NCBI RefSeq assembly: GCF_029193595.2
Contig: NZ_CP135052.1
Span: 4,216,001 to 4,280,000, forward strand
Direction: 5' to 3'
DNA from: Providencia hangzhouensis
GTDB taxonomy: Bacteria; Pseudomonadota; Gammaproteobacteria; Enterobacterales; Enterobacteriaceae
Length of the DNA: 64,000 nucleotides
In this document: piece by piece, positions 1-64,000 of the stretch
Position numbering within the stretch: the first letter of the stretch is position 1
How the letters are laid out: the number at the start of each line of letters is the position of its first letter
The notes under the pieces: generated by a model
The model's input: the letters and a program-made list of their open reading frames with translations, nothing else
Databases searched by the model: none
Told to the model about the DNA's origin: nothing
Made by a program: the position numbers and the translations under genes

Positions 1-993
<993 letters not shown>

Positions 994-1162
994 CTACCAT
1001 CAAAAATGAACTGTTCCAGTGATATTTTGGCAATACAAAAATTTTTTTCTGGAAAGCAAGTAAAATGGTATTTTTTATTTCTGCCGTAAACTCAAAATGA
1101 ATGCCATCAGTTGAGCAGCTCAAATTTTCCCTGAAAAATCCTATACTTAAAACGACAGGCGA

Positions 1163-1192
1163 AAAAAAGCCCACCGAAGCGGGCTTTTCTTT
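1163..1192 (-). terminator. Rho-independent terminator of the hfq-hflX-hflK-hflC operon
   Basis: On the minus strand a stem AGCCCGC / GTGGGCT closes a TTCG tetraloop and is followed by a run of T. It lies about 50 bases after the hflC stop. The remaining 961-1240 gap holds no gene I can support; it should carry the purA promoter. Confidence 0.85.
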
Positions 1193-1240
1193 AATAGATT
1201 AACAGTTATTTTGCTAGGTTGCACGCAACTTAGCTTGTTA

Positions 1241-2242
1241 TTAATCTGTCGCGCGAAGCTTAGTTGGCGCCTTCATAAAGCGGAAGAAGTCAGTGTCTGG
1301 GCTTAATACCATCACGTCTTCACCACTCTTGAAGCTTTGCTCATAGGCACGCAAGCTACGAATAAACGCATAGAACTCTGGATCTTGGTTGAATGCATCA
1401 GCAAACAGTTTCGTTGCCATCGCATCACCCTCACCTCGGTAAGTTAGAGCGGTACGTTCTGCTTCAGCCAACGTTTCTGTTACTGTTTTATCTGCAACAG
1501 CGCGGATCTTAGTCGCTTCTTCTTGACCTTGTGAACGATGTTGACGTGCAACTGCTTCACGTTCTGCACGCATACGCGCATAGATAGCTTCAGAAACTTC
1601 GTTTGGCAGCTCAATACGTTTAATACGTACATCGACAACCTCGATACCTAACGCCGCCATACTGTTTGCATTCACAACCAGTGGCTTCAGGTTCGTTTCC
1701 TCTTCAACACGTTTTGCTGCATCCGCAATCGCTGCATCCGCTTCTTTTGTTGAGTCGTCAATTGCAGTACCTTTGTTCAAAGCATCACGCACATCAACAG
1801 TTAAACGACCACGTGAATCAGTGATAATGTCTTTAACGCTTAAACGACCAAACTCAGAACGTAAACGGTCACTAAATTTACGTTTTAACAGTGTTTCCGC
1901 TTGGAATGGATTACCACCGCCAGTCGCTACATAATAACGACTGAAATCAGTAACACGCCATTTCAGGTAGGAGTCCACCATTAAGTCTTTGTTTTCACTT
2001 GTCAGATAGCGGTCAGCTTGAATTTCAAGAGTCTGAATACGTGCATCCAACATTTTCACAGTTTCAATAAATGGAACTTTGAAATGCAGACCCGGCTCAT
2101 AAATGATCGGTTTGTTTTCAGAGTCACGTAGAACTTTACCAAAACGCAATACGATACCGCGGTCAGTTTGAGGAACAATAAAGATAGATGCGTATGCAAC
2201 TGCCAAGATGGCAATAACGATAACAATTAGCGATTTACGCAT
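1241..2242 (-). CDS. hflC: HflC, FtsH protease modulator (SPFH domain)
   Basis: Forms with HflK a membrane complex that surrounds and modulates the FtsH protease (known for the family). The 333-residue protein has one N-terminal membrane segment (about residues 4-20), then an SPFH/band-7 domain (about 20-200) and a charged helical region rich in Glu, Ala and Arg. The start follows the hflK stop by 2 bases, so the pair is probably translationally coupled. Length is close to the E. coli protein (334). The gene is last in its operon, just before a strong terminator. Confidence 0.96.
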   Translation of the reverse strand: MRKSLIVIVIAILAVAYASIFIVPQTDRGIVLRFGKVLRDSENKPIIYEPGLHFKVPFIETVKMLDARIQTLEIQADRYLTSENKDLMVDSYLKWRVTDFSRYYVATGGGNPFQAETLLKRKFSDRLRSEFGRLSVKDIITDSRGRLTVDVRDALNKGTAIDDSTKEADAAIADAAKRVEEETNLKPLVVNANSMAALGIEVVDVRIKRIELPNEVSEAIYARMRAEREAVARQHRSQGQEEATKIRAVADKTVTETLAEAERTALTYRGEGDAMATKLFADAFNQDPEFYAFIRSLRAYEQSFKSGEDVMVLSPDTDFFRFMKAPTKLRATD

Positions 2243-2244
2243 GA

Positions 2245-3450
2245 TTATTGTCTCCCTACTCTAACAGCATCACCACGAACAGCGTTATTTGGCTGTGCTG
2301 GTGTTGCAGCAGATGATGACGAACTATTGCTTGGCGTCGCCATTCTTGCTGACGGATTAGCTTTTGACGTTGAAGCCGCATCTGAATTTGTACCGCGCAT
2401 GATTTGATCCAGCGGCAACACTAACATGCTGTTGCTCTTATCATTCGCAATCACTTTACGTGTATTACTTAACACACGCTCCATTGTGTCGATATACAAA
2501 CGCTCACGGGTGATTTCTGGCGCAGCACGATATTCAGGTAACATTTTCGCAAAACTTGCCACCTCACCCTCTGCTTTGAAGACCACACTCGCTTTATACG
2601 CTTCGGCTTCTTCAATTAGGCGTTGTGCGTTACCTTTTGCCAGAGGAAGAACTTCATTTCGATAAGCGTGCGCTTCACGAATGGTTTTTTGTTCTTCTTC
2701 CCTTGCTGAGATTACGTCATCAAATGCCGCTTTAACATCTTCAGGTGGACGCGCTGCTTGGAAGTTAACGTCAAGCAGTGTGATACCCATCTTGTATGGT
2801 GCAATTGTTGCTTCGAGCTCTTTTTGTGTAACATCACGGATAAAAGCACGATTCGTAGTCAGTACTTGCTCCATCGCAGACTGACCGATTACACCACGCA
2901 CAGCACTATCTAGCGCCTGACGCAGACTATTGTCTGGGTTTGTGACACTAAATAAATATTGCGCAGGGTCGGTAACACGATATTGAACGTTCATTTCAAC
3001 GCGGATCACGTTTTCATCTGACGTTAACATCATGCCATTTGTCGCTTGTTCACGCACGGTTTCTACGTTGACAGGAATGACCCTATCAATGAAGGTTGGT
3101 TTCCAGTTCAAACCAGGCCCAACAATACCACTATATTCACCAAAACGTAATACTACGCCACGGTCACTTTCTTTGATGGTGTAGAAGCCTGAACCTGCCC
3201 ATACAACAACGATAGCAGCAAGAGCTAACATACCTAAACGGCCACTGATTTGTGATGGTTGTTTATTATCACCATCACCACCGCCGCCTTTATTTCCACC
3301 AAGCTTGCTGCCTAGTTTACGAAAGAGATCGTCGAGATCATAAGCCCCACGTTTTCGACCACCTTTGTTCCCGCCAGAGTTGCCGCCTTTATTGCCGCTT
3401 CCCCACGGATCGCGGTCTTGTCCGTCATTACCGGGCTGATTCCACGCCAT
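2245..3450 (-). CDS. hflK: HflK, FtsH protease modulator (SPFH domain)
   Basis: Partner of HflC in the large membrane assembly that encloses FtsH. The 401-residue protein starts MAWNQPGNDGQDRDPWG, typical of enterobacterial HflK, and has a Gly/Asn/Lys-rich cytoplasmic N-terminal stretch (about 10-70), one membrane segment (about 72-92), an SPFH domain and a helical region, then a low-complexity Ser/Ala/Asn-rich C-terminal tail. It sits between hflX and hflC on the same strand. The 133-base gap to hflX contains a short tandem repeat. Confidence 0.96.
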   Translation of the reverse strand: MAWNQPGNDGQDRDPWGSGNKGGNSGGNKGGRKRGAYDLDDLFRKLGSKLGGNKGGGGDGDNKQPSQISGRLGMLALAAIVVVWAGSGFYTIKESDRGVVLRFGEYSGIVGPGLNWKPTFIDRVIPVNVETVREQATNGMMLTSDENVIRVEMNVQYRVTDPAQYLFSVTNPDNSLRQALDSAVRGVIGQSAMEQVLTTNRAFIRDVTQKELEATIAPYKMGITLLDVNFQAARPPEDVKAAFDDVISAREEEQKTIREAHAYRNEVLPLAKGNAQRLIEEAEAYKASVVFKAEGEVASFAKMLPEYRAAPEITRERLYIDTMERVLSNTRKVIANDKSNSMLVLPLDQIMRGTNSDAASTSKANPSARMATPSNSSSSSAATPAQPNNAVRGDAVRVGRQ

Positions 3451-3530
3451 GTTTTAGCTCCATTCTTTATGATTGATTTTCAGGGCTAAGAGCGATAGGG
3501 CTCTTAATATCAATTCCATTGCCTAACTAT

Positions 3531-3578
3531 ATTATTAACGGCCAAATTATTAACGGCCAAAGCATTATTAATAACCAA
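3531..3578. repeat. 15-bp tandem repeat between hflX and hflK
   Basis: The unit ATTATTAACGGCCAA occurs twice back to back (3531-3545 and 3546-3560), followed after 3 bases by a degenerate third copy ATTATTAATAACCAA (3564-3578). A small inverted repeat AAGAGC / GCTCTT lies at about 3488-3505. Function is unknown; copy number may vary by slippage. Confidence 0.8.
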
Positions 3579-3583
3579 AGCGA

Positions 3584-4864
3584 TTAAATAACATAGTCAG
3601 GTAATTGCTGCTCTTGTTTGCACAGACGCCGCCAATCCACCATTGGCATACGCACCTCAAGGCCAATTGAGCCGTCTTCTTCCTGCCATTCACGTTCGAT
3701 TGACTGAAGTTGATAGAAACGGCTACGTAAACGGCCTTCATTCGGTGGTAAACGCAATTCAACATGTGCGATTTCACCTGAAAGACGTTCCGTCAATGCC
3801 TGTAGCAACAATGGGATACCATCGCCCGTTTGCGCTGAAACCCAGACACGAACCGGCTTGTTATCCTCATCTCTGTCAATACGCGGGACAAAATCCTCCA
3901 GCATATCAACTTTGTTCATCACTAAAAGTGTTGGTATTTCATCCGCTTCGATTTCTTCTAACACACTTTCAACTGCATGAATATTTTCATCCAAGCGATT
4001 GTCAGCTGCATCGATAACGTGCAGCAATAACGTTGCTTCACGTGTTTCTTGCAGGGTTGCTTTAAAAGCTGCAACCAAATCATGGGGTAAATGGCGGATA
4101 AAACCCACAGTATCTGCAAGAACGACAACACCAACATCTTCTACATCAATACGACGAAGTGTTGGGTCAAGTGTTGCAAATAACTGGTCAGCAGCATAAA
4201 CATCAGCGGCCGTCATGCGGTTAAACAAGCTAGACTTACCAGCATTGGTATAACCGACAAGCGAAATAGTCGGGATATCTGCCTTACTTCTCGCTTGACG
4301 CCCTTGTTCACGCTGTTTTTCCACCCGACTAAGACGAGATAAGATTTGTTTAATTTTATCTCTTAATAGCCGGCGGTCAGTTTCAAGTTGAGTTTCACCG
4401 GGGCCTCGTAAACCAATCCCGCCTTTTTGTCGCTCTAAGTGCGTCCATCCCCTCACTAAGCGAGTCGATAAATGCCTTAATTGAGCCAATTCAACTTGAA
4501 GCTTACCTTCGTGTGTACGTGCGCGTTGAGCAAAAATATCTAAAATTACCCCTGTACGGTCAACCACCTTACATTGGCAAATCCTTTCGAGATTACGTTC
4601 TTGAGCAGGGCTTAGAGTATGATTAAACAACACCACATCTGCACCACTTTCCTCAACAGCTTGGGCAATTTCTTCTGCTTTACCTTCCCCAACAAAAAAC
4701 TTTGGATGAGGAGCTTTACGACTGCCCGTGACTATTTGTACTGGTTTTACCCCAGCAGATGTCACAAGTGACTCAAATTCTGCCAGATTATCAACGTCTT
4801 TCTCTTGAGAAAAAAAGACATGGACTAATACAGCTAGTTCACCGCCTTCATACCTATCAAACAA
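3584..4864 (-). CDS. hflX: HflX, ribosome-splitting GTPase (TTG start)
   Basis: GTPase that binds the 50S subunit and splits stalled or heat-damaged 70S ribosomes. The N-terminal domain includes [15 protein letters not shown], followed by a coiled helical region and a GTPase domain with P-loop [14 protein letters not shown] (G3) and NKVD (G4). I choose the TTG at 4862-4864 as start: the protein then begins at the same place as E. coli HflX (LFDRYEGGE against MFDRYDAGE), and AAGAGG stands 7-8 bases upstream. A TTG 33 bases further upstream has no Shine-Dalgarno. The product is 426 residues, as in E. coli. It follows hfq in the operon. Confidence 0.95.
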
Positions 4865-4956
4865 GGTGTAACCTCTTAGGCTAAACAATAATTGCAAAGG
4901 AAAAACACAGGTACAGTCTCCCTACCCATGCTTTCCTTGTCTTTTAGCGTACAAAC

Positions 4957-5250
4957 TTACTCAGTTACTTCGCCATCTTGCGCTGCAGGGTTACCTGAAT
5001 GGTAATTACCATTACCAGTGCTACCCGCAGTACCGCTATGATGAGAAACAGGGCGAGCAGGGACAACAGTCGAGATAGCGTGTTTATAAACCATCTGGCT
5101 AACTGTGTTTTTTAATAAAATGACAAATTGGTCAAAAGACTCAATTTGCCCCTGCAATTTGATGCCATTAACGAGATAAATAGAGACCGGAACCCTTTCA
5201 CGACGTAATGCGTTCAGGAACGGATCTTGCAAAGATTGCCCCTTAGCCAT
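4957..5250 (-). CDS. hfq: Hfq, RNA chaperone
   Basis: Hexameric Sm-like RNA chaperone that helps small RNAs pair with mRNAs. The 97-residue protein carries the Sm1 motif ([14 protein letters not shown]) and the Sm2 motif ending YKHAISTV, with the proximal-face residues Gln8 and the KH of YKHAIS visible, and a flexible Gly/Ser/Asn-rich tail a little shorter than in E. coli (102). It lies between miaA and hflX as in E. coli. GlmZ, encoded at 50379-50583, is one small RNA in this window that depends on Hfq in relatives. Confidence 0.98.
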
Positions 5251-5357
5251 TCTATGTTTTCCTTATTTTGTTGTTTTTAAAAGAGAATCTTTTAGATTCC
5301 AAAAAGTAACTACTCAAAAATTGCGCTTAACGTTCTAATTGTACACAAACATCAGTC

Positions 5358-6299
5358 CTATGCACGCATAACCTGCATAACGGTGCTAAGCGCTTGCTGA
5401 GGTTGTTCACTATCTAGCCAATGAACATTCTCCCAGCTTCTTAACCAGGTAATTTGACGTTTTGCCAATTGGCGAGTTGCACAAATCCCCCGATAAATCA
5501 TTTCATCATGGCCAATTTCACCATCTAAATATGACCACATTTGCCGATACCCCACACAACGAATTGAAGGGAGGTCAACATGTAAATCATTTCGTTGATG
5601 TAACTTGCGAACTTCTTCTTCAAAACCCGCATCTATCATCAGATGAAAACGTTGTTCTATGCGCTCATGTAAAATTTTACGATCTTGTGGCGCAATAGCA
5701 AACTGAAACACATTATAAGGCAATTCTTCCCCTGCTGTTTGTATCATTTCAGTCAAAGTTTGTCCCGAAATGAGATATACCTCTAAAGCACGGGATAATC
5801 TTTGTGGGTCGTTAGGGTGAATCCTTGCCGCGGCAACTGGGTCAACCTCAGTAAGACGACGGTGAATCTCCCCCCACCCTTGTTCTTTCGCAATGTGTTC
5901 AATTTCAGTACGAACTGCTTGGTCAGCTGAAGGAAGAGGTGAAAGCCCTTCTAATAAGGCTTTAAAATACAACATTGTGCCGCCAACTAATAATGGAATT
6001 TTACCTTGTGAGGTAATTTCAGCCATGGCATTTAATGCGTCACGGCGAAAATCGGCAGCACTGTATGGTAGAGACGGATCGAGGATATCAATCAGACGAT
6101 GGGGAGCTTGGCTGAGTTCTTCTGTTGTTGGTTTTGCTGTGCCAATATCCATCCCTCGGTAAATTAATGCCGAATCGACACTAATAATTTCCACAGGCAA
6201 ATGCTTGCGAAGTTCTATCGCCAAAGCGGTTTTACCTGAGGCCGTCGGACCCATTAGGAATATTGCGTCAGGTTTTTTCTGAGTTGCTAAATCACTCAT
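5358..6299 (-). CDS. miaA: MiaA, tRNA dimethylallyltransferase
   Basis: Transfers a dimethylallyl group to A37 of tRNAs that read codons starting with U. The protein has 313 residues with an N-terminal P-loop GPTASGKT (about 17-24), then [16 protein letters not shown] and the CVGYRQMW motif in the C-terminal half, all diagnostic. Its start overlaps the end of mutL by 8 bases, implying translational coupling. The gap to hfq (5251-5357) probably carries an hfq promoter. Confidence 0.97.
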
Positions 6300-8262
6300 T
6301 TGTTAGTGTAGCTACCACGGATTGTAAATTAATTAATTGTAATAATGTTGGTGGAGGGTTTTTCACCCACTGCGGACATACCCGCTCAACATCAGCCAGC
6401 AACTGAACAGCCTGTGCTAAACTCCAACTTTCTTCTGTTTTAACCTGTGAAACTGCTTTAGCGAGCCATTGTGCTATCTCTTCGTCAGTGACACTTTCTT
6501 TTCTCGATAAAAAATCGAGTAGCTCAGAAAAAAGCTGTGATAAATTTTGTGTTCTTAATGGTAACGATACCGTATGAATTGTTACTTTTCCATGTAATAT
6601 CGTGGCTTCGATACCAAATATTGTCAATTGTTCCTTGTACCGCTGTAAAACCTCTATTTCATCATTTTTAAGTGACAATTTTAGAGGTATTAACAATGGT
6701 TGGGGCTTTAAGGCTCCACCACTCGGTGACAATTGTGACAACTTCAATAAATAATTAGCTTCCGTTAAGGATAACAGGATTAGCCCCAACGAAGACTCAA
6801 TTAATGCAAAGTTTTTTGCGTAAATTGTCAATACTTTGCCAAAAAGGTAGTTATCCGCATTTTTTGCTACAGGTTGTGAGGATATTTGCGGTGAACTGAT
6901 TGGGTTACGTTCAGGAAAAAGCGGCTTTTTATCTTCAGGAGCAACCGGAATGGACATTAAGCTCTGATACAGTTCGCCTGCTTTTTTGTCATAAGTTGAG
7001 CCAAACGTTTTTGCTGGTACATTTTCTGAAAAACCTGACGTTGATTTCGGCGAAGAAAAAGCGTGATTTTTAGCATTATCCTTTAAGTGGCTAGCCTGCT
7101 TATAAGGTGTTTTAGGCTCTAGAAGGGTATTCTCGACTATCGTCTTGTTTTCTGCCTTATGTTGCTTAGGAGCCACACTAGGAGAAGAAAAATAATTTCC
7201 CCCCGCAGAAGGCCGATTTTCCAGTTCTGTATTTACAGGTTCGATACCCGGAAGCTCATCAATAGATGCGGCTTCTAATAATACTGTTCGTACCGCTTGA
7301 TAAATAAAATCATGTACCAGACGAGCTTGGTGAAAACGAACCTCATGTTTTGCTGGGTGTACGTTAACATCAACTTGTTTTGGGTCAATGGTCAAATACA
7401 GGACATAAGCTGGCTGCTGGTTTTCGTCTAAATGCCCTTCATAAGCTTGACGAATAGCATGATTAATCAGGCGATCACGCATCATACGGCCATTGACATA
7501 GCAATATTGTGTTTCACTACCCGACGTCATTGATGGAGAAACGACCCACCCTTTGATAGCAAGATCGCTATGTTCCCAAGACAACGCCAAAGCGCCTTGC
7601 ATAAAGCCCGTTCCACAAATCGTCCCAAGACGCCTCTCTTGCTGTGCCTCATCATGAGCCGCTCGGTATTGCTTTACTAATTTCCCATTGTGAGTCAGGT
7701 TGATAGCCACATCAGGGCGAGAAAGCGCAATTCGGCGAACAATTTCATCGATATGACCGAATTCAGTTTTTTCTGTGCGCATAAATTTACGACGAGCTGG
7801 CGTATTATAGAATAAATCTAATACTTCAACCGTTGTGCCATTGGGATGCGCTGCGGGTTTAACTATTACCTCCATATCCCGACCTTCTGCATAGGATTGC
7901 CATGCTTCTGTCTGGTCTGCAGGCTTTGATGTCAACGTTAAACGTGAAACAGAACTGATACTCGCTAGTGCCTCACCGCGAAACCCCATACTCATAATGG
8001 CTTCAAGATCATCTAATGTGGCAATTTTACTGGTCGCATGGCGAGCTAAAGCCAAAATCAGTTCATCTTTACTGATACCACAACCATTATCACGAATACG
8101 GATCAGTTTTTCTCCACCGCGCTCAATGTCGATATCAATACGCGTTGCCCCTGCATCAAGACTATTCTCAACGAGCTCTTTAACCACTGACGCAGGCCTT
8201 TCAACCACCTCACCTGCTGCGATTTGGTTGGCAAGTTGTGGGGATAGAATATGTATAGCCAT
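6292..8262 (-). CDS. mutL: MutL, DNA mismatch repair protein
   Basis: Links MutS mismatch recognition to MutH and UvrD. The 656-residue protein has an N-terminal GHKL ATPase (NSLDAGAT with catalytic Glu just before, [16 protein letters not shown]), then the transducer domain with a [11 protein letters not shown] motif. A variable linker spans roughly 335-460 and a C-terminal dimerisation domain follows. It lacks the metal-binding endonuclease motif, as expected in a MutH-using bacterium. Overlaps miaA by 8 bases and starts 9 bases after the amiB stop. Its helicase partner UvrD is also in this window. Confidence 0.97.
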
Positions 8263-8271
8263 GCCTCCCCC

Positions 8272-9558
8272 TTATTGTGGCGCTGCTTGTATTGGATTCG
8301 CCAAGAAATATTGACGTAACCCTAAATGGATAGCTTCTGCAACTTTGTCTTGGAATTCATTCGATTTTAGCAACTGCTCTTCCGCTGCATTACTAATAAA
8401 CCCAGTTTCGACTAAAATCGATGGGATATCAGGAGAACGCAATACACCTAAGCTTGCATGTTCAGGGGTTCTTTTGTGAATATTACCTACTTTTCGCAGC
8501 TGTTCGATCACTTTAACTGCAACATCGTACCCCACACGCTGAGAATGACCGAATTGTAAATCTAAAACGGCTTGGCTTAAGTAAGGGTCCGCGCCACTCA
8601 GTGCATCACCCGCCCCACCTAATAATTCCGATTGTTTTTCACGTTGTTCCAGCCAACTACCCAGTTCACTGTTTGCACGCCGATTAGACAATACCCATAC
8701 TGATGCGCCCCGTGCACTGCTATTCGGAGCCGAGTCCGCGTGAATTGACACCAACATATTAGCCCCTTTCTTACGTGCCACATCAGAACGACCACTAACA
8801 GAAATAAAATAGTCACCGTCACGTGTCATCGCGGGCTTAAACATTGGGTCGGCTTCAAGGCGTTGGTATAATTTACGTGCGACGCTGAGAGTCACATCTT
8901 TTTCTTTATAACCATTCTTGCCTATCGCACCAGGGTCTTTTCCACCGTGTCCTGCATCAATAGCAATGACGACCTGCTTGCTACCCTTTGGCATATTTTT
9001 ATATTTGGTTGGTGTTGGTGTAGCCACAGGTGCAGGGTTACTCATCTTCAATGGTTTATCTTGAGTATTATTTGCCGCTGGTTTAACTGTATTATTGGTT
9101 TGATTAAAAGAGGTAGAACCGGATGCATTTCCAGTCGATATCGTTAACACCAACTGATATTTACCTGAAACCTGTTTAAGTGTCGCTTTTGTTTTCGCTG
9201 CGCGAGATAGCTCTAAAACTAAGCGTTTGTGTTGGTTATCAGAAGGTTGGCTCGCCCGTACCAGTTTTACAAGGTCTCCTGCGGGAACTTTAAGTGGTAA
9301 ACCAATAATCTCACCTCGTTGTTTGATATCAACAACAAGGCGCTCAGGTGAATGCAATGGGAAATAGGAGTAGTCGGGCTTACCATCAATAAAACTTAGC
9401 ACCACTTCTGCTTGTGATGGGCTGTTATTAACTTGAATATTTGATAATGTTGCCGCTTGTGCTTTTGCTCCAAACAGCCACATAGCTGATGCCATAAACA
9501 AGACGAAAACAGTAAAAAAACCCTTTTTTGTTATTCTGTGGATTGATGCATTCAACAT
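8272..9558 (-). CDS. amiB: AmiB, periplasmic N-acetylmuramoyl-L-alanine amidase
   Basis: Cleaves the stem peptide from peptidoglycan glycan strands during daughter-cell separation; activated by EnvC in E. coli. The protein has an N-terminal signal peptide (charged start, hydrophobic core, cleavage near AKAQA), an AMIN domain (about 38-140), a Pro/Thr/Asn-rich linker and an Amidase_3 domain with zinc ligands in DAGHGGKDPG, KEKDV and SIHAD, and the catalytic Glu in VETGF. I place the start at the ATG at 9556-9558 (428 residues). A TTG two codons upstream lies closer to the AAGGA sequence and cannot be excluded. No LysM repeat is seen. Confidence 0.95.
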   Translation of the reverse strand: MLNASIHRITKKGFFTVFVLFMASAMWLFGAKAQAATLSNIQVNNSPSQAEVVLSFIDGKPDYSYFPLHSPERLVVDIKQRGEIIGLPLKVPAGDLVKLVRASQPSDNQHKRLVLELSRAAKTKATLKQVSGKYQLVLTISTGNASGSTSFNQTNNTVKPAANNTQDKPLKMSNPAPVATPTPTKYKNMPKGSKQVVIAIDAGHGGKDPGAIGKNGYKEKDVTLSVARKLYQRLEADPMFKPAMTRDGDYFISVSGRSDVARKKGANMLVSIHADSAPNSSARGASVWVLSNRRANSELGSWLEQREKQSELLGGAGDALSGADPYLSQAVLDLQFGHSQRVGYDVAVKVIEQLRKVGNIHKRTPEHASLGVLRSPDIPSILVETGFISNAAEEQLLKSNEFQDKVAEAIHLGLRQYFLANPIQAAPQ

Positions 9559-9572
9559 GAGCAATAGCTTCC

Positions 9573-10037
9573 TTAGAGTAGGGGTAATGCTTCTAACAAC
9601 GACTCCCCATTGGCAGAAAAAGCAACAAAGTGAGCCTGACGCCCTTCGCCTTGATAGGTCAGATGGAGCTCAAGATCCGCTTCAGGTAAAAAACCTTTAC
9701 CTTGTTGCGGCCATTCGACCAAACAGATCGAATTTCCAGAAAAATAGTCACGAATCCCCATAAATTCAAGTTCTTCAGGGTCTGCTAACCGATAGAGATC
9801 AAAGTGAAAAACTTGACGATCTGCTAATTCATAAGGTTCAACCAAAGTGTAGGTTGGGCTTTTTACGTGACCTTGATGGCCCAGCGCTTGTAAGAAACCT
9901 CGGCTAAAGGTGGTTTTCCCTGCTCCGAGATCACCATATAAGTGAATAATTGTGCCTTGATGGCAAGCCTTAGCGATAGCATTACCTAAAGCGACAGTTT
10001 GCGCTTCATTGGCAAGTTGTATTGTACGTTCTTTCAT
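9573..10037 (-). CDS. tsaE: TsaE, ATPase of the tRNA t6A synthesis complex
   Basis: Partner of TsaB and TsaD in making threonylcarbamoyl-adenosine at tRNA position 37. The 154-residue protein has a P-loop [13 protein letters not shown] (about 35-47), [10 protein letters not shown] and FHFDLYRL motifs, and a LVEWP segment typical of the family. It is the first gene of the run to purA. In E. coli nnr precedes and overlaps this gene; here nnr is absent and 288 bases separate tsaE from the divergent queG. Confidence 0.96.
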
Positions 10038-10221
10038 ATTGTTCTTTTATTATGTCATTAATAGGCGGTGTCGCCTGTTTATCCTTTAAATGCATAGTTT
10101 ATCTTGCTGATCAAAATGCATAAAGAGATATCAACAAACATCAATATTACTGCTTATCTTAACCTAAGATGGGGCTTTTTTCTTAATTAACATTGCTTGA
10201 ATGATGAGTTCAGAAATATCC

Positions 10222-10227
10222 TATAAT
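10222..10227 (+). promoter_or_regulatory. Candidate -10 of queG in the queG/tsaE gap
   Basis: A TATAAT hexamer about 95 bases before the queG start; a possible -35 (TTGAAT, 10197-10202) is 19 bases away, which is long. The rest of the 10038-10325 gap holds only a small hairpin, AGGCG gtgt CGCCT near 10064-10077, upstream of tsaE. No trace of an nnr reading frame is seen. Confidence 0.4.
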
Positions 10228-10325
10228 TGTTCTCAATATTGAAGGCATTTTTTCATGCGTTTTGATGAATAACGCAGGTCATGTTAGAGTGCCAGCCGTT
10301 TTAATCTTTCTCAATATAGGATCTG

Positions 10326-11507
10326 ATGCCAAGATACCTCGATCTCGATCTTCTCGCTCAGAATATTAAACAATGGGGTGTTGAAGCAGGTTTCCAACAA
10401 GTCGGGATCTGCGATACTGACCTTTCAGCGGAAGAGCCCAAATTACAAGCATGGCTAGATAAACAATTTCATGGTGAGATGGAATGGATGAATCGCCATG
10501 GGATGATGCGAGCCAGACCACACGAACTGCACCCTGGCACGTTACGTGTCATTAGCGTGCGTATGAATTACTTGCCTGCCAAAGCCGCATTTGCTAGTAC
10601 ATTAAATAACCCTGAATTAGGTTATATCAGCCGTTATGCCCTAGGGCGAGACTACCACAAATTATTAAAAAAACGTCTAAAACAACTTTCAGATCGTATT
10701 TTAGACTATTGTCGTGAATTTAACGGAGTGATACTGGCCGATGGCACCACCATTGACGATCTTAATTTTCGACCTTTTGTCGACTCTGCGCCAATCTTAG
10801 AGCGCCCTCTCGCCGTCAAAGCGGGTTTAGGATGGACAGGAAAACATTCATTAGTCTTAAATCGTGAAGCAGGATCTTGGTTTTTTCTCGGTGAATTATT
10901 GATTAATTTACCCGTTTCTGTTGATAAACCTGTCGAAGAAGATTGCGGCCGCTGTGTTGCTTGTATGACAACTTGCCCAACAGGTGCAATTGTCGAACCT
11001 TACACCGTAGATGCTAGGCGCTGTATTTCTTATCTTACCATTGAGCTAGATAGTGCTATCCCTGAAGAATTTCGCCCTCTAATGGGAAATCGGATCTACG
11101 GTTGTGATGACTGCCAGCTTATTTGCCCGTGGAACCGTTTTTCCCAGCTAACTGATGAAGATGATTTCAGTCCAAGAAAGGACTTACATACACCAAAGTT
11201 GCTCGACTTGTTCTCATGGGATGAAAAAACCTTTTTAAAGGTGACCGAAGGCTCTGCAATCCGCCGCATTGGTTATATTAAGTGGTTGCGAAATATCAGT
11301 GTGGCGCTAGGTAACGCACCTTATCAAGACAGTATTGTACTGGCTTTACAAAATAGGTTGGGAATTAACGAAATGCTAGATGAGCACTTCCAATGGTCTA
11401 TACAACAACAGCTTAATCGACGTAATGCAAACCAAGTCACAATTCAAACTTCACAGCAAAAACGCCTTGTACGTGCTATTAACAAAGGTTTACCGAGAGA
11501 TGCATAG
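10326..11507 (+). CDS. queG: QueG, epoxyqueuosine reductase
   Basis: Cobalamin- and iron-sulfur-dependent enzyme for the last step of queuosine formation in tRNA. The protein has 393 residues with a conserved N-terminal domain (YALGRDYHKL, RPFVDSAPILERPLA) and a ferredoxin-like part with two 4Fe-4S motifs, CGRCVACMTTCPTGA and CDDCQLICPWN, then a HEAT-like C-terminal region ending GLPRDA as in E. coli. Relative to E. coli there is an insertion of roughly a dozen residues just before NFRPFVDSAP (about 134-146). It is monocistronic and read away from tsaE. Confidence 0.97.
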   Translation: MPRYLDLDLLAQNIKQWGVEAGFQQVGICDTDLSAEEPKLQAWLDKQFHGEMEWMNRHGMMRARPHELHPGTLRVISVRMNYLPAKAAFASTLNNPELGYISRYALGRDYHKLLKKRLKQLSDRILDYCREFNGVILADGTTIDDLNFRPFVDSAPILERPLAVKAGLGWTGKHSLVLNREAGSWFFLGELLINLPVSVDKPVEEDCGRCVACMTTCPTGAIVEPYTVDARRCISYLTIELDSAIPEEFRPLMGNRIYGCDDCQLICPWNRFSQLTDEDDFSPRKDLHTPKLLDLFSWDEKTFLKVTEGSAIRRIGYIKWLRNISVALGNAPYQDSIVLALQNRLGINEMLDEHFQWSIQQQLNRRNANQVTIQTSQQKRLVRAINKGLPRDA

Positions 11508-11639
11508 AAAAAAGTCAGCTATATACCTGAAATGAAGAATTGTCAAATTGATGTGAATAAAGTAAAAAGTGCTTAGCAGACAATAGGTAAAGAATTTGCA
11601 AGATGTGCTAGCCGCATTTTGACAAAATAAATCACTTAA

Positions 11640-12120
11640 CAAATAAATCAATAAGTTACAACAATGCTATTTAAATACTAGAATTAAATAGCACAACAGA
11701 AATTTGTTAATTAGCCTGTGGATAACTCTGTGTAATAAGTTATTTCAAATCGCGATAAAAACCCAGATTGATTGAGCGGGCTGTGGATAACTTTCTAATG
11801 GCACATTGAAAAGAAAAATACTGATTTTACGTTTACTAGCAATACAAAAGTTACCAAAAAACAAGACTAAAATGAAAAGTGACTCGAAGTAAATAAAAAA
11901 GCATATTTTTGTTTATTATTTAAACTTCTAATCATCATCTTAGAGATGGAAGCAAAACACCCTATTGCTAAGGGGTGGCTATTCTATGGCGACCTGAAAA
12001 CGAATGCAAGAGGAAATCTGGATCTGATCCAAAAAAGATCGCAAAACCCATGTAGATCCTAGTGTTCAAGATATAAAAGGATAAAAACAGTGAACAAGCG
12101 CAATTCATATGCACACTAGG
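11640..12120. promoter_or_regulatory. datA: datA-like DnaA-titration locus
   Basis: The 686-base gap between queG and the tRNA-Gly genes has no credible gene. It contains two perfect DnaA boxes on the minus strand (TTATCCACA; plus-strand TGTGGATAA at 11717-11725 and 11782-11790), an 8/9 box ATATGCACA at 12107-12115, a perfect IHF consensus AATCAATAAGTTA at 11646-11658, and four GATC sites within 38 bases (12021, 12026, 12037, 12055). In E. coli the datA locus, which binds DnaA and IHF and promotes DnaA-ATP hydrolysis, lies at this same place next to glyVXY. The combination of position, boxes and IHF site makes homology likely; function here is inferred. Confidence 0.72.
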
Positions 12121-12193
12121 TGATTCTACTTAAGTTAAATAGGTATTGTGTAAGAATTAATTAAGAAGAAAAGTTAAGAGACTAAGAAAATAT

Positions 12194-12269
<76 letters not shown>

Positions 12270-12309
12270 ATTTGGTGGGTACTACTTTGACTAAAACACT
12301 AAGAAAGTT

Positions 12310-12385
<76 letters not shown>

Positions 12386-12424
12386 ATCACGAAAATAGTG
12401 CTTTAGCTAAAACATCAAAAAATT

Positions 12425-12500
<76 letters not shown>

Positions 12501-12564
12501 ATCACATTTTTGGATGTTTCACGTGCCGACTTAATAACAAAAACTTCATCGGTACGGGGAGCGC

Positions 12565-12592
12565 ATTATACGAAAAATTCAGATACTAGCAA
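12565..12592 (-). promoter_or_regulatory. Promoter of the tRNA-Gly array
   Basis: On the minus strand -35 TTGCTA (12587-12592) and -10 TATAAT (12565-12570) are 16 bases apart. They are followed by a GC-rich discriminator (GCGCTCCCCG), typical of stringently controlled stable-RNA promoters. Confidence 0.85.
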
Positions 12593-12731
12593 GCCCTTAC
12601 ACTCAAAATTTTTATTTTTTTATTCGTTTGCTGACAATTCAATCACAATGGTGATTTTATCAACACCCGTTGTAATAAATTGATTTCAATAAGTTAACAT
12701 TGTTAACTTATTGGGAGAGAACAGCTTATGA

Positions 12732-12786
12732 AAGCCGCTCAAGTGAAGTGAACCCACAAAGTTGGACACTTTTAGTTAAGCGGCTT
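12732..12786. repeat. Imperfect palindrome after orn with an IS-end-like core
   Basis: AAGCCGCT (12732-12739) pairs with AGCGGCTT (12779-12786). On the minus strand the second arm ends in GGCTTTC, so this may be the orn terminator enlarged by an insert in its loop. The loop contains TGAACCCACAAAGTTGGACA (12749-12768), which resembles terminal sequences of IS3-family elements; no transposase remains. The assignment is tentative. Confidence 0.45.
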
Positions 12787-12803
12787 ATTCGTTAATTTAA
12801 TAT

Positions 12804-13349
12804 TTATTCTTTAATAAATGTTTCTCGATAATAAGCCAGCTCAGCAACTGATTCACGAATATCATCAAGGGCCTGATGAGTATTTTTCTTAGTAAAACCC
12901 GCTAGAATTTCAGGTTTCCATCGGCTAGCAAGCTCTTTTAATGTACTGACATCAAGATAGCGATAATGAAAATAGCTTTCTAATTCAGGCATGTAGTTGA
13001 ACAAAAAACGTCTATCTTGCCCAACACTATTACCACAGATTGGGGATGCCCCTTGAGGAACCCATTTTTCTAAAAACGCAATCGTGGCTAACTCAGCTTC
13101 ACGCTCACTCACGGTACTTTTGCGTACACGTTCAACTAAGCCGCTATTAGTGTGGGTGTTTACATTCCACTCATCCATCAAAGCGAGTTGTTCATCCGTT
13201 TGATGTACTGCAATTACAGGGCCTTCTGCTAAAATATTAAGATGACTATCTGTTACAATGGTCGCTATTTCAATAATACGATCACGAACAGGATCGAGCC
13301 CCGTCATTTCTAAATCGATCCAAATTAAATTATTCTCATTCTTTTGCAT
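12804..13349 (-). CDS. orn: Orn, oligoribonuclease
   Basis: 3'-5' exoribonuclease that degrades 2-5 nt RNA fragments, including pGpG. It is a DEDDh-family protein: Asp and Glu in [22 protein letters not shown], and [10 protein letters not shown] with the last acidic residue. I choose the ATG at 13347-13349, preceded by AGGG at 6-7 bases, giving 181 residues as in E. coli. An ATG 18 bases upstream lacks a good ribosome binding site. It is divergent from rsgA. Confidence 0.97.
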
Positions 13350-13460
13350 GATATACCCTAACTGCATTCTATGAAGTTAAGGTATGATAGCACTCTTCAT
13401 GCCATCAGTGACAGGCGTGAGTAACCCCCTAAAATACAGCCCATAGTAAAGAGAGGACAG

Positions 13461-14513
13461 GTGGCTAAACAGAAACTTTCGAAAGGCCAACAGCGCCGAG
13501 TTCAAGAAAATCATCAAAAAAGACTTAAAAAGCAAAAAACAGTTGAAATTGATGATAGCCAATTAGGTGAAGCACAAGAAGGCTTAGTCATTAGCCGTTT
13601 TGGGCAGCATGCTGATATTCAAGCAAGTGACGGGACTATCCAACGCTGTAACTTGCGCAGAACGATTTCGTCCCTCGTTACAGGGGATAATGTGGTGTGG
13701 CGACCAGCCTTGAACACACAAAGTGATATCAAAGTAAATGGCATCGTCGAAGCGGTTCACGAGCGCCGTTCTGTTCTAACTCGTCCCGATTATTATGATG
13801 GCTTAAAACCGATTGCCGCTAACATTGACCAAATTGTTGTGGTTTCAGCTATTTTACCTGAGCTTTCGCTGAATATTATTGACCGCTATTTAGTTGCCTG
13901 CGAAACCACCGGGATTAAGCCTGTTATCGTTCTCAATAAAGTCGACCTACTCGACGACGAAAACCGTGAGTGGGTAAGCGATTTAATGACAATTTATCGT
14001 GATATTGGCTATCAAGTTCTCGAAGTTTCAAGCCATACCAATGAAGGCATGGAAGCGCTTACTAACGCGCTAGCAGGTAAAGTATCTGTATTTGTTGGTC
14101 AGTCTGGTGTGGGCAAATCCAGTTTATTAAATGCATTACTCCCACATAACGAAGAAGCGATTTTAGTTAATGAGGTTTCAGACAACTCAGGGCTAGGACA
14201 ACATACAACAACAACAGCTCGTTTATATCACTTCCCATTGGGCGGCGATGTGATTGACTCCCCTGGTGTCCGTGAGTTTGGTTTATGGCATCTAACAACG
14301 GAACAAGTGACCAAAGGATTTGTCGAATTTAAAGATTACCTTGGCGGCTGTAAATTCCGTGACTGTAAACATTTAGATGACCCTGGTTGCCTGTTACGTG
14401 AAGCCGTAGAAGCAAATAAAATTGCTGAATCACGCTTTGAAAACTACCATCGCATTTTAGAAAGCATGGAACAAATCAAACCTCGTGGTAATTTTACGGC
14501 GAAAGATAAATAA
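13461..14513 (+). CDS. rsgA: RsgA, 30S assembly GTPase (GTG start)
   Basis: Circularly permuted GTPase that acts late in 30S ribosomal subunit maturation. Order seen: basic N-terminus, OB fold (about 40-110), NKVD (G4), then P-loop GQSGVGKSS (G1) and DSPGVREFG (G3), then a C-terminal zinc finger with Cys-Cys-His-Cys ([14 protein letters not shown]). The GTG at 13461 follows AGAGGACA and gives 350 residues, matching E. coli (350). Divergent from orn, the E. coli arrangement. Confidence 0.97.
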
Positions 14514-14669
14514 TGTTAGTGAGTGCTTACAAATAACTCACTAACGCTAAACCCGCTCTAAATAATTTAATGATGGTTAGCCAATGATGCGGCCGTTTGA
14601 AATATGACGAGTAAACTGTGTACAATAGCCGCCCTTTTGCTAACATACCTTTAAAAATCAGAGGTTAAC

Positions 14670-15566
14670 GTGCTAGATAAAATTAAAATTCGCTTGCAAT
14701 ATATGCTTCCAAAACAATGTCTTACTGAATTTGCAGGCTGGTTCGCAAGTCGCAATGCGGGTTTCATGACGCAATGGGCAATTAAACTGTTCGCAAAAGT
14801 CTATAAAGTGAACATGAATGAAGCGCAAAAAAGTGAGCTTACTGCTTATGCCACTTTTAATGATTTCTTTATCCGTCAGCTAAAAGAAGGCGCTCGCCCA
14901 ATTGTGGAGAAAGAACACCAACTTGCTCAACCTGCTGACGGTACAGTTAGTCAATTAGGCCCAATAAATGATGACCTTATCTTCCAAGCTAAAGGCCATA
15001 ATTACACAGTTGAAGCGTTACTTGCTGGCCAATACCAATTAGCAGAGCATTTTCGTGGTGGTGACTTTATTACCACTTACCTCTCCCCAAGTGACTATCA
15101 CCGTGTACACATGCCATGTGATGGTTTACTCAAAGAGATGATTTATGTGCCAGGCGATTTATTCTCTGTAAATCCATTAACGGCACAAAATGTTCCCAAC
15201 CTGTTTGCACGAAATGAACGCTTGATTTGTGTTTTTGACACCCCTGTTGGCTTAATGGTACAAATCCTTGTAGGTGCAACCATCGTTGGTAGTATTGAGA
15301 CGGTTTGGAGCGGTTGCGTCAATTCCAGTCGTGAAGGCGTCATTAAGCGCTGGGTTTACCCTGAGTTGGACTCTGAAGGTGCCGTTTTCTTGAAAAAAGG
15401 TGAGGAAATGGGGCTGTTTAAACTGGGCTCAACGGTGATTAATTTATTTGAACCTAACAAAGTGATATTTAATTCATCACTGATCCCCGGTTATGCAACT
15501 CGTATGGGCGAATTACTCGCTGAAACTGTTGCAAATACAGTAACAGAAGAACCTGCTGACGCTTAA
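14670..15566 (+). CDS. psd: Phosphatidylserine decarboxylase proenzyme (GTG start)
   Basis: Inner-membrane enzyme that makes phosphatidylethanolamine. It is synthesised as a proenzyme that cuts itself at LGST to create a pyruvoyl group; here the cut falls between Gly253 and Ser254, the same positions as in E. coli. Other conserved motifs are [10 protein letters not shown] and [10 protein letters not shown]. The GTG start follows AGAGG by 5 bases. The 298-residue protein is shorter than E. coli Psd (322) at its C-terminus. It is followed closely by mscM, probably as one transcript. Confidence 0.97.
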
Positions 15567-15599
15567 TTAAATTATTATCCCTTGAAGGAGCTCCTCACT

Positions 15600-18500
15600 G
15601 TGCGTGTGATTATCAGTTTTTTTCTTAGCCTGTTAATCGTTTTTTCTTCCGTTGCAGCACCGACTGCAGCGCAGGATGAAGCACAGATTAAGCAGGAGCT
15701 CAAACAACTTGAGTCAAGTACCAACCCCAAAGATGCAGAGATAGCACAAGCATTACAGGGTGCTTTGAATTGGATGAGTGAAACACGTGATTCCGATGCA
15801 AAGGCCAAGTCTTATCAAGAAGCCATTGATAACTTTCCTAGAATTATCAAAGAAATAAGACAAAAAATCCTCAATGAAAGTGATGAACCAGCACCTATAC
15901 CTGTGGGTATCAGCTTAGGTGAACTTGAACAACGTATTATTCAGCTTAGCAGCCAATTACTCGATCAAAGCCGCTTAACTCAGCAAGAGCAAGATAAAGG
16001 CCGCGAAATCAGTGAATCACTAAGTATTCTGCCACAACAACTTTCTGAAGCTAGACGCTTACTCACTGAAGCCTCTTCGCGCTTTCAGTCTCTGAGTACA
16101 CCCTCAACGCCATTAGCCGATGCCCAGTACACGTTAGCTCAAGCCGAAGTAAGTGCTCGCAAATCAACAGTTAATGAACTGGAAATGGCGCAGCTTTCTG
16201 CCAATAACCGCCAAGAAATCTCACGCCTTACGTTGGAGTTATACAAAAAACGCTATCAACGTATGGAACTTGAGTTACAAAACCTGCGTGATTTCCAAAA
16301 TACCCAACGCCAACAAAAAGCAATTTTAGCGTTAGAACATACCGAGATGTTGGCTGCGCAAGGTGAACTGACCCCATTTTTAACTGAGCAGCTTGATATT
16401 AACCGTAAAATGTCTCAGGAATTAACCGCTCAGGCACAGCGCATGAGCGCAATCACCAATAGCCAAGCTGAAATTTCAACGAGTATCCGCGATGCTCGAC
16501 AAGCGCTCACAACTATTCGCGAGCAAGCTCAGTGGATCAGCAGCTCAAGTACATTAGGGGAAGCGCTCAGAACACAACTCTCCCGTTTGCCTGATATTCC
16601 AAAGAGCCAACAGCTTGATCGGGAAATGGCTGATTTACGCGTTCAACGCTTAAATTATGAAGATAGCCTCGATAGGCTAAGTAAAATAGATACAACCGAG
16701 CAAGAAAGCGAGCATGAGCTCAATACAGCTCAAGTACAAGTTTATCAGTCATTGATTAAAACCCGCCGTGAGCTACTAACCTCTTTAATTTCAGGTCTCG
16801 ATGCTGAAATGTTAGAGCTAACAAAGCTCAATGTCGCCACTGGGCAATTGACCGATGCATTAAAAGAAGTCAAAGATGCTTCAAACCGTTATCTTTTCTG
16901 GGTCGCAGATGTTCCGCCAATAAGCATCAGCTATCCTGTCATGTTAGTAACGGATATTACTCAATTACTTTCTCTGGATACCTTGTCCCAACTGGCTGGT
17001 GCTCTACGTGTTATGCTGACAACACAAGATACATTTTTGTATCTTTTAGGTTCGATAGCATTAGTCATTTTCAGTATTAGCACTCGCAAGCACTACCAAG
17101 CATTTCTTGACCGCTCCAGTTTACGGATTGGTAAGGTGACACAAGACCGGTTTTACTTAACCATTCGAACTATTTTTTGGTCAATAATTGTTGCTCTTCC
17201 TCTCCCTATGATGTGGTCAGCCATCGGTTATGGCTTACAAAGTGCATGGCAATATCCCATGGCCGCGGCGATAGGTTATGGTGTCAGTGCGACGACACCT
17301 TTACTATGGCTGTTTATGATCAGCGAAACCTTTTCTCGCCCTACTGGGTTATTTATTTCTCACTTCGGTTGGGACAAAGATTCTGTTAAACGTGCGATGC
17401 GTTATTACCGAATGGCGATTTTTGTCATCGTTCCACTCGTGATGGCAATTATTACCTTTGAACATTATAGCGATAGGGAATTTGCAGCTAGTATTGGCCG
17501 CTTATGCTTTATCTTTTTATGTGTCGCACTTAGCTTAATTACCAACAACTTACGCCGCTCACAAATCCCTCTCTACTTAGATAGACATGGCTCCGGTGAG
17601 AATATTGTTAATAAAGCATTGTGGTGGATGATATTACTCGCACCTATCGTTGCTGGGTTCTTCTCCATTTTAGGTTATTTTTCAACTTCACAGGCCTTGC
17701 TTGCTCGTTTAGAAACCTCTGTCGCCATTTGGTTTGTTATCCTTATCGTTTATCATACGATCCGTCGTTGGATGTCAATGCAGCGCCGTAAATTAGCCTT
17801 CGAGCGTGCGAAACAACGCCGTGCTGAGATATTAGCTCAACGTGCTAAAGGTGAAGATGATAGCCAGCAAGCAAACGCCAGTAGCGAAGGAAATATTGAT
17901 ATCGAAGAACAGGTTATCGACTTAGATACCATCAGTACCCAATCCGTTGGGTTAGTTCGTTCGATTTTAACCATGATTGCCTTGGTCTCATTGATTTGGC
18001 TGTGGTCCGAGCTACATACCGCATTCTCTTTTCTTGAAAATATTCGCTTATGGGATGTGACATCAACGGTTAATGGCGTTGATACCGTACAACCTATCAC
18101 CATGGGGTCTATTTTCATTGCCATTTTGACTATTATCGTTACCGCACAATTGGTTCGTAACTTACCGGCTTTGCTTGAGCTGGCCGTACTCCAACATTTG
18201 GATTTAACACCAGGTACTGGTTACGCCATTAGCACATTAACAAAGTATACGATAACTATTATAGGGACCATTGTTGGCTTCTCTATGTTAGGAATTGAGT
18301 GGTCAAAACTGCAATGGCTTGTTGCGGCAATGGGGGTCGGGCTTGGTTTTGGTTTACAAGAAATTTTCGCCAATATTATCTCAGGGTTAATGATCTTATT
18401 TGAGAAACCGATCCGGATTGGAGACACAGTAACTATCCGTAACTTGACGGGGAGTATTACCAAGATCAACACCCGTGCTACTACGCTGACAGACTGGGAT

Positions 18501-18941
18501 AGAAAAGAAATTATTGTGCCAAATAAGGCATTTATTACTGAACAATTTATTAACTGGTCACTGTCTGACACGATCACACGTATTGTCATGACTATTCCTG
18601 CACCTTCTGATGCCAATAGTGAATTAGTAACAGATACCATTTTACGTGCAGCCAAACGCTCTACGATGATTTTAGATAACCCAGCACCTGAAGTATATCT
18701 TGTTGATTTACAACAAGGTATTCAGATTTTTGAATTACGTGTCTATGCCGCTGAAATGGGCCATCGGTTACCTGCGCGTCATGAAATTCACCAAAACATC
18801 TTAGTTTCCTTTGCTGAACAAGGAATTACCTTGCCATTCCCACCATTCCAAGCAAGGGTGGATGTCCGTGATAATTCTCTGCAAAGTGCGACAAACAATC
18901 TTTCAGGGCGTAATCCTAGTCGTAAGTCAGGGGAATTGTAA
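15600..18941 (+). CDS. mscM: MscM, miniconductance mechanosensitive channel (GTG start)
   Basis: Large MscS-family channel of the inner membrane that opens on hypo-osmotic shock. The 1113-residue protein has a signal peptide, a long periplasmic coiled-coil region (about 25-460), many membrane segments (about 480-890), then the MscS core with TM3 (WLVAAMGVGLGFGLQEIFANIISG) and the beta domain (KPIRIGDTVTIRN). I choose the GTG at 15600, with AAGGAG at 15585-15590; a TTG 18 bases upstream overlaps that ribosome binding site and is unlikely. Length is close to E. coli YjeP (1107). Follows psd as in E. coli. Confidence 0.95.
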   Translation: MRVIISFFLSLLIVFSSVAAPTAAQDEAQIKQELKQLESSTNPKDAEIAQALQGALNWMSETRDSDAKAKSYQEAIDNFPRIIKEIRQKILNESDEPAPIPVGISLGELEQRIIQLSSQLLDQSRLTQQEQDKGREISESLSILPQQLSEARRLLTEASSRFQSLSTPSTPLADAQYTLAQAEVSARKSTVNELEMAQLSANNRQEISRLTLELYKKRYQRMELELQNLRDFQNTQRQQKAILALEHTEMLAAQGELTPFLTEQLDINRKMSQELTAQAQRMSAITNSQAEISTSIRDARQALTTIREQAQWISSSSTLGEALRTQLSRLPDIPKSQQLDREMADLRVQRLNYEDSLDRLSKIDTTEQESEHELNTAQVQVYQSLIKTRRELLTSLISGLDAEMLELTKLNVATGQLTDALKEVKDASNRYLFWVADVPPISISYPVMLVTDITQLLSLDTLSQLAGALRVMLTTQDTFLYLLGSIALVIFSISTRKHYQAFLDRSSLRIGKVTQDRFYLTIRTIFWSIIVALPLPMMWSAIGYGLQSAWQYPMAAAIGYGVSATTPLLWLFMISETFSRPTGLFISHFGWDKDSVKRAMRYYRMAIFVIVPLVMAIITFEHYSDREFAASIGRLCFIFLCVALSLITNNLRRSQIPLYLDRHGSGENIVNKALWWMILLAPIVAGFFSILGYFSTSQALLARLETSVAIWFVILIVYHTIRRWMSMQRRKLAFERAKQRRAEILAQRAKGEDDSQQANASSEGNIDIEEQVIDLDTISTQSVGLVRSILTMIALVSLIWLWSELHTAFSFLENIRLWDVTSTVNGVDTVQPITMGSIFIAILTIIVTAQLVRNLPALLELAVLQHLDLTPGTGYAISTLTKYTITIIGTIVGFSMLGIEWSKLQWLVAAMGVGLGFGLQEIFANIISGLMILFEKPIRIGDTVTIRNLTGSITKINTRATTLTDWDRKEIIVPNKAFITEQFINWSLSDTITRIVMTIPAPSDANSELVTDTILRAAKRSTMILDNPAPEVYLVDLQQGIQIFELRVYAAEMGHRLPARHEIHQNILVSFAEQGITLPFPPFQARVDVRDNSLQSATNNLSGRNPSRKSGEL

Positions 18942-18949
18942 GCCGTATT

Positions 18950-19288
18950 ATGCCATTACAATTAAATGAAAAAGACGAATTAGTGATGTTGAGGATCGCC
19001 CAACTTGAACGTGTTGGGTCGATTTTATTCTTTTTAATTCCATTAATTATCTTATTAATTGTTGGGAAAGCTTTTGCATTTAATACACTGTACCTTTGGC
19101 AAGTGTATTGTGCGGTTTATATCGTTGGGTTTCGTGTACTTTGTAGCAAGCTATCATCACAACAGCAACAGCTAGCTATTCGTCGAGGCTGGGGAAACAA
19201 TCGTTTTTATCGGCTTTCTTGGTGCTATCTTGTATTATCTGTTGTCATACTGGTGGGATACAAAATCGTATCCCACACATCTGCTTAA
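18950..19288 (+). CDS. Small membrane protein of unknown function
   Basis: 112 residues with three predicted membrane segments (about 23-43, 50-68 and 90-108) and a basic loop containing RRGWGNNRFYR. It starts 8 bases after mscM, so it is probably cotranscribed, although no strong ribosome binding site is seen before the ATG. I do not recognise the family. A perfect 9-bp inverted repeat (GTGGGATAC / GTATCCCAC, 19253-19276) lies at its 3' end, next to the converging Sel1 gene. Confidence 0.65.
   Translation: MPLQLNEKDELVMLRIAQLERVGSILFFLIPLIILLIVGKAFAFNTLYLWQVYCAVYIVGFRVLCSKLSSQQQQLAIRRGWGNNRFYRLSWCYLVLSVVILVGYKIVSHTSA
19253..19276. repeat. Perfect hairpin between convergent genes
   Basis: GTGGGATAC and GTATCCCAC flank a 6-base loop within the last codons of the small membrane protein gene, 16 bases before the convergent Sel1 gene ends. 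No T run follows on either strand, so it is not a classical terminator; it may protect or separate the two converging transcripts. Confidence 0.6.
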
Positions 19289-19291
19289 TCA

Positions 19292-20095
19292 TTAGCTGGC
19301 TTTAAAACCATACGATTTAATATAACCTTCCGCTAATTTTTGTGCTTGCTGTAATTCTTCAGGGCTTAACTGAGCCGCAATCTTATTTTGTAGACGATGA
19401 CTTTCTGCGTTGCCGCTGTACACCGCAGTTGCAAGCCATGCGTAGGCTTGCTGCAAGTTTTTCTTCACACCACGTCCTTCAGAATACATGACACCTAAGC
19501 GGTCTTGAGACTTGGCATCTTTTTGTTTCGCGGCTTTTCTAAACCAAAACACTGCTTTCTCGTCATCTAAATCAACGCCACTCCCAATCGAGTACATTTG
19601 GCCTATTTGGAATTGAGCAAGTATATTTCCGCCTTGCGCTGCTTTTCTAAACCAAAATGCCGCTTTTTCTAGGTTTTGACTGACACCTAAGCCTTGTGCA
19701 TACATCATAGCCATGTTGGTTTCAGCTCGGGTATCACCTTGAGCCGCTGCTTGTTCATACCATAGCATCGCTTTGTCATAATCACGACGCACACCAAAAC
19801 CATTTACAAACATCGTACCTAAGCGAAACTGTGCATCTGAATTCCCTTGGTTCCCCGCCTTAATAAACCACTCAGCCGCTGCTTTAGAATCTTGAGAAAC
19901 ACCTAACCCTTTAAAATAACGCTCTCCTAGCTGAAATTGAGCTTTAGGGTCACCTTTTTGTGCTAACTGCGTAATTTGTTCAATCGAGGGTTCTTGTGCT
20001 GCTGTCGCCGGTGCCGGCGCAGTGGTAGGTTTAGCGGTTAAAACAGAACTATAACAAATCGAGCCTAACAACAGTGCTAACGCAATTTTTTTCAT
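19292..20095 (-). CDS. Exported Sel1-repeat protein
   Basis: 267 residues with a signal peptide (cleavage near VLTA-KP) and five to six Sel1-like repeats of 36 residues with the recurring pattern A..G...AQF.LG..Y..G.GV..D..KA..W. Such solenoids serve as protein-protein scaffolds; the partner here is unknown. It converges with the small membrane protein gene and has its own upstream region at 20096-20280. It sits at the junction between two blocks that are far apart in E. coli. Confidence 0.85.
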   Translation of the reverse strand: MKKIALALLLGSICYSSVLTAKPTTAPAPATAAQEPSIEQITQLAQKGDPKAQFQLGERYFKGLGVSQDSKAAAEWFIKAGNQGNSDAQFRLGTMFVNGFGVRRDYDKAMLWYEQAAAQGDTRAETNMAMMYAQGLGVSQNLEKAAFWFRKAAQGGNILAQFQIGQMYSIGSGVDLDDEKAVFWFRKAAKQKDAKSQDRLGVMYSEGRGVKKNLQQAYAWLATAVYSGNAESHRLQNKIAAQLSPEELQQAQKLAEGYIKSYGFKAS

Positions 20096-20292
20096 CCTAA
20101 GGAACCCTCAACAGTGCAATATGCAACCTGTGAAAACAGTGCTATCCATTAATATCGACCGAAACACTCATCCCCCTAGTTTAAATTTACTTTTTGTCAG
20201 AAAAAATAGGAAAAGTGGCCTAAATTTCACAAAAAGCACGTTTCGCTGTATTTTCGCTATGGGAACTTACGTTTTTCATCTAATTGAGATAA

Positions 20293-20326
20293 TAAAAAAC
20301 CAGATAAACATATTGCCTATCTGGTT
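20293..20326 (-). terminator. Terminator after yigL
   Basis: On the minus strand AACCAGATA / TATCTGGTT form a 9-bp stem with an 11-base loop, followed by TTTTTATT. It lies 25 bases past the yigL stop and ends the pldB-yigL transcript. Confidence 0.82.
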
Positions 20327-20351
20327 CCTCTATTTCAAATAACAAAATACA

Positions 20352-21164
20352 TTATGCGTTATTAAGGTATTTATTTCTCAGATAACGAGCAACAGCATCA
20401 TCACTATTCGAACCAATGACTTCCATGTGTGGTAACGCATCTTTTAGCAATTGATGAGCATTTTGCATGATGCAGCCTTTTCCAGCCATAGTCAGCATTT
20501 CTTTGTCATTCATGCCATCGCCAAAAGCAATACTATCACTCGGTGTATAGCCATGTAGTGCCGCAACTTGCTTCAGAGCCTCACCTTTAGAAACATCACC
20601 AGCCATAACTTCTAAACAGCTACGCAATGAAAACGTTACATTCACTTTATCTTGCCAGCGTGCTTGAATGCGCTGCTGTAAATCCACCAGCAGGTCATGA
20701 TCTTCACTGGTGTAGTAAACTTTACAGACTTCAGAAGTGACAAAATTATGGCGGTCAAACAGCTGGTAGTTAAATACCGATTCTTTAAAAAATTCTTTTT
20801 GTTCAGGGCTTTCCCTGTTGATAAACCAATCATCACCATGGTAGTAATTAGTGATAAGTTCAGGGTTATCAAATTCCATCAAACACAGTTCATGAGCTAT
20901 TTGAGGGTCAACATTGTGCTCAAAAATTAAGTCACCGCGGGTATTATGGATCCGTGCACCGTTAGATGTGATCATATACGCGTCGATGCCTAAACCATCA
21001 CGGATTTGAGCAACATCCACATGGTGACGGCCTGTTGCAAACACAAAATGCACATCTTGGGAAGTCACTAGCTGTTTCAAGGTGTCTTTTGTATAAGACG
21101 TTAAATCATGATTGGGAGATAACAGTGTCCCATCCAAATCGGAAGCAACTACAGGATATTTCAT
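20352..21164 (-). CDS. yigL: YigL, HAD-family (Cof type) sugar or pyridoxal phosphatase
   Basis: Cytoplasmic HAD phosphatase. E. coli YigL acts on pyridoxal phosphate and sugar phosphates in vitro. The 270-residue protein shows the DLDGTLL nucleophile motif near the N-terminus, TSNGARI, the Lys of DVSKGEAL, and IAFGDGMNDKEM. I choose the ATG at 21162-21164, preceded by AGGG at 7 bases; a TTG two codons upstream is less likely. It follows pldB by 13 bases, as in E. coli. Confidence 0.93.
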   Translation of the reverse strand: MKYPVVASDLDGTLLSPNHDLTSYTKDTLKQLVTSQDVHFVFATGRHHVDVAQIRDGLGIDAYMITSNGARIHNTRGDLIFEHNVDPQIAHELCLMEFDNPELITNYYHGDDWFINRESPEQKEFFKESVFNYQLFDRHNFVTSEVCKVYYTSEDHDLLVDLQQRIQARWQDKVNVTFSLRSCLEVMAGDVSKGEALKQVAALHGYTPSDSIAFGDGMNDKEMLTMAGKGCIMQNAHQLLKDALPHMEVIGSNSDDAVARYLRNKYLNNA

Positions 21165-21177
21165 ATTCAAACCCTAA

Positions 21178-22173
21178 CTAATACTGATCAAAAAAATCAC
21201 AGATAGCATTAAGCGCCATCGCTCTTAATGCATCCACTTCAAATAGGATTTCATGGTGTGCCCCTTCAATGATGAGAGGTAATTTTTCTTCTCGTCCTAT
21301 TTGCGCTTTTTGTCGGCTTTGACAAAAAGCTTGTAGCTCTTTATTGCTGACCACTTTTTCTTCGCTGGCTTCCAACACCATCAGTGGTACATCAATTTCT
21401 CCCGCTTTCGCAATTAGCTCATCGCCAATCACAAAACTTTCACGTAACCAATGGTAAGTCGGCCCACCTAAGCGCAATTCAGGATAATCGGCATAATAAC
21501 GTAAGTAGCGCCGATAACGCTCTGGGCTGTGTGTTAATACATTGATTAAATAAGGTAATGGCTGCCATTTCCCAGTAGAAGCCGCATAATCATTGCGGAC
21601 ACTTTCGCGAGATTCGGCTCTATCAACAATAAAGCTCGCCATCCAACGAGGCATTGGTAAATTAATACCAATCATCGGCGCACATAAGGTTGCAGCATCA
21701 AAAGTGACGTTATCTCGCAACAAATACCCGGCTAAGATAGCACTCCCCATTGAGTGAGCTAATGCATAACATTTTGGATAATGCCGATATTTAACCTCAA
21801 GCTCAATGAACTTTTCAAAATCGTCAATGTAATCAGTGAATTTTTCAACATGGCCTTTTTGAGGATCGGCTAACATGCGCCCTGATCGCCCTTGCCCACG
21901 GTGATCAATAATAAACACATCATAGCCTAAATGATAAAAATCATAAGCCACTTCAGGGTACTTCACATAACTTTCACTGCGCCCCGGTGAAATGACAATC
22001 GCTTTATGATGCTTTGGATGAATAAAACGGACATAGTGAATGGGGATATCATCAACCCCCACGAATTGAGATTCTTCACGGTGTTGCCAGAAATCTAAAA
22101 GCGGGCCATTTGTAAAAGCAGAAAATTGAGTTTCTCGATTCAGCCAACTCTCTTTTAGGTTTTCAGGCGTCAT
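21178..22173 (-). CDS. pldB: PldB, lysophospholipase L2
   Basis: Alpha/beta hydrolase that removes the acyl chain from lysophospholipids on the inner membrane. The 331-residue protein has the nucleophile elbow AHSMGS (catalytic Ser), an IDHRGQGRSGR motif typical of PldB-like lipases, and a late catalytic His in EGAHHEILFE. It starts 20 bases after recQ. In E. coli rhtB and rhtC lie between recQ and pldB; they are missing here. Confidence 0.94.
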   Translation of the reverse strand: MTPENLKESWLNRETQFSAFTNGPLLDFWQHREESQFVGVDDIPIHYVRFIHPKHHKAIVISPGRSESYVKYPEVAYDFYHLGYDVFIIDHRGQGRSGRMLADPQKGHVEKFTDYIDDFEKFIELEVKYRHYPKCYALAHSMGSAILAGYLLRDNVTFDAATLCAPMIGINLPMPRWMASFIVDRAESRESVRNDYAASTGKWQPLPYLINVLTHSPERYRRYLRYYADYPELRLGGPTYHWLRESFVIGDELIAKAGEIDVPLMVLEASEEKVVSNKELQAFCQSRQKAQIGREEKLPLIIEGAHHEILFEVDALRAMALNAICDFFDQY

Positions 22174-22193
22174 CCTGCAGTTTCCTTATCTAT

Positions 22194-24020
22194 TCATTCA
22201 TAACCTTCAAGATGGTCTTGGATAAGCGCCATAAATGCTACTCCAAAACGTTCGAGCTTGCGTTCGCCAACACCATTGATTAACAGTAATTCGGCAGGTG
22301 AAGTCGGGGTGTGCTCAGCCATTTCTATTAATGTTGCATCATTAAACACCACAAATGGCGGAATATTTTCTTCATCTGCAATGGATTTACGCAATTTACG
22401 CAGTTTAGCAAAGAGCTTTTTATCATAATTGCCATGATAAATTTTGTTTTGTTGATTACGGCTTTTTACCACTAAAACACGAGGAACTGCGAGTTTTAGT
22501 ACAGCTTCACCACGTAATACTGGCCGTGCTGCCTCCGTTAATTGAAGCGCTGAAAAATGCGTAATATTCTGTGTGATCATACCTAAATGGATCAGTTGGC
22601 GAATCACACTGACCCAATGTTCATTACTTTGTTCTTTACCAATGCCATAGACGGGCAGTTTATCATGGCCTAAGTCACGAATACGCTGATTATTAGCGCC
22701 ACGCAGAACCTCAACAATATAGCCGATACCAAAGCGCTGACCAACACGATAAATACAGGACAGCGCTTTTTGCGCATCCACTAACCCATCGTACTGTTTT
22801 GGTGGGTCTAAGCAAATATCACAATTGCCACAAGGCTGCTGGCGATTTTCACCAAAATAATTGAGTAGCACCAAACGGCGGCAAGTTTGTGCTTCAGCAA
22901 AAGCCGCGATGGCATTCAGCTTATGCCGTTCTATATCTTGCTGCATACCCGCAGGCTTTTCTTCAAGACAGCGACGTAACCATGCCATATCTGCAGGGTC
23001 ATAAAATAAAATGGCTTCGGCTTCAACACCGTCACGACCTGCCCGCCCTGTTTCTTGATAATATGCTTCGATATTACGCGGAATATCAAAATGAGCGACA
23101 AACCGAACGTTTGATTTGTTAATTCCCATCCCAAAAGCCACTGTCGCCACGACAACTTGTAGGTTATCTTTTAGAAATGCATCTTGTACCCACTCCCGTT
23201 GGGCAGCGTCTAACCCTGCATGGTATGCCGCAACACTTAAGCCTCGCTTTTGCAAGCGCTCTGTCGTTTCTTCAACCTTACTGCGACTATTACAATAAAC
23301 AATACCCGCTTTTCCTTTTTGCCCTTTAATAAAAAACCAAAGTTGATCTAAAGGCTTATATTTTTCGACTAAGGTATAACGAATATTTGGCCTATCAAAG
23401 CTACTCACATGGACTAATGGCTCATGTAGCTCTAATAAACGAATAATGTCTGCACGTGTGGTTTCATCCGCAGTTGCGGTTAACGCCATCACGGGTACAT
23501 TAGGTAATGATTGCCGTAATTGGCCTAGTGCGCGGTATTCAGGGCGAAAATCATGTCCCCATTGGGAAATACAGTGGGCTTCATCCACTGCTAGCAAGGT
23601 GATGTTCCATCCTGCTAATTGGCTTAAGAAATAATCAGTTAACAACCGTTCAGGAGCAACATACAGTAATTTTATTTCCCCCTGACTGCACAATTCCATG
23701 ATTTGACGTTGTTCTTGTGACGTTTGTGATGAATTTAAACACGCAGCATTAACCCCATGTAACCTTAATTGGTCAACTTGGTCTTTCATTAATGATATTA
23801 ATGGCGAAACGACCAGTGTGACACCTTCTTTAACTAAAGCAGGAACTTGGTAGCAAAGGGATTTACCACCCCCTGTTGGCATTAACACTAAGCAATCACG
23901 GTTATCCAAAATAGCCCCAATGACAGCATCTTGCCCAGGGCGAAATGACTGATAGCCGAATGTACTATTGAGCACATGTTCAGCCAATGAAAGTTGGTTA
24001 ATGACGCAAGCAGTGGACAC
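22194..24020 (-). CDS. recQ: RecQ, ATP-dependent DNA helicase (GTG start)
   Basis: 3'-5' helicase of the RecF recombination pathway. Order: helicase core with TGGGKS (Walker A), [22 protein letters not shown], and [10 protein letters not shown] (motif VI); a zinc-binding RQC region with four Cys (CRRLV..., CGNCDIC); a winged helix; and a C-terminal HRDC domain. I choose the GTG at 24018-24020, which follows GAGGAA and yields 608 residues against 609 in E. coli; the longer frame adds 12 unsupported residues. Confidence 0.96.
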
Positions 24021-24130
24021 AAACTTCCTCAATCGATAAAACAAGCCGTTGCCCAATTGAGCAGCGAAGTTGTTGATTCATGACTTGGTATTCAACTCAG
24101 AACAAAATAGAGAGCTGAGTTTTTCTTCCA

Positions 24131-25024
24131 TTACAGCATATCGTTTAGCATAACACCGATACCAAAACGTGTTTGTCGATAATTGTAGTCTATCATCGAC
24201 TCACCATATCCGCTAAACAACTGGGTATAAAAACGCACATGTTTACTAATTGGATAGCTCCACCCCAATTCTGCACCACCATACCCTGTATTCCAGTTAT
24301 AGCGCCCAGTCGTAGTAAACACGCTGTCTCCCAACGCATACCCTACTTTTAAGCGATAGTAACCCATATATTTGGTAATATCAGAATTATCATCACGCCC
24401 TTCACTTTCATGAATCCGGTACCAAGGTTTGAGATCAACTTGCCAGTTACCATTTTGCGCCATTGCCCTTGCATATACTCGGTTCCAGCTGCGAGACGTA
24501 GGCTCTGAACGACCATTTGACTCGTGGTTAAAACCTGTTTCAATCTCACGCAACGTCCAACCCGCAAATTGGTAGTCGGTTAACCAGCCAACAAACACTT
24601 GAGGCTCATAGTTAGTTTCTCTAAATGGTGAAGACTCTTTTTTATTACTTAGTTGCCACCAAGAACGCTGAGTATAAGAAACAGCTAAAATTGAGTCATC
24701 ACCCGCAATACCCGCCCATAATGGAAACGCTAAACTTAATTGAAATTTAACTTCGTCCTTTAACGCATCATCACCCCAATTGTAGCTAGAAATGGCTTCT
24801 TTATTCATCGAGGATGTATAGGTATAAAGGATGTAATTCGATTCATACGGATACAGCACAAATGGGTTATCATGGTGTTGCAGTAATCCTGAAATGATGC
24901 TTCCACGTATTGGCAAGGTATTTTTGACATCTTCTACAGGCTGAACACCTGTATTTTCAGTCGCAAACAATGAAGCAGACCAAAAGCAGAGCACTGCACT
25001 TAACAAAATCGGTAAAGCGCGCAT
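24131..25024 (-). CDS. pldA: PldA, outer membrane phospholipase A
   Basis: Calcium-dependent outer membrane beta-barrel that destroys phospholipids misplaced in the outer leaflet. The 297-residue protein has a signal peptide (cleavage near LFA-TE) and a 12-strand barrel with the catalytic motif GFNHESNGRS (His and Ser), followed by the Asn of SRSWNRVY. The C-terminal residues form a typical terminal barrel strand. It is divergent from yigI, as in E. coli. Confidence 0.96.
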   Translation of the reverse strand: MRALPILLSAVLCFWSASLFATENTGVQPVEDVKNTLPIRGSIISGLLQHHDNPFVLYPYESNYILYTYTSSMNKEAISSYNWGDDALKDEVKFQLSLAFPLWAGIAGDDSILAVSYTQRSWWQLSNKKESSPFRETNYEPQVFVGWLTDYQFAGWTLREIETGFNHESNGRSEPTSRSWNRVYARAMAQNGNWQVDLKPWYRIHESEGRDDNSDITKYMGYYRLKVGYALGDSVFTTTGRYNWNTGYGGAELGWSYPISKHVRFYTQLFSGYGESMIDYNYRQTRFGIGVMLNDML

Positions 25025-25179
25025 TAGTCATTCCTATTTTCAACATCGTCCAAAAAAAGTTTGTCCTATTTTACACACAAAACTGAATAACTGTTGAAAG
25101 ATTATTCATTCGTTTGTTAGAGACATAATTTACACATAATGTTAACTTATCATTCACATATTTTTAAAGGATGAAAACG

Positions 25180-25650
25180 ATGAATGACCGTACTTATACT
25201 TTAGAAGAAGCCAGTGACTTAATGAGCCATGCATTTATTTATAAAATGCCATTTAACCAGCTACTTGGTATTAAATTAATGAGTTTAAATGATGATTTTG
25301 TTCAGCTTACTGTTGAAAATCGTCAACAATTAATTGGTAATTTTACTCAGAACATTTTACATGGCGGTGTGATCGCTTCGGTTTTAGATGTTGCAGGGGG
25401 GATGGTATGCATCAATCGTATTTTGCAGCGTATTAATCCATTAACCCACACCGAGATTGTCGATAAAATGTCCCGAATGGGGACAATCGACTTACGAGTT
25501 GATTATTTACGCCCCGGTCGAGGGCAAATTTTTACTGCTAGTGCTAGCTTATTAAGAGACGGCAATAAAATAGCCGTGACCCGCTGCGAGCTTCATAATG
25601 AAAACAACCAGCATATTGCAACAGCAACGGCAACTTATCTGGTTGGATAG
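25180..25650 (+). CDS. yigI: YigI, hot-dog fold acyl-CoA thioesterase
   Basis: Hot-dog protein; E. coli YigI is a medium- and long-chain acyl-CoA thioesterase. The 156-residue protein carries the motif LHGGVIASVLDVAGG and MGTIDLRVDYLRPG, closely matching E. coli. I choose the second ATG (25180), 9 bases after AAAGG; the first ATG (25171) directly abuts that sequence. It stands divergent from pldA and upstream of rarD. Confidence 0.92.
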   Translation: MNDRTYTLEEASDLMSHAFIYKMPFNQLLGIKLMSLNDDFVQLTVENRQQLIGNFTQNILHGGVIASVLDVAGGMVCINRILQRINPLTHTEIVDKMSRMGTIDLRVDYLRPGRGQIFTASASLLRDGNKIAVTRCELHNENNQHIATATATYLVG

Positions 25651-25808
25651 AAATAAAATATAAATAATTAGTCACCTACTAAACTAATAACTTGTAAAAA
25701 AACCTGAGCAATGTCACATTAGTGGTATCAAAAATCGAGCCGCTTAAATCGGCTCGGTCTCTCTGTATAAGTATCTTTTTAGTCTTTAATTCAATTTCAG
25801 AGCCAACA

Positions 25809-26702
25809 ATGAGCCAGCAAAATACTACCAAAGGCGTGTTATGTGCCTTAGGCGCCTATTTTATTTGGGGTGTCGCACCTATTTATTTTAAAAGCATCCA
25901 AGAAGTGCCCGCAGAAGAAATCCTGACTCATCGTATTATTTGGTCATTTTTCTTTATGATTTTATTATTAACAGTTTCACGGCATTGGAGTTATGTTCGC
26001 CAAGTACTAAAGCAACCAAAGAAAATATTAGTTCTTGGTGTAACGGCAACGACAATTGCTTGTAACTGGTTAATTTATATTTGGGCAGTTAATAATGGTT
26101 ATATGCTACAAGCTAGCTTAGGTTACTTTATTAACCCACTAGTTAACGTACTGTTTGGAATGCTATTCTTACAAGAACGTTTTCGCCGCATGCAGTGGAT
26201 TGCTGTTGGTCTTGCACTAACGGGTGTATTGATCCAGCTTTGGCAATTTGGCTCAGTGCCTGTGATTGGGCTAAGTTTAGCTGTTACATTTGCCACCTAT
26301 GGATTATTACGTAAAAAATTAGGGGTCGACGCACAAACAGGAATGACATTCGAAACACTTTGGCTGCTTCCTGTCGGGATTATCTTCTTATTATTTTTTG
26401 CAGATAGTCCAACGAGTGATATGGCAATGAATGATTGGCATTTGAATGCACTTCTGATTGCTGCCGGGGTAATTACTACAGTGCCACTGTTACTATTTAC
26501 AGAAGCAGCTAACCATTTAAGGCTTTCAACGCTAGGCTTTTTCCAATATATGGGGCCAAGTATTATGTTCTTACTCGCCGTCTTTGTGTACGGTGAAGTT
26601 ATGACACCTGAATTGTTAGTCACTTTTGGGTTTATCTGGGTTGCATTAATTTTATTTACATTAGATGCATTATATACCCAGCAGAAACTGAGAAAAAAAT
26701 AA
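25809..26702 (+). CDS. rarD: RarD, EamA-family membrane transporter
   Basis: Drug/metabolite superfamily permease with ten membrane segments; its substrate is not settled, and chloramphenicol sensitivity is linked to some homologues. The 297-residue protein from the ATG at 25809 matches E. coli RarD from its first residues (GVLCALGAYFIWGVAPIYFK), with IWAVNNGYMLQASLGYFINPL in the middle. The upstream extension to 25722 has no similarity and is excluded. The ribosome binding site is weak. It is the last core gene before the accessory region. Confidence 0.92.
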   Translation: MSQQNTTKGVLCALGAYFIWGVAPIYFKSIQEVPAEEILTHRIIWSFFFMILLLTVSRHWSYVRQVLKQPKKILVLGVTATTIACNWLIYIWAVNNGYMLQASLGYFINPLVNVLFGMLFLQERFRRMQWIAVGLALTGVLIQLWQFGSVPVIGLSLAVTFATYGLLRKKLGVDAQTGMTFETLWLLPVGIIFLLFFADSPTSDMAMNDWHLNALLIAAGVITTVPLLLFTEAANHLRLSTLGFFQYMGPSIMFLLAVFVYGEVMTPELLVTFGFIWVALILFTLDALYTQQKLRKK

Positions 26703-26756
26703 TGGGTAACTGTTTACAGAAAGTCAGATAGCCGGTAAATAGCGTTAATATTAAAT

Positions 26757-26791
26757 ACCGACTCTCGTTTTATATTCCAAACGAAGTCGGT
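26757..26791 (+). terminator. Probable terminator of rarD
   Basis: ACCGACT and AGTCGGT form the outer stem and CGTTT / AAACG an inner stem, followed by GTTTCATT. It lies 54 bases past the rarD stop. The T run is short, so efficiency may be moderate. Confidence 0.6.
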
Positions 26792-26955
26792 GTTTCATTA
26801 TATGGAACTCAAATAGTTAATTTAATTAATGCAAATAGGCTATTTAATTAAGTAGTAAATTCTTTATCTACCACATGATAAATCAAAATTAATTTAAATC
26901 TTTTTGTTCTTATCTATATATACGCAATTGTAACAAAATAAATTTAACCACATAA

Positions 26956-27013
26956 AATCAATAAGTTAAACACAAAAAATTCATCTTGATTTTCTATACA
27001 TAATAGCTATCAT
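26956..27013 (+). promoter_or_regulatory. Candidate promoter and IHF site for the permease-amidohydrolase genes
   Basis: -35 TTGATT (26986-26991) and -10 TATCAT (27008-27013) with a 16-base spacer. A perfect IHF consensus AATCAATAAGTTA lies just upstream (26956-26968). If used, the transcript has a leader of about 440 bases before the permease ATG. The flanking 26800-26950 is AT-rich with no gene. Confidence 0.45.
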
Positions 27014-27056
27014 TTAACTTATCTTAAATCCACTTCAATTAATAAACACATCCATC

Positions 27057-27093
27057 AAACAACTCTTTGAAATAAAAGTAGTTGTTTATTTTT
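27057..27093 (+). terminator. Possible terminator or attenuator in the permease leader
   Basis: AAACAACT (27057-27064) and AGTTGTTT (27080-27087) form an 8-bp stem followed by a T-rich stretch. It lies shortly after the candidate promoter, so it could act as an attenuator. Confidence 0.45.
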
Positions 27094-27202
27094 TTCAATT
27101 AATGATTGCTTAATAGGAACTTGGTAATTATATTGTACGCCGCTTGTATTCACCCCAGCGGATGGTGATGGTCCGATTCATCACTGACGTTTCATTAAAG
27201 TG

Positions 27203-27240
27203 CGCACGATGACATTTCATTTTAAAAATGTCCTGGTGCG
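27203..27240 (+). other. Two-part hairpin in the permease leader
   Basis: CGCAC / GTGCG form a lower stem, a 3x3 internal loop follows, then GACATTT / AAATGTC close an 8-base loop. No T run follows, so it is not a terminator. I do not recognise a known riboswitch. It may be a structured leader element or part of a repeat. Confidence 0.45.
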
Positions 27241-27302
27241 AGGTTTTCTGAAATTGAATGCAGACGGTTCTAAGATTTAATTTAATACAACCATGTAGCG
27301 TT

Positions 27303-27380
27303 AAGACTCTAAATAATTCGAAAACATAACTAGGCGGCGAGCGAAGCCAACAACGTTGTGATTCGAAGTATGACGAGTAC
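27303..27380. repeat. Short ERIC-type palindromic repeat (internally deleted)
   Basis: The ends match the ERIC family: CTCTAAATAATTCGA on the left, CTAGGCGGC, then GAAGCCAACAACGTT and CGAAGTATGACGAGTA on the right. The usual central part (the CCCCAGGAGC ... GACTGGGG hairpin) is missing, leaving about 78 bases. It lies within the untranslated leader 79 bases before the permease ATG. Confidence 0.72.
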
Positions 27381-27458
27381 GGCTGCATTTTAGGTTCACT
27401 CGGCCTGTGCATTCAGACAGAGTTAACGTTGTTAAGGGCTTTTGGGAAGGGCTTAAAA

Positions 27459-28811
27459 ATGCAACAGAATACCGTTCAAATGAAACGCGTACTGACCACT
27501 CCTGCGTTAGTTTTTTTCGGGCTGGCTTATATGGTGCCACTCGGAATTTTCACCACCTATGGACAAGTAACTGTATTGAGTGAGGGCCATCTGCCTATCG
27601 CTTATTTAATTACATTAGCTGCCGTCTTTTTTACCGCCATGAGCTATTGCCGCATGACAAGCGCACTTCCTCTTTCAGGATCTGCTTATTCATACGTGCA
27701 AAAAACCTTTGGCGGCACACTCGGGTTTTTAGTGGGTTGGGCACAATTGCTCGACTATCTCTTTCTGCCAATTATTAACTACATTGCAATTGGGATCTTT
27801 GTTCATGAAGCGTTCCCCGATATCCCAATGTATGTGATTATTTGCAGTACCATCACAATTGTTAGCATTATGAATATTTTGGGAATTAAATTAGTTTCCT
27901 CAATGAATATGCTAATCATTTTAATGCAATTTGTATTTATCGCAGTGTTCCTATACTTGAGTTTTAAAACTTCATTTGTATTGGATACTGATGCTTTATT
28001 GGCACCTATTACGGTAATGTCAGAACAAGTATCAGGATTATTTGCTGGTGCAGCGGTACTCTGCTTAGCCTTCCTTGGCTTTGATGCGATCTCCACCATG
28101 GCAGAAGAAACCAAAGATGCACGTAGTGCGTTACCAAAAGCGATTCTATACACCGTGTTTATCGCAGGTACGCTATTTGTCATCATTTCCTATGGTGCGC
28201 ACTTGGTTTACCCGATGTGGCAAGATTTCATTCCTAACACAGATATTGCTAGCCTTGCGGTAATGAAACAAGTTGGTGGTGCGATGATGGCTTCTAGCTT
28301 TATCACCGCTTATGTTATCGGTGTATTTGCCTCAGCAATGACCTCACAAGCCAGTATTGTACGTATTTTCTATGCGATGGGCCGTGAAGGCGTGTTACCA
28401 CGTTCGCTGTTTGCTTATCTGCATCCAAGACTCAATACACCGATTTACTCAATTATCTTTGTTGCGTTAGCATCACTACTTTCATTAGTGCTTTCACTCA
28501 GCATGGTCGCCTCAATGATTAGTTTTGGTGCCTTAATTGCATTCACTTTTGTGAATTTATCGGTCATTAAACATTTTTACATTGACCGTAAAGCACCGCT
28601 GGATAATACAAAAATTATCACTTGCCTGATTATGCCTTCTATTGGTGTTATCCTAACATTATGGTTATGGACAAGCCTTGATAGCGAAGCCTTTAAAGTG
28701 GGTTTATGGTGGCTAGCCGCAGGAGCAATTTACTTAGCACTGCTGACCCATGGTTTTACTCGTCGTCCACCTGCAATCTCTGACGATGAAACTGAAATGA
28801 TTATTAACTAA
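27459..28811 (+). CDS. APC-family permease, PuuP-like
   Basis: 450 residues, about 12 membrane segments, amino acid-polyamine-organocation superfamily. It aligns along its length with the E. coli putrescine importer PuuP (GLAYMVPLGIFTTYG, GWAQLLDYLFLPIIN, FLGFDAISTMAEET, INFGAL-like and AFTFVNLSVIKHF). The substrate cannot be fixed from sequence; an amine or amino-acid derivative is plausible. I choose the ATG at 27459, preceded by GGGAAGGGC. It is followed by an amidohydrolase gene on the same strand, so the pair may import and hydrolyse one compound. Confidence 0.82.
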   Translation: MQQNTVQMKRVLTTPALVFFGLAYMVPLGIFTTYGQVTVLSEGHLPIAYLITLAAVFFTAMSYCRMTSALPLSGSAYSYVQKTFGGTLGFLVGWAQLLDYLFLPIINYIAIGIFVHEAFPDIPMYVIICSTITIVSIMNILGIKLVSSMNMLIILMQFVFIAVFLYLSFKTSFVLDTDALLAPITVMSEQVSGLFAGAAVLCLAFLGFDAISTMAEETKDARSALPKAILYTVFIAGTLFVIISYGAHLVYPMWQDFIPNTDIASLAVMKQVGGAMMASSFITAYVIGVFASAMTSQASIVRIFYAMGREGVLPRSLFAYLHPRLNTPIYSIIFVALASLLSLVLSLSMVASMISFGALIAFTFVNLSVIKHFYIDRKAPLDNTKIITCLIMPSIGVILTLWLWTSLDSEAFKVGLWWLAAGAIYLALLTHGFTRRPPAISDDETEMIIN

Positions 28812-28836
28812 GCATTTCAAGTCTTATAAATGATTA

Positions 28837-28869
28837 CGGGGGAGCACTTGCCTTCCCCGTTGTTTTTTT
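28837..28869 (+). terminator. Terminator between permease and amidohydrolase genes
   Basis: ACGGGGGA / TTCCCCGT form an 8-bp stem with a 9-base loop followed by a run of seven T. It may limit readthrough into the amidohydrolase gene rather than separate the two completely. Confidence 0.8.
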
Positions 28870-28912
28870 AGCTCTGGTGCCACCAAAGCACCACTGATAC
28901 AGACGGTTTACA

Positions 28913-30631
28913 ATGAATAATCAATTAGCTGACGTTATTTATTTTAACGGTTATATATATACTGCGGATGATAAAAATCGCGTTGTCGATGCGGTTGCTG
29001 TTCGTGATGGTTACATTCTTGCCACAGGCACTTCTGATGAACTTCATCAGTATGTTGGCCCTGAAACAGAGAGTATCGATCTCGAAGGCAAAATGATGAT
29101 GCCTGGTATCATTGATGGTCATATGCACCCTTTTTGGGGCGGTATTCAACTCTTCGGTTGTCATTTAAATTATGAATCGTTAACTATCGAGCAAATTTTA
29201 GAGCGTGTACAAGATCACCTCGATAAAGACCCTCGTACCGGGGAAAATGATTGGCTCAAAGTCACTGCATGGCTACGTCAAGGAATGATCCCGGCGGGTG
29301 TTGATATGTATCGTGAAGATATGGACAAGCTCAATACAAAACGCCCTGTCGTATTATTTTCAAATGACTGCCATACATTGCTAGCCAATAGCCGTGCTCT
29401 CGAACTATTTGGTATCACTAAAGACACGCCTGAGCCACCTGATGGTAAAATTGGCAAATACGAGAACGGTGAGTTGAATGGCATCCTTGAAGATGCACCC
29501 GCTATGCGTGCTGCCGATAGCATTCCTTCAATTCGTGACGACCAAGCAATTGAAGTTGCTGAATTAGTACAGAAAGTACTTAACCAGCAAGGTGTGACTA
29601 TGGTGATGGACGCCCGCGTTTCAGAACAACAGCTTGAAGCCTTTTCTCAATTACAGCAACGTGGTGACCTTACGATCCGTTTCCAAGCTGCTCGTGAAAT
29701 CACCCCCGATGAAACACCAGATGTTGCTTCAGTAGCGGCAGCCGTGGATAAAGCCGTTGCATTTGCCAAAAAATGGCACCAAGCTGATTGGACACCAACC
29801 CCAGGTATTGGCTTGAATAATATTAAAATGTTTGTTGATGGTGTCATGCAATTTCCAACAATGACAGCGTCGTTATTGCAGCCATACCGCATTAATCAAG
29901 GCACAGATGACACGCCTAATTGGGTAGAAACGGATAACTATGGTGATCTGTATTTCACAGCTGAAATTCTTGATGAATTAATGGAAAAAATTGCCGCAGC
30001 AGGCTATGACCCTCACTTGCATACTGTTGGTGAAGGTGCCGTTTCCATCGTATTAGATGCGATTGAAAAAATGCGAGCAGCGCACCCAGAAAAAGATATT
30101 CGCCCAGGACTCGCTCACAATGAATTAGTCCATGCGGATGATTACGCCCGTTTTGCGCGCTTAAAAACCATCGCTTGTTTATCTTTCCAGTGGGCAGCCC
30201 CAACTCCAGAGCTAGCGGCTTTTGAGAAAAAAATGCTCGGTGATGAACGTTTTGAGCAACTTGAACCCATCGCTAAGTTTGTCGATGCTGGCGCGGTTGT
30301 TGCATTTGGTAGTGACTGGCCAATCGATGATTTCGATGAGTGGTATGATTTAAAAGTCGCAGCGACACGCCGTGGCCGCGATATTAATGGTCAAAAAGCA
30401 CCGAGACTCGATAATGACCGAGACTTGACGGTAATTGAAGTTTTGCGCTCTGCAACCATTGACTCTGCTTATGCACAGCACCGTGAAGATGTACTCGGCT
30501 CATTAGAGGCTGGAAAATTTGCTGATATGATTGTATTGGATCGCAATGTATTTGAGATCCCTGCTGATGATATTGAAAATGTAAAAGTATTACGTACAAT
30601 TATTGGTGGAAAAACTGTACATATTGCTTAA
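28913..30631 (+). CDS. YtcJ-like amidohydrolase
   Basis: Amidohydrolase superfamily, Amidohydro_3 type, 572 residues, no signal peptide. Metal ligands visible: His-x-His in GIIDGHMHPFWGG (about 66), His in DPHLHTVGEGA, His in LAHNELVHADD and the late Asp in FGSDWPI. A C-terminal strand (ADMIVLDRN) completes the small beta domain. Relatives hydrolyse amides, formamides or carbamates of many kinds; the substrate here is unknown. It stands 101 bases after the permease gene and may process what that permease imports. Confidence 0.85.
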   Translation: MNNQLADVIYFNGYIYTADDKNRVVDAVAVRDGYILATGTSDELHQYVGPETESIDLEGKMMMPGIIDGHMHPFWGGIQLFGCHLNYESLTIEQILERVQDHLDKDPRTGENDWLKVTAWLRQGMIPAGVDMYREDMDKLNTKRPVVLFSNDCHTLLANSRALELFGITKDTPEPPDGKIGKYENGELNGILEDAPAMRAADSIPSIRDDQAIEVAELVQKVLNQQGVTMVMDARVSEQQLEAFSQLQQRGDLTIRFQAAREITPDETPDVASVAAAVDKAVAFAKKWHQADWTPTPGIGLNNIKMFVDGVMQFPTMTASLLQPYRINQGTDDTPNWVETDNYGDLYFTAEILDELMEKIAAAGYDPHLHTVGEGAVSIVLDAIEKMRAAHPEKDIRPGLAHNELVHADDYARFARLKTIACLSFQWAAPTPELAAFEKKMLGDERFEQLEPIAKFVDAGAVVAFGSDWPIDDFDEWYDLKVAATRRGRDINGQKAPRLDNDRDLTVIEVLRSATIDSAYAQHREDVLGSLEAGKFADMIVLDRNVFEIPADDIENVKVLRTIIGGKTVHIA

Positions 30632-30658
30632 TTATTTATTTAGATAACTAATTAAATA

Positions 30659-30697
30659 AACACCCCAAAGATTAAATAATATCTTGGGGTGTTTTTA
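30659..30697 (+). terminator. Strong terminator after the amidohydrolase gene
   Basis: AACACCCCAA and TTGGGGTGTT form a 10-bp stem, extended by GAT / ATC, followed by TTT. On the minus strand the same structure precedes TTATTT and could also stop the hok transcript. Confidence 0.85.
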
Positions 30698-30746
30698 ATT
30701 GGGCACTTAATTCCAAACCTGAATACACACAATTAAATCGGGAAAT

Positions 30747-30770
30747 TACGAGGGAATACGCTCCCTCGTA
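30747..30770 (-). other. Hairpin at the 3' end of the hok message
   Basis: TACGAGGG / CCCTCGTA close a short loop 9 bases after the hok stop codon. In known hok mRNAs a stable 3' stem protects the message and the 3' end folds back on the leader. Confidence 0.55.
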
Positions 30771-30778
30771 AAGCAACA

Positions 30779-30922
30779 TTACTCTTCGTAAGAAAACGTT
30801 GTTTGAACAACTGTATTTCCATGACTAATGACAATTAGACAAAGTCTGTCTCGCATTAGTACTGAAATACTAAACACGGTAATACACGCTGAAACAAACG
30901 CAATCACTGCGAACTTGCTCAT
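30779..30922 (-). CDS. hok: Hok/Gef family type I toxin peptide
   Basis: 47-residue membrane peptide MSKFAVIAFVSACITVFSIS..., with a hydrophobic segment (about 4-23), then MRDRLCLI with the conserved Cys28 after RD, SHGNT, and a C-terminal SYEE, the pattern of Hok (RDSLCE ... GNTEV ... AYE). Hok peptides depolarise the inner membrane. The ATG at 30920-30922 follows AAGGGA. The upstream minus-strand leader has the hok-type GCGGGTGCTTGAG hairpin near 31050-31080 and the GCCCCGTTAGTT ... AACGAGGC element (30980-31013) known from enterobacterial hok loci. A short in-frame-style leader peptide ending KPR before hok might be a mok remnant. The gene is intact; whether it is active is unknown. Confidence 0.88.
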   Translation of the reverse strand: MSKFAVIAFVSACITVFSISVLMRDRLCLIVISHGNTVVQTTFSYEE

Positions 30923-30927
30923 TTCCC

Positions 30928-30956
30928 TTGACCTCTTAATGGTTAAGAGGCACAAT
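30928..30956 (+). promoter_or_regulatory. Candidate sok promoter
   Basis: -35 TTGACC (30928-30933) and -10 CACAAT (30951-30956) with a 17-base spacer, reading against hok. The spacer CTCTTAATGGTTAAGAG is palindromic. The promoter overlaps the hok ribosome binding region, as in other hok/sok loci. Confidence 0.65.
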
Positions 30957-30961
30957 CCTAA

Positions 30962-31014
30962 CTGTCGGGTTAGGTTTGGGCCTCGTTGGTTAATAATAAC
31001 TAACGGGGCTTTTC
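30962..31014 (+). ncRNA. sok: Sok-type antisense RNA
   Basis: Predicted transcript of about 53 bases opposite the hok leader. It has a 5' hairpin CCTAAC / GTTAGG and a 3' terminator stem GCCTCGTT.GTTA / TAAC.AACGGGGC followed by TTTT. Size and structure match Sok RNAs (about 55-65 nt), which block translation of the leader frame to which hok is coupled. Ends are estimated from the promoter and terminator. Confidence 0.75.
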
Positions 31015-31082
31015 CATTTCTAATCCAAACATTTTATCCAACATAATAAGCTTGAACCAGAAAGGCTCAAGCACCCGCCCAA

Positions 31083-31088
31083 ATGATA
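31083..31088 (-). promoter_or_regulatory. Candidate -10 of the hok message
   Basis: TATCAT on the minus strand just before the conserved GGGCGGGTGCTTGAG leader start; no good -35 is seen. Confidence 0.45.
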
Positions 31089-31323
31089 GCAAATTTTTAT
31101 ATTTCACTCACGCTCAATTCCATTGGAATAAATAAAAATATAAATTTAATTATCTAATTATTAGTTTGTATAATATTAATTAATTTATATATTGATTTTA
31201 TATATTGGTTTCAGAAAAAGGCTAAAAATCGGCTATCTTTAAAATAGCCCTTGCAAAAGAAAAAAGTTACCGTTAGTATCCGCAGCGTTTTATATTCATC
31301 TACTAACTGCAAGGAGGTTTACC

Positions 31324-31368
31324 ATGACAACAATTAATCAAACTCTTTGCGGGCACACTCAGAAATAG
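31324..31368 (+). CDS. 14-codon leader reading frame before rtcB
   Basis: ATG (31324) to TAG, peptide MTTINQTLCGHTQK, preceded at 6 bases by AAGGAGG (31311-31317), a perfect match to the anti-Shine-Dalgarno. It ends 81 bases before rtcB, whose own ribosome binding site is weak. ACTAAC (31302-31307), just upstream of the Shine-Dalgarno, can pair with GTTAGT at 31272-31277 or with a second GTTAGT at 31377-31382, after the leader stop. This suggests a leader peptide or attenuation switch. No homologue is recognised; translation is not proven. Confidence 0.5.
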   Translation: MTTINQTLCGHTQK

Positions 31369-31449
31369 CCACTCTCGTTAGTTAATCTATTTTCTTAATT
31401 TTGCCTGCTAATTCACCTTATTTTTCAATTAAAAATGAGTTAATAGCTT

Positions 31450-32583
31450 ATGGGCAATACCTTACATACTGTGGATCAGCAAGTCAGCTATATCGCCACA
31501 GAATCAACATGGATTGAAAGTAAAGCAATCCAACAGTTACAAACAACCGCAAACTTACCTAATATGGTCTCTGTTGTTGGCATGCCTGACCTACATCCAG
31601 GCCGTGGATACCCAATTGGTGCGGCATTTTTCTCAACCAAGCGCTTTTATCCTGCGCTAGTTGGTAATGACATCGGTTGTGGAATGGCGCTGTTCCAAAC
31701 TGATATTAAAAAATCGAAAGTTAACCTCGATAAACTCGAAAAACAACTTTCTGAAATGTCAGATCATGCGCCTTTGTCATGGCTTGAAGAGCATGTTCCA
31801 AATAACATGCAATCACATGACTTTATGTCATCATTAAGTTCTATTGGTGGCGGAAATCATTTTGCAGAATTTCAAGCTATCGATGAAATATTAAACCCTG
31901 AATGGTTCAAGGAAAGTGGTTTAAACAAACAACAATTGCTGTTGTTAGTTCACAGTGGTTCTCGAGGTTTAGGCCAATCAATCCTTCGCCAACATGTAGA
32001 AAAATATAGTCATGATGGGCTTATAGACAATACTCAAGATGCAAAAGATTATCTGGAAGCTCATCAGAATGCATTGGATTTTGCCCAACTAAATCGACAA
32101 ATGATCGGTTTACGTATGCTGCAACAAGTAAAATCAAAGGGTAAACTCGTACTCGACCTTAATCATAACCTAGTTGAATACTGTAAAATCAATGATATTG
32201 AAGGGTGGATACATAGAAAAGGAGCGACACCATCAGATCGCGGGCTAGTCGTTATCCCTGGTTCTCGAGGTGATTACAGTTATCTCGTTTCTCCACAACC
32301 AAGTGAAGTTTGTCTGAATTCTCTTGCTCATGGAGCTGGACGGAAATGGATGCGAACTGAGTGTAAAGGACGTTTATCACATAAATATACACCGACTCAA
32401 TTATCAAGGACGGTATTAGGTAGTCGTGTTATCTGCGCAAACAAACAATTGATTTACGAAGAGGCCCCTCAATCTTATAAATCTATTGATACTGTAATTG
32501 AAAGCATGGTGAATATTGGCATCATCCAAGTTGTTGCGCGTCTTAAACCTGTTATAACCTATAAAACCAGTGGAGATTGCTAA
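31450..32583 (+). CDS. rtcB: RtcB2-type RNA ligase
   Basis: GTP- and Mn-dependent ligase that joins RNA 2',3'-cyclic phosphate (or 3'-phosphate) and 5'-OH ends. The 377-residue protein is shorter than classic RtcB (about 408) and matches the PrfH-linked RtcB2 group. Active-site elements visible: NDIGCGM (Asp and Cys metal ligands), GGGNHF, HSGSRGLGQ, NHNLVEY, HRKGATP, and SLAHGAGRKWMR with the guanylated His. In studied systems RtcB2 repairs 16S rRNA cut in the decoding centre by nucleases of the colicin E3 type. It is coupled to prfH by a TAATG overlap. No rtcA or rtcR is nearby. Confidence 0.92.
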   Translation: MGNTLHTVDQQVSYIATESTWIESKAIQQLQTTANLPNMVSVVGMPDLHPGRGYPIGAAFFSTKRFYPALVGNDIGCGMALFQTDIKKSKVNLDKLEKQLSEMSDHAPLSWLEEHVPNNMQSHDFMSSLSSIGGGNHFAEFQAIDEILNPEWFKESGLNKQQLLLLVHSGSRGLGQSILRQHVEKYSHDGLIDNTQDAKDYLEAHQNALDFAQLNRQMIGLRMLQQVKSKGKLVLDLNHNLVEYCKINDIEGWIHRKGATPSDRGLVVIPGSRGDYSYLVSPQPSEVCLNSLAHGAGRKWMRTECKGRLSHKYTPTQLSRTVLGSRVICANKQLIYEEAPQSYKSIDTVIESMVNIGIIQVVARLKPVITYKTSGDC

Positions 32584-33194
32584 TGATATTATTACAGTTT
32601 TCCTCTGCGCAGGGGCCTGAAGAATGTTGCATAGCGGTGGAAAAAGCACTTATTTGTTTTTTCCAAGAGGCTAAAAAACTTTCAGTCATTGCCGATACAC
32701 TTGAGTTTTTCCCATCACGCTATGGACTAAAATCTGCCTTAATTTCATTGGAAGGCGAGAATGCAGAAATACTATCCCAAAAATGGACTGGCACTATTCA
32801 ATGGCAGTGCCAAAGCCAAATTAGGCCACGACATAAACGTAAAAATTGGTTTTTGAGTGTCACCCGTTTCTCTCCCATTAAACCAATTGAAGAGAGTGAA
32901 ATTGAGTTTGAATTTACTAAAGCACAGGGGGTTGGAGGGCAGCATGTGAACAAAACCTCGTCTGCGGTTAGAGCAAAACATGTCGCTACGGGTATCACTG
33001 TCAAAGTGCAATCTGAACGCAGCCAGCACGCTAACAAAAAGCTTGCGAAACAGTTAATTCAATGGAAATTGAATGAACATCAATCGCAGCAACTTAATGA
33101 ACTGGATAAACAACGTCATCATTCCCATTATCAAATTGAAAGAGGAAATGCGGTAATGACTTTTTCAGGAAATGAATTTAAACGTTTAAAATAA
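32583..33194 (+). CDS. prfH: PrfH, release factor homologue for damaged ribosomes
   Basis: 203 residues. It keeps the catalytic domain of class I release factors with GGQ in QGVGGQHVNKTSSAVRAKH but lacks the N-terminal codon-reading domain 1 and most of domain 2. PrfH releases nascent chains from ribosomes cleaved in the decoding centre, so that RtcB can then reseal the 16S rRNA. The ATG at 32583 shares one base with the rtcB stop (TAATG); the TTG two codons earlier is not needed. A hairpin terminator follows at 33199-33224. Confidence 0.93.
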   Translation: MILLQFSSAQGPEECCIAVEKALICFFQEAKKLSVIADTLEFFPSRYGLKSALISLEGENAEILSQKWTGTIQWQCQSQIRPRHKRKNWFLSVTRFSPIKPIEESEIEFEFTKAQGVGGQHVNKTSSAVRAKHVATGITVKVQSERSQHANKKLAKQLIQWKLNEHQSQQLNELDKQRHHSHYQIERGNAVMTFSGNEFKRLK

Positions 33195-33198
33195 AACA

Positions 33199-33224
33199 AT
33201 ACCACCTCAGATAAGAGGTGGTAT
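33199..33224. terminator. Bidirectional terminator between prfH and the orphan gene
   Basis: ATACCACCTC / GAGGTGGTAT, a perfect 10-bp stem with loop AGATAA. On the minus strand it is followed by TGTTTTATTTT, so it ends the orphan gene transcript well; on the plus strand the T tract is weak. Confidence 0.75.
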
Positions 33225-33276
33225 ATAATTTAAGATATCTACCTTACTGTTTTGTGCTTTACTACCCAGACAATGC

Positions 33277-33552
33277 TTAATTCACTAAATAACACATTGA
33301 ATTATTAAATTGACATTCAGCAATATAATAATTTGGCTCAATGATAAAACTATATTCTTTTTGTGAAGAAAAACAATTTGTTGTTTGTATTAGTGACGAA
33401 TGATCAACATCATAATTAATAGGTACAATATCGCCTTTATTTTTATTCATTAAGCTATTAAATGCTGTTTCTAATTGTTTTTCATATTCCATGATACTCA
33501 TTCCTTGTTGAATCTGCTTATCACCATAACCAAATTTATCAACGCTGTTCAT
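33277..33552 (-). CDS. Orphan 91-residue protein, unknown
   Basis: AT-rich frame with a strong ribosome binding site (AAAGGAG, 7 bases before ATG). The protein is hydrophilic, with a helical N-terminal half (EYEKQLETAFNSLMNKNK) and a more strand-like C-terminal half with three Cys; no signal peptide or membrane segment. I recognise no family. It lies tail to tail with prfH and is flanked by two near-identical hairpins (33199-33224, 33710-33728). A link to ribosome repair is possible only by neighbourhood. Confidence 0.65.
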   Translation of the reverse strand: MNSVDKFGYGDKQIQQGMSIMEYEKQLETAFNSLMNKNKGDIVPINYDVDHSSLIQTTNCFSSQKEYSFIIEPNYYIAECQFNNSMCYLVN

Positions 33553-33709
33553 CTACAAGCTCCTTTTATATGTACATTGAAAAATCACAAGTTAAAATGG
33601 CTGATATAACCGATTAAAACAAGTTAAATTGAATAGAGTTAATCTTAAATTTTAAAGGAAATAATATAATATTAATTAGATATTATAAATATGAAAGAAT
33701 CTCTATCAG

Positions 33710-33728
33710 CCACCTCAATAAGAGGTGG
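33710..33728. repeat. Hairpin near-identical to 33199-33224
   Basis: CCACCTC AATAA GAGGTGG, the same stem as the hairpin after prfH with a shorter loop. It lies 16 bases after the stop of the minus-strand dioxygenase gene and may serve as its terminator, though no clear T run follows. The 33553-33700 stretch in between is AT-rich and holds no other gene. Confidence 0.6.
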
Positions 33729-33744
33729 TAATAGCCTGAACGGA

Positions 33745-34329
33745 TTAGAGTAATTTTTCTGTTAAAAACCAGCCTGCGATACTTTCTCGTTTTTGTTGAG
33801 TCGGTAACACTTCATGTGGAAATTCTTCAGACATAAAAAAAATCATTCGACCTGCAAGCGGTTCCAATTCAAACAATTGATTGTTTTCTTTATCATAGAC
33901 AACAAGTTCACCTCCATCTCCAGCTTGCCATGTTTCATTCATATACAAAACAGTGGTTACCTTGCGACGCCCTTGTCCTCTTGGGTTATCAACATGCTTT
34001 TTATAAAATCCACCATTAGGATAACGGCAGAAATGCGTTTCAAAATCACGCAGACCAAGATAAAGCTGGCAGTTAAGCTCTTGCCTAACCTGCTCCATTT
34101 TATCGAGATAATTAACGATAGGCTCCCCCATTTCAGGTTCTAGCCAAACAGTTTGATCAGCACGAATACTTTTATTTCCTTGTAAGGTATCACCGCGCCC
34201 AATACGTGCATCCTGTAGGGTATCTGGAATACTATTTTTGATGGCTTGTATATGTTGCAGGCTCATGAAATCGTCCCACACATACCAACCTTGTGAGGAA
34301 AGTGAATCAATAAGTTTATCCATTGACAT
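33745..34329 (-). CDS. 2-oxoglutarate/Fe(II) dioxygenase, SM-20/prolyl-hydroxylase type
   Basis: 194-residue cytoplasmic protein with the facial triad His-x-Asp (KKHVDNPRG), distal His (FPHEVLP) and the 2-oxoglutarate-binding Arg (RESIAGWF), plus GGELVVYD and PLAGRMIFF, the double-stranded beta-helix pattern of SM-20/EGL-9-like enzymes. A bacterial relative hydroxylates a proline of EF-Tu, so a translation-related substrate is conceivable here next to rtcB-prfH; this is inference. Start: ATG at 34327-34329; a second ATG lies two codons in, and neither has a strong ribosome binding site. Confidence 0.85.
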   Translation of the reverse strand: MSMDKLIDSLSSQGWYVWDDFMSLQHIQAIKNSIPDTLQDARIGRGDTLQGNKSIRADQTVWLEPEMGEPIVNYLDKMEQVRQELNCQLYLGLRDFETHFCRYPNGGFYKKHVDNPRGQGRRKVTTVLYMNETWQAGDGGELVVYDKENNQLFELEPLAGRMIFFMSEEFPHEVLPTQQKRESIAGWFLTEKLL

Positions 34330-34520
34330 GATGAGTCTTAGAAAAGTTAATTAGGTAATATTTTATACTTCATTGAGATGAAACTTTAAAATTAAAAACT
34401 CAAATCCTGAGGATTAATACGGCATATCAAAGTCAATCACTAAAAAGATAGTGATAGTTATCATAGAGTAAACTAGAAAAGAGATTCAAAATTACATAAA
34501 TAACATACTCATTCCATAGT

Positions 34521-34550
34521 AAAAAAGCACTCCATCCATATTGAGTGCTT
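34521..34550 (-). terminator. Terminator of the coiled-coil protein gene
   Basis: On the minus strand AAGCACTC / GAGTGCTT with a 10-base loop and TTTTTAC after it, 32 bases past the stop. The rest of 34330-34520 holds no gene I can support; it should carry the dioxygenase promoter. Confidence 0.82.
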
Positions 34551-34581
34551 ACTATAAAATCAAATTAAACGATTGATTGAC

Positions 34582-36006
34582 TTAGCAGAATGCAGTTCTT
34601 CCAATACCACCACAAGAACAACGTGCCACTGGGTTAAGAAGACTTACCTGCCCTAGGTTTTTATTTACTTCACTATTCCCCTCCTCCGCCGATTGGAAAG
34701 CCGTAATTCGTTCTGAAATTAATTCGCTTTGAATTACGGGTTGAACTAATGTATTACCATCTTGATTTTCAATCATTTTTTGAGAATGAATTGACCAGTG
34801 AAGTTCAACATCTTTGATAGTTTCTTTAATGCTATGCATTTCTTCATTATATCTTTTAATATTTAAAGATAGATGATTTTTAAAAGGCCCTGAATTCACT
34901 TCTAATTCGCCTTGTTTTTCCATTTCAATATTTAGCTTATCAATATATTGATTTAATTCGTCTAATACTTTTAGTAAATTGGACTCCTGTAGTTTACTTA
35001 TCCTACTTAACTCATCTAATACATGCTTATCTTTTGCTATGCTAGGGCTTTCTACTCTATACAATGAAATATTTCTACGTAATGACCTTATTTCTTCTAT
35101 TTCTGAATTAGTTTTATGTTCGTTCAACTCACTTAGGCCTTTAAACATATTTAATTGTTCATCAAATACTTTTACATTTTTATGAACTTTTTCCTCTAAC
35201 ATTCTCATCGAATCATCTATCTGTTTTTGGCTATATTTATCAGTAACAACCGAACTGGAGCCCCAAGCTCTTCCTTTATTTAATAGCTGTACTGAACGAG
35301 ATTTCAAATCATTTATAGACGAAACAAATTTTTCAATTTCATCATCTATCTCTTTTTTATTTTTTATTGTCTCAATTTCTATGTTATCTAACTGTAAATC
35401 AATTTTTCGTTCATCTTCTAGTAACTTAGATGCTCTATTTTTCAATGATTTTAGCTTAGCGTTATGATAATTTATTGAGATAGATACAATACCTGTTTTA
35501 ACTTTATTAAACGAAGTATTTAGATGGGTTATTTCATTATTTATCTTTACTAAAGTAGATTTTTCACTATTTAACATACCCTCTTTTGTCTCATGAGGGA
35601 TTTTTTTGATTACAAAAATACTTTCTAGTAGTTTATGGTCACCACCAATATTTTTATTTTGCTTATTTATTTCCAACTCTATTTTATACTTAGAAAACTT
35701 ACTAGCCTCAAAATATAAAATCTCATTACCGATATTTTCCTTGTTATATTTACTAGCAAGATTTTTCATTGCTAGTAAATTACCTTCAAAAAATTTAATA
35801 GCTTTATTTACCTCATCTATTTTAGCAGTCACTTCACTATTTATATTTGTTTTTTCAGATAAATATTCATAGCCATATTCATCTTGAATTTTCATTACTA
35901 ATGAAGACTTCAGTTTCTTAATTTTATTTAAACGATTTTCAGCAGAAAAAATTAACGAGTCTATTTTTTTAAAATCATAACTATTTAAATTAAAATCAAT
36001 TTCCAT
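34582..36006 (-). CDS. Large coiled-coil protein with Cys-rich tail, unknown
   Basis: 474 residues, very rich in Lys, Glu, Ile, Asn and Ser, with long heptad-like helices over most of residues 15-430, no signal peptide and no membrane segment. The last residues, RCSCGGIGRTAFC, hold three Cys and two Gly and end on Cys. Codon use is far more AT-rich than in the flanking core genes, a sign of horizontal transfer. Start: ATG at 36004-36006 with AAAGGG 6 bases upstream; the earlier ATG at 36027 overlaps nothing useful. I recognise no family. Effector, phage-derived or structural roles are all open. Confidence 0.7.
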   Translation of the reverse strand: MEIDFNLNSYDFKKIDSLIFSAENRLNKIKKLKSSLVMKIQDEYGYEYLSEKTNINSEVTAKIDEVNKAIKFFEGNLLAMKNLASKYNKENIGNEILYFEASKFSKYKIELEINKQNKNIGGDHKLLESIFVIKKIPHETKEGMLNSEKSTLVKINNEITHLNTSFNKVKTGIVSISINYHNAKLKSLKNRASKLLEDERKIDLQLDNIEIETIKNKKEIDDEIEKFVSSINDLKSRSVQLLNKGRAWGSSSVVTDKYSQKQIDDSMRMLEEKVHKNVKVFDEQLNMFKGLSELNEHKTNSEIEEIRSLRRNISLYRVESPSIAKDKHVLDELSRISKLQESNLLKVLDELNQYIDKLNIEMEKQGELEVNSGPFKNHLSLNIKRYNEEMHSIKETIKDVELHWSIHSQKMIENQDGNTLVQPVIQSELISERITAFQSAEEGNSEVNKNLGQVSLLNPVARCSCGGIGRTAFC

Positions 36007-36206
36007 ATTAATCCCTTTGATTTTCATATAATTAAAAACATAATTTGATATCTATATTGCGTTTTTATATTATATTAAAGACAAAGGAGTGACTAATTTA
36101 TTATTTGTATAATAAAAACAAATTATAATTATTTTAAACCTATATTTCATTTAAATAAATAAAGTAGAAATATTATTCAGATTTCTACTTTATTTATACT
36201 TGTCTA

Positions 36207-38369
36207 TTACAGTTTCTCAAGCTTCGCATATGAAGCCACCAGCCATTTAATTCCTTGACCTTGGAAAGCGATTTGTAAACGACAGTGTTCACCACTACCT
36301 TCAAGGTTAATAATCGTGCCTTCTCCAAATTTAGGATGAACTACACGCTGCCCTAATGCATAACCCGAATCATTTTGGCTAATCGGGGTACCAAGGCGTT
36401 GATGGCTAACTGGTCTTGAAACCTGCGCTCGCAAACGAACTTCTTCAACACACTCGGTTGGTAGCTCACCGATAAAACGAGAAGGCCTGTGATAAACTTC
36501 TTTGCCATATAAACGACGACTTTCAGCGTAGGTGATAGTCAGTTTTTCCATTGCTCGGGTAATACCGACATAAGCAAGGCGACGTTCTTCTTCAAGACGA
36601 CCACTTTCATCCATCGACATTTGGCTTGGGAACATACCTTCTTCCATTCCCACAATGAATACAACTGGAAACTCCAGGCCTTTAGCCGAATGCAAAGTCA
36701 TCAATTGAACGGCATCTTGACTAACATCCGCTTGTCCATCTCCTGCTTCCAATGCTGCATGAGAAAGAAAAGCCTGCAATGGCATTAAGTCTTGGTCTTC
36801 GTCTTGATAGCTGAAATCACGGGTTGCATTGACTAACTCTTCCAAGTTTTCAATTCGAGCCTGTGCTTTTTCGCCTTTTTCTTGCTCATACATCGCTCGT
36901 AGGCCTGAGTCGTTAATGACTCGATCAGCTTGGACGTGTAATGGCATGTCTTGGGTTTCTTTAGCTAATGCATCGACTAATTCTAAGAAACGCTCGATTG
37001 CAGCGGCTGCCCTACCTCCCAACACCTGCTCGCGAAGTAAGTACTCACAACTTTCCCATAATGTTAGTTGTTGATCCCGTGCAGTTTGGCGAACAGTATC
37101 TAATGTTCTATCTCCGATGCCACGTGTTGGTGTATTGACCACCCGCTCGAAGGAAGCATCATCATTACGATTTGCTATTAATCTTAAATAAGAAAGTGCA
37201 TCTTTAATCTCTTGACGTTCAAAGAAACGTTGCCCACCATAAATACGATATGGCATAGCACCTTGGATGAGCGCCTCTTCTAATACACGAGACTGTGCAT
37301 TACTCCGGTACAGCATGGCACAATCTTGTAGGGCTCCACCATTTTCATGCCATTGTTTAATGCGCCCAACCACATAACGTGCTTCATCTAACTCATTAAA
37401 AGCGCAGTAGAGGGAAATGGGTTCACCATCTCCGCCTTCTGTCCATAAATTTTTCCCTAAGCGGTCACTGTTATTCGCGATCAATGCGTTCGCCGCTTTT
37501 AATATATTATTCGTTGAACGGTAGTTTTGCTCAAGGCGGATAGTTTCTGCACCAGGAAAATCATTGAGAAAGCGCTGGATATTTTCTACTTGAGCCCCAC
37601 GCCAGCCATAGATTGATTGGTCATCATCACCAACAATCATGACTTTGCCAGTTTCCCCAGCGAGTACACGGATCCATGCATATTGGATATTATTGGTATC
37701 TTGGAATTCATCGACGAGAATATTCGTAAAGCGCTCACGATAATGCTGTAGTACATGGGGCTTGTTTAACCACAGTTCATGGGCACGTAATAATAGCTCA
37801 GCAAAATCCACCAGTCCGGCTCTATCACAGGCTTCTTGGTAAGCTTGGTATACTTTTAGCCATGTCGCTTCGACTGGGTTTCCGTAAGCTTCAATGTGCT
37901 GAGGACGCAAACCCTCATCTTTTTTACCGTTTATGTACCACATACCCTGACGTGGTGGCCATTGTTTTTCATCTAAATTCATCGCCTTAAGTAAGCGACG
38001 AATTAAACGGTATTGGTCATCACTATCGAGAATTTGAAAATCCTGCGGTAAATTAGCATCCATATAATGTTGGCGTAATAAACGATGCGCTAAGCCATGG
38101 AATGTTCCTATCCACATACCGCCTTCACTAGTACCAATCAATTGATTGATTCTATGGCGCATTTCTGCTGCCGCTTTGTTCGTGAACGTCACTGCCATAA
38201 TTGAAAATGGGGAAGCATTTTCCACAGACATCAGCCATGCAATTCGATGCACTAGCACCCGAGTTTTACCACTACCTGCCCCCGCAAGGACAAGTAAATT
38301 GGTACGCGGGGCGGCAACCGCTTCGCGCTGTTTGTCATTAAGGCCTTCAAGCAGATAAGAGACGTCCAT
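36207..38369 (-). CDS. uvrD: UvrD, DNA helicase II
   Basis: SF1A helicase for nucleotide excision repair and MutL-directed mismatch repair. The 720-residue protein has GAGSGKT (Walker A), DEFQDTN (motif II), GDDDQSIYGWRGA (motif III), QNYRS, the late VAFTR-like VGITRAMEKL motif, and a C-terminal Tudor-like domain (GQRVVHPKFGEGTI). The ATG at 38367-38369 gives MDVSYLLEGLN, aligning with E. coli; a TTG four codons upstream is ignored. It has an SOS box upstream and overlaps no gene. Confidence 0.97.
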   Translation of the reverse strand: MDVSYLLEGLNDKQREAVAAPRTNLLVLAGAGSGKTRVLVHRIAWLMSVENASPFSIMAVTFTNKAAAEMRHRINQLIGTSEGGMWIGTFHGLAHRLLRQHYMDANLPQDFQILDSDDQYRLIRRLLKAMNLDEKQWPPRQGMWYINGKKDEGLRPQHIEAYGNPVEATWLKVYQAYQEACDRAGLVDFAELLLRAHELWLNKPHVLQHYRERFTNILVDEFQDTNNIQYAWIRVLAGETGKVMIVGDDDQSIYGWRGAQVENIQRFLNDFPGAETIRLEQNYRSTNNILKAANALIANNSDRLGKNLWTEGGDGEPISLYCAFNELDEARYVVGRIKQWHENGGALQDCAMLYRSNAQSRVLEEALIQGAMPYRIYGGQRFFERQEIKDALSYLRLIANRNDDASFERVVNTPTRGIGDRTLDTVRQTARDQQLTLWESCEYLLREQVLGGRAAAAIERFLELVDALAKETQDMPLHVQADRVINDSGLRAMYEQEKGEKAQARIENLEELVNATRDFSYQDEDQDLMPLQAFLSHAALEAGDGQADVSQDAVQLMTLHSAKGLEFPVVFIVGMEEGMFPSQMSMDESGRLEEERRLAYVGITRAMEKLTITYAESRRLYGKEVYHRPSRFIGELPTECVEEVRLRAQVSRPVSHQRLGTPISQNDSGYALGQRVVHPKFGEGTIINLEGSGEHCRLQIAFQGQGIKWLVASYAKLEKL

Positions 38370-38387
38370 AGTTACCATCAAAGCAAA

Positions 38388-38407
38388 ACAGTGGTTAATA
38401 CCACTGT
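38388..38407 (-). other. Inverted repeat in the uvrD leader
   Basis: ACAGTGG / CCACTGT with a 6-base centre, lying between the LexA box and the uvrD start. E. coli uvrD has a transcription attenuator in its leader; this may be the counterpart, though the T run is absent. Confidence 0.45.
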
Positions 38408-38433
38408 GAGGTTATTAACAATGGCTATTGCCA

Positions 38434-38449
38434 CTGTATTTTTATACAG
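38434..38449. promoter_or_regulatory. LexA (SOS) box of uvrD
   Basis: CTGTATTTTTATACAG, a perfect CTGT-N8-ACAG palindrome 65 bases before the uvrD start. It implies LexA repression of uvrD, as in E. coli. It lies just beyond the end of yigB. Confidence 0.92.
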
Positions 38450-38456
38450 GAAATAA

Positions 38457-39173
38457 TTATACCAATGATAAGAGAGAATCCAACCGCGAAATTTCTACAT
38501 GCGGTAATAAACGACCCTCTTTCTCTTCCATCAGTGTTTTTTGTTCTGTGTTTATCCAGCAAGCTTGCATACCGCTGTTAATTGCACCTTCAACATCCGT
38601 TAACAGGTTGTCCCCGACATGAAGAATAAATTGTGGCTCAATTTCAAGTCGCTTTGCTGCTAAACGATACATATCACAAAATGGCTTTGAGCGCCCATCA
38701 GGCCCCGCTTTCAATACAAATTGAAAATATTGGCCTAACCCACATGCTTCCGGCTCTGCGTTACCATTAGTAATCGCCACCAACGGAACTTTTTCTGCAA
38801 GTTGGCACAATGTTTCATGGGTGGATTTCGGGACATCGATTCTATTTCGCCAATATGTGAAATGCGCCATGATGTCATCCGCCCCTTTTTGTGCCGCTTC
38901 TTTCGAATAACCATAATGGCAAAGCATCATTTTGGAAGAGAGCCAACGCCAACGTGATATATCATGATAAATATCAGGCTCTTGTTCTTCAACAAGACGG
39001 CGAAAAGCATAAAGATCTTCATTACTAAAATGATTAAAGCGCGGATCATATTCACGAACAAAACGTAAAACTTCTTCTTCCGTTTTATCAATAACTGGGT
39101 GGTTATCGTAAAGCGTGTCATCCAAATCAAACGTGATCGCCAGAATGGGTGATAACGGACGGTAAAAATGCAT
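38457..39173 (-). CDS. yigB: YigB, HAD phosphatase (FMN phosphatase type)
   Basis: HAD phosphatase; E. coli YigB dephosphorylates FMN in riboflavin synthesis. The 238-residue protein has the nucleophile motif [10 protein letters not shown], the second motif AITNGNAEP, and the acidic motif [10 protein letters not shown]. Its start shares one base with the xerC stop at 39173, so the two are coupled. It is the last gene of the lptM-dapF-yigA-xerC-yigB run. Confidence 0.93.
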
Positions 39174-40108
39174 TAAGGTTTCTCCCTCTTTGCTCTCGGA
39201 TGAGCCACATCATACACGTTTGCTAAGTGCTGAAAATCAAGGTGCGTATAGATTTGTGTTGTTGATAAATTTGCATGCCCAAGAAGTTCTTGCACTCCAC
39301 GTAAATTCCCACTTGATTCAAGGATATGTGTCGCAAAAGAGTGGCGTAATTTATGGGGATTAATGTGGCTATTAACCCCTTGTTTTATTCCCCATTGCTC
39401 AAAACGTTTCTGTACGTTCCGATTCGAAATACGTTTACCGCTTTGGGTTGAAATAAAAACGGCGTCATCTTCAGGGTCATAGAGCTCTCGCATCTCAAGC
39501 CAACGTTGTAGCCAACTCACCGCAGTTTTACCCATTGGCACTCTGCGCTCTTTACTCCCTTTCCCCATTACCCACACTTCGCCCGTATTTAAATCAAGAT
39601 GGCGAACATCTAGCCCGACTAGTTCAGATAAGCGTAACCCCGCGCCATACATCACTTCAAGCATCGTTCGGTCACGTACAACAAGAGGGTCGCCACTATC
39701 CATGTTCAAAAGTTGGGAGACTTCATCCACATCCATATTCTTAGGAAGGCGCTTTTTGGATTTAGGGGCATGGATTGCTTTTGCGGGGTTTGCGGGTAAT
39801 TCCCCCTGGTGTACCATCCAATCAAAAAAACTACGCAGCGATGATAACCGCAACGCCATACTTGCTGCTTGTAAACCCGATTTGCGACTTTTAGCCGCAA
39901 TGTTGCGCACAATCGTCGCATCCACTTTTTGCCATTCGTGGATATTTAATGAGACTAACATTTCCACAATAACGCTCAGTTGGCGACGATAGTTAGTAAT
40001 AGTAACCGGGCTTAGCCGGCGTTCAACACGCAGATAATACAGAAAGGCCTCAATTTGGCTCATCAGCCCTTCCGGCTGGTTTTTTACAGGCGTTCTATCC
40101 ATTGGCAT
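39173..40108 (-). CDS. xerC: XerC, tyrosine recombinase
   Basis: Acts with XerD at dif to resolve chromosome dimers. The 311-residue protein has an N-terminal SAM-like DNA-binding domain and a catalytic domain with Arg (GAGLRLSE), Lys (GKGSKERR), His-x-x-Arg (HKLRHSF), His (GHANLS) and the nucleophile Tyr (IYTHLD). The start at 40108 has GAGG 5 bases upstream; the start is about 10 residues longer than E. coli XerC. It overlaps yigA by 25 bases. Confidence 0.96.
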
Positions 40109-40788
40109 AATAACCTCGGTAGAATTTGAGCGACTTTCTCCAACATGACCGTTCCCATACCATGTTGATAATGTTCACGATCACGGCTAGTAAAGATGAC
40201 CATACCTGATTCACCATGATGACCAAACAATGAAATGGCGACTGAGCCGACATTTAACGCATCAGGTAAAAGTAGTTGGATTTCAGGGCCATTTAACCGG
40301 CCGAGGTAGTTACGCTTATCACCAAAGCGTTGAATCCTCACGGGTTCAAAAACACGACGCGAGATAACTAATTGATGTGCATCCAAAGGTGCAGACAAAT
40401 GCCAACTGTCACTAAACAAGCGTACCTGAGCACCGGATAAACCCAGTTTTTTTGCCCAACGGTTTAGCGCTAACAGCATTTGCTGTAAACTTTCTGCTGA
40501 TGACATTTCAATCACCAACACTAACAACTCATCAAAAAGCTCTACATTTTCATGAGCTTGCTCAACCATAAACCGAATATCTTGTTCGAGCTCTTTGATT
40601 TTCAACCGTTGACGGCTCATGACTAACTCAGGCAATGAAATCGCTTCCCGCACAACATGTGGGACTTTTAGTTGCTCCAACAGCTGTACATTACGAAGAA
40701 AAAAATAAGGGTTTTCCGTTAAATAGCGCACGACATCAAGCTCATCAATTTGATGAACCATTTCCTGTGCTTTTTTGGTTTTATCCAT
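40084..40788 (-). CDS. yigA: YigA, DUF484 protein
   Basis: 234 residues of DUF484, a family predicted to hold a GAF-like fold after a helical N-terminus. The visible pattern is [26 protein letters not shown], then [17 protein letters not shown] (helix) and a beta-rich C-terminal half. The function is unknown; the conserved position between dapF and xerC is the strongest clue. It starts 24 bases after dapF. Confidence 0.9.
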
Positions 40789-40812
40789 TTTTTCCTCTTC
40801 GGCTATTCAAAA

Positions 40813-41637
40813 TTAGAGTTGAATGACTCCATCATAAACATGCGTTGCAGGACCTGTCATATAAAGAGGCGACCCAGGACCTTCCCAAGAAATATCTAAT
40901 GAGCCCCCCGGCAAATCGACTTTAACCCGCTTCGCCAGTAGCCCTTGAGTAATCCCAACCGCGACAGCTGCGCATGCTCCGCTACCACACGCCTGAGTTT
41001 CCCCAGCTCCACGTTCATAAACGCGCAAGCGAATATGGTCAGCACTGATAATTTCCATAAAGCCAATATTGGCACGTTCTGGAAAACGCTCATGATTTTC
41101 TAAAGCGGGGCCTAAAACTTCGACTTCTGCCGTATGAATACTTTCAACTTGAATGACACAATGCGGGTTACCCATTGAGACAACCCCACACAGCACTGTA
41201 CGTTCTTGTGCTCGAATAATATAGGTCTTTTCTTCTTTAACTGCGCGAAATGGCACTCTCTGTGGTTCAAAATCAGGTTCGCCCATATTAACGCAGACAT
41301 CATCATTCTCATTTATGGTTAATGTCATACGACCCGACTGAGTGCTGACTTTTATTTTTTGCTTATTCGTTAAGCCTTTGAGCCTAACAAAACGAGCAAA
41401 ACAGCGGGCTCCATTACCACATTGAGCGACCTCACTGCCATCTGCATTAAAAATACGGTAATGAAAATCAAGGTCAGGGTCATAAGGGGCTTCAACTAAT
41501 AGTAGTTGATCGAACCCAACGCCTGTATGCCTATCTGCTAACCGACAAATCAATTCAGGCGAAAAATATACATTTTGTGTAACGCCATCGACAACCATGA
41601 AGTCATTGCCTAAGCCATGCATTTTAGAAAATTGCAT
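40813..41637 (-). CDS. dapF: DapF, diaminopimelate epimerase
   Basis: Converts LL- to meso-diaminopimelate for lysine and peptidoglycan synthesis. The 274-residue protein has two catalytic Cys, in [10 protein letters not shown] and [11 protein letters not shown] use the ATG at 41635-41637, which gives [13 protein letters not shown] as in E. coli and has GGAG 6 bases upstream; the ATG four codons earlier overlaps that ribosome binding site. It follows lptM by 21 bases. Confidence 0.97.
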
Positions 41638-41658
41638 TTCACGCTCCATAGAGGTGGC

Positions 41659-41844
41659 TTACTGATTATTTGGTGTTTGAGCTGGCTCTTTGGCAGTACT
41701 GTCTTGTGCGGTAGGTTGCACATCAGATGCCTTAGCCGGAGCTGCAGTTTCTTCCGGCGGAAAATACAACGGGCCTTTTAAGCCACAGCCAGAAAGGGTA
41801 AATAAAACAACTAGTGCACTAAGCCCAATTAAACTTTTTTTCAT
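41659..41844 (-). CDS. lptM: LptM (YifL), LptD-assembly lipoprotein
   Basis: Small outer-membrane lipoprotein; E. coli LptM helps oxidative maturation of LptD. The 61-residue protein starts MKKSLIGLSALVVLF with a lipobox LSGC, followed by GLKGPLYFPPE, the family signature, and a Pro/Ala/Gln-rich tail. The upstream extension of 16 codons lacks similarity and is excluded. It lies ahead of dapF, as in E. coli, and divergent from cyaY across a 235-base gap. Confidence 0.92.
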   Translation of the reverse strand: MKKSLIGLSALVVLFTLSGCGLKGPLYFPPEETAAPAKASDVQPTAQDSTAKEPAQTPNNQ

Positions 41845-42079
41845 TCTTTTTCGCCCGTAATACTCACTTTTGACATCTGATATTTTACACAATAACAGGA
41901 GTGGCCTCGCAAATCACGCCTGTTTATCCAGCATGTTGATATTATATACTTTAGGCTAAATTTAGTCTGAAATTTTTAGTGGGTATGCTGAGATTGACCC
42001 CAATGCAGGTTCCCTCCTATAATTTCAATTAACAATAATAATTTCAATTAAACCATTGTGAGCAAACAGGAAATTAATC

Positions 42080-42397
42080 GTGAATGACAGCGAATTTCAT
42101 CAGCTAGCAGAAACGCTACTGAGCACCATCGAGGAGCATTTAGATAATTATGAGGGTGATGCCGATATTGATTGTGAAATCAATGGTGGTGTGATGACTC
42201 TTAGCTTTGAAGATGGCAGTAAAATTATTATTAATAAACAAGAGGCATTCCACCAAATATGGTTAGCAACTAAACAGGGTGGGTACCATTATGATTATAA
42301 ACAAGGTAATTGGGTTTGTGACCGTTCAGGGCATGAATTCAAAACTAAACTAGCCGAGGCAATTGCTTTTCAAAGCCAAGAGCCCTTTTCGTTCTAA
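42080..42397 (+). CDS. cyaY: CyaY, frataxin homologue
   Basis: Iron-binding protein that modulates the IscS/IscU iron-sulfur assembly machine. The 105-residue protein has the acidic first helix ([27 protein letters not shown]) and a beta sheet with [15 protein letters not shown], typical of frataxins. It lies convergent with cyaA, 43 bases from its end, as in E. coli. Confidence 0.95.
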
Positions 42398-42440
42398 GCT
42401 TTACGAATTTATACGGTGGGCAGCGCAAAACTGCCTACCA

Positions 42441-45014
42441 TCAATAATAATGTGCTTGTGGGTGCTGTGGTTGGCTAGATTGCCTTTCATACCCAACGTC
42501 ATCATCTTCTGCCGTAAATGGCCATGTCGCACCAGAAAATGCAACAACTTGGTTTTTACCATCTTGATTAATGATTTGGTAAAACTGCGGTAAATTGAAA
42601 TTGATAAAGTTTGCACCATAGGTAAACCGGTCGTGGGAAGAAGAATAGAATTTACTCACGTCACGGACGAGGTCTTCTTTTGAGCCTTCGCAGTGGGAAT
42701 AAATTTCAACCCGATTTGCTTCATCTAAAACGTAAATATTAAAACCCGTGTTATCTGCGGTATTTTCAAAGAAAAACTGTACAATCCCTTCACTTGCATA
42801 ACCATCGACAACAGCAGGCAAATGGTTATCACCCTTCGCCTGAAGTTTAACTGGCCAGCCATGTAGTTTGTTATGGGAGATAGCCCCATAGAACTCAACG
42901 GCATTTTCAAGTTTTTGCACAGATACATTTAGGCGCTCAAAGAATAACCCCCACGTCTGCCCGGCAATACGTAATGCTTTAAAACGCCCAGGGTCATTTC
43001 GGTTGCTTGATAAACGCAGTTCTACACATTCAGATACCAGCTGTTGTACACGGGTACGAATCAGCCCGCGTAAGTGCTCACTATAACAAAACACCTCAAC
43101 CGCTTCAGGAGGTGATGCATCTTGATGCATTTTTCCTAAAATGGTCTTAAGTGCTTCTAACATGCATTGTTCTCCGCTGAAATGTAACGTTCTTACCTCA
43201 TTCCACGAATTACGATACAACAAGTCAATACTACCAATCAAACACCGTTGTGATTCTCCAAAACTGAAAATATCCAGTTTTCTAAAATCAACATGAACGA
43301 CTTGCTCAGAATATACCTGTGTTGGGTCTTTTTCTAAGTTAACAATGATTGCAAGATGGCGGATTTCACAAGGGCTATAAAGCGCTTTTGGCGTTGGAGC
43401 GGGTAACCTGATAGGGAAATGACTTGATACATCATGCATCAACTCAAGCAGCTTTCGTTCATCACACTGAGACTTCCCGTTATACATATAAACCTGAGTA
43501 TTCTCAGTCAACAGGCCGTTAAAATATGCCCATGCAACTAATTTATTTAAATAGCGATTATATTCAAGAGGTTGATGACCAATAATGGCCTCAATATTTG
43601 GCGCTTGGTTATACAAATACCAACCACTACGGTTAGCTCTCCCCTCGGGTACATAAATAAAGGTGAGATGCGCTTCGCTCAAATCAGGTGAAATTTGTGG
43701 ATTAACTAATGTCACCTTACCAGGGAGCGCCTCGAAAGCCGCATATAATTTACGGGTTAGTACCCCAATATCTTGTGGGCTTGCACTAACACTTAAATTA
43801 TTTCTACGCGCAAAGCGAATGAGATTACGATAACTTTGCATCATCGTATCAAGTAACTCGTTGTGTGCCTCACGGACACGCTCAATTTTCCATTGATTAC
43901 GTGTGTCGAGAATAGACAAACGTTCTGCTCCCCACCCCCATGACTCAACCAATTGAGACAACACATCACGGCGCCAGCCTGAGCATGTGTTATCCTCTTT
44001 TTCAGATAGTTTTTCACACACTTTTAGGTAGAAACAACGGCGGATAAGGTCAAGACGAGTTAGATCATTAATTTCAGTCAGGTAACGTGTCACACGCTCT
44101 AACATCAAACAGTATGAGTCCAAGCCATAACACACAATTTCGCCTGCATGTAAATGACGCTTAAACTCCATCGCTAATAATTTACCGTTAGGGTAATCCC
44201 ATGAATAGGATTCCAGTAAAATACTCTTCAATACGGCTTTATAGGGGGAATCAACACTTTTGTATAGCTGCCATAGACTTGCACCGAAGTATTCCGCCGC
44301 AGAAAGCTCACTTAAACCACCTAAATCAAGCCATTCATTCGGTGTTAGCACGCCTTGTGCATATAACCCCATAACATATTCATCGTAATGCTGCTCTTCT
44401 TCAACTGGCACCATAGTCCACAGCAAACGTTTACCCGCCATACGTACAGCTGTTCGATAAAATTCATCTAACAATAAGATATGTTGCGTTGAACCACAGT
44501 TTTCCCCACCAATATGCCCACTAGCATGATGGCGAAAACGATTTTCATCGATTAAAAAAACAGTGACATCAATCCCCAAAGACGCAGCCCACTGCTCAAT
44601 TAAGGTACACTTCTTTTGCAAAAAACGTTTTTCTTCGTGGTCCAACCAAGAAGGATGGCAAACCCAAACGTCAATATCTGAACACTGACTTTGCCCAACA
44701 GATGAAGTGCTTCCCATCGAATAAATACCCGTAATAGGTAATTCGCCATTCGCTTCGGTTTCAATCGTGGGTAAAAAACGTTCGAAAGGTGCCAACCATT
44801 TTTTTTGCTCTGTATCAGGAGAGAAAAAACAGACACCATGGGGGACATTACCTTCAATAAAACCAGGTATCATTGGATGATGATAATGAAACAAGACAGG
44901 CAGCAAGCTATAAACCTTCGAGAAGGTTTCACTCATAGAAGCTGTTGCACGTTCTAACCGTAATTGGTTTATCGCATCCAGTCTTTGTTTTAAGGTTTCA
45001 ATATAGAGATACAA
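42441..45014 (-). CDS. cyaA: CyaA, class I adenylate cyclase (TTG start)
   Basis: Makes cAMP, the effector of CRP. The 857-residue protein aligns along its length with E. coli CyaA: catalytic N-terminal half with [20 protein letters not shown] (metal-binding Asp pair) and a regulatory C-terminal half. The start is TTG ([19 protein letters not shown]), the same rare codon used by E. coli cyaA to keep expression low. The last 25 residues diverge from E. coli. A CRP site lies upstream. Confidence 0.96.
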
Positions 45015-45116
45015 AGGTTACGCCTGATTGAATGAAAGTAATACAAACCTGAGAATTTCCCAGCACCCAACAGATAGAGATAGATTTAAAATAATTTTCA
45101 AATGGATTGTCGGAAA

Positions 45117-45134
45117 CGTGATCAATTTAACACC
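45117..45134. promoter_or_regulatory. CRP binding site of the cyaA promoter
   Basis: Minus-strand GTGTTAAATTGATCACG, the same core as the CRP site that represses E. coli cyaA P2 as negative feedback. It lies 103 bases upstream of the cyaA start. The rest of the 45015-45606 gap holds the divergent cyaA and hemC promoters; I could not place the -10 and -35 elements firmly. Confidence 0.82.
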
Positions 45135-45606
45135 TTGCATCAAAAGGGTAAAGTAGATCACATAATTTTATACGCTTATTTTTGATACAAAATGCTTTTC
45201 AACATATTGTATAAAAAGGCTTTTTATTTTTTAATCTATAAAATATCCCTTGTTTTTCAATGGAATAATTTCTTTTTACTCAATTGTTTAGTAAAACAGC
45301 AAAATCAAACGATATTAAGTACAATACGCACAGTGTCTGCGCTTACTCGCTTCAACACGAATTAATACAAACCGCAGAGTGTTTCACACGAAAGATAGCA
45401 CGATAAGCTAAAGAAATTGCTTAATAGCTATTCTAGGTCATCTCATTTTGAATCGCGTTCTTGCATCATGGAAGAAAAAGTAAATCAGTTATCAACAATT
45501 CAGAGAGTGGTTTTGCGCCTAACTGGAAAAAATATCCTTAACATGTTAAAACTAAGGCCAATTGTATGGTTAATCTGCGGCATTTTTCGCCAGAGAAAAC
45601 AGTAAA

Positions 45607-46551
45607 ATGACATCAACAAATATCGTGCGTATTGCAACGCGCAAAAGCCCTTTAGCCCTATGGCAAGCGCACTTTGTCAAAGACAAATTAGAGCAACTTC
45701 ACCCAGGTTTGCTGGTTGAACTCGTGCCTATGGTGACAAAAGGCGACATCATCCTTGATACACCTCTCGCGAAAGTTGGCGGGAAAGGGTTATTCGTCAA
45801 AGAATTAGAACTTGCCTTATTAGAAGGGCGCGCAGACATTGCCGTTCATTCGATGAAAGATGTCCCTGTTGAATTTCCTGAAGGCTTAGGATTAGTCACG
45901 ATTTGTGAACGTGAAGACCCCCGAGATGCCTTTGTCTCAAACCACTATGACAACCTTGAGGCACTACCAAAAGGCAGTATTGTCGGAACATCGAGTTTGC
46001 GTCGTCAATGCCAATTAAGGGAGCTCCGCCCTGATTTAGTCATTCGTGACTTACGCGGCAATGTCGGAACACGCTTATCAAAACTAGATAACGGTGAATA
46101 TGATGCCATTATTTTGGCCGTTGCAGGGTTAAAACGTTTGGGGCTAGAAACTCGAATTAAAACCGCCCTTGCCCCTGAACAATGCTTGCCTGCCGTTGGC
46201 CAAGGTGCTGTCGGCATCGAATGCCGTTTAAATGATAGTAAAACCTGTGAGTTACTCGCGAAACTAAATAATGACGCAACATCGACCTGTGTTCTGGCTG
46301 AACGAGCAATGAATATGCGTCTTGAAGGTGGTTGCCAAGTTCCCATTGGCAGTTATGCTATTTGGCAAGATGACAAAATATGGCTACGCGCCTTGGTTGG
46401 AGCGCCAGACGGTAGTGTGATTATTCGTGGGGAACGACGAGTTTCACCAAGTGAAGCTAACCAAGCAGGGGTATCATTGGCTGAAGAATTACTTGAACGC
46501 GGTGCAAGGGAAATTTTGGCGGATGTCTATCAAGGAAACCCGCCTGCATGA
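45607..46551 (+). CDS. hemC: HemC, porphobilinogen deaminase
   Basis: Polymerises four porphobilinogens to hydroxymethylbilane for haem. The 314-residue protein has [34 protein letters not shown] (with the Asp84-type catalytic residue in HSMKDVP), and the dipyrromethane cofactor Cys in [11 protein letters not shown] (about 243). The ATG at 45607 gives an N-terminus one residue longer than E. coli. It is the first gene of hemC-hemD-hemX-hemY, divergent from cyaA. Confidence 0.97.
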
Positions 46552-47303
46552 AAGTGCTTGTCACTCGCCCTGAGCTCGCATGTTCAGAGCTGATCACGGC
46601 AATCACCACCAAAGGGGGGGAAGCCTTCGCCTCTCCTTTAATTCGCATAGGGCCCGGTGCTGAATTAAATACCCTTATTCCTCAACTTGATAGCCTTACT
46701 GCGAATGATTTAGTCTTTCTTTTATCTAAAAATGCAGTCGAATATGCAAATTTAACACTTGAACAAATGGGGCGTAGCTGGTCAGATAAGTTATCTTACT
46801 ACGGAATTGGCCGCTCTACAGGGCAATATTTTCAGCAAGTAACCGGAAAAGACATACGTTGGGCTGAACAAGGCGAAACCAGTGAAATACTACTGACACA
46901 CCCTGAGCTTCAATTTCTCGAAGGGAAAAACGCCCTGTTATTACGTGGAAATGGCGGGCGAGAGCTTCTCGCGTCAACATTACGGGCTCGAGGTGCGCAA
47001 GTCAGTTATTGTGAATGTTATACAAGGTACCCGGTTGATTATGATAAAGCTCTGTTCAATCAGCAGTGGTTTCAAACCGGTATTACAGATGTTGTGATCA
47101 CGAGTGGTCAAATGTTAGCCTTGTTAGAAGAATTAATCACTGAAGAATACCAAACTTGGTGGTTTTCCCGCCGCCTACTTGTCGTCAGTGAACGGATTGC
47201 AGACCAAGCCCGCAGAGGCGGATGGCAAAAGGTCTGTGTAGCTAATAGCGCAGATAATAATGCTTTATTAGAAGCATTAATTTCAATCGATATGGGATGC
47301 TAA
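46548..47303 (+). CDS. hemD: HemD, uroporphyrinogen-III synthase
   Basis: Cyclises hydroxymethylbilane with inversion of ring D. The 251-residue protein starts [19 protein letters not shown] and has two Rossmann-like lobes with [20 protein letters not shown] in the middle. This family is poorly conserved, but the position after hemC and the start pattern are clear. It overlaps hemC by 4 bases (ATGA), implying coupling. Confidence 0.94.
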
Positions 47304-47306
47304 TTT

Positions 47307-48575
47307 ATGACGGAACACGATAAAACAACCGAGACGGTTACCCCAGAAGCTGGTGCAGAACAACAGCGCCCAAAAACTAAACCTTCTTCGGAACAAAAAC
47401 GTTCTGGTCTGATAGGCGGTGTAATTGCTATCGCTATTATCATCGCTATTGGCGGTGGGCTGTACTATTTCACTCAACAAAGTAATGCCACCTTAGTCAA
47501 TGAAAACAATGAATTAAAACAAAAATTAAGTGATTTAATCGAACAACAAAACTCAGACAGGCAGCGGTTAGATGCATTAGTTGCGGCTAATGCTGAAATA
47601 AAAAGCCATTCTCGTGAATATGAAGAGAATCTCAACCGCCGCATGCAAGAGCTGCAAGCGCACGTTACTGCGTTATCTAGCGCTGATGTTAAAAGTTGGC
47701 TACTTGCACAAGCTGACTTTATGGTCAAAATGGCGGGAAGAAAGCTGTGGAATGATCGCGACCCAGTAACCGCGGCCGTTTTGCTAAAAAGCGCTGACTC
47801 AAGCTTGGCAGAAATGAATGACCCAAGCCTACTCGACATTCGTAAATCAATTAACAGTGATATGGCTAAATTAGCCGCAATCAACCAAGTTGACTATGAC
47901 GGCATTATTTTACGTTTAAACCAACTAAGCAATGAAGTCGATAACTTACGTTTAGCAGATTTAAACAGTGGAGATGCGAAAGCTGAGGATAACGCTGACA
48001 TTAGCGATGATATTTCGGATTGGAAACAAAATTTGGCGCGTAGCTGGAAAAGTTTTGCAAATGACTTTGTCACAGTACGAGCTCGTGATGGCTCAGAAGC
48101 CCCTCTCCTTGCACCAAATCAAGACATTTACCTACGTGAAAACATTCGCTCTCAGCTATTAATTGCAGCGCAAGCCGTACCACGTTATCAAGAAGCCACC
48201 TACAAACAGTCATTAGAGCAGGCATCGACTTGGGTAAGAGCCTATTTTGATACTGAGGCGCCTGAAACCAAAGCATTCCTATCAACCATTGACGACCTAA
48301 TCAATCAGCCGATTGATATTGACATGCCTGATACCTTGGAAAGCCAAGAAAAGCTAGAAAAAATCATGCAAACACGGGTTCGTAGCTTACTTTCTCAGTC
48401 ATCCGACAATACAAAAGTTAGCGATGGTGCCGTTGATGCCGCAGCGGATGCGACTGAAGCGCCAACAGAAGCCGCAGCAGATGCCGCTGTTCCTGCCACG
48501 GATACGCAAAAAGCAGAGTCAGCTGACAATTCACACCCTTCTGAATCAGCAGAGCCTGCTGGCAATAGGGGGTAA
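47307..48575 (+). CDS. hemX: HemX, inner-membrane protein of the hem operon
   Basis: 422 residues: acidic, polar N-terminal cytoplasmic region (about 1-30), one membrane segment (about 33-56), a coiled coil (about 62-115) and a large periplasmic part, ending in an Ala/Asp/Glu-rich low-complexity tail. It is often labelled uroporphyrinogen-III methyltransferase, but no SAM-binding methylase motif is seen, so I do not support that name; the true role is unclear. It follows hemD by 3 bases. Confidence 0.92.
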
Positions 48576-48577
48576 TT

Positions 48578-49771
48578 ATGATAAAAGTCCTGATCCTATT
48601 TATAGTACTTATTGCAGGGATAATCTTAGGCCCATTATTAGCGGGTCACCAAGGTTATGTTTTTATCCGTACAGATAATTATGACATTACGACCAGTGTA
48701 ACCAGCCTCGTTTTGGGCTTTATCTTGCTCCAGTTTGTGCTGTTATTCCTTGGTTGGTGCTACCGCCGTTTTATCAGCACGACATCACGTACCCGAGGTT
48801 GGGTAAGTGGTCGTAAATACCACAAAGCGCATACTCAAACACAAAAAGCGCTACTGAAATTAGCAGAAGGTGATTTCGAGCAAGTTGAAAAATTAATGAG
48901 CAAACATGCTGATTTTTCTCAACAACCAGTCATTAACTACCTCATGGCAGCCGAAGCTGCTCAACAGCGTGGTGATGAATATCGCACTCACCAATACTTG
49001 GATAGAGCCGCCGAAGCCGCAGGGAGTGACCAGCTTCCTGTTGATATCAGCCGTGTCCGTATCCAATTAGCGGAAGGAGAAGTCCATGCTGCTCGCAATG
49101 GTATTGATAAACTTCTCGACAAAGCCCCAAGACACCCTGAAGTATTGCGTCTTGCGGAACAAGCTTATTTACGTTCGGGCGCCTATCAGTCACTGATTGA
49201 ATTACTTCCTGTTATGGCTAAAGTACAGTTACACAATGAAGATGAGCTCGATGCATTGAAATTAAAGGCTTACAAAGGGTTGATGAACCAATATATGGCT
49301 GAAGGGGGTAGTGATGGGCTAAAAGCTTGGTGGAAAGCACAACCTCGCCGAGTTCGTCATGAAACCGCATTGCAAGCTTTCTTAGCAGAACATTTGATTG
49401 AATGTGGCGATACTGCAAGTGCAGAAAAAATGATTATTGATGGCTTAAAACAGCAATATGATGAACGCTTACTCCTGCTAGTGCCAAAACTGAATAGTGA
49501 ACGCCCTGAAATTATCGAAAAAACCCTTTTACATCTGCAAAAGCAAAACGGTGCCACCCCGTTACTCAACAGTACATTAGGTGTTTTATCGCTACAGCAT
49601 GCCCAATGGGACAAAGCAGAGACCTACTTTAAGGCCGCTTTAGCACAACGTTTTGATGTTCAGGATGCATCATGGTTAGCCGATGCGTTTGACAGGCAAC
49701 ATAAATCTAGTGATGCGGCAAAAATTCGCCAAGATGCATTAAACCATTCATTAAAACAAGAACGAAACTAA
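48578..49771 (+). CDS. hemY: HemY, TPR inner-membrane protein of the hem operon
   Basis: 397 residues with two membrane segments (about 3-20 and 40-62) and a cytoplasmic or periplasmic TPR-rich part (about 85-380; for example LPKLNSERPEIIEKTLLHLQ). It is not related to the protoporphyrinogen oxidase of the same name in Bacillus. Its exact job in haem synthesis is unknown. It starts 2 bases after hemX and ends the operon. Confidence 0.93.
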   Translation: MIKVLILFIVLIAGIILGPLLAGHQGYVFIRTDNYDITTSVTSLVLGFILLQFVLLFLGWCYRRFISTTSRTRGWVSGRKYHKAHTQTQKALLKLAEGDFEQVEKLMSKHADFSQQPVINYLMAAEAAQQRGDEYRTHQYLDRAAEAAGSDQLPVDISRVRIQLAEGEVHAARNGIDKLLDKAPRHPEVLRLAEQAYLRSGAYQSLIELLPVMAKVQLHNEDELDALKLKAYKGLMNQYMAEGGSDGLKAWWKAQPRRVRHETALQAFLAEHLIECGDTASAEKMIIDGLKQQYDERLLLLVPKLNSERPEIIEKTLLHLQKQNGATPLLNSTLGVLSLQHAQWDKAETYFKAALAQRFDVQDASWLADAFDRQHKSSDAAKIRQDALNHSLKQERN

Positions 49772-49794
49772 TATTCTTGCTTATCCTTTTCTAA

Positions 49795-49826
49795 AAACTC
49801 CACACCTTTTAGTGGAGTTTTTTTAT
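49795..49826 (+). terminator. Terminator of the hem operon
   Basis: AAACTCCAC / GTGGAGTTT, an 8-9 bp stem with a short loop and T7 after it, about 24 bases past the hemY stop. The following stretch to 50090 has only an 11-codon ATG frame (49929-49964) after AAAAGGAG, which I do not count as a gene. Confidence 0.88.
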
Positions 49827-50090
49827 TCATAAACTTAACTGCCACTAAGCCTAGCTTCCCCAATCAAAACGCAGAAAAGAATTTAAATACATTGCGTTAG
49901 TCGTATTAAATCATCGTAAAAGGAGAATATGAGGTTCATGATTGGTAACATTACAGATCAATAACTCAATGTTTAATCAATAATCGTTATTTAAGGATCA
50001 GCAAAACACACTTGGCTATGTTATAAAATAAACACATAGTGTATAAAGCTTTATATACATCTTTGCTTTGAATGAATTAGGGATATCGAT

Positions 50091-50318
50091 ATGAATGTCA
50101 TTAAAACTATTTGGCGCTGGATTATTGCAACCCCAAACCGTTTACAAATATTCTTTGATCTTCTGCTGTTAGTATTATCACCTTTTGTTTTTATTATGAT
50201 TATTGGTTTTAATACCGAAGATCTTAGTAAAGACATTTTCATTATTACATTCATTATCCTCTGCTATACCTATATTACTCGCTGGTTCAGTAAGTGGTTT
50301 AGTAAAGGTAGAAGCTAA
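50091..50318 (+). CDS. Small membrane protein of unknown function
   Basis: 75 residues with two close membrane segments (about 20-41 and 48-63) and a basic, aromatic C-terminus (RWFSKWFSKGRS). AGGG precedes the ATG by 8 bases, and a terminator follows at 50336-50370, so a real short gene is likely. I recognise no family. It sits between the hem operon and glmZ. Confidence 0.62.
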   Translation: MNVIKTIWRWIIATPNRLQIFFDLLLLVLSPFVFIMIIGFNTEDLSKDIFIITFIILCYTYITRWFSKWFSKGRS

Positions 50319-50335
50319 TACCTATCTTATTTTCA

Positions 50336-50370
50336 GCCTCTTAGTCATTTTCTAAGGGGCTTGGCTTTTT
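50336..50370 (+). terminator. Terminator after the small membrane protein gene
   Basis: GCCTCTTAG / CTAAGGGGC (one G-U pair) with a 7-base loop, then TTGGCTTTTT. It lies between the convergent small gene and glmZ. Confidence 0.75.
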
Positions 50371-50378
50371 ACATAAAC

Positions 50379-50583
50379 AAAAAAAACACCTGCACAAGGC
50401 AGGTGTAAAATACAATCAGGTCTACAGACGGATGGTGCCTCACTCAACGTTTCGCCCGTTCGTTGATGGTAAGAGGATGAGCTCTTGATCATCTAAGTTG
50501 GACAATAGGCACCGATAATCGGCTTTGCGTCATCTCTGGGTTTATGAAGCTTCGCTGTCATAAGAAGTGAGATGAGCATCTAC
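50379..50583 (-). ncRNA. glmZ: GlmZ small RNA
   Basis: Hfq-dependent RNA that activates glmS translation; its level is set by RapZ/RNase E processing and the decoy GlmY. The start GTAGATGCTCATC, the central GATGACGCA, CGGTGC and the 3' part ACGTTGAGTGAGGCACC match E. coli GlmZ closely, and the RNA ends in a terminator ACACCTGC / GCAGGTGT plus T8. The length of about 205 bases equals the E. coli RNA (207). The place downstream of hemY, in the opposite direction, is also the same. Confidence 0.94.
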
Positions 50584-50593
50584 ATATAAAATA

Positions 50594-50610
50594 ATGCACA
50601 ATACATGCCA
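50594..50610 (-). promoter_or_regulatory. Sigma54 promoter of glmZ
   Basis: On the minus strand TGGCATGTATTGTGCAT has GG and GC separated by exactly 10 bases, the -24/-12 sigma54 pattern, 13 bases upstream of the GlmZ start. An AT-rich stretch ATTATTTTATAT between it and the start could also serve an overlapping sigma70 promoter. Confidence 0.82.
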
Positions 50611-50756
50611 ACTTTTTAAAACGAAGTTTTTTTAAGCTTACTCTTTTGGCTTCGCTCTCATCTCTCGGTTTTACACATAATTTTCCTTCTTGGAAAGAAA
50701 TCCCCCTAACATTAAAGAATTCACTAATGTGGTGCCTGTATCTTATCTTGCTATTT

Positions 50757-50774
50757 TGTCGCAGTTTAGAGACA
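50757..50774. promoter_or_regulatory. GlrR (QseF) binding site 1 upstream of glmZ
   Basis: TGTCGCAGTTTAGAGACA, a perfect TGTC-N10-GACA motif, 174 bases upstream of the glmZ start. GlrR is the sigma54 activator of glmY, and of glmZ in several Enterobacterales. Confidence 0.8.
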
Positions 50775-50819
50775 GCATAAAACAGTTATTTATATTCCCT
50801 TATAAATCAACAAGTAAAA

Positions 50820-50837
50820 TGTCTCCTTTTGGCGACA
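50820..50837. promoter_or_regulatory. GlrR (QseF) binding site 2 upstream of glmZ
   Basis: TGTCTCCTTTTGGCGACA, a second perfect TGTC-N10-GACA motif, 63 bases from site 1. Confidence 0.8.
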
Positions 50838-50851
50838 CCAATATAATGAAT

Positions 50852-50869
50852 TGTATCTATTTTACGACA
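50852..50869. promoter_or_regulatory. GlrR (QseF) binding site 3 upstream of glmZ (degenerate)
   Basis: TGTATCTATTTTACGACA, one mismatch from TGTC-N10-GACA, 32 bases from site 2, about three helical turns. Confidence 0.6.
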
Positions 50870-50952
50870 CAGGCTAGTTAACCTGCTAAATTACAAATAA
50901 AAACAAGCAATTAACCATAGCCAATCATTATTGAAGAAACAGCACTAAGTAG

Positions 50953-51070
50953 ACTTTAAACAATTCAGGTTATAGCTAGGCGGTAAGTGAAGATATACCG
51001 ATGAATATACACAAATATGTGATTCTAGGAGACTAACGCAGACAACAATGCGATGGGTTGAAGTGTGATC
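50953..51070. repeat. Full-length diverged ERIC element
   Basis: The left end ACTTTAAACAATTCAGGTTATAG and CTAGGCGGTAAGTGAA, a central AT-rich palindrome (AATATACACAAATATGTGATT), then CTAACGCAGACAAC and GGGTTGAAGTGTGATC on the right follow the ERIC layout over about 118 bases (ERIC is about 127). It lies between the glmZ control region and the tRNA operon terminator. Confidence 0.68.
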
Positions 51071-51086
51071 ATTATAAAGCATAAAA

Positions 51087-51118
51087 AGCAAAAAACCCGT
51101 CGGTTAAGACGGGTTTCT
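51087..51118 (-). terminator. Terminator of the argX-hisR-leuT-proM operon
   Basis: On the minus strand AACCCGTC / GACGGGTT with a 6-base loop, followed by TTTTGCTTTTT, just after the tRNA-Pro gene. Confidence 0.87.
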
Positions 51119-51124
51119 TTAAAT

Positions 51125-51201
51125 TGGTCGGCGAGAGAGGATTCGAACCTCCGACCCACTGGTCCCAAACCAGTTGCGCTACCAAGCTGCGCTACTCGCC
51201 G
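51125..51201 (-). tRNA. proM: tRNA-Pro (TGG)
   Basis: 77 bases with encoded CCA, anticodon TGG (CTGGTTTGGGACCAG arm). Same sequence and position as E. coli proM, last in the operon. Confidence 0.97.
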
Positions 51202-51241
51202 AAATTTTGTAGTACTTATTAATACCTATTACATTTCTTCG

Positions 51242-51327
51242 TGGTGCGAAAGGGGGGACTTGAACCCCCACGTCCATAGGACACTAACACCTGAAGCTAG
51301 CGCGTCTACCAATTCCGCCACCCTCGC
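51242..51327 (-). tRNA. leuT: tRNA-Leu (CAG)
   Basis: 86 bases with CCA and a long variable arm, anticodon CAG (GCTTCAGGTG), typical of class II tRNA-Leu; equivalent to E. coli leuT. Confidence 0.96.
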
Positions 51328-51342
51328 AATGTCACAAAAAAA

Positions 51343-51419
51343 TGGGGTGGCTAATGGGACTCGAACCCACGACAACTGGAATCACAATCCAGGGCTCTAC
51401 CAACTGAGCTATAGCCACC
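51343..51419 (-). tRNA. hisR: tRNA-His (GTG)
   Basis: 77 bases with CCA, anticodon GTG (GGATTGTGATTCC). Equivalent to E. coli hisR; starts 16 bases before the tRNA-Leu gene end in the transcript order. Confidence 0.97.
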
Positions 51420-51497
51420 ATAACTTCACTTTTTTCAAAGCGTTGCTATATTACTACATACAACGTCATTTTGCCAACCGTAGCGAAGCGCTAAAAC

Positions 51498-51574
<77 letters not shown>

Positions 51575-51595
51575 TTAACGCCGTTGCGGGAGAGG

Positions 51596-51624
51596 ATAGT
51601 ACGGATTTATCCTCCCGCTGTCTA
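51596..51624 (-). promoter_or_regulatory. Promoter of the argX tRNA operon
   Basis: On the minus strand -35 TAGACA (51619-51624) and -10 TACTAT (51596-51601), 17-base spacer, followed by a GC-rich discriminator CCTCTCCCG. It can act in addition to readthrough from thrP. Confidence 0.8.
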
Positions 51625-51741
51625 GTCCTTTTTGAAATAAAAATATCGATTGCTTGCCTTTTATCCATTTCGCTGAGAAAGAGAGCATATTTACCCTCTT
51701 TTTCACTGTACGACTAATAAAAATCCGTCGAAGCACCACCA

Positions 51742-53118
51742 CTAAACTTTTGCATTGCGGTTATTGAACAGGCGAATAATGAAATAAAGCAGTGAAACGC
51801 CCCCTAAAAAGATGGCGCCAACAATTAAAGATAAACGGGTATCTGGGTTAATCGCCATCCCAACTAATACGCAGGCTAAAAATAATAAGGTCGCATAGTT
51901 AACCCATGGAAAAAGGATCGATTTGAAAGGATGCCCAATAAGCTTTTCTTTGTTTTGTTGGCGAAAACGGATTTGGCTGGTCAATAGCACTAACCAAGGC
52001 ACCATACCTGGTAACACACTCGCACTATAGACATACACAAAGACTTTTTCTGGATTCGGTATGATGTAATTCAAGCTAGAACCCGCCACTAAACAGAGAA
52101 TAGTAAAGCCAACGCAACGCGCTGGTACGCCATTTTTCGTTAATTTCAATAATGACTTAGGTAATTGCTTATTTTGCGCTAAGGCATATAGCATTCGCCC
52201 ACCACTATACATGCCACTATTGCAACCAGATAACGCCGCAGTTAACACCACAAAGTTAATTACAGCGGCTGCGGACACAATCCCCACTTTCGCAAACGTA
52301 AGAACAAATGGGCTACCTTGTGAACCCACTTCCGTCCACGGAAAGAGTGTCACAACAATAAAAATAGCACCCACATAAAAAATTAATATGCGCCATAAAA
52401 TATTATTGATCGCTTTTTTTAATGTAACTTGAGGATTTTTCGCTTCACCTGCCGTGATCCCAACTAATTCAACCCCTTGATAAGAGGCCACAACGATACA
52501 CAACGCAAATAAGAAACCTTTCCAACCCCCTGCAAAGAAACCACCATGCTCAGTGAGATTTGCTAGCCCAATCGGTTCAAAATTATTACCAAGGCCAAAA
52601 AAAATCAGCCCTAAACCAATTAAAATCATCACTACAATCGTGGTCACTTTGATCATGGCAAACCAGAACTCAAGCTCTCCATACAGCCGAACAGCAGCTA
52701 GGTTAGCTAATGCGACTAATACCACGGCAATAATGGCAAAAATCCATTGAGGCACGTCAGGGAACCAATATTCAGCATATACGCCAATGGCAGTGATCTC
52801 TGAGATACCAACGGCCACCCACATAAACCAGTAGCCCCACGCAGTGAGACATCCCCAAAACGGACTTAAGTATTTATAACCAAACGAAGCAAAAGAACCG
52901 GTTACAGGCTCAAGAAATAGCATTTCCCCCATTGAACGCATAATGAAGAAAACAAAAATTCCTGCGATGATATAAGCCAGTAAGACAGAAGGCCCAGCCC
53001 ATTTTAGTGTACTGGCCGACCCCATAAATAACCCAACGCCAATAGTCCCACCGAGCGCAATCAGCTCGATATGCCGTGCTTCTAACCCACGTTGAAGCCC
53101 TTGCTGTGGATTTCCCAT
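51742..53118 (-). CDS. thrP: ThrP (YifK), threonine/serine transporter
   Basis: APC-family amino-acid permease with 12 membrane segments. The 458-residue protein matches E. coli YifK along its length ([60 protein letters not shown]). I use the ATG at 53116-53118 ([11 protein letters not shown]), preceded by GGGG; a TTG five codons earlier is less likely. In E. coli the gene stands between wecG and the argX tRNA operon, and so it does here. The 53119-53407 gap has an imperfect hairpin (GACCGCAAG / CTTGCGGCC, about 53330-53363) but no gene. Confidence 0.93.
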
Positions 53119-53407
53119 ACATACCCCTGTCAAAATTAGATATTTAAAATGCAGTTTTAATTGAAACTCAGTTAGTAATAATCACTGCAATTATTTGAAA
53201 AGCATCAATTAGGCGATTAAAAAAATGCCATAGCCGCAAGATTAAGCACAAACTGGTGCGAATATGATTATTTTTGAGGGATTATAGAAATATTTGAAGA
53301 AAGAGACCAGTCATTCGGAGAATTCAGACCGCAAGCAAGGGATTAGGCCTACTTGCGGCCAGTAAAATACATCGATAATAACGATAAAAATCAAATCACT
53401 ATAAAAA

Positions 53408-54175
53408 TTAAAGCTTACCGCCGTAATAGTAACCTAAAAATTTCAGTAATTTAAACTGGCGAGTAATACGGGAAGGCTGAGATAGTAAGCGATACAACCA
53501 TTCCAACCCTAAGTTTTGCCAAACTTTCGGTGCACGTTTTACATGCCCTGTAAACACATCATAAGTCCCCCCAACGCCCATATATAAGGCATCTGGGTAC
53601 ACACTTCGGCAATCTCGCATAAAAATTTCTTGTTTCGGAGAACCCATCGCAACAGTGACAATTTTTGCACCACTTGCACGAATGCGTTCGAACAATGCAC
53701 TTCGCTCTTCAGCAGTAAAATAGCCGTTTTGCGAACCTACAATGTTCACATTCCACTGCGAGCGTAGCTTGCTTTCAGTTTGCTCTAGAATTTCTGGTTT
53801 GCCACCCACTAGGAAAACTGGCGTACCTTCTTTACCGGCCCGTTCCATTAACCCTTCCCACAAGTCAGCACCAGCCACGCGGGAAACTTCAGCTTGGGGG
53901 TATTTACGACGAATAGCACGGACAATACTAATTCCGTCAGCATATAAATATTCGGCTTGGCCTAGTAACGTATTTAAAGCCGTATCTTGTTCAGCGATCA
54001 TCACTTTTTCTGCATTAATCGCAACGAGCGTTCCCGTTTTCGTTTCCCCACCAGCAAATAAGTAGTCTAAAAAATGGGCCATATTTTTAAAGCCCCAAAT
54101 ATTATGACCACGAATACTATATTGTGGAATAGATGGCTGTGTAACGGATGAAGACTGAGTTGATGACGATTCCAT
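53408..54175 (-). CDS. wecG: WecG, UDP-ManNAcA transferase
   Basis: Adds N-acetyl-D-mannosaminuronic acid to lipid I of enterobacterial common antigen (ECA), giving lipid II. The 255-residue protein of the WecG/TagA/CpsF family shows [41 protein letters not shown] and [18 protein letters not shown]. It starts 9 bases after wzyE and ends the ECA operon before thrP. The Ser/Thr-rich first 20 residues are variable. Confidence 0.96.
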
Positions 54176-54184
54176 GATACTCCT

Positions 54185-55540
54185 TTAGCGGCTTTCACGC
54201 TGTTGGCTTCTTAAAAAAGAAGCTGTTTTTGTGCGAATAAGCCCTGCACTTTCAAATAACCAATACAGTAATTTTGCTAACACCAGACACAGTCCGAATA
54301 TTAAGCAGAAGAAAACCACCCGTGAGACGAAAGAATCCACGCCTTCACGCGCTAAAACAATAATGTTAAAAATGGCACCAAAACAAAATGCCTGCATAAT
54401 GGCAGCCTTATAGCGATTCGGTTCTTTCAGGCTCATGCCATAGATCCAATCAAACCATTTGATGATAAGCCCCACAACTATGGCTCCGAGTGGTATAAAA
54501 ATCACCCCACCCATCACCACCAATGAACCAATCAGTGTTGGGGAAATTGCCAGTCCAGAATGGTTGTTTAGTACTTCCCACGTAAAATAGTTGGCAGAAT
54601 TCAATACCGTATCTGGGCGTTCTGGCCAAACCCAAGAAGGAATAAAAACATAAAAGTCACGGATAATCGGCGCTAGGCCTTGAAAGTCCATCTCATCATA
54701 GTGGCTTAGCAGTAATGCTAAGTTTTCCCACGGGGAGAATGTGTCCCGTGTTAAGTACAAGAAAGTGTAATACGCTTCGGCACCACTGACATCTAGCCCA
54801 TAGCGCTTTAAGGCTAACCAGAACATACCTACAATACTTGCGACCCCGGCTGCAGCTAGCATCCACAGCGTAATCCAACCCCTGACAATCCCAATAAATA
54901 AGAATAGTGCGAAAGCAATAATAATGTTCGCTCTGGTTCCTCCAACGATAACATAGGTCAAGAAACCAAATGCAACGGTACTAACGAGGAAGAAAATCCA
55001 ACGTTTCTGTGTCGGTCGCAAGAAATAAACAATCAACATTGCCGGTATGAAGAAATAGAAAAAGCGTTTTAATGCCACGCCAGAAACTTGGCTGGAGAAT
55101 ATTTGGCTATAGGATTTTAGCTTAAACAGCAAAAAACCGTTCTGCATGAAAAATATACCTACTGTCACGACTGCAATCAGTATCAATAACAGACAGGTTA
55201 GATTCGTTTCCACTTTGTTCATGCTAAACAACGCACGCCGTGGTGCGTCTGGTTGCCTAGAAAGCCGTGTTTTATAAGCAACATAATAAATCGCATAAAA
55301 ACTGGTAGCCGCTAGTTGGGCGTAAAGTAAGTAATCCGCTTTCACAACCGCAACATCAAATTGGAACACTAACGCACAAGTTAATGGAAAACCAAAGTAA
55401 AACGTCAATAAATACAACATTGAAAAGAAAATATTGAAGTTAAACCGAGCACGTAAAAACTCTTTGTACAACAAAGTACCAATAAAAATAATTGATATCA
55501 GGTAGACCAGTGCTAAGCCACCTAACTCCGTCAGTGTCAT
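54185..55540 (-). CDS. wzyE: WzyE, ECA polymerase
   Basis: Integral membrane protein that joins ECA trisaccharide repeats in the periplasm. The 451-residue protein has about 11 membrane segments and a large periplasmic loop (about 250-330) with [23 protein letters not shown], typical of WzyE. It overlaps wecF by 4 bases. Confidence 0.95.
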
Positions 55541-56619
55541 GCTCGCTCCTCCACGGCACTGAGAACGGCTTTCCAGCCTTCAGTAAAGTTAGGAGCAAAA
55601 AATTCGATATGCTGTTTATCTAATAAGCTCATTTGGCGCTGAGCTTCATCCACCAGCGGTATCGTCAGGTTGTCACCATAGAAAAATACAGGGACATTTT
55701 GAGCAGTTAAATCCTGCCAAAATGTATTTTGACGACTGATCACAAATGGAATACCAAATTGGATTAACAAACAAACCGTACCAACACCTTGCTGGCGATT
55801 AAAAATAAAATAGCCAAGATCACAGGATTTGAGCAAATTAAGGTACTCGCTAAACTCCATGCGCTCTTTCAGAATTTCTACTTGCCCTGAAGTAAACTCA
55901 CTATTTGCAGCCTGTTCGACTTGTTCAATATAGCCTTGGTTATTTGCAGGATAACCCATTGGGACAATAACCTTAACCTCATCACCAAATTGCTGTTTAA
56001 TCGCACTCAGCGCCTCTACATGACGATTAGAACGGTCACCTGAGTTACCCAACAAAATAGTCAGTTGAGAGCCTTCACGTGCCTTAGGCTCGCTAATTGT
56101 CAATGCGGGGTCCATTCGTGTTGGAAAATACAACACAGTGGCAGGCACTTTAGGGTTCGACTGGTGGAAATAGCACAAATCGCCACGTGTTGCACACACA
56201 TGCCCTACTTTTTTCTGCGCTAAACGACGCAAAATATAGAATAACTTAAATTTTAGAGAGCTAGATTCTTCATAGAGGTCAGCTCCCCATATATGCCACC
56301 AAAACTGATGGGATTTGATTTGACCAAATAATAGCGCTAACCAAATAGGGGCGTTGAATTGCCCATGAAAGAAAAAGCGAGTACGGCGGTCTGCCTTGGC
56401 ACGCTGTATAACACTATTAGCAATGGCCTGTTTATTCGCAAAAACATCTATTTTTAGCTGAGGATAAGCGTCAGCAAGCTGCGCATCATCGCTTACCACC
56501 ATAAAATGCGGCGTTGATGACGAAGCCATTTCTTGGCAAATGACGTCATTAAAAAACGTCAGTACCGTCTGGTTGTGGTGTGGGAGATTCGATCCCAGTA
56601 CATGTATTAAGGTTGTCAT
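55537..56619 (-). CDS. wecF: WecF, Fuc4NAc transferase
   Basis: Adds 4-acetamido-4,6-dideoxy-D-galactose (Fuc4NAc) to ECA lipid II, completing the trisaccharide. The 360-residue protein (family GT56) shows [11 protein letters not shown] at the start, [12 protein letters not shown], and [13 protein letters not shown]. It overlaps both neighbours by 4 bases, a sign of translational coupling. Confidence 0.95.
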
Positions 56620-57866
56620 GCTCGCCTACGGTAAATCAAAAATACGCAACAACATAAGGTAAAATAGACAATATAAGTGGCCATATAAGCCTGAGTTGCA
56701 CCTACTGCACCATGTTCAGGGATAAGCCAATGGGCAAAGCCCGTTAATAATAAAAATTGACTCACTTCAGTGAGGACATAAAAACGCAATGCGGCTTTAG
56801 CAATAACTAAGTAGCCAAATACGTAAGCCCCCACTTTCAATACATCACCAACCAACTGCCATGCAAACAGGTCTCTCATCCCTGTAAATTCTTTTGAGAA
56901 CAGCAACCAAATCGCGAAATCACGTAGTAACCAAACTGTAAAACTCACAACGGCAACAGCAGGTAAAACAAACTTCAATGCTTTAACAATTTCTGCTGTG
57001 ATTTCATTTTTATGCTGCAAACGCGATAACGTCGGCAATAAATACACTGAAAATGTCGCGGTAATAAACTGCAAATAGGCATCTGAAATGGTGGTCACAC
57101 CGGTCCATAACCCCACTTCATCCCAGCTATAGGTTTGGGCAAGTAAGTTTCGCATCATGATATAAGCGACTGGCAGTGTGACTGCCGTTAGCATCGCCAT
57201 GACCGTAAATTTGCCTAAATTAGTCGCAATCGCTTTGTCCCATGCTGGCTTCAATGACGATAACGCAAACTGCTTGCGTTTAATTATCATCCCAGCCGCA
57301 GGCAATACCACAAGTGCAGGAACTAATGCTAACCCCGCTAGTGCACCTTCATACCCGCCCACTAGATAGCATAAATAATAAGCAATTACACCAATTACGC
57401 TACCTAAAATAATGGCTAATGCGTTTGCTGATGCGTCTCGGTAGCCCTTCAAAATAGCCAGAAAATAGTTCGCATACGCGATACCCATTTGAATTAAGGC
57501 GACTATTTGAATAACTGAGCTGTATTTTTCACTATCAAATAACGCCACGCTAATTGGCGCACTGCAAAGTAAAAAGATAAGCGCAAGTAGCGCTGAAAAT
57601 CCTAAAATAATCGTCGATGAAGTTCCCAGAACCGCACGTAATTTTTGTGGGTCTTGGTGGTGCTCTGCAACATATTTTGTGACACCATTGAAAATCCCTG
57701 CACCAGATAACACCCCTAGTACAGTAATCAATTGGCGGAAGTTACCCGCCAGCCCCACACCGCTGGGCCCAAATGAGACTGCAAACAACTTAACGATTAA
57801 CAGGCCTACCCCGATTTTAATCAGGGTAGAGCCAGCAGTCCAAACCGATGCTTTAGCAAGAGACAT
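56616..57866 (-). CDS. wzxE: WzxE, ECA lipid III flippase
   Basis: Moves the lipid-linked ECA trisaccharide across the inner membrane. The 416-residue protein of the MATE/MOP superfamily has about 12 membrane segments and begins [19 protein letters not shown]. It overlaps wecE by one base and wecF by 4. Confidence 0.95.
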
Positions 57867-58996
57867 TAGGCAAAGAACGCTTTGATTCGCTCAATGACCG
57901 TCTGCTGTTCGTCATCAGTCATGTTGTAGAACATCGGTAAACGCACTAAGCGATCACTTTCTGATGTTGTATATTTATCTTCACCATGGAAACGGCCAAA
58001 CTCGATACCTGCCGGGCTAGTGTGTAATGCAACATAGTGGAATACTGTCAAAATGCCATGAGATTTCATGTAATCATTGAATTCGGTACGCTCTTCGATA
58101 TCTTTAAGTTTGATGTAGAACATATGGGCATTATGTTTTAAGCCTTCTGGCACAGTTGCTAGGACTAAACGTCCCGCATCAACCAATGGCTGCAACGCTT
58201 CATCATACCGTTTCCATAATAGTAAACGGCGCTCATTAATTTTGTCGGCTTCTTCTAACTGTGCCCATAAGTAAGCCGCTTGCAAATCAGACAACAGGTA
58301 GCTTGAGCCGATATCACGCCATGTGTATTTATCGACTTGACCACGGAAAAATTGGCTACGGTTCGTTCCTTTTTCACGGATCACTTCAGCACGGCTAATC
58401 AAGTCTTTATCATTGATAAGCGTTGCCCCACCTTCACCGCCTGAAGAATAGTTTTTAGTTTCATGGAAGCTATAACAGCCAATGTGGCCGATAGTCCCCA
58501 GTGCTTTGCCTTTATACGTCGACATCACACCTTGTGCCGCATCTTCAATCACGAATAAATTGTGTTTTTTCGCAATAGCCATAATGGTGTCCATCTCGCA
58601 AGCAACACCTGCATAGTGGACAGGAACGATGGCACGCGTACGTTCAGTGATTGCGGCTTCAATTTTAGTTTCATCAATATTCATGGTATCAGGACGGATA
58701 TCAACGAATACAATTTTAGCGCCACGTAATACGAATGCGTTAGAGGTTGATACAAAAGTAAAGCTTGGCATGATGATTTCATCACCCGGCTTAGTATCAA
58801 TCAGGATCGCCGCCATTTCTAATGAGGCCGTACAAGATGGCGTTAACTGCACTTTCGGGCAATTAAACCGTTTTTCCATCCATTCTTCACAACGTTTCGT
58901 GAAGCCACCGTCACCACACAGTTTGCCACTTTCCATGGCTTGTCTCATATACTCTAATTCAGTACCTACAACTGGTGGTTTATTAAATGGAATCAT
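57866..58996 (-). CDS. wecE: WecE, dTDP-4-keto-6-deoxyglucose aminotransferase
   Basis: PLP enzyme making dTDP-Fuc4N from dTDP-4-keto-6-deoxyglucose. The 376-residue protein of the DegT/DnrJ/EryC1 family has PSFTFVSTSNAFVLRGA, EDAAQG and the Lys in SFHETKNYSSGGEGG that holds PLP. I choose the ATG at 58994-58996 (MIPFNKPPV), preceded by AGGGGA, equal to E. coli in length; the 15-residue extension is not supported. It overlaps wecD by 14 bases. Confidence 0.95.
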   Translation of the reverse strand: MIPFNKPPVVGTELEYMRQAMESGKLCGDGGFTKRCEEWMEKRFNCPKVQLTPSCTASLEMAAILIDTKPGDEIIMPSFTFVSTSNAFVLRGAKIVFVDIRPDTMNIDETKIEAAITERTRAIVPVHYAGVACEMDTIMAIAKKHNLFVIEDAAQGVMSTYKGKALGTIGHIGCYSFHETKNYSSGGEGGATLINDKDLISRAEVIREKGTNRSQFFRGQVDKYTWRDIGSSYLLSDLQAAYLWAQLEEADKINERRLLLWKRYDEALQPLVDAGRLVLATVPEGLKHNAHMFYIKLKDIEERTEFNDYMKSHGILTVFHYVALHTSPAGIEFGRFHGEDKYTTSESDRLVRLPMFYNMTDDEQQTVIERIKAFFA

Positions 58997-59723
58997 GTTG
59001 TCCCCTGTATAACCAATAAGCGGTACTGGCAATTGCTGCACCGCTACGTGAATAAAGATTTAATGCCGCAACATTACTGATTTGCGTGGCCACATTTAAC
59101 TGTGCTTTTTGGTGTTCCACACACCAATTAAATGCTGCAGACATCAACTTACGCCCTACACCTTGCCCCTTCGCTTCTGGTATTTTCGCTAGTAGGCCAA
59201 CCCGTGCTGTTTCTGCATCAAGATGCCGTAAACTCACAAAGCCCAATATCGCACCAGACGCGTCTTTAACTAGTAAACAAGTGTGATCAAACGTACCAAG
59301 TACTGATTTTTCTATCCACAACGCATAAAACTGACCGCTATCACCATCACGATACCAAGGTGCTCTAAAGCGGCTTTTGCTAAAGACAGACTCAGCGGCT
59401 TGCCGTAAAGTAGGAATATCATCCACTTGTGCAACAACAATGTGCTCTTCCGCTGTTAAACCTGCCTTTAAATAAGCATTTTCTGTGCCAATAGTAAGAA
59501 CGAAATCGATTTCACCTTCAACAAATGAAAAACCCATACCAGCCAAATCATCAATCAGCTGCGTTTCAGACGCGGCGACTTTTGCTTGCACGATATCGTA
59601 TTCATTTATTTGATAAGCAAGGAGGGTCTCGAGATTATCCCCCGTAAAATTCAACTTTGCCGTTGAGCGATGAAAAAATTCGCTCTCCCATGGCAGGCTC
59701 TCAATACTGGCGCGGACGGACAC
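58983..59723 (-). CDS. wecD: WecD (RffC), dTDP-Fuc4N acetyltransferase (GTG start)
   Basis: Acetylates dTDP-4-amino-4,6-dideoxygalactose to give dTDP-Fuc4NAc. The 246-residue protein has an N-terminal part with RAPWYRDGD and a GNAT domain with [18 protein letters not shown] (acetyl-CoA pocket) and [13 protein letters not shown]. The start is GTG at 59721-59723, lying 23 bases inside rffH, so the two are coupled. Confidence 0.93.
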
Positions 59724-60582
59724 GTAATAAATCCTCTAAGTATTGCCCATAACCTGTTTTTTTCAGCTGTTGCGCTGAAAAAGCGACTTGCTCGTCTGTC
59801 AGCCAGCCGTTACGCCATGCTATTTCCTCTAAACAAGCAACTTTGAAACCTTGACGTTTTTCAACGGTTTGCACAAAGGTACCTGCCTCAATGAGGCTAT
59901 CGTGGGTGCCTGTATCTAACCAAGCAAAACCACGACCGAGCAATTCAACGTTTAATTCGCCACGTTCTAAGTACATTTGGTTAATTGACGTGATTTCTAA
60001 CTCACCTCGTTCAGAAGGCTTAACTTGTTTTGCAAATTCAACTACTTGTGAGTCATAGAAATACAGCCCTGTCACCGCCCAATTCGATTTAGGTTTAACC
60101 GGCTTTTCTTCAATCGACAGTGCTTTAAAATTATCGTCAAATTCCACGACACCAAAACGCTCAGGATCCATCACTTGGTAACCAAAAACCGTTGCGCCAT
60201 TTACTCGTTTAGCAACAGATTTTAATTTTGGGCTAAATGAATGGCCGAAAAAGATATTGTCGCCCAATACTAAACAGCACGAATCACCGTTAATGAACTC
60301 TTCACCAATGATAAACGCTTGCGCAAGGCCGTCTGGTGATGGCTGTTCTGCATAGCTCAACTCAATCCCAAACTCATGACCATCCCCTAATAAACGCTTA
60401 AACATCGGCAAGTCGTCAGGGGTAGAGATAATTAAAATCTCACGGACTCCCGCCAACATCAGGACTGAAAGCGGGTAGTAAATCATCGGCTTATCGTAGA
60501 TAGGCAATAACTGTTTAGAAATACCGCGAGTGATAGGATGCAAACGCGTCCCCGACCCTCCAGCTAATATAATACCTTTCAT
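59701..60582 (-). CDS. rffH: RffH, glucose-1-phosphate thymidylyltransferase
   Basis: Makes dTDP-glucose for the Fuc4NAc branch. The 293-residue protein starts [20 protein letters not shown] with the G-x-G-T-R-L nucleotide motif, then [14 protein letters not shown] and [19 protein letters not shown]. The ATG at 60580-60582 is preferred; the 23-residue extension reads through the end of rffG. There may be a second copy (rmlA) elsewhere in such genomes. Confidence 0.94.
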
Positions 60583-60590
60583 ACTGTCAC

Positions 60591-61658
60591 CTAATTTCCT
60601 AGACCTAGACGTTCGCCCGCATAGGAACCGTCTTGTACGCGGCGCCACCACGTTTCATTGTTCAAATACCACTGCACCGTTTTGCGGATACCTGATTCGA
60701 AGGTTTCTTGTGGCGTCCACCCCAATTCGCGCTCAATTTTCGCGGCATCAATGGCATAACGCATATCGTGACCCGGTCTGTCTTTCACAAACGTGATTAA
60801 GTCACGGTAGTGCGCCACACCTTGTGGCTTCTGCGGATGCAGCTCTTCAAGCAGCTCACAAATCGTTTCTACAACGTCAATATTACGGCGCTCATTATGA
60901 CCACCAATATTATAGGTGGTGCCAGGTTGTGCGGTTGTCGCAACTAAATGCAGTGCTCGTGCATGGTCTTCAACAAACAGCCAGTCACGAATTTGCTCAC
61001 CTTTCCCATAAACAGGCAGAGGCTTACCCGCTAAAGCATTCAAAATAATTAAGGGGATCAATTTCTCTGGGAAATGATACGGCCCGTAGTTATTTGAACA
61101 ATTGGTGATCATCGTCGGCAGACCATAGGTTCTTTGCCATGCACGAACCAAGTGATCGCTCGATGCTTTCGATGCGGAATAAGGGCTACTTGGCGCATAA
61201 GGCGTGGTTTCTGTGAAGAAACCATCAGGCCCCTCGAGGTCGCCATAAACTTCATCTGTCGAAATATGATGAAAACGAAAAGCCGCTTTTTTCTCATCAT
61301 TCAGTGCAGACCAGTAATGGCGCGCCGCCTCTAACAATGTGTAAGTTCCCACAATGTTGGTTTCGATAAATGCCGCAGGGCCATCAATTGAACGGTCAAC
61401 ATGGCTTTCTGCCGCTAAATGCATCACGGCATCGGGTTGGTATTTTTCAAAAACGGCATCTAATGCAGCTCTATCACAAATATTCACCTGCTCAAAAGCA
61501 TAGCGCGGGTTATTCGCAACCGTTGCAAGGGACTCTAAGTTACCTGCATAGGTTAAGCAATCCAGAACCACTGCGCTGTCGTCAGTGTTTTCAATAATAT
61601 GACGAACAACAGCAGAGCCGATAAACCCGGCGCCTCCAGTGATTAAAATGCGTTTCAA
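60591..61658 (-). CDS. rffG: RffG, dTDP-glucose 4,6-dehydratase (TTG start)
   Basis: Short-chain dehydrogenase that makes dTDP-4-keto-6-deoxyglucose. The protein carries [12 protein letters not shown] (NAD site), [15 protein letters not shown] and the catalytic YSASK with Tyr and Lys. I choose TTG at 61656-61658: the wecC stop and this start form TTGA, the same kind of overlap as ATGA at other junctions; AGGAG stands 7 bases upstream, and the product ([11 protein letters not shown], 355 residues) equals E. coli. The ATG two codons upstream lies only one base from that AGGAG. Confidence 0.93.
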
Positions 61659-62917
61659 CGCCATACTCCTTTTGTATCCACAACCCATTTTTGTGGGATC
61701 GCAGAGCCTTGGATGCCTTTGAACATATTGTGGTCAACTAACATTAAGATCACATCCGCTTCATTAACGGCTTTTTCAATCGAAACTAGCTCAGAAATGC
61801 CTTTTAAAGAGGTCGGTAATTCATCAATGTGTGGCTCAACCGCATACGTTTTACCTGGGTTCCAGTTCGCCACCATTTTGGTGATGTGCATTGCTGGGCT
61901 TTCACGTAAATCATCAATATTAGGTTTAAATGACAGGCCGAAACAGGCAATGGTCACTTCACTGGCTTTTTTACCGGTTTCCACTAAGCAATCAGCCACT
62001 GCCGCTTTCACTTGGTCAACAACCCAAATTGGTTTGCCATCATTGACTAAACGAGCGGTATGAATGAGGCGTGATTGTTTTGGATTTTGCGCAACGATAA
62101 ACCATGGGTCAACCGCGATGCAGTGCCCACCAACACCTGGGCCTGGTTGCAAAATATTAACGCGTGGATGACGATTCGCGAGGCTGATTAACTCCCACAC
62201 ATTGATGTCTTGTTCCGCACAAATTAATGATAATTCATTCGCAAAAGCAATATTCACATCACGGAAGCTATTTTCCGTTAACTTACACATTTCCGCGGTT
62301 CTTGAGTTAGTAATTACACACTCACCTTCAAGGAAAATATTGTATAGCTCACTTGCACGCAGAGAGGATTTTGGCGTCATACCACCAACAACACGGTCAT
62401 TTTTAATTAATTCGACCATCACTTGGCCTGGTAACACACGCTCAGGGCAGTACGCTACATCGATATCAGCTTCTTCCCCTGCTTGATGAGGGAAGGTTAA
62501 ATCAGGGCGAGCAGCTGCCATCCACTCTGCCATTTGCTCTGTTGTTCCTACTGGCGATGTAGACTCAAGGATGACTAAATCCCCTTTCTTCAGCACCGGA
62601 GCCACAGACTCAGCTGCAGCACGTACATACGCGAGGTCAGGTTCGTGCTCGCCTTTAAATGGCGTAGGCACAGCAATCAGATAAGCATCTGCAGGTTGCG
62701 GCTTAGTAAAAGCTTTCAGATGGCCTTCTTCAACCGCCTTTTTGACCACGATATCCAGTTCTGGCTCCACGATGTGGATTTTACCCTGGTTAATAGTATC
62801 AACGGCATGTTGGTTAACATCGACACCAACCACTTGTTTTTTACGTGATGCAAAGGCTGCTGCTGTTGGTAAACCAATATAACCAAGGCCAATAACAGAA
62901 ATAGTTTCAAAACTCAT
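61655..62917 (-). CDS. wecC: WecC, UDP-ManNAc dehydrogenase
   Basis: Oxidises UDP-ManNAc to UDP-ManNAcA. The 420-residue protein has [17 protein letters not shown] (NAD site), [12 protein letters not shown] and the catalytic Cys in [16 protein letters not shown]. The ATG at 62915-62917 overlaps the wecB stop by ATGA, and the gene overlaps rffG by TTGA. Confidence 0.96.
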
Positions 62918-64000
62918 AATTTCACCTGATTACTTTTCAATGCTGCAAGAATACGCTGACATGCATGACCATCCCCATAAGGGTTATGTGCGCGGCTCAT
63001 TTCGTGATACTCCGCGTCATCTGTCAGTAACCGATTAACTTCTTTCACAATTTTTTGTGTATCTGTTCCCACAAGACGAACAGTACCTGCATCAACAGCT
63101 TCTGGTCGTTCTGTGGTATCTCTCATCACCAAAACAGGCTTACCGAGAGAAGGCGCTTCCTCTTGAATACCACCTGAGTCTGTTAGAATTAAATAAGCAT
63201 GGTTCATCAAATAAACAAACGGTAGGTAGTCTTGAGGGCTAATTAAAATAATATTATCAATATCATGCAGTATACGTTTAACAGGCTCACTCACATTTGG
63301 ATTTAAGTGAACTGGATATACGACTTGCACATCGGGATGCGCTTGTGCAATTTCTGCTAAAGCGTGACAAATACGTTCAAAGCCACCACCAAAACTTTCT
63401 CGACGATGGCCCGTGACTAAAATCATTTTTTTATTTGGGTCGATAAATGGGTAATTTGCAGCCAATTTCTCCATCATATGCTGGTCGCTCATGACTTTAT
63501 CACGTACCCACAATAACGCATCAATCACACTATTACCGGTGACAAAAATATGACTGTCAGGAATAGATTCTTTTAACAAATTTTGGCGTGAATTTTCAGT
63601 TGGCGCGAAGTGATACATCGCTAAATGACCAGCAATCTTACGGTTTGCCTCTTCAGGCCATGGCGAATACAGGTTTCCTGTACGTAATCCCGCTTCAACA
63701 TGCCCTACTGGTATACGATGGTAAAATGCCGCAAGGCTAGTTGCCATCGTTGTAGCTGTGTCGCCATGAACAAGAACAACATCCGGTTGAAAATCAGCAA
63801 AAACGCTTTTCAACCCTTCAAGAATACGACAAGTGATATCAGTTAAATCTTGCCCTGGCTTCATAATATTGAGATCGTAATCTGGAATGATCTCAAACAG
63901 TTTCAGTACTTGATCTAGCATTTCACGATGCTGTGCCGTAACACAAACTTTAGCTTCAAAGTCTGTATCTTCAGCCAATGCATGAACCAGTGGTGCCATT
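62914..64000 (-). CDS. wecB: WecB, UDP-GlcNAc 2-epimerase, N-terminus cut by window edge
   Basis: Converts UDP-GlcNAc to UDP-ManNAc. The C-terminal 361-362 residues are visible; about 15 N-terminal residues lie beyond the right edge. The Met at 63997-63999 (MAPLVHAL) is internal in E. coli WecB. Conserved stretches: [39 protein letters not shown] and [20 protein letters not shown]. Confidence 0.97.

Follow-up and report, generated by a model that had tools for sequence, protein, structure and literature searches.

The rtcB2-prfH locus and its leader

The window considered in this study is the whole 64,000-nt stretch of Providencia hangzhouensis, and all coordinates count from its first letter. 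Its rtcB2 and prfH genes, identified as such in a first-pass annotation made from the letters alone, pass the NCBIfam cut-offs (TIGR03073 and NF007153 for rtcB2, TIGR03072 for prfH), and the start of prfH overlaps the stop of rtcB2 (TAATG). According to the available text of PMC9223846, E. coli gains protection against colicin E3 from rtcB2-prfH. The two genes and the features ahead of them are as follows:

31251..31279, + strand: predicted sigma-70 promoter (-35 TTGCAA at 31251-31256, 17-nt spacer, -10 TAGTAT at 31274-31279, then CCGC)
31307..31316, + strand: segment R1, pairing over 10 bp with R2 (31343-31352) in the fold of the free RNA
31311..31317, + strand: leader Shine-Dalgarno AAGGAGG, overlapping R1
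31324..31368, + strand: leader frame MTTINQTLCGHTQK, stop TAG
31343..31355, + strand: segment R2 CTCTTTGCGGGCA; 31343-31352 pairs with R1 or, alternatively, 31349-31355 with R3
31401..31410, + strand: segment R3; 31402-31408 pairs with R2, 31401-31410 with R4
31417..31439, + strand: 9-bp hairpin inside the 3:4 stem (31417-31425 with 31431-31439)
31444..31457, + strand: segment R4, surrounding the rtcB start codon (31450-31452) and pairing with R3
31450..32583, + strand: rtcB2, release-factor-associated RNA ligase of the RtcB family (TIGR03073, 573.5 bits; NF007153, 580.7 bits; PF01139)
32583..33194, + strand: prfH, peptide chain release factor H (TIGR03072, 253.3 bits; GGQ in the translation)

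The 14-codon leader frame with its perfect AAGGAGG and the near absence of a Shine-Dalgarno sequence ahead of rtcB itself, both pointed out in the first-pass annotation, are borne out by the letters: there is only a weak GAG upstream of 31450, and 67 of 97 related rtcB2 starts have no 4-base Shine-Dalgarno match at -16 to -5. The predicted promoter has 8 of 12 consensus matches, and a generic promoter scan, with its cut-off at 9 of 12, lists no forward-strand promoter at the leader. A -35 of the TTGC type was called in 79 of 97 leaders, with a mean discriminator GC of 0.84, and transcription is expected to start near 31286.

Conservation and covariation of the leader

The leader was compared over 104 distinct rtcB2 loci (116 less 12 duplicates), a set biased to close relatives, with 80 loci in the sample being the best 80 of 484, which favors close relatives. 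A leader frame with a Shine-Dalgarno sequence precedes rtcB2 in 98 of these 104 loci, more often than chance would give. The frame is 12 to 16 codons long in all 98, and the Shine-Dalgarno sequence is AAGGAGG in 66 and AAGGAG in 24 more. The element is absent from the loci left out: L030, L034 and L035, where no leader was called, and L033, L036 and L112, which have no R2. Pairing counts refer to 97 leaders rather than 98, because the leader of L082 has no match to the R2 patterns; these accept TTTTC, AATGC, ATTGC and TCTGC as variants of TTTGC, and counts of TTTGC include them.

In less biased samples, the leader was found in 2 of 6 genomes having rtcB2 (class), in 7 of 11 (phylum; a contig end cuts one of the other four), and in all 12 rtcB2 genomes of the genus of G852 (25 genomes searched). 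Of 5426 E. coli genomes, 5343 have a match to leader DNA. The combination of Shine-Dalgarno, ATG and CTTTGC occurs at 20 sites in 394 genomes, 15 of them ahead of rtcB2; of the remaining five, one is a 9-codon frame that has no rtcB, and the other four are not short frames like the leader.

Within R2, TTTGC or its variant starts 20 to 26 nt from the first base of the start codon in all 97 leaders, and the footprint edge of a ribosome at the start codon presumably falls just short of it. Counting from the end of this motif, the stop codon is complete after exactly 18 nt in 81 of the 97. Codons 2 to 5 have no fixed amino acid, and therefore no single amino acid would be sensed. Moreover, R2 is read in two frames, split 85 against 12 among the 97 leaders, so it is the RNA and not the peptide that is conserved.

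Judged by sequence, the conserved element is a four-segment attenuator, consisting of R1 (the leader Shine-Dalgarno), R2 (in the frame), R3 and R4 (the rtcB start), and the pairings 1:2, 2:3 and 3:4 are mutually exclusive and covary, as in the PA5471.1 type discussed below. Covariation was assessed by comparing the pairing energy of segments with their own partners to that with partners permuted between loci. The test of 2:3 was redone on whole intergenic sequences, because the first R3 windows had been picked by their own best pairing; over 93 combinations, own partners gave -12.4 against -9.8, with an sd of 0.22 and -10.6 as the best value in 5000 permutations. When each R2 core type is represented by a single locus (n = 19), the values are -12.2 against -9.65, and none of 5000 permutations reaches the former. 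The values are -13.1 against -10.9 for 3:4 (sd 0.21) and -13.8 against -12.8 for 1:2 (sd 0.14), each beyond the best of 2000 permutations; the analysis with one locus per type covers 2:3. Both-sided changes are seen in the columns of 2:3 (A-U/G-C; G-C/A-U; C-G/U-A/A-U/G-C). Exchanging partners between two loci beat the own partners in 6% (2:3), 15% (1:2) and 12% (3:4) of comparisons, and at 22 of 93 loci the pairing of the real sequence with R2 is equalled by over 5% of shuffled intergenic sequences. The weakest 2:3 duplexes (-8.6 to -9.4) are those of Pectobacterium, L023, L061, L069 and L080.

The leader overall has no unusual fold stability (z -0.97), and none of 4227 Rfam models matches at E<=1 within 31200-31500. 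A possible mimicry of the 16S 3' end by R3 in Providencia, considered by eye, is probably due to chance and was discarded.

The first-pass annotation had proposed different mutually exclusive pairings ahead of the repair operon, those of ACTAAC (31302-31307) with GTTAGT either upstream (31272-31277) or downstream (31377-31382). The letters, the frame and the Shine-Dalgarno sequence are real, and comparison with relatives upholds both the leader frame and the existence of exclusive pairings, but the conserved pairings are not these: the stem with the downstream GTTAGT is found at 5 of 21 loci of the Providencia genus and 5 of 97 overall, and the upstream arm in 4 of 97 leaders. The upstream GTTAGT overlaps the predicted -10 and is therefore probably not transcribed. 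ACTAAC/GTTAGT extends the 1:2 stem in one predicted fold (31266-31460) and does not form in the fold starting at 31287.

Predicted folds with a ribosome on the leader

The free RNA is predicted to hold 1:2 and 3:4 at the same time; the hairpin inside the 3:4 stem is seen in both ON and OFF folds. The measure used here is the energy required to open the rtcB start with a ribosome placed codon by codon, adopted because the mean unpaired probability of the start region is uninformative (0.35-0.37 in every state, 101 leaders). The effect of the switch shows up in the opening energy and in the number of pairs, but not in this probability.

For the window, the opening energy is 11.5 kcal/mol in the free RNA, 8.0-8.7 with codons 1 to 4 occupied, and 13.6-14.1 from codon 6 onward, giving a predicted ON state (stall on codons 1 to 4) of 8.3 against an OFF state (R2 reached) of 13.8. 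The difference of 5.4 kcal/mol was equalled by 1 of 60 shuffles of R2 and by 0 of 60 shuffles of R3. The rtcB start is easier to open with codons 1 to 4 occupied in 92 of 98 leaders (mean 4.6 kcal/mol), and the switch is predicted in 21 of 21 leaders of the Providencia genus. No switch is predicted in six of the 98 (L022, L061, L062, L069, L072, L107), and at L022 the shuffle control failed (12 of 60 R3 shuffles equally good). Modeled as intermediate, the free RNA may be partially open without translation; its position between the ON and OFF states holds for just 56 of 98 leaders.

In the reading I consider probable, rtcB2-prfH is governed by an attenuator of the PA5471.1 kind that reads ribosomes: cut ribosomes that arrest early would turn it on, and repair would turn it off. 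Ribosomes would initiate on the leader through its near-perfect Shine-Dalgarno sequence. A healthy ribosome would cross the 14 codons, covering R2 as it passes and terminates, and R3:R4 would hide the rtcB start (OFF); in the absence of a ribosome, R1:R2 and R3:R4 would keep it mostly OFF. A ribosome arrested at about codons 1 to 4 would mask R1 and leave R2 just beyond its leading edge, where R2 could take R3 and free R4, allowing the remaining intact ribosomes to translate rtcB2-prfH (ON) until repaired ribosomes turned the switch off. Induction by stalled ribosomes is what the folding model predicts; I infer that the output is translational, that cut ribosomes are the physiological trigger, and that there is feedback.

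The available text of PMC2615495 describes E3-treated ribosomes that initiate at about 75% of control and then stop after a few codons, with essentially no peptide longer than about 8 residues expected. Since ribosomes cut in the manner of colicin E3 initiate and then arrest in vitro, the damage repaired by the operon would itself be the inducer. A further proposal is that the ribosome cut at 1493/1494 is the ligand of the RNA switch, and that a closed repair loop, in which RtcB2 would rejoin the cut rRNA and PrfH release the stuck peptide, is the ancestral role of the leader, with the link to efflux secondary. I judge the chances of this proposal to be evenly balanced.

Known relatives and competing explanations

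In leaders of the erm type (ermC, ermB), a ribosome stalled on a short frame frees a start codon through an exchange of 1:2, 2:3 and 3:4 pairings, and the same exchange is proposed here. However, erm requires drug-dependent arrest at a set codon, whereas the rtcB2 leader has a variable peptide that is not conserved, R2 read in two frames, and a predicted window of codons 1 to 4. The leader ribosome also reads alternative pairings in the trp and his attenuators, but rtcB2 leaders are without fixed control codons and have a terminator-like site in 1 of 98 cases. The rtcBA operon has an RNA-repair ligase induced under translation stress, as is proposed for rtcB2-prfH, but by means of a protein activator, RtcR, with sigma-54.

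Closest of all, the PA5471.1 leader of P. aeruginosa appears to be the same element. It precedes the same gene pair, armZ (PA5471, RtcB family) and PA5470 (prfH), as a 13-codon leader about 250 bp upstream of armZ in the available published text, and the window likewise has a short frame with a strong Shine-Dalgarno sequence ahead of rtcB2-prfH. Locus L153 (genus of G852), taken as P. aeruginosa-type from leader length, Q3/F4 and distance only, has the leader MIQFSTLCRLRLA, with Q3 and F4, 254 nt ahead of ATGGGC, and R1 to R4 are recognizable by eye in both it and the window. In the available text of PMC13041342, a Q3 amber codon and deletion of the leader raise ArmZ, and delta-cca cells have more leader mRNA on ribosomes. 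Others report for P. aeruginosa that armZ is switched on when translation of the leader ends early or stalls. PA5471.1 differs in that the available text presents it as attenuating the transcription of an antibiotic-responsive efflux anti-repressor. According to the available text of a 2025 review, control of such a protein by a leader "appears to be unique to MexXY"; colicin, RNA repair and ribosome repair are terms that this text does not use. Outside Pseudomonas, the sole inducer found reported is 4-azaleucine, with truncated E. coli ykfJ (PMC3516279, available text).

A serious competitor, whose probability falls just short of even, is a general translation-stress attenuator, which any slow-down on the first codons (antibiotics, uncharged tRNA) would turn on, cut ribosomes being one input. 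Its mechanism is compatible with the one favored here; its purpose is not. Aminoglycosides, chloramphenicol and tetracycline act on P. aeruginosa armZ via PA5471.1, and defects in suhB, cca, fmt and folD raise armZ (available texts of PMC12057347, PMC13041342 and PMC3884212), and the variable codons 2 to 5 fit as well, but the operon repairs cut rRNA, and it is ahead of rtcB2 that three quarters of the pattern sites (15/20) are found.

It is unlikely that the leader acts on transcription, with 3:4 as terminator and 2:3 as antiterminator. This is the published model for armZ (PMC13041342, legend to Figure 6), said in the available text to need confirmation, and Rho could also shorten an untranslated rtcB transcript. 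However, a terminator-like hairpin with a U-tract is found in only that one leader of the 98, so an intrinsic terminator was rejected; the L153 leader (2601-2855) is without such a site (sites lie at 115-133 and 3898-3912), and the rtcB start codon lies within R4.

The first-pass annotation supposed that loss of the anti-Shine-Dalgarno halts leader translation and that the untranslated RNA refolds to turn rtcB on. Damaged ribosomes remain a plausible signal, but this route is improbable. The free RNA is predicted to open more easily than the fully translated one (11.5 against 13.8 kcal/mol in the window, with a mean difference of 1.3 across the 98 leaders), but the predicted logic is the inverse: R2 pairs with the leader Shine-Dalgarno, so without a ribosome 1:2 and 3:4 form and the rtcB start is fairly closed. 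On this model, then, loss of the anti-Shine-Dalgarno by itself would not be the strongest inducer. Stalled states are predicted to open more easily still (8.3), E3-treated ribosomes still initiate (PMC2615495, available text), and the stems proposed are those found in 5 of 97 leaders. A functional or regulatory role for the leader peptide is hardly credible: TLC(G/R) or LCR is common in the leaders of Enterobacterales and Pseudomonas, but the same R2 RNA is read as FAG, in the other frame, in Pseudoalteromonas, Thalassomonas and one Klebsiella plasmid, codons 2 to 5 vary, and the two frames disfavor a peptide effector.

The proposed attenuator, which early-arrested ribosomes would turn on, has a relative already known from studies of drug response in Pseudomonas; what is new is its breadth over many genera, the covariation, the occlusion of the start codon and the link to ribosome repair. 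It appears that the switch is in widespread use to control ribosome repair. Little is understood of how cells sense broken ribosomes; if the proposal is true, the defect would here act as its own reporter. The armZ leader of Pseudomonas would then become a single case of this widespread control, and its triggering by drugs that act on the ribosome would be explained.

The rtcB2-prfH operon and its leader

The region holds the following features:

30779-30922, minus strand: 47-aa frame (MSKFAVIAFVSACITVF...), Hok-like by eye
30914-31076, minus strand: sok (Rfam RF01794, 87.4 bits)
31251-31279, plus strand: predicted promoter TTGCAA-N17-TAGTAT, 5' of the leader frame
31311-31317, plus strand: leader Shine-Dalgarno (SD) AAGGAGG
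31324-31368, plus strand: leader frame, 5' of rtcB2-prfH
31450-32583, plus strand: rtcB2 (TIGR03073/NF007153, above the curated cut-offs)
32583-33194, plus strand: prfH (TIGR03072, above the curated cut-off), its start overlapping the rtcB2 stop

The frame and its SD agree to the letter with the first-pass annotation. One arm of the stems proposed there, the upstream GTTAGT (31272-31277), overlaps the predicted -10 box. The promoter is too weak for a generic promoter scan to reach, and in 79 of 97 related leaders a TTGC -35 box is called at the equivalent place. The discriminators of the 97 promoter calls are GC-rich (mean 0.84 over 7 nt; 31280-31286 in the window). GC-rich discriminators characterize the promoters of stable RNA genes, and those of the leaders may be tied to ribosome supply. 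Adjoining the operon is a hok/sok-like type I toxin-antitoxin unit (30779-31076, minus strand), whose 47-aa frame found no match in a Pfam search.

Pooled RtcB2 searches (99 relatives, two E. coli hits, 369 genomes of the class, and the best 80 of 484 from a named collection) gave 116 loci with 104 distinct upstream regions. A leader of 12-16 codons with an SD is present in 98 of these and absent from six (L030, L033-L036 and L112). Among the genera represented in the 98 are Providencia, Proteus, Morganella, Escherichia, Klebsiella, Citrobacter, Serratia, Pectobacterium, Pseudomonas, Pseudoalteromonas, Thalassomonas, Chitinimonas, Niveibacterium and Sideroxyarcus, and all but one of the 98 leader loci have a release-factor GGQ..N motif within the same stretch. 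In samples taken more widely, the element is less universal than among the close set: it occurs in 2/6 rtcB2 genomes from the class and in 7/11 from the phylum. Three distant rtcB2 loci, L036, L146 and L162, have other SD-preceded frames of 12-14 codons (MQQLHLQYLFGI, MQNLESYTPGYVGL, MKAIISRSLRSPTA) without the R2 motif described below, possibly independent leaders or chance.

When 394 genomes of the order were scanned with a pattern made up of SD, ATG and CTTTGC and free of any rtcB sequence, 20 had a match, at one site each. Fifteen sites (L118, L119, L121-L133) are short leader frames 5' of rtcB2; the others are a one-codon frame (L117), frames of at least 47 codons (L134-L136) and a 9-codon frame with no rtcB within the 500 nt examined (L120). 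Providencia escapes the pattern, its R1 segment being one A shorter. On an IncC Klebsiella plasmid (L160; NC_021667.1, 2700-4712), rtcB2-prfH with a FAG-frame leader lies between qnrA6 and sul1. Leader DNA from E. coli matched 5343 of 5426 E. coli genomes and the Providencia operon 2995; the two queries are unequal in sensitivity, and leaders may outlast a truncated operon there.

Four segments and their alternative pairings

Four segments recur in the leaders, an architecture of which I am all but certain:

R1, CUGCAA(A)GGAG(G), overlapping the leader SD
R2, CUUUGCAGG or CUUUGCGGG, inside the leader frame
R3, (GG)CCUGCCAAUUC-like
R4, GGAUUGGUAU-AUGGGC-like, around the rtcB start

No Rfam family matches the leader. 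In the fold predicted for the free leader RNA of the window, 1:2 forms 10 bp (31307-31316 with 31343-31352), and 3:4 (31401-31410 with 31444-31457, plus an inner 9-bp hairpin) encloses the rtcB start codon. Placing a ribosome at the AUG of the leader shifts the prediction to 2:3 (31349-31355 with 31402-31408), at the expense of the outer 3:4 stem. The R2-R3 duplex is GCGGACA/UGUCCGC in Proteus, GCAGAC/GUCUGC in Escherichia, GCAGGUC/GACCUGC in Pseudoalteromonas and GCGGGC/GCCCGC in Morganella.

On average, segments pair better with their own partners than with those swapped from other loci: -12.4 versus -9.8 kcal/mol (sd 0.22) for 2:3 (93 combinations, whole intergenic region searched), -13.1 versus -10.9 (sd 0.21) for 3:4, and -13.8 versus -12.8 (sd 0.14) for 1:2. 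Pairwise exchange favored own partners in 87%, 85% and 60% of cases for 2:3, 3:4 and 1:2, and disfavored them in 6%, 12% and 15%. These tests correct only partly for relatedness, the safeguard, for 2:3 only, being a run in which each R2 core type contributed a single locus (n = 19; -12.2 versus -9.65, with 0 of 5000 permutations reaching the own value). In 71 of 93 loci at most 5% of dinucleotide-shuffled intergenic regions pair with R2 as well (0.01 in the window); 22 do not pass this control.

R2 is read in one frame in 85 of 97 leaders and in another in 12 (LC versus FAG-like). No amino acid is fixed at codons 2-5, threonine being commonest at codon 2 (60/97). Judged by sequence, the conserved entity is the RNA, not the leader peptide. 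TTTGC or a variant starts at +20, 22, 23 or 26 from the leader AUG, a range of 6 nt, and lies exactly 18 nt, end to end, from the stop codon in 81/97. Both spacings are held, and therefore, given the footprint size that I assume, a ribosome on the AUG would stop just short of R2 and spare it, and one on the stop codon would cover it. The gap from stop to R3 reaches 193 nt (L076; median 32) and that from R3 to the rtcB start 95-246 nt (L011, L031, L065, L069, L071, L107; median 49). These last six, from several genera, carry extra sequence in the 3:4 loop, repeat-like by eye.

Predicted response to ribosome position

When 98 leaders were folded with the RNA blocked by a ribosome at successive codons, the expected number of 2:3 pairs was 8.1 at the AUG, 6-7 at codons 2-4, 3.4 at codon 5 and at most 0.3 from codon 7 on, as compared to 3.3 in free RNA. 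A ribosome on codons 1-4 is predicted to make the rtcB start cheaper to open than one at codon 7 or later in 92/98 leaders (by 2.7 kcal/mol on average) and in 21/21 of the Providencia-genus set (mean 4.6); for the window the costs are 8.3, 13.8 and, in free RNA, 11.5 kcal/mol. Mean unpaired probability shows no effect (0.35-0.37 in every state). The window's ON/OFF difference was reached by 1/60 R2 shuffles and 0/60 R3 shuffles; of four further loci, L006, L013 and L032 behave alike and L022 shows no switch. Very probably rtcB is turned on when a ribosome stalls early in the leader.

The first-pass annotation had loss of the anti-Shine-Dalgarno stop leader translation and so induce rtcB-prfH, through ACTAAC/GTTAGT stems. 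Its idea of a damage-linked sensor in the leader survives; its stems give way to others, and the predicted logic is the inverse.

A known relative and the candidate inducer

That first reading was half right, and the leader element has an already-known relative, PA5471.1, the leader of armZ-PA5470 in Pseudomonas aeruginosa. Locus L153 (from the genus of genome G852) has MIQFSTLCRLRLA 254 nt 5' of the rtcB start, with R1, R2, R3 and R4 all present. It agrees with PA5471.1 as published (13 residues, Q3, F4, about 250 bp), and the two leaders appear to be the same element. The terminator that the published account sees in 3:4 is not evident: one of 98 leaders has a terminator-like site, and that of L153 has none. 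According to PMC13041342, ArmZ rises in P. aeruginosa when codon 3 is changed to amber or the leader region is deleted, and stalling is the accepted signal. A 2025 review (PMC12057347) casts the device as an efflux peculiarity; term counts on the review found neither colicin nor RNA repair.

According to PMC2615495, colicin-E3-treated ribosomes initiate at about 75% of control, some 40% reach at least a tripeptide and 15% a pentapeptide, with essentially no product expected past about 8 residues; older reports cited in its introduction describe no initiation. A 12-16-codon frame with a predicted ON window at codons 1-4 matches this behavior. A search of the open-licence literature found no published test of the cut ribosome as inducer. 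The operon guards E. coli ATCC 25922 against colicin E3, as stated in PMC9223846. The cut ribosome itself would be the inducer, and I consider it an even bet, or slightly better, that cut ribosomes are a physiological trigger.
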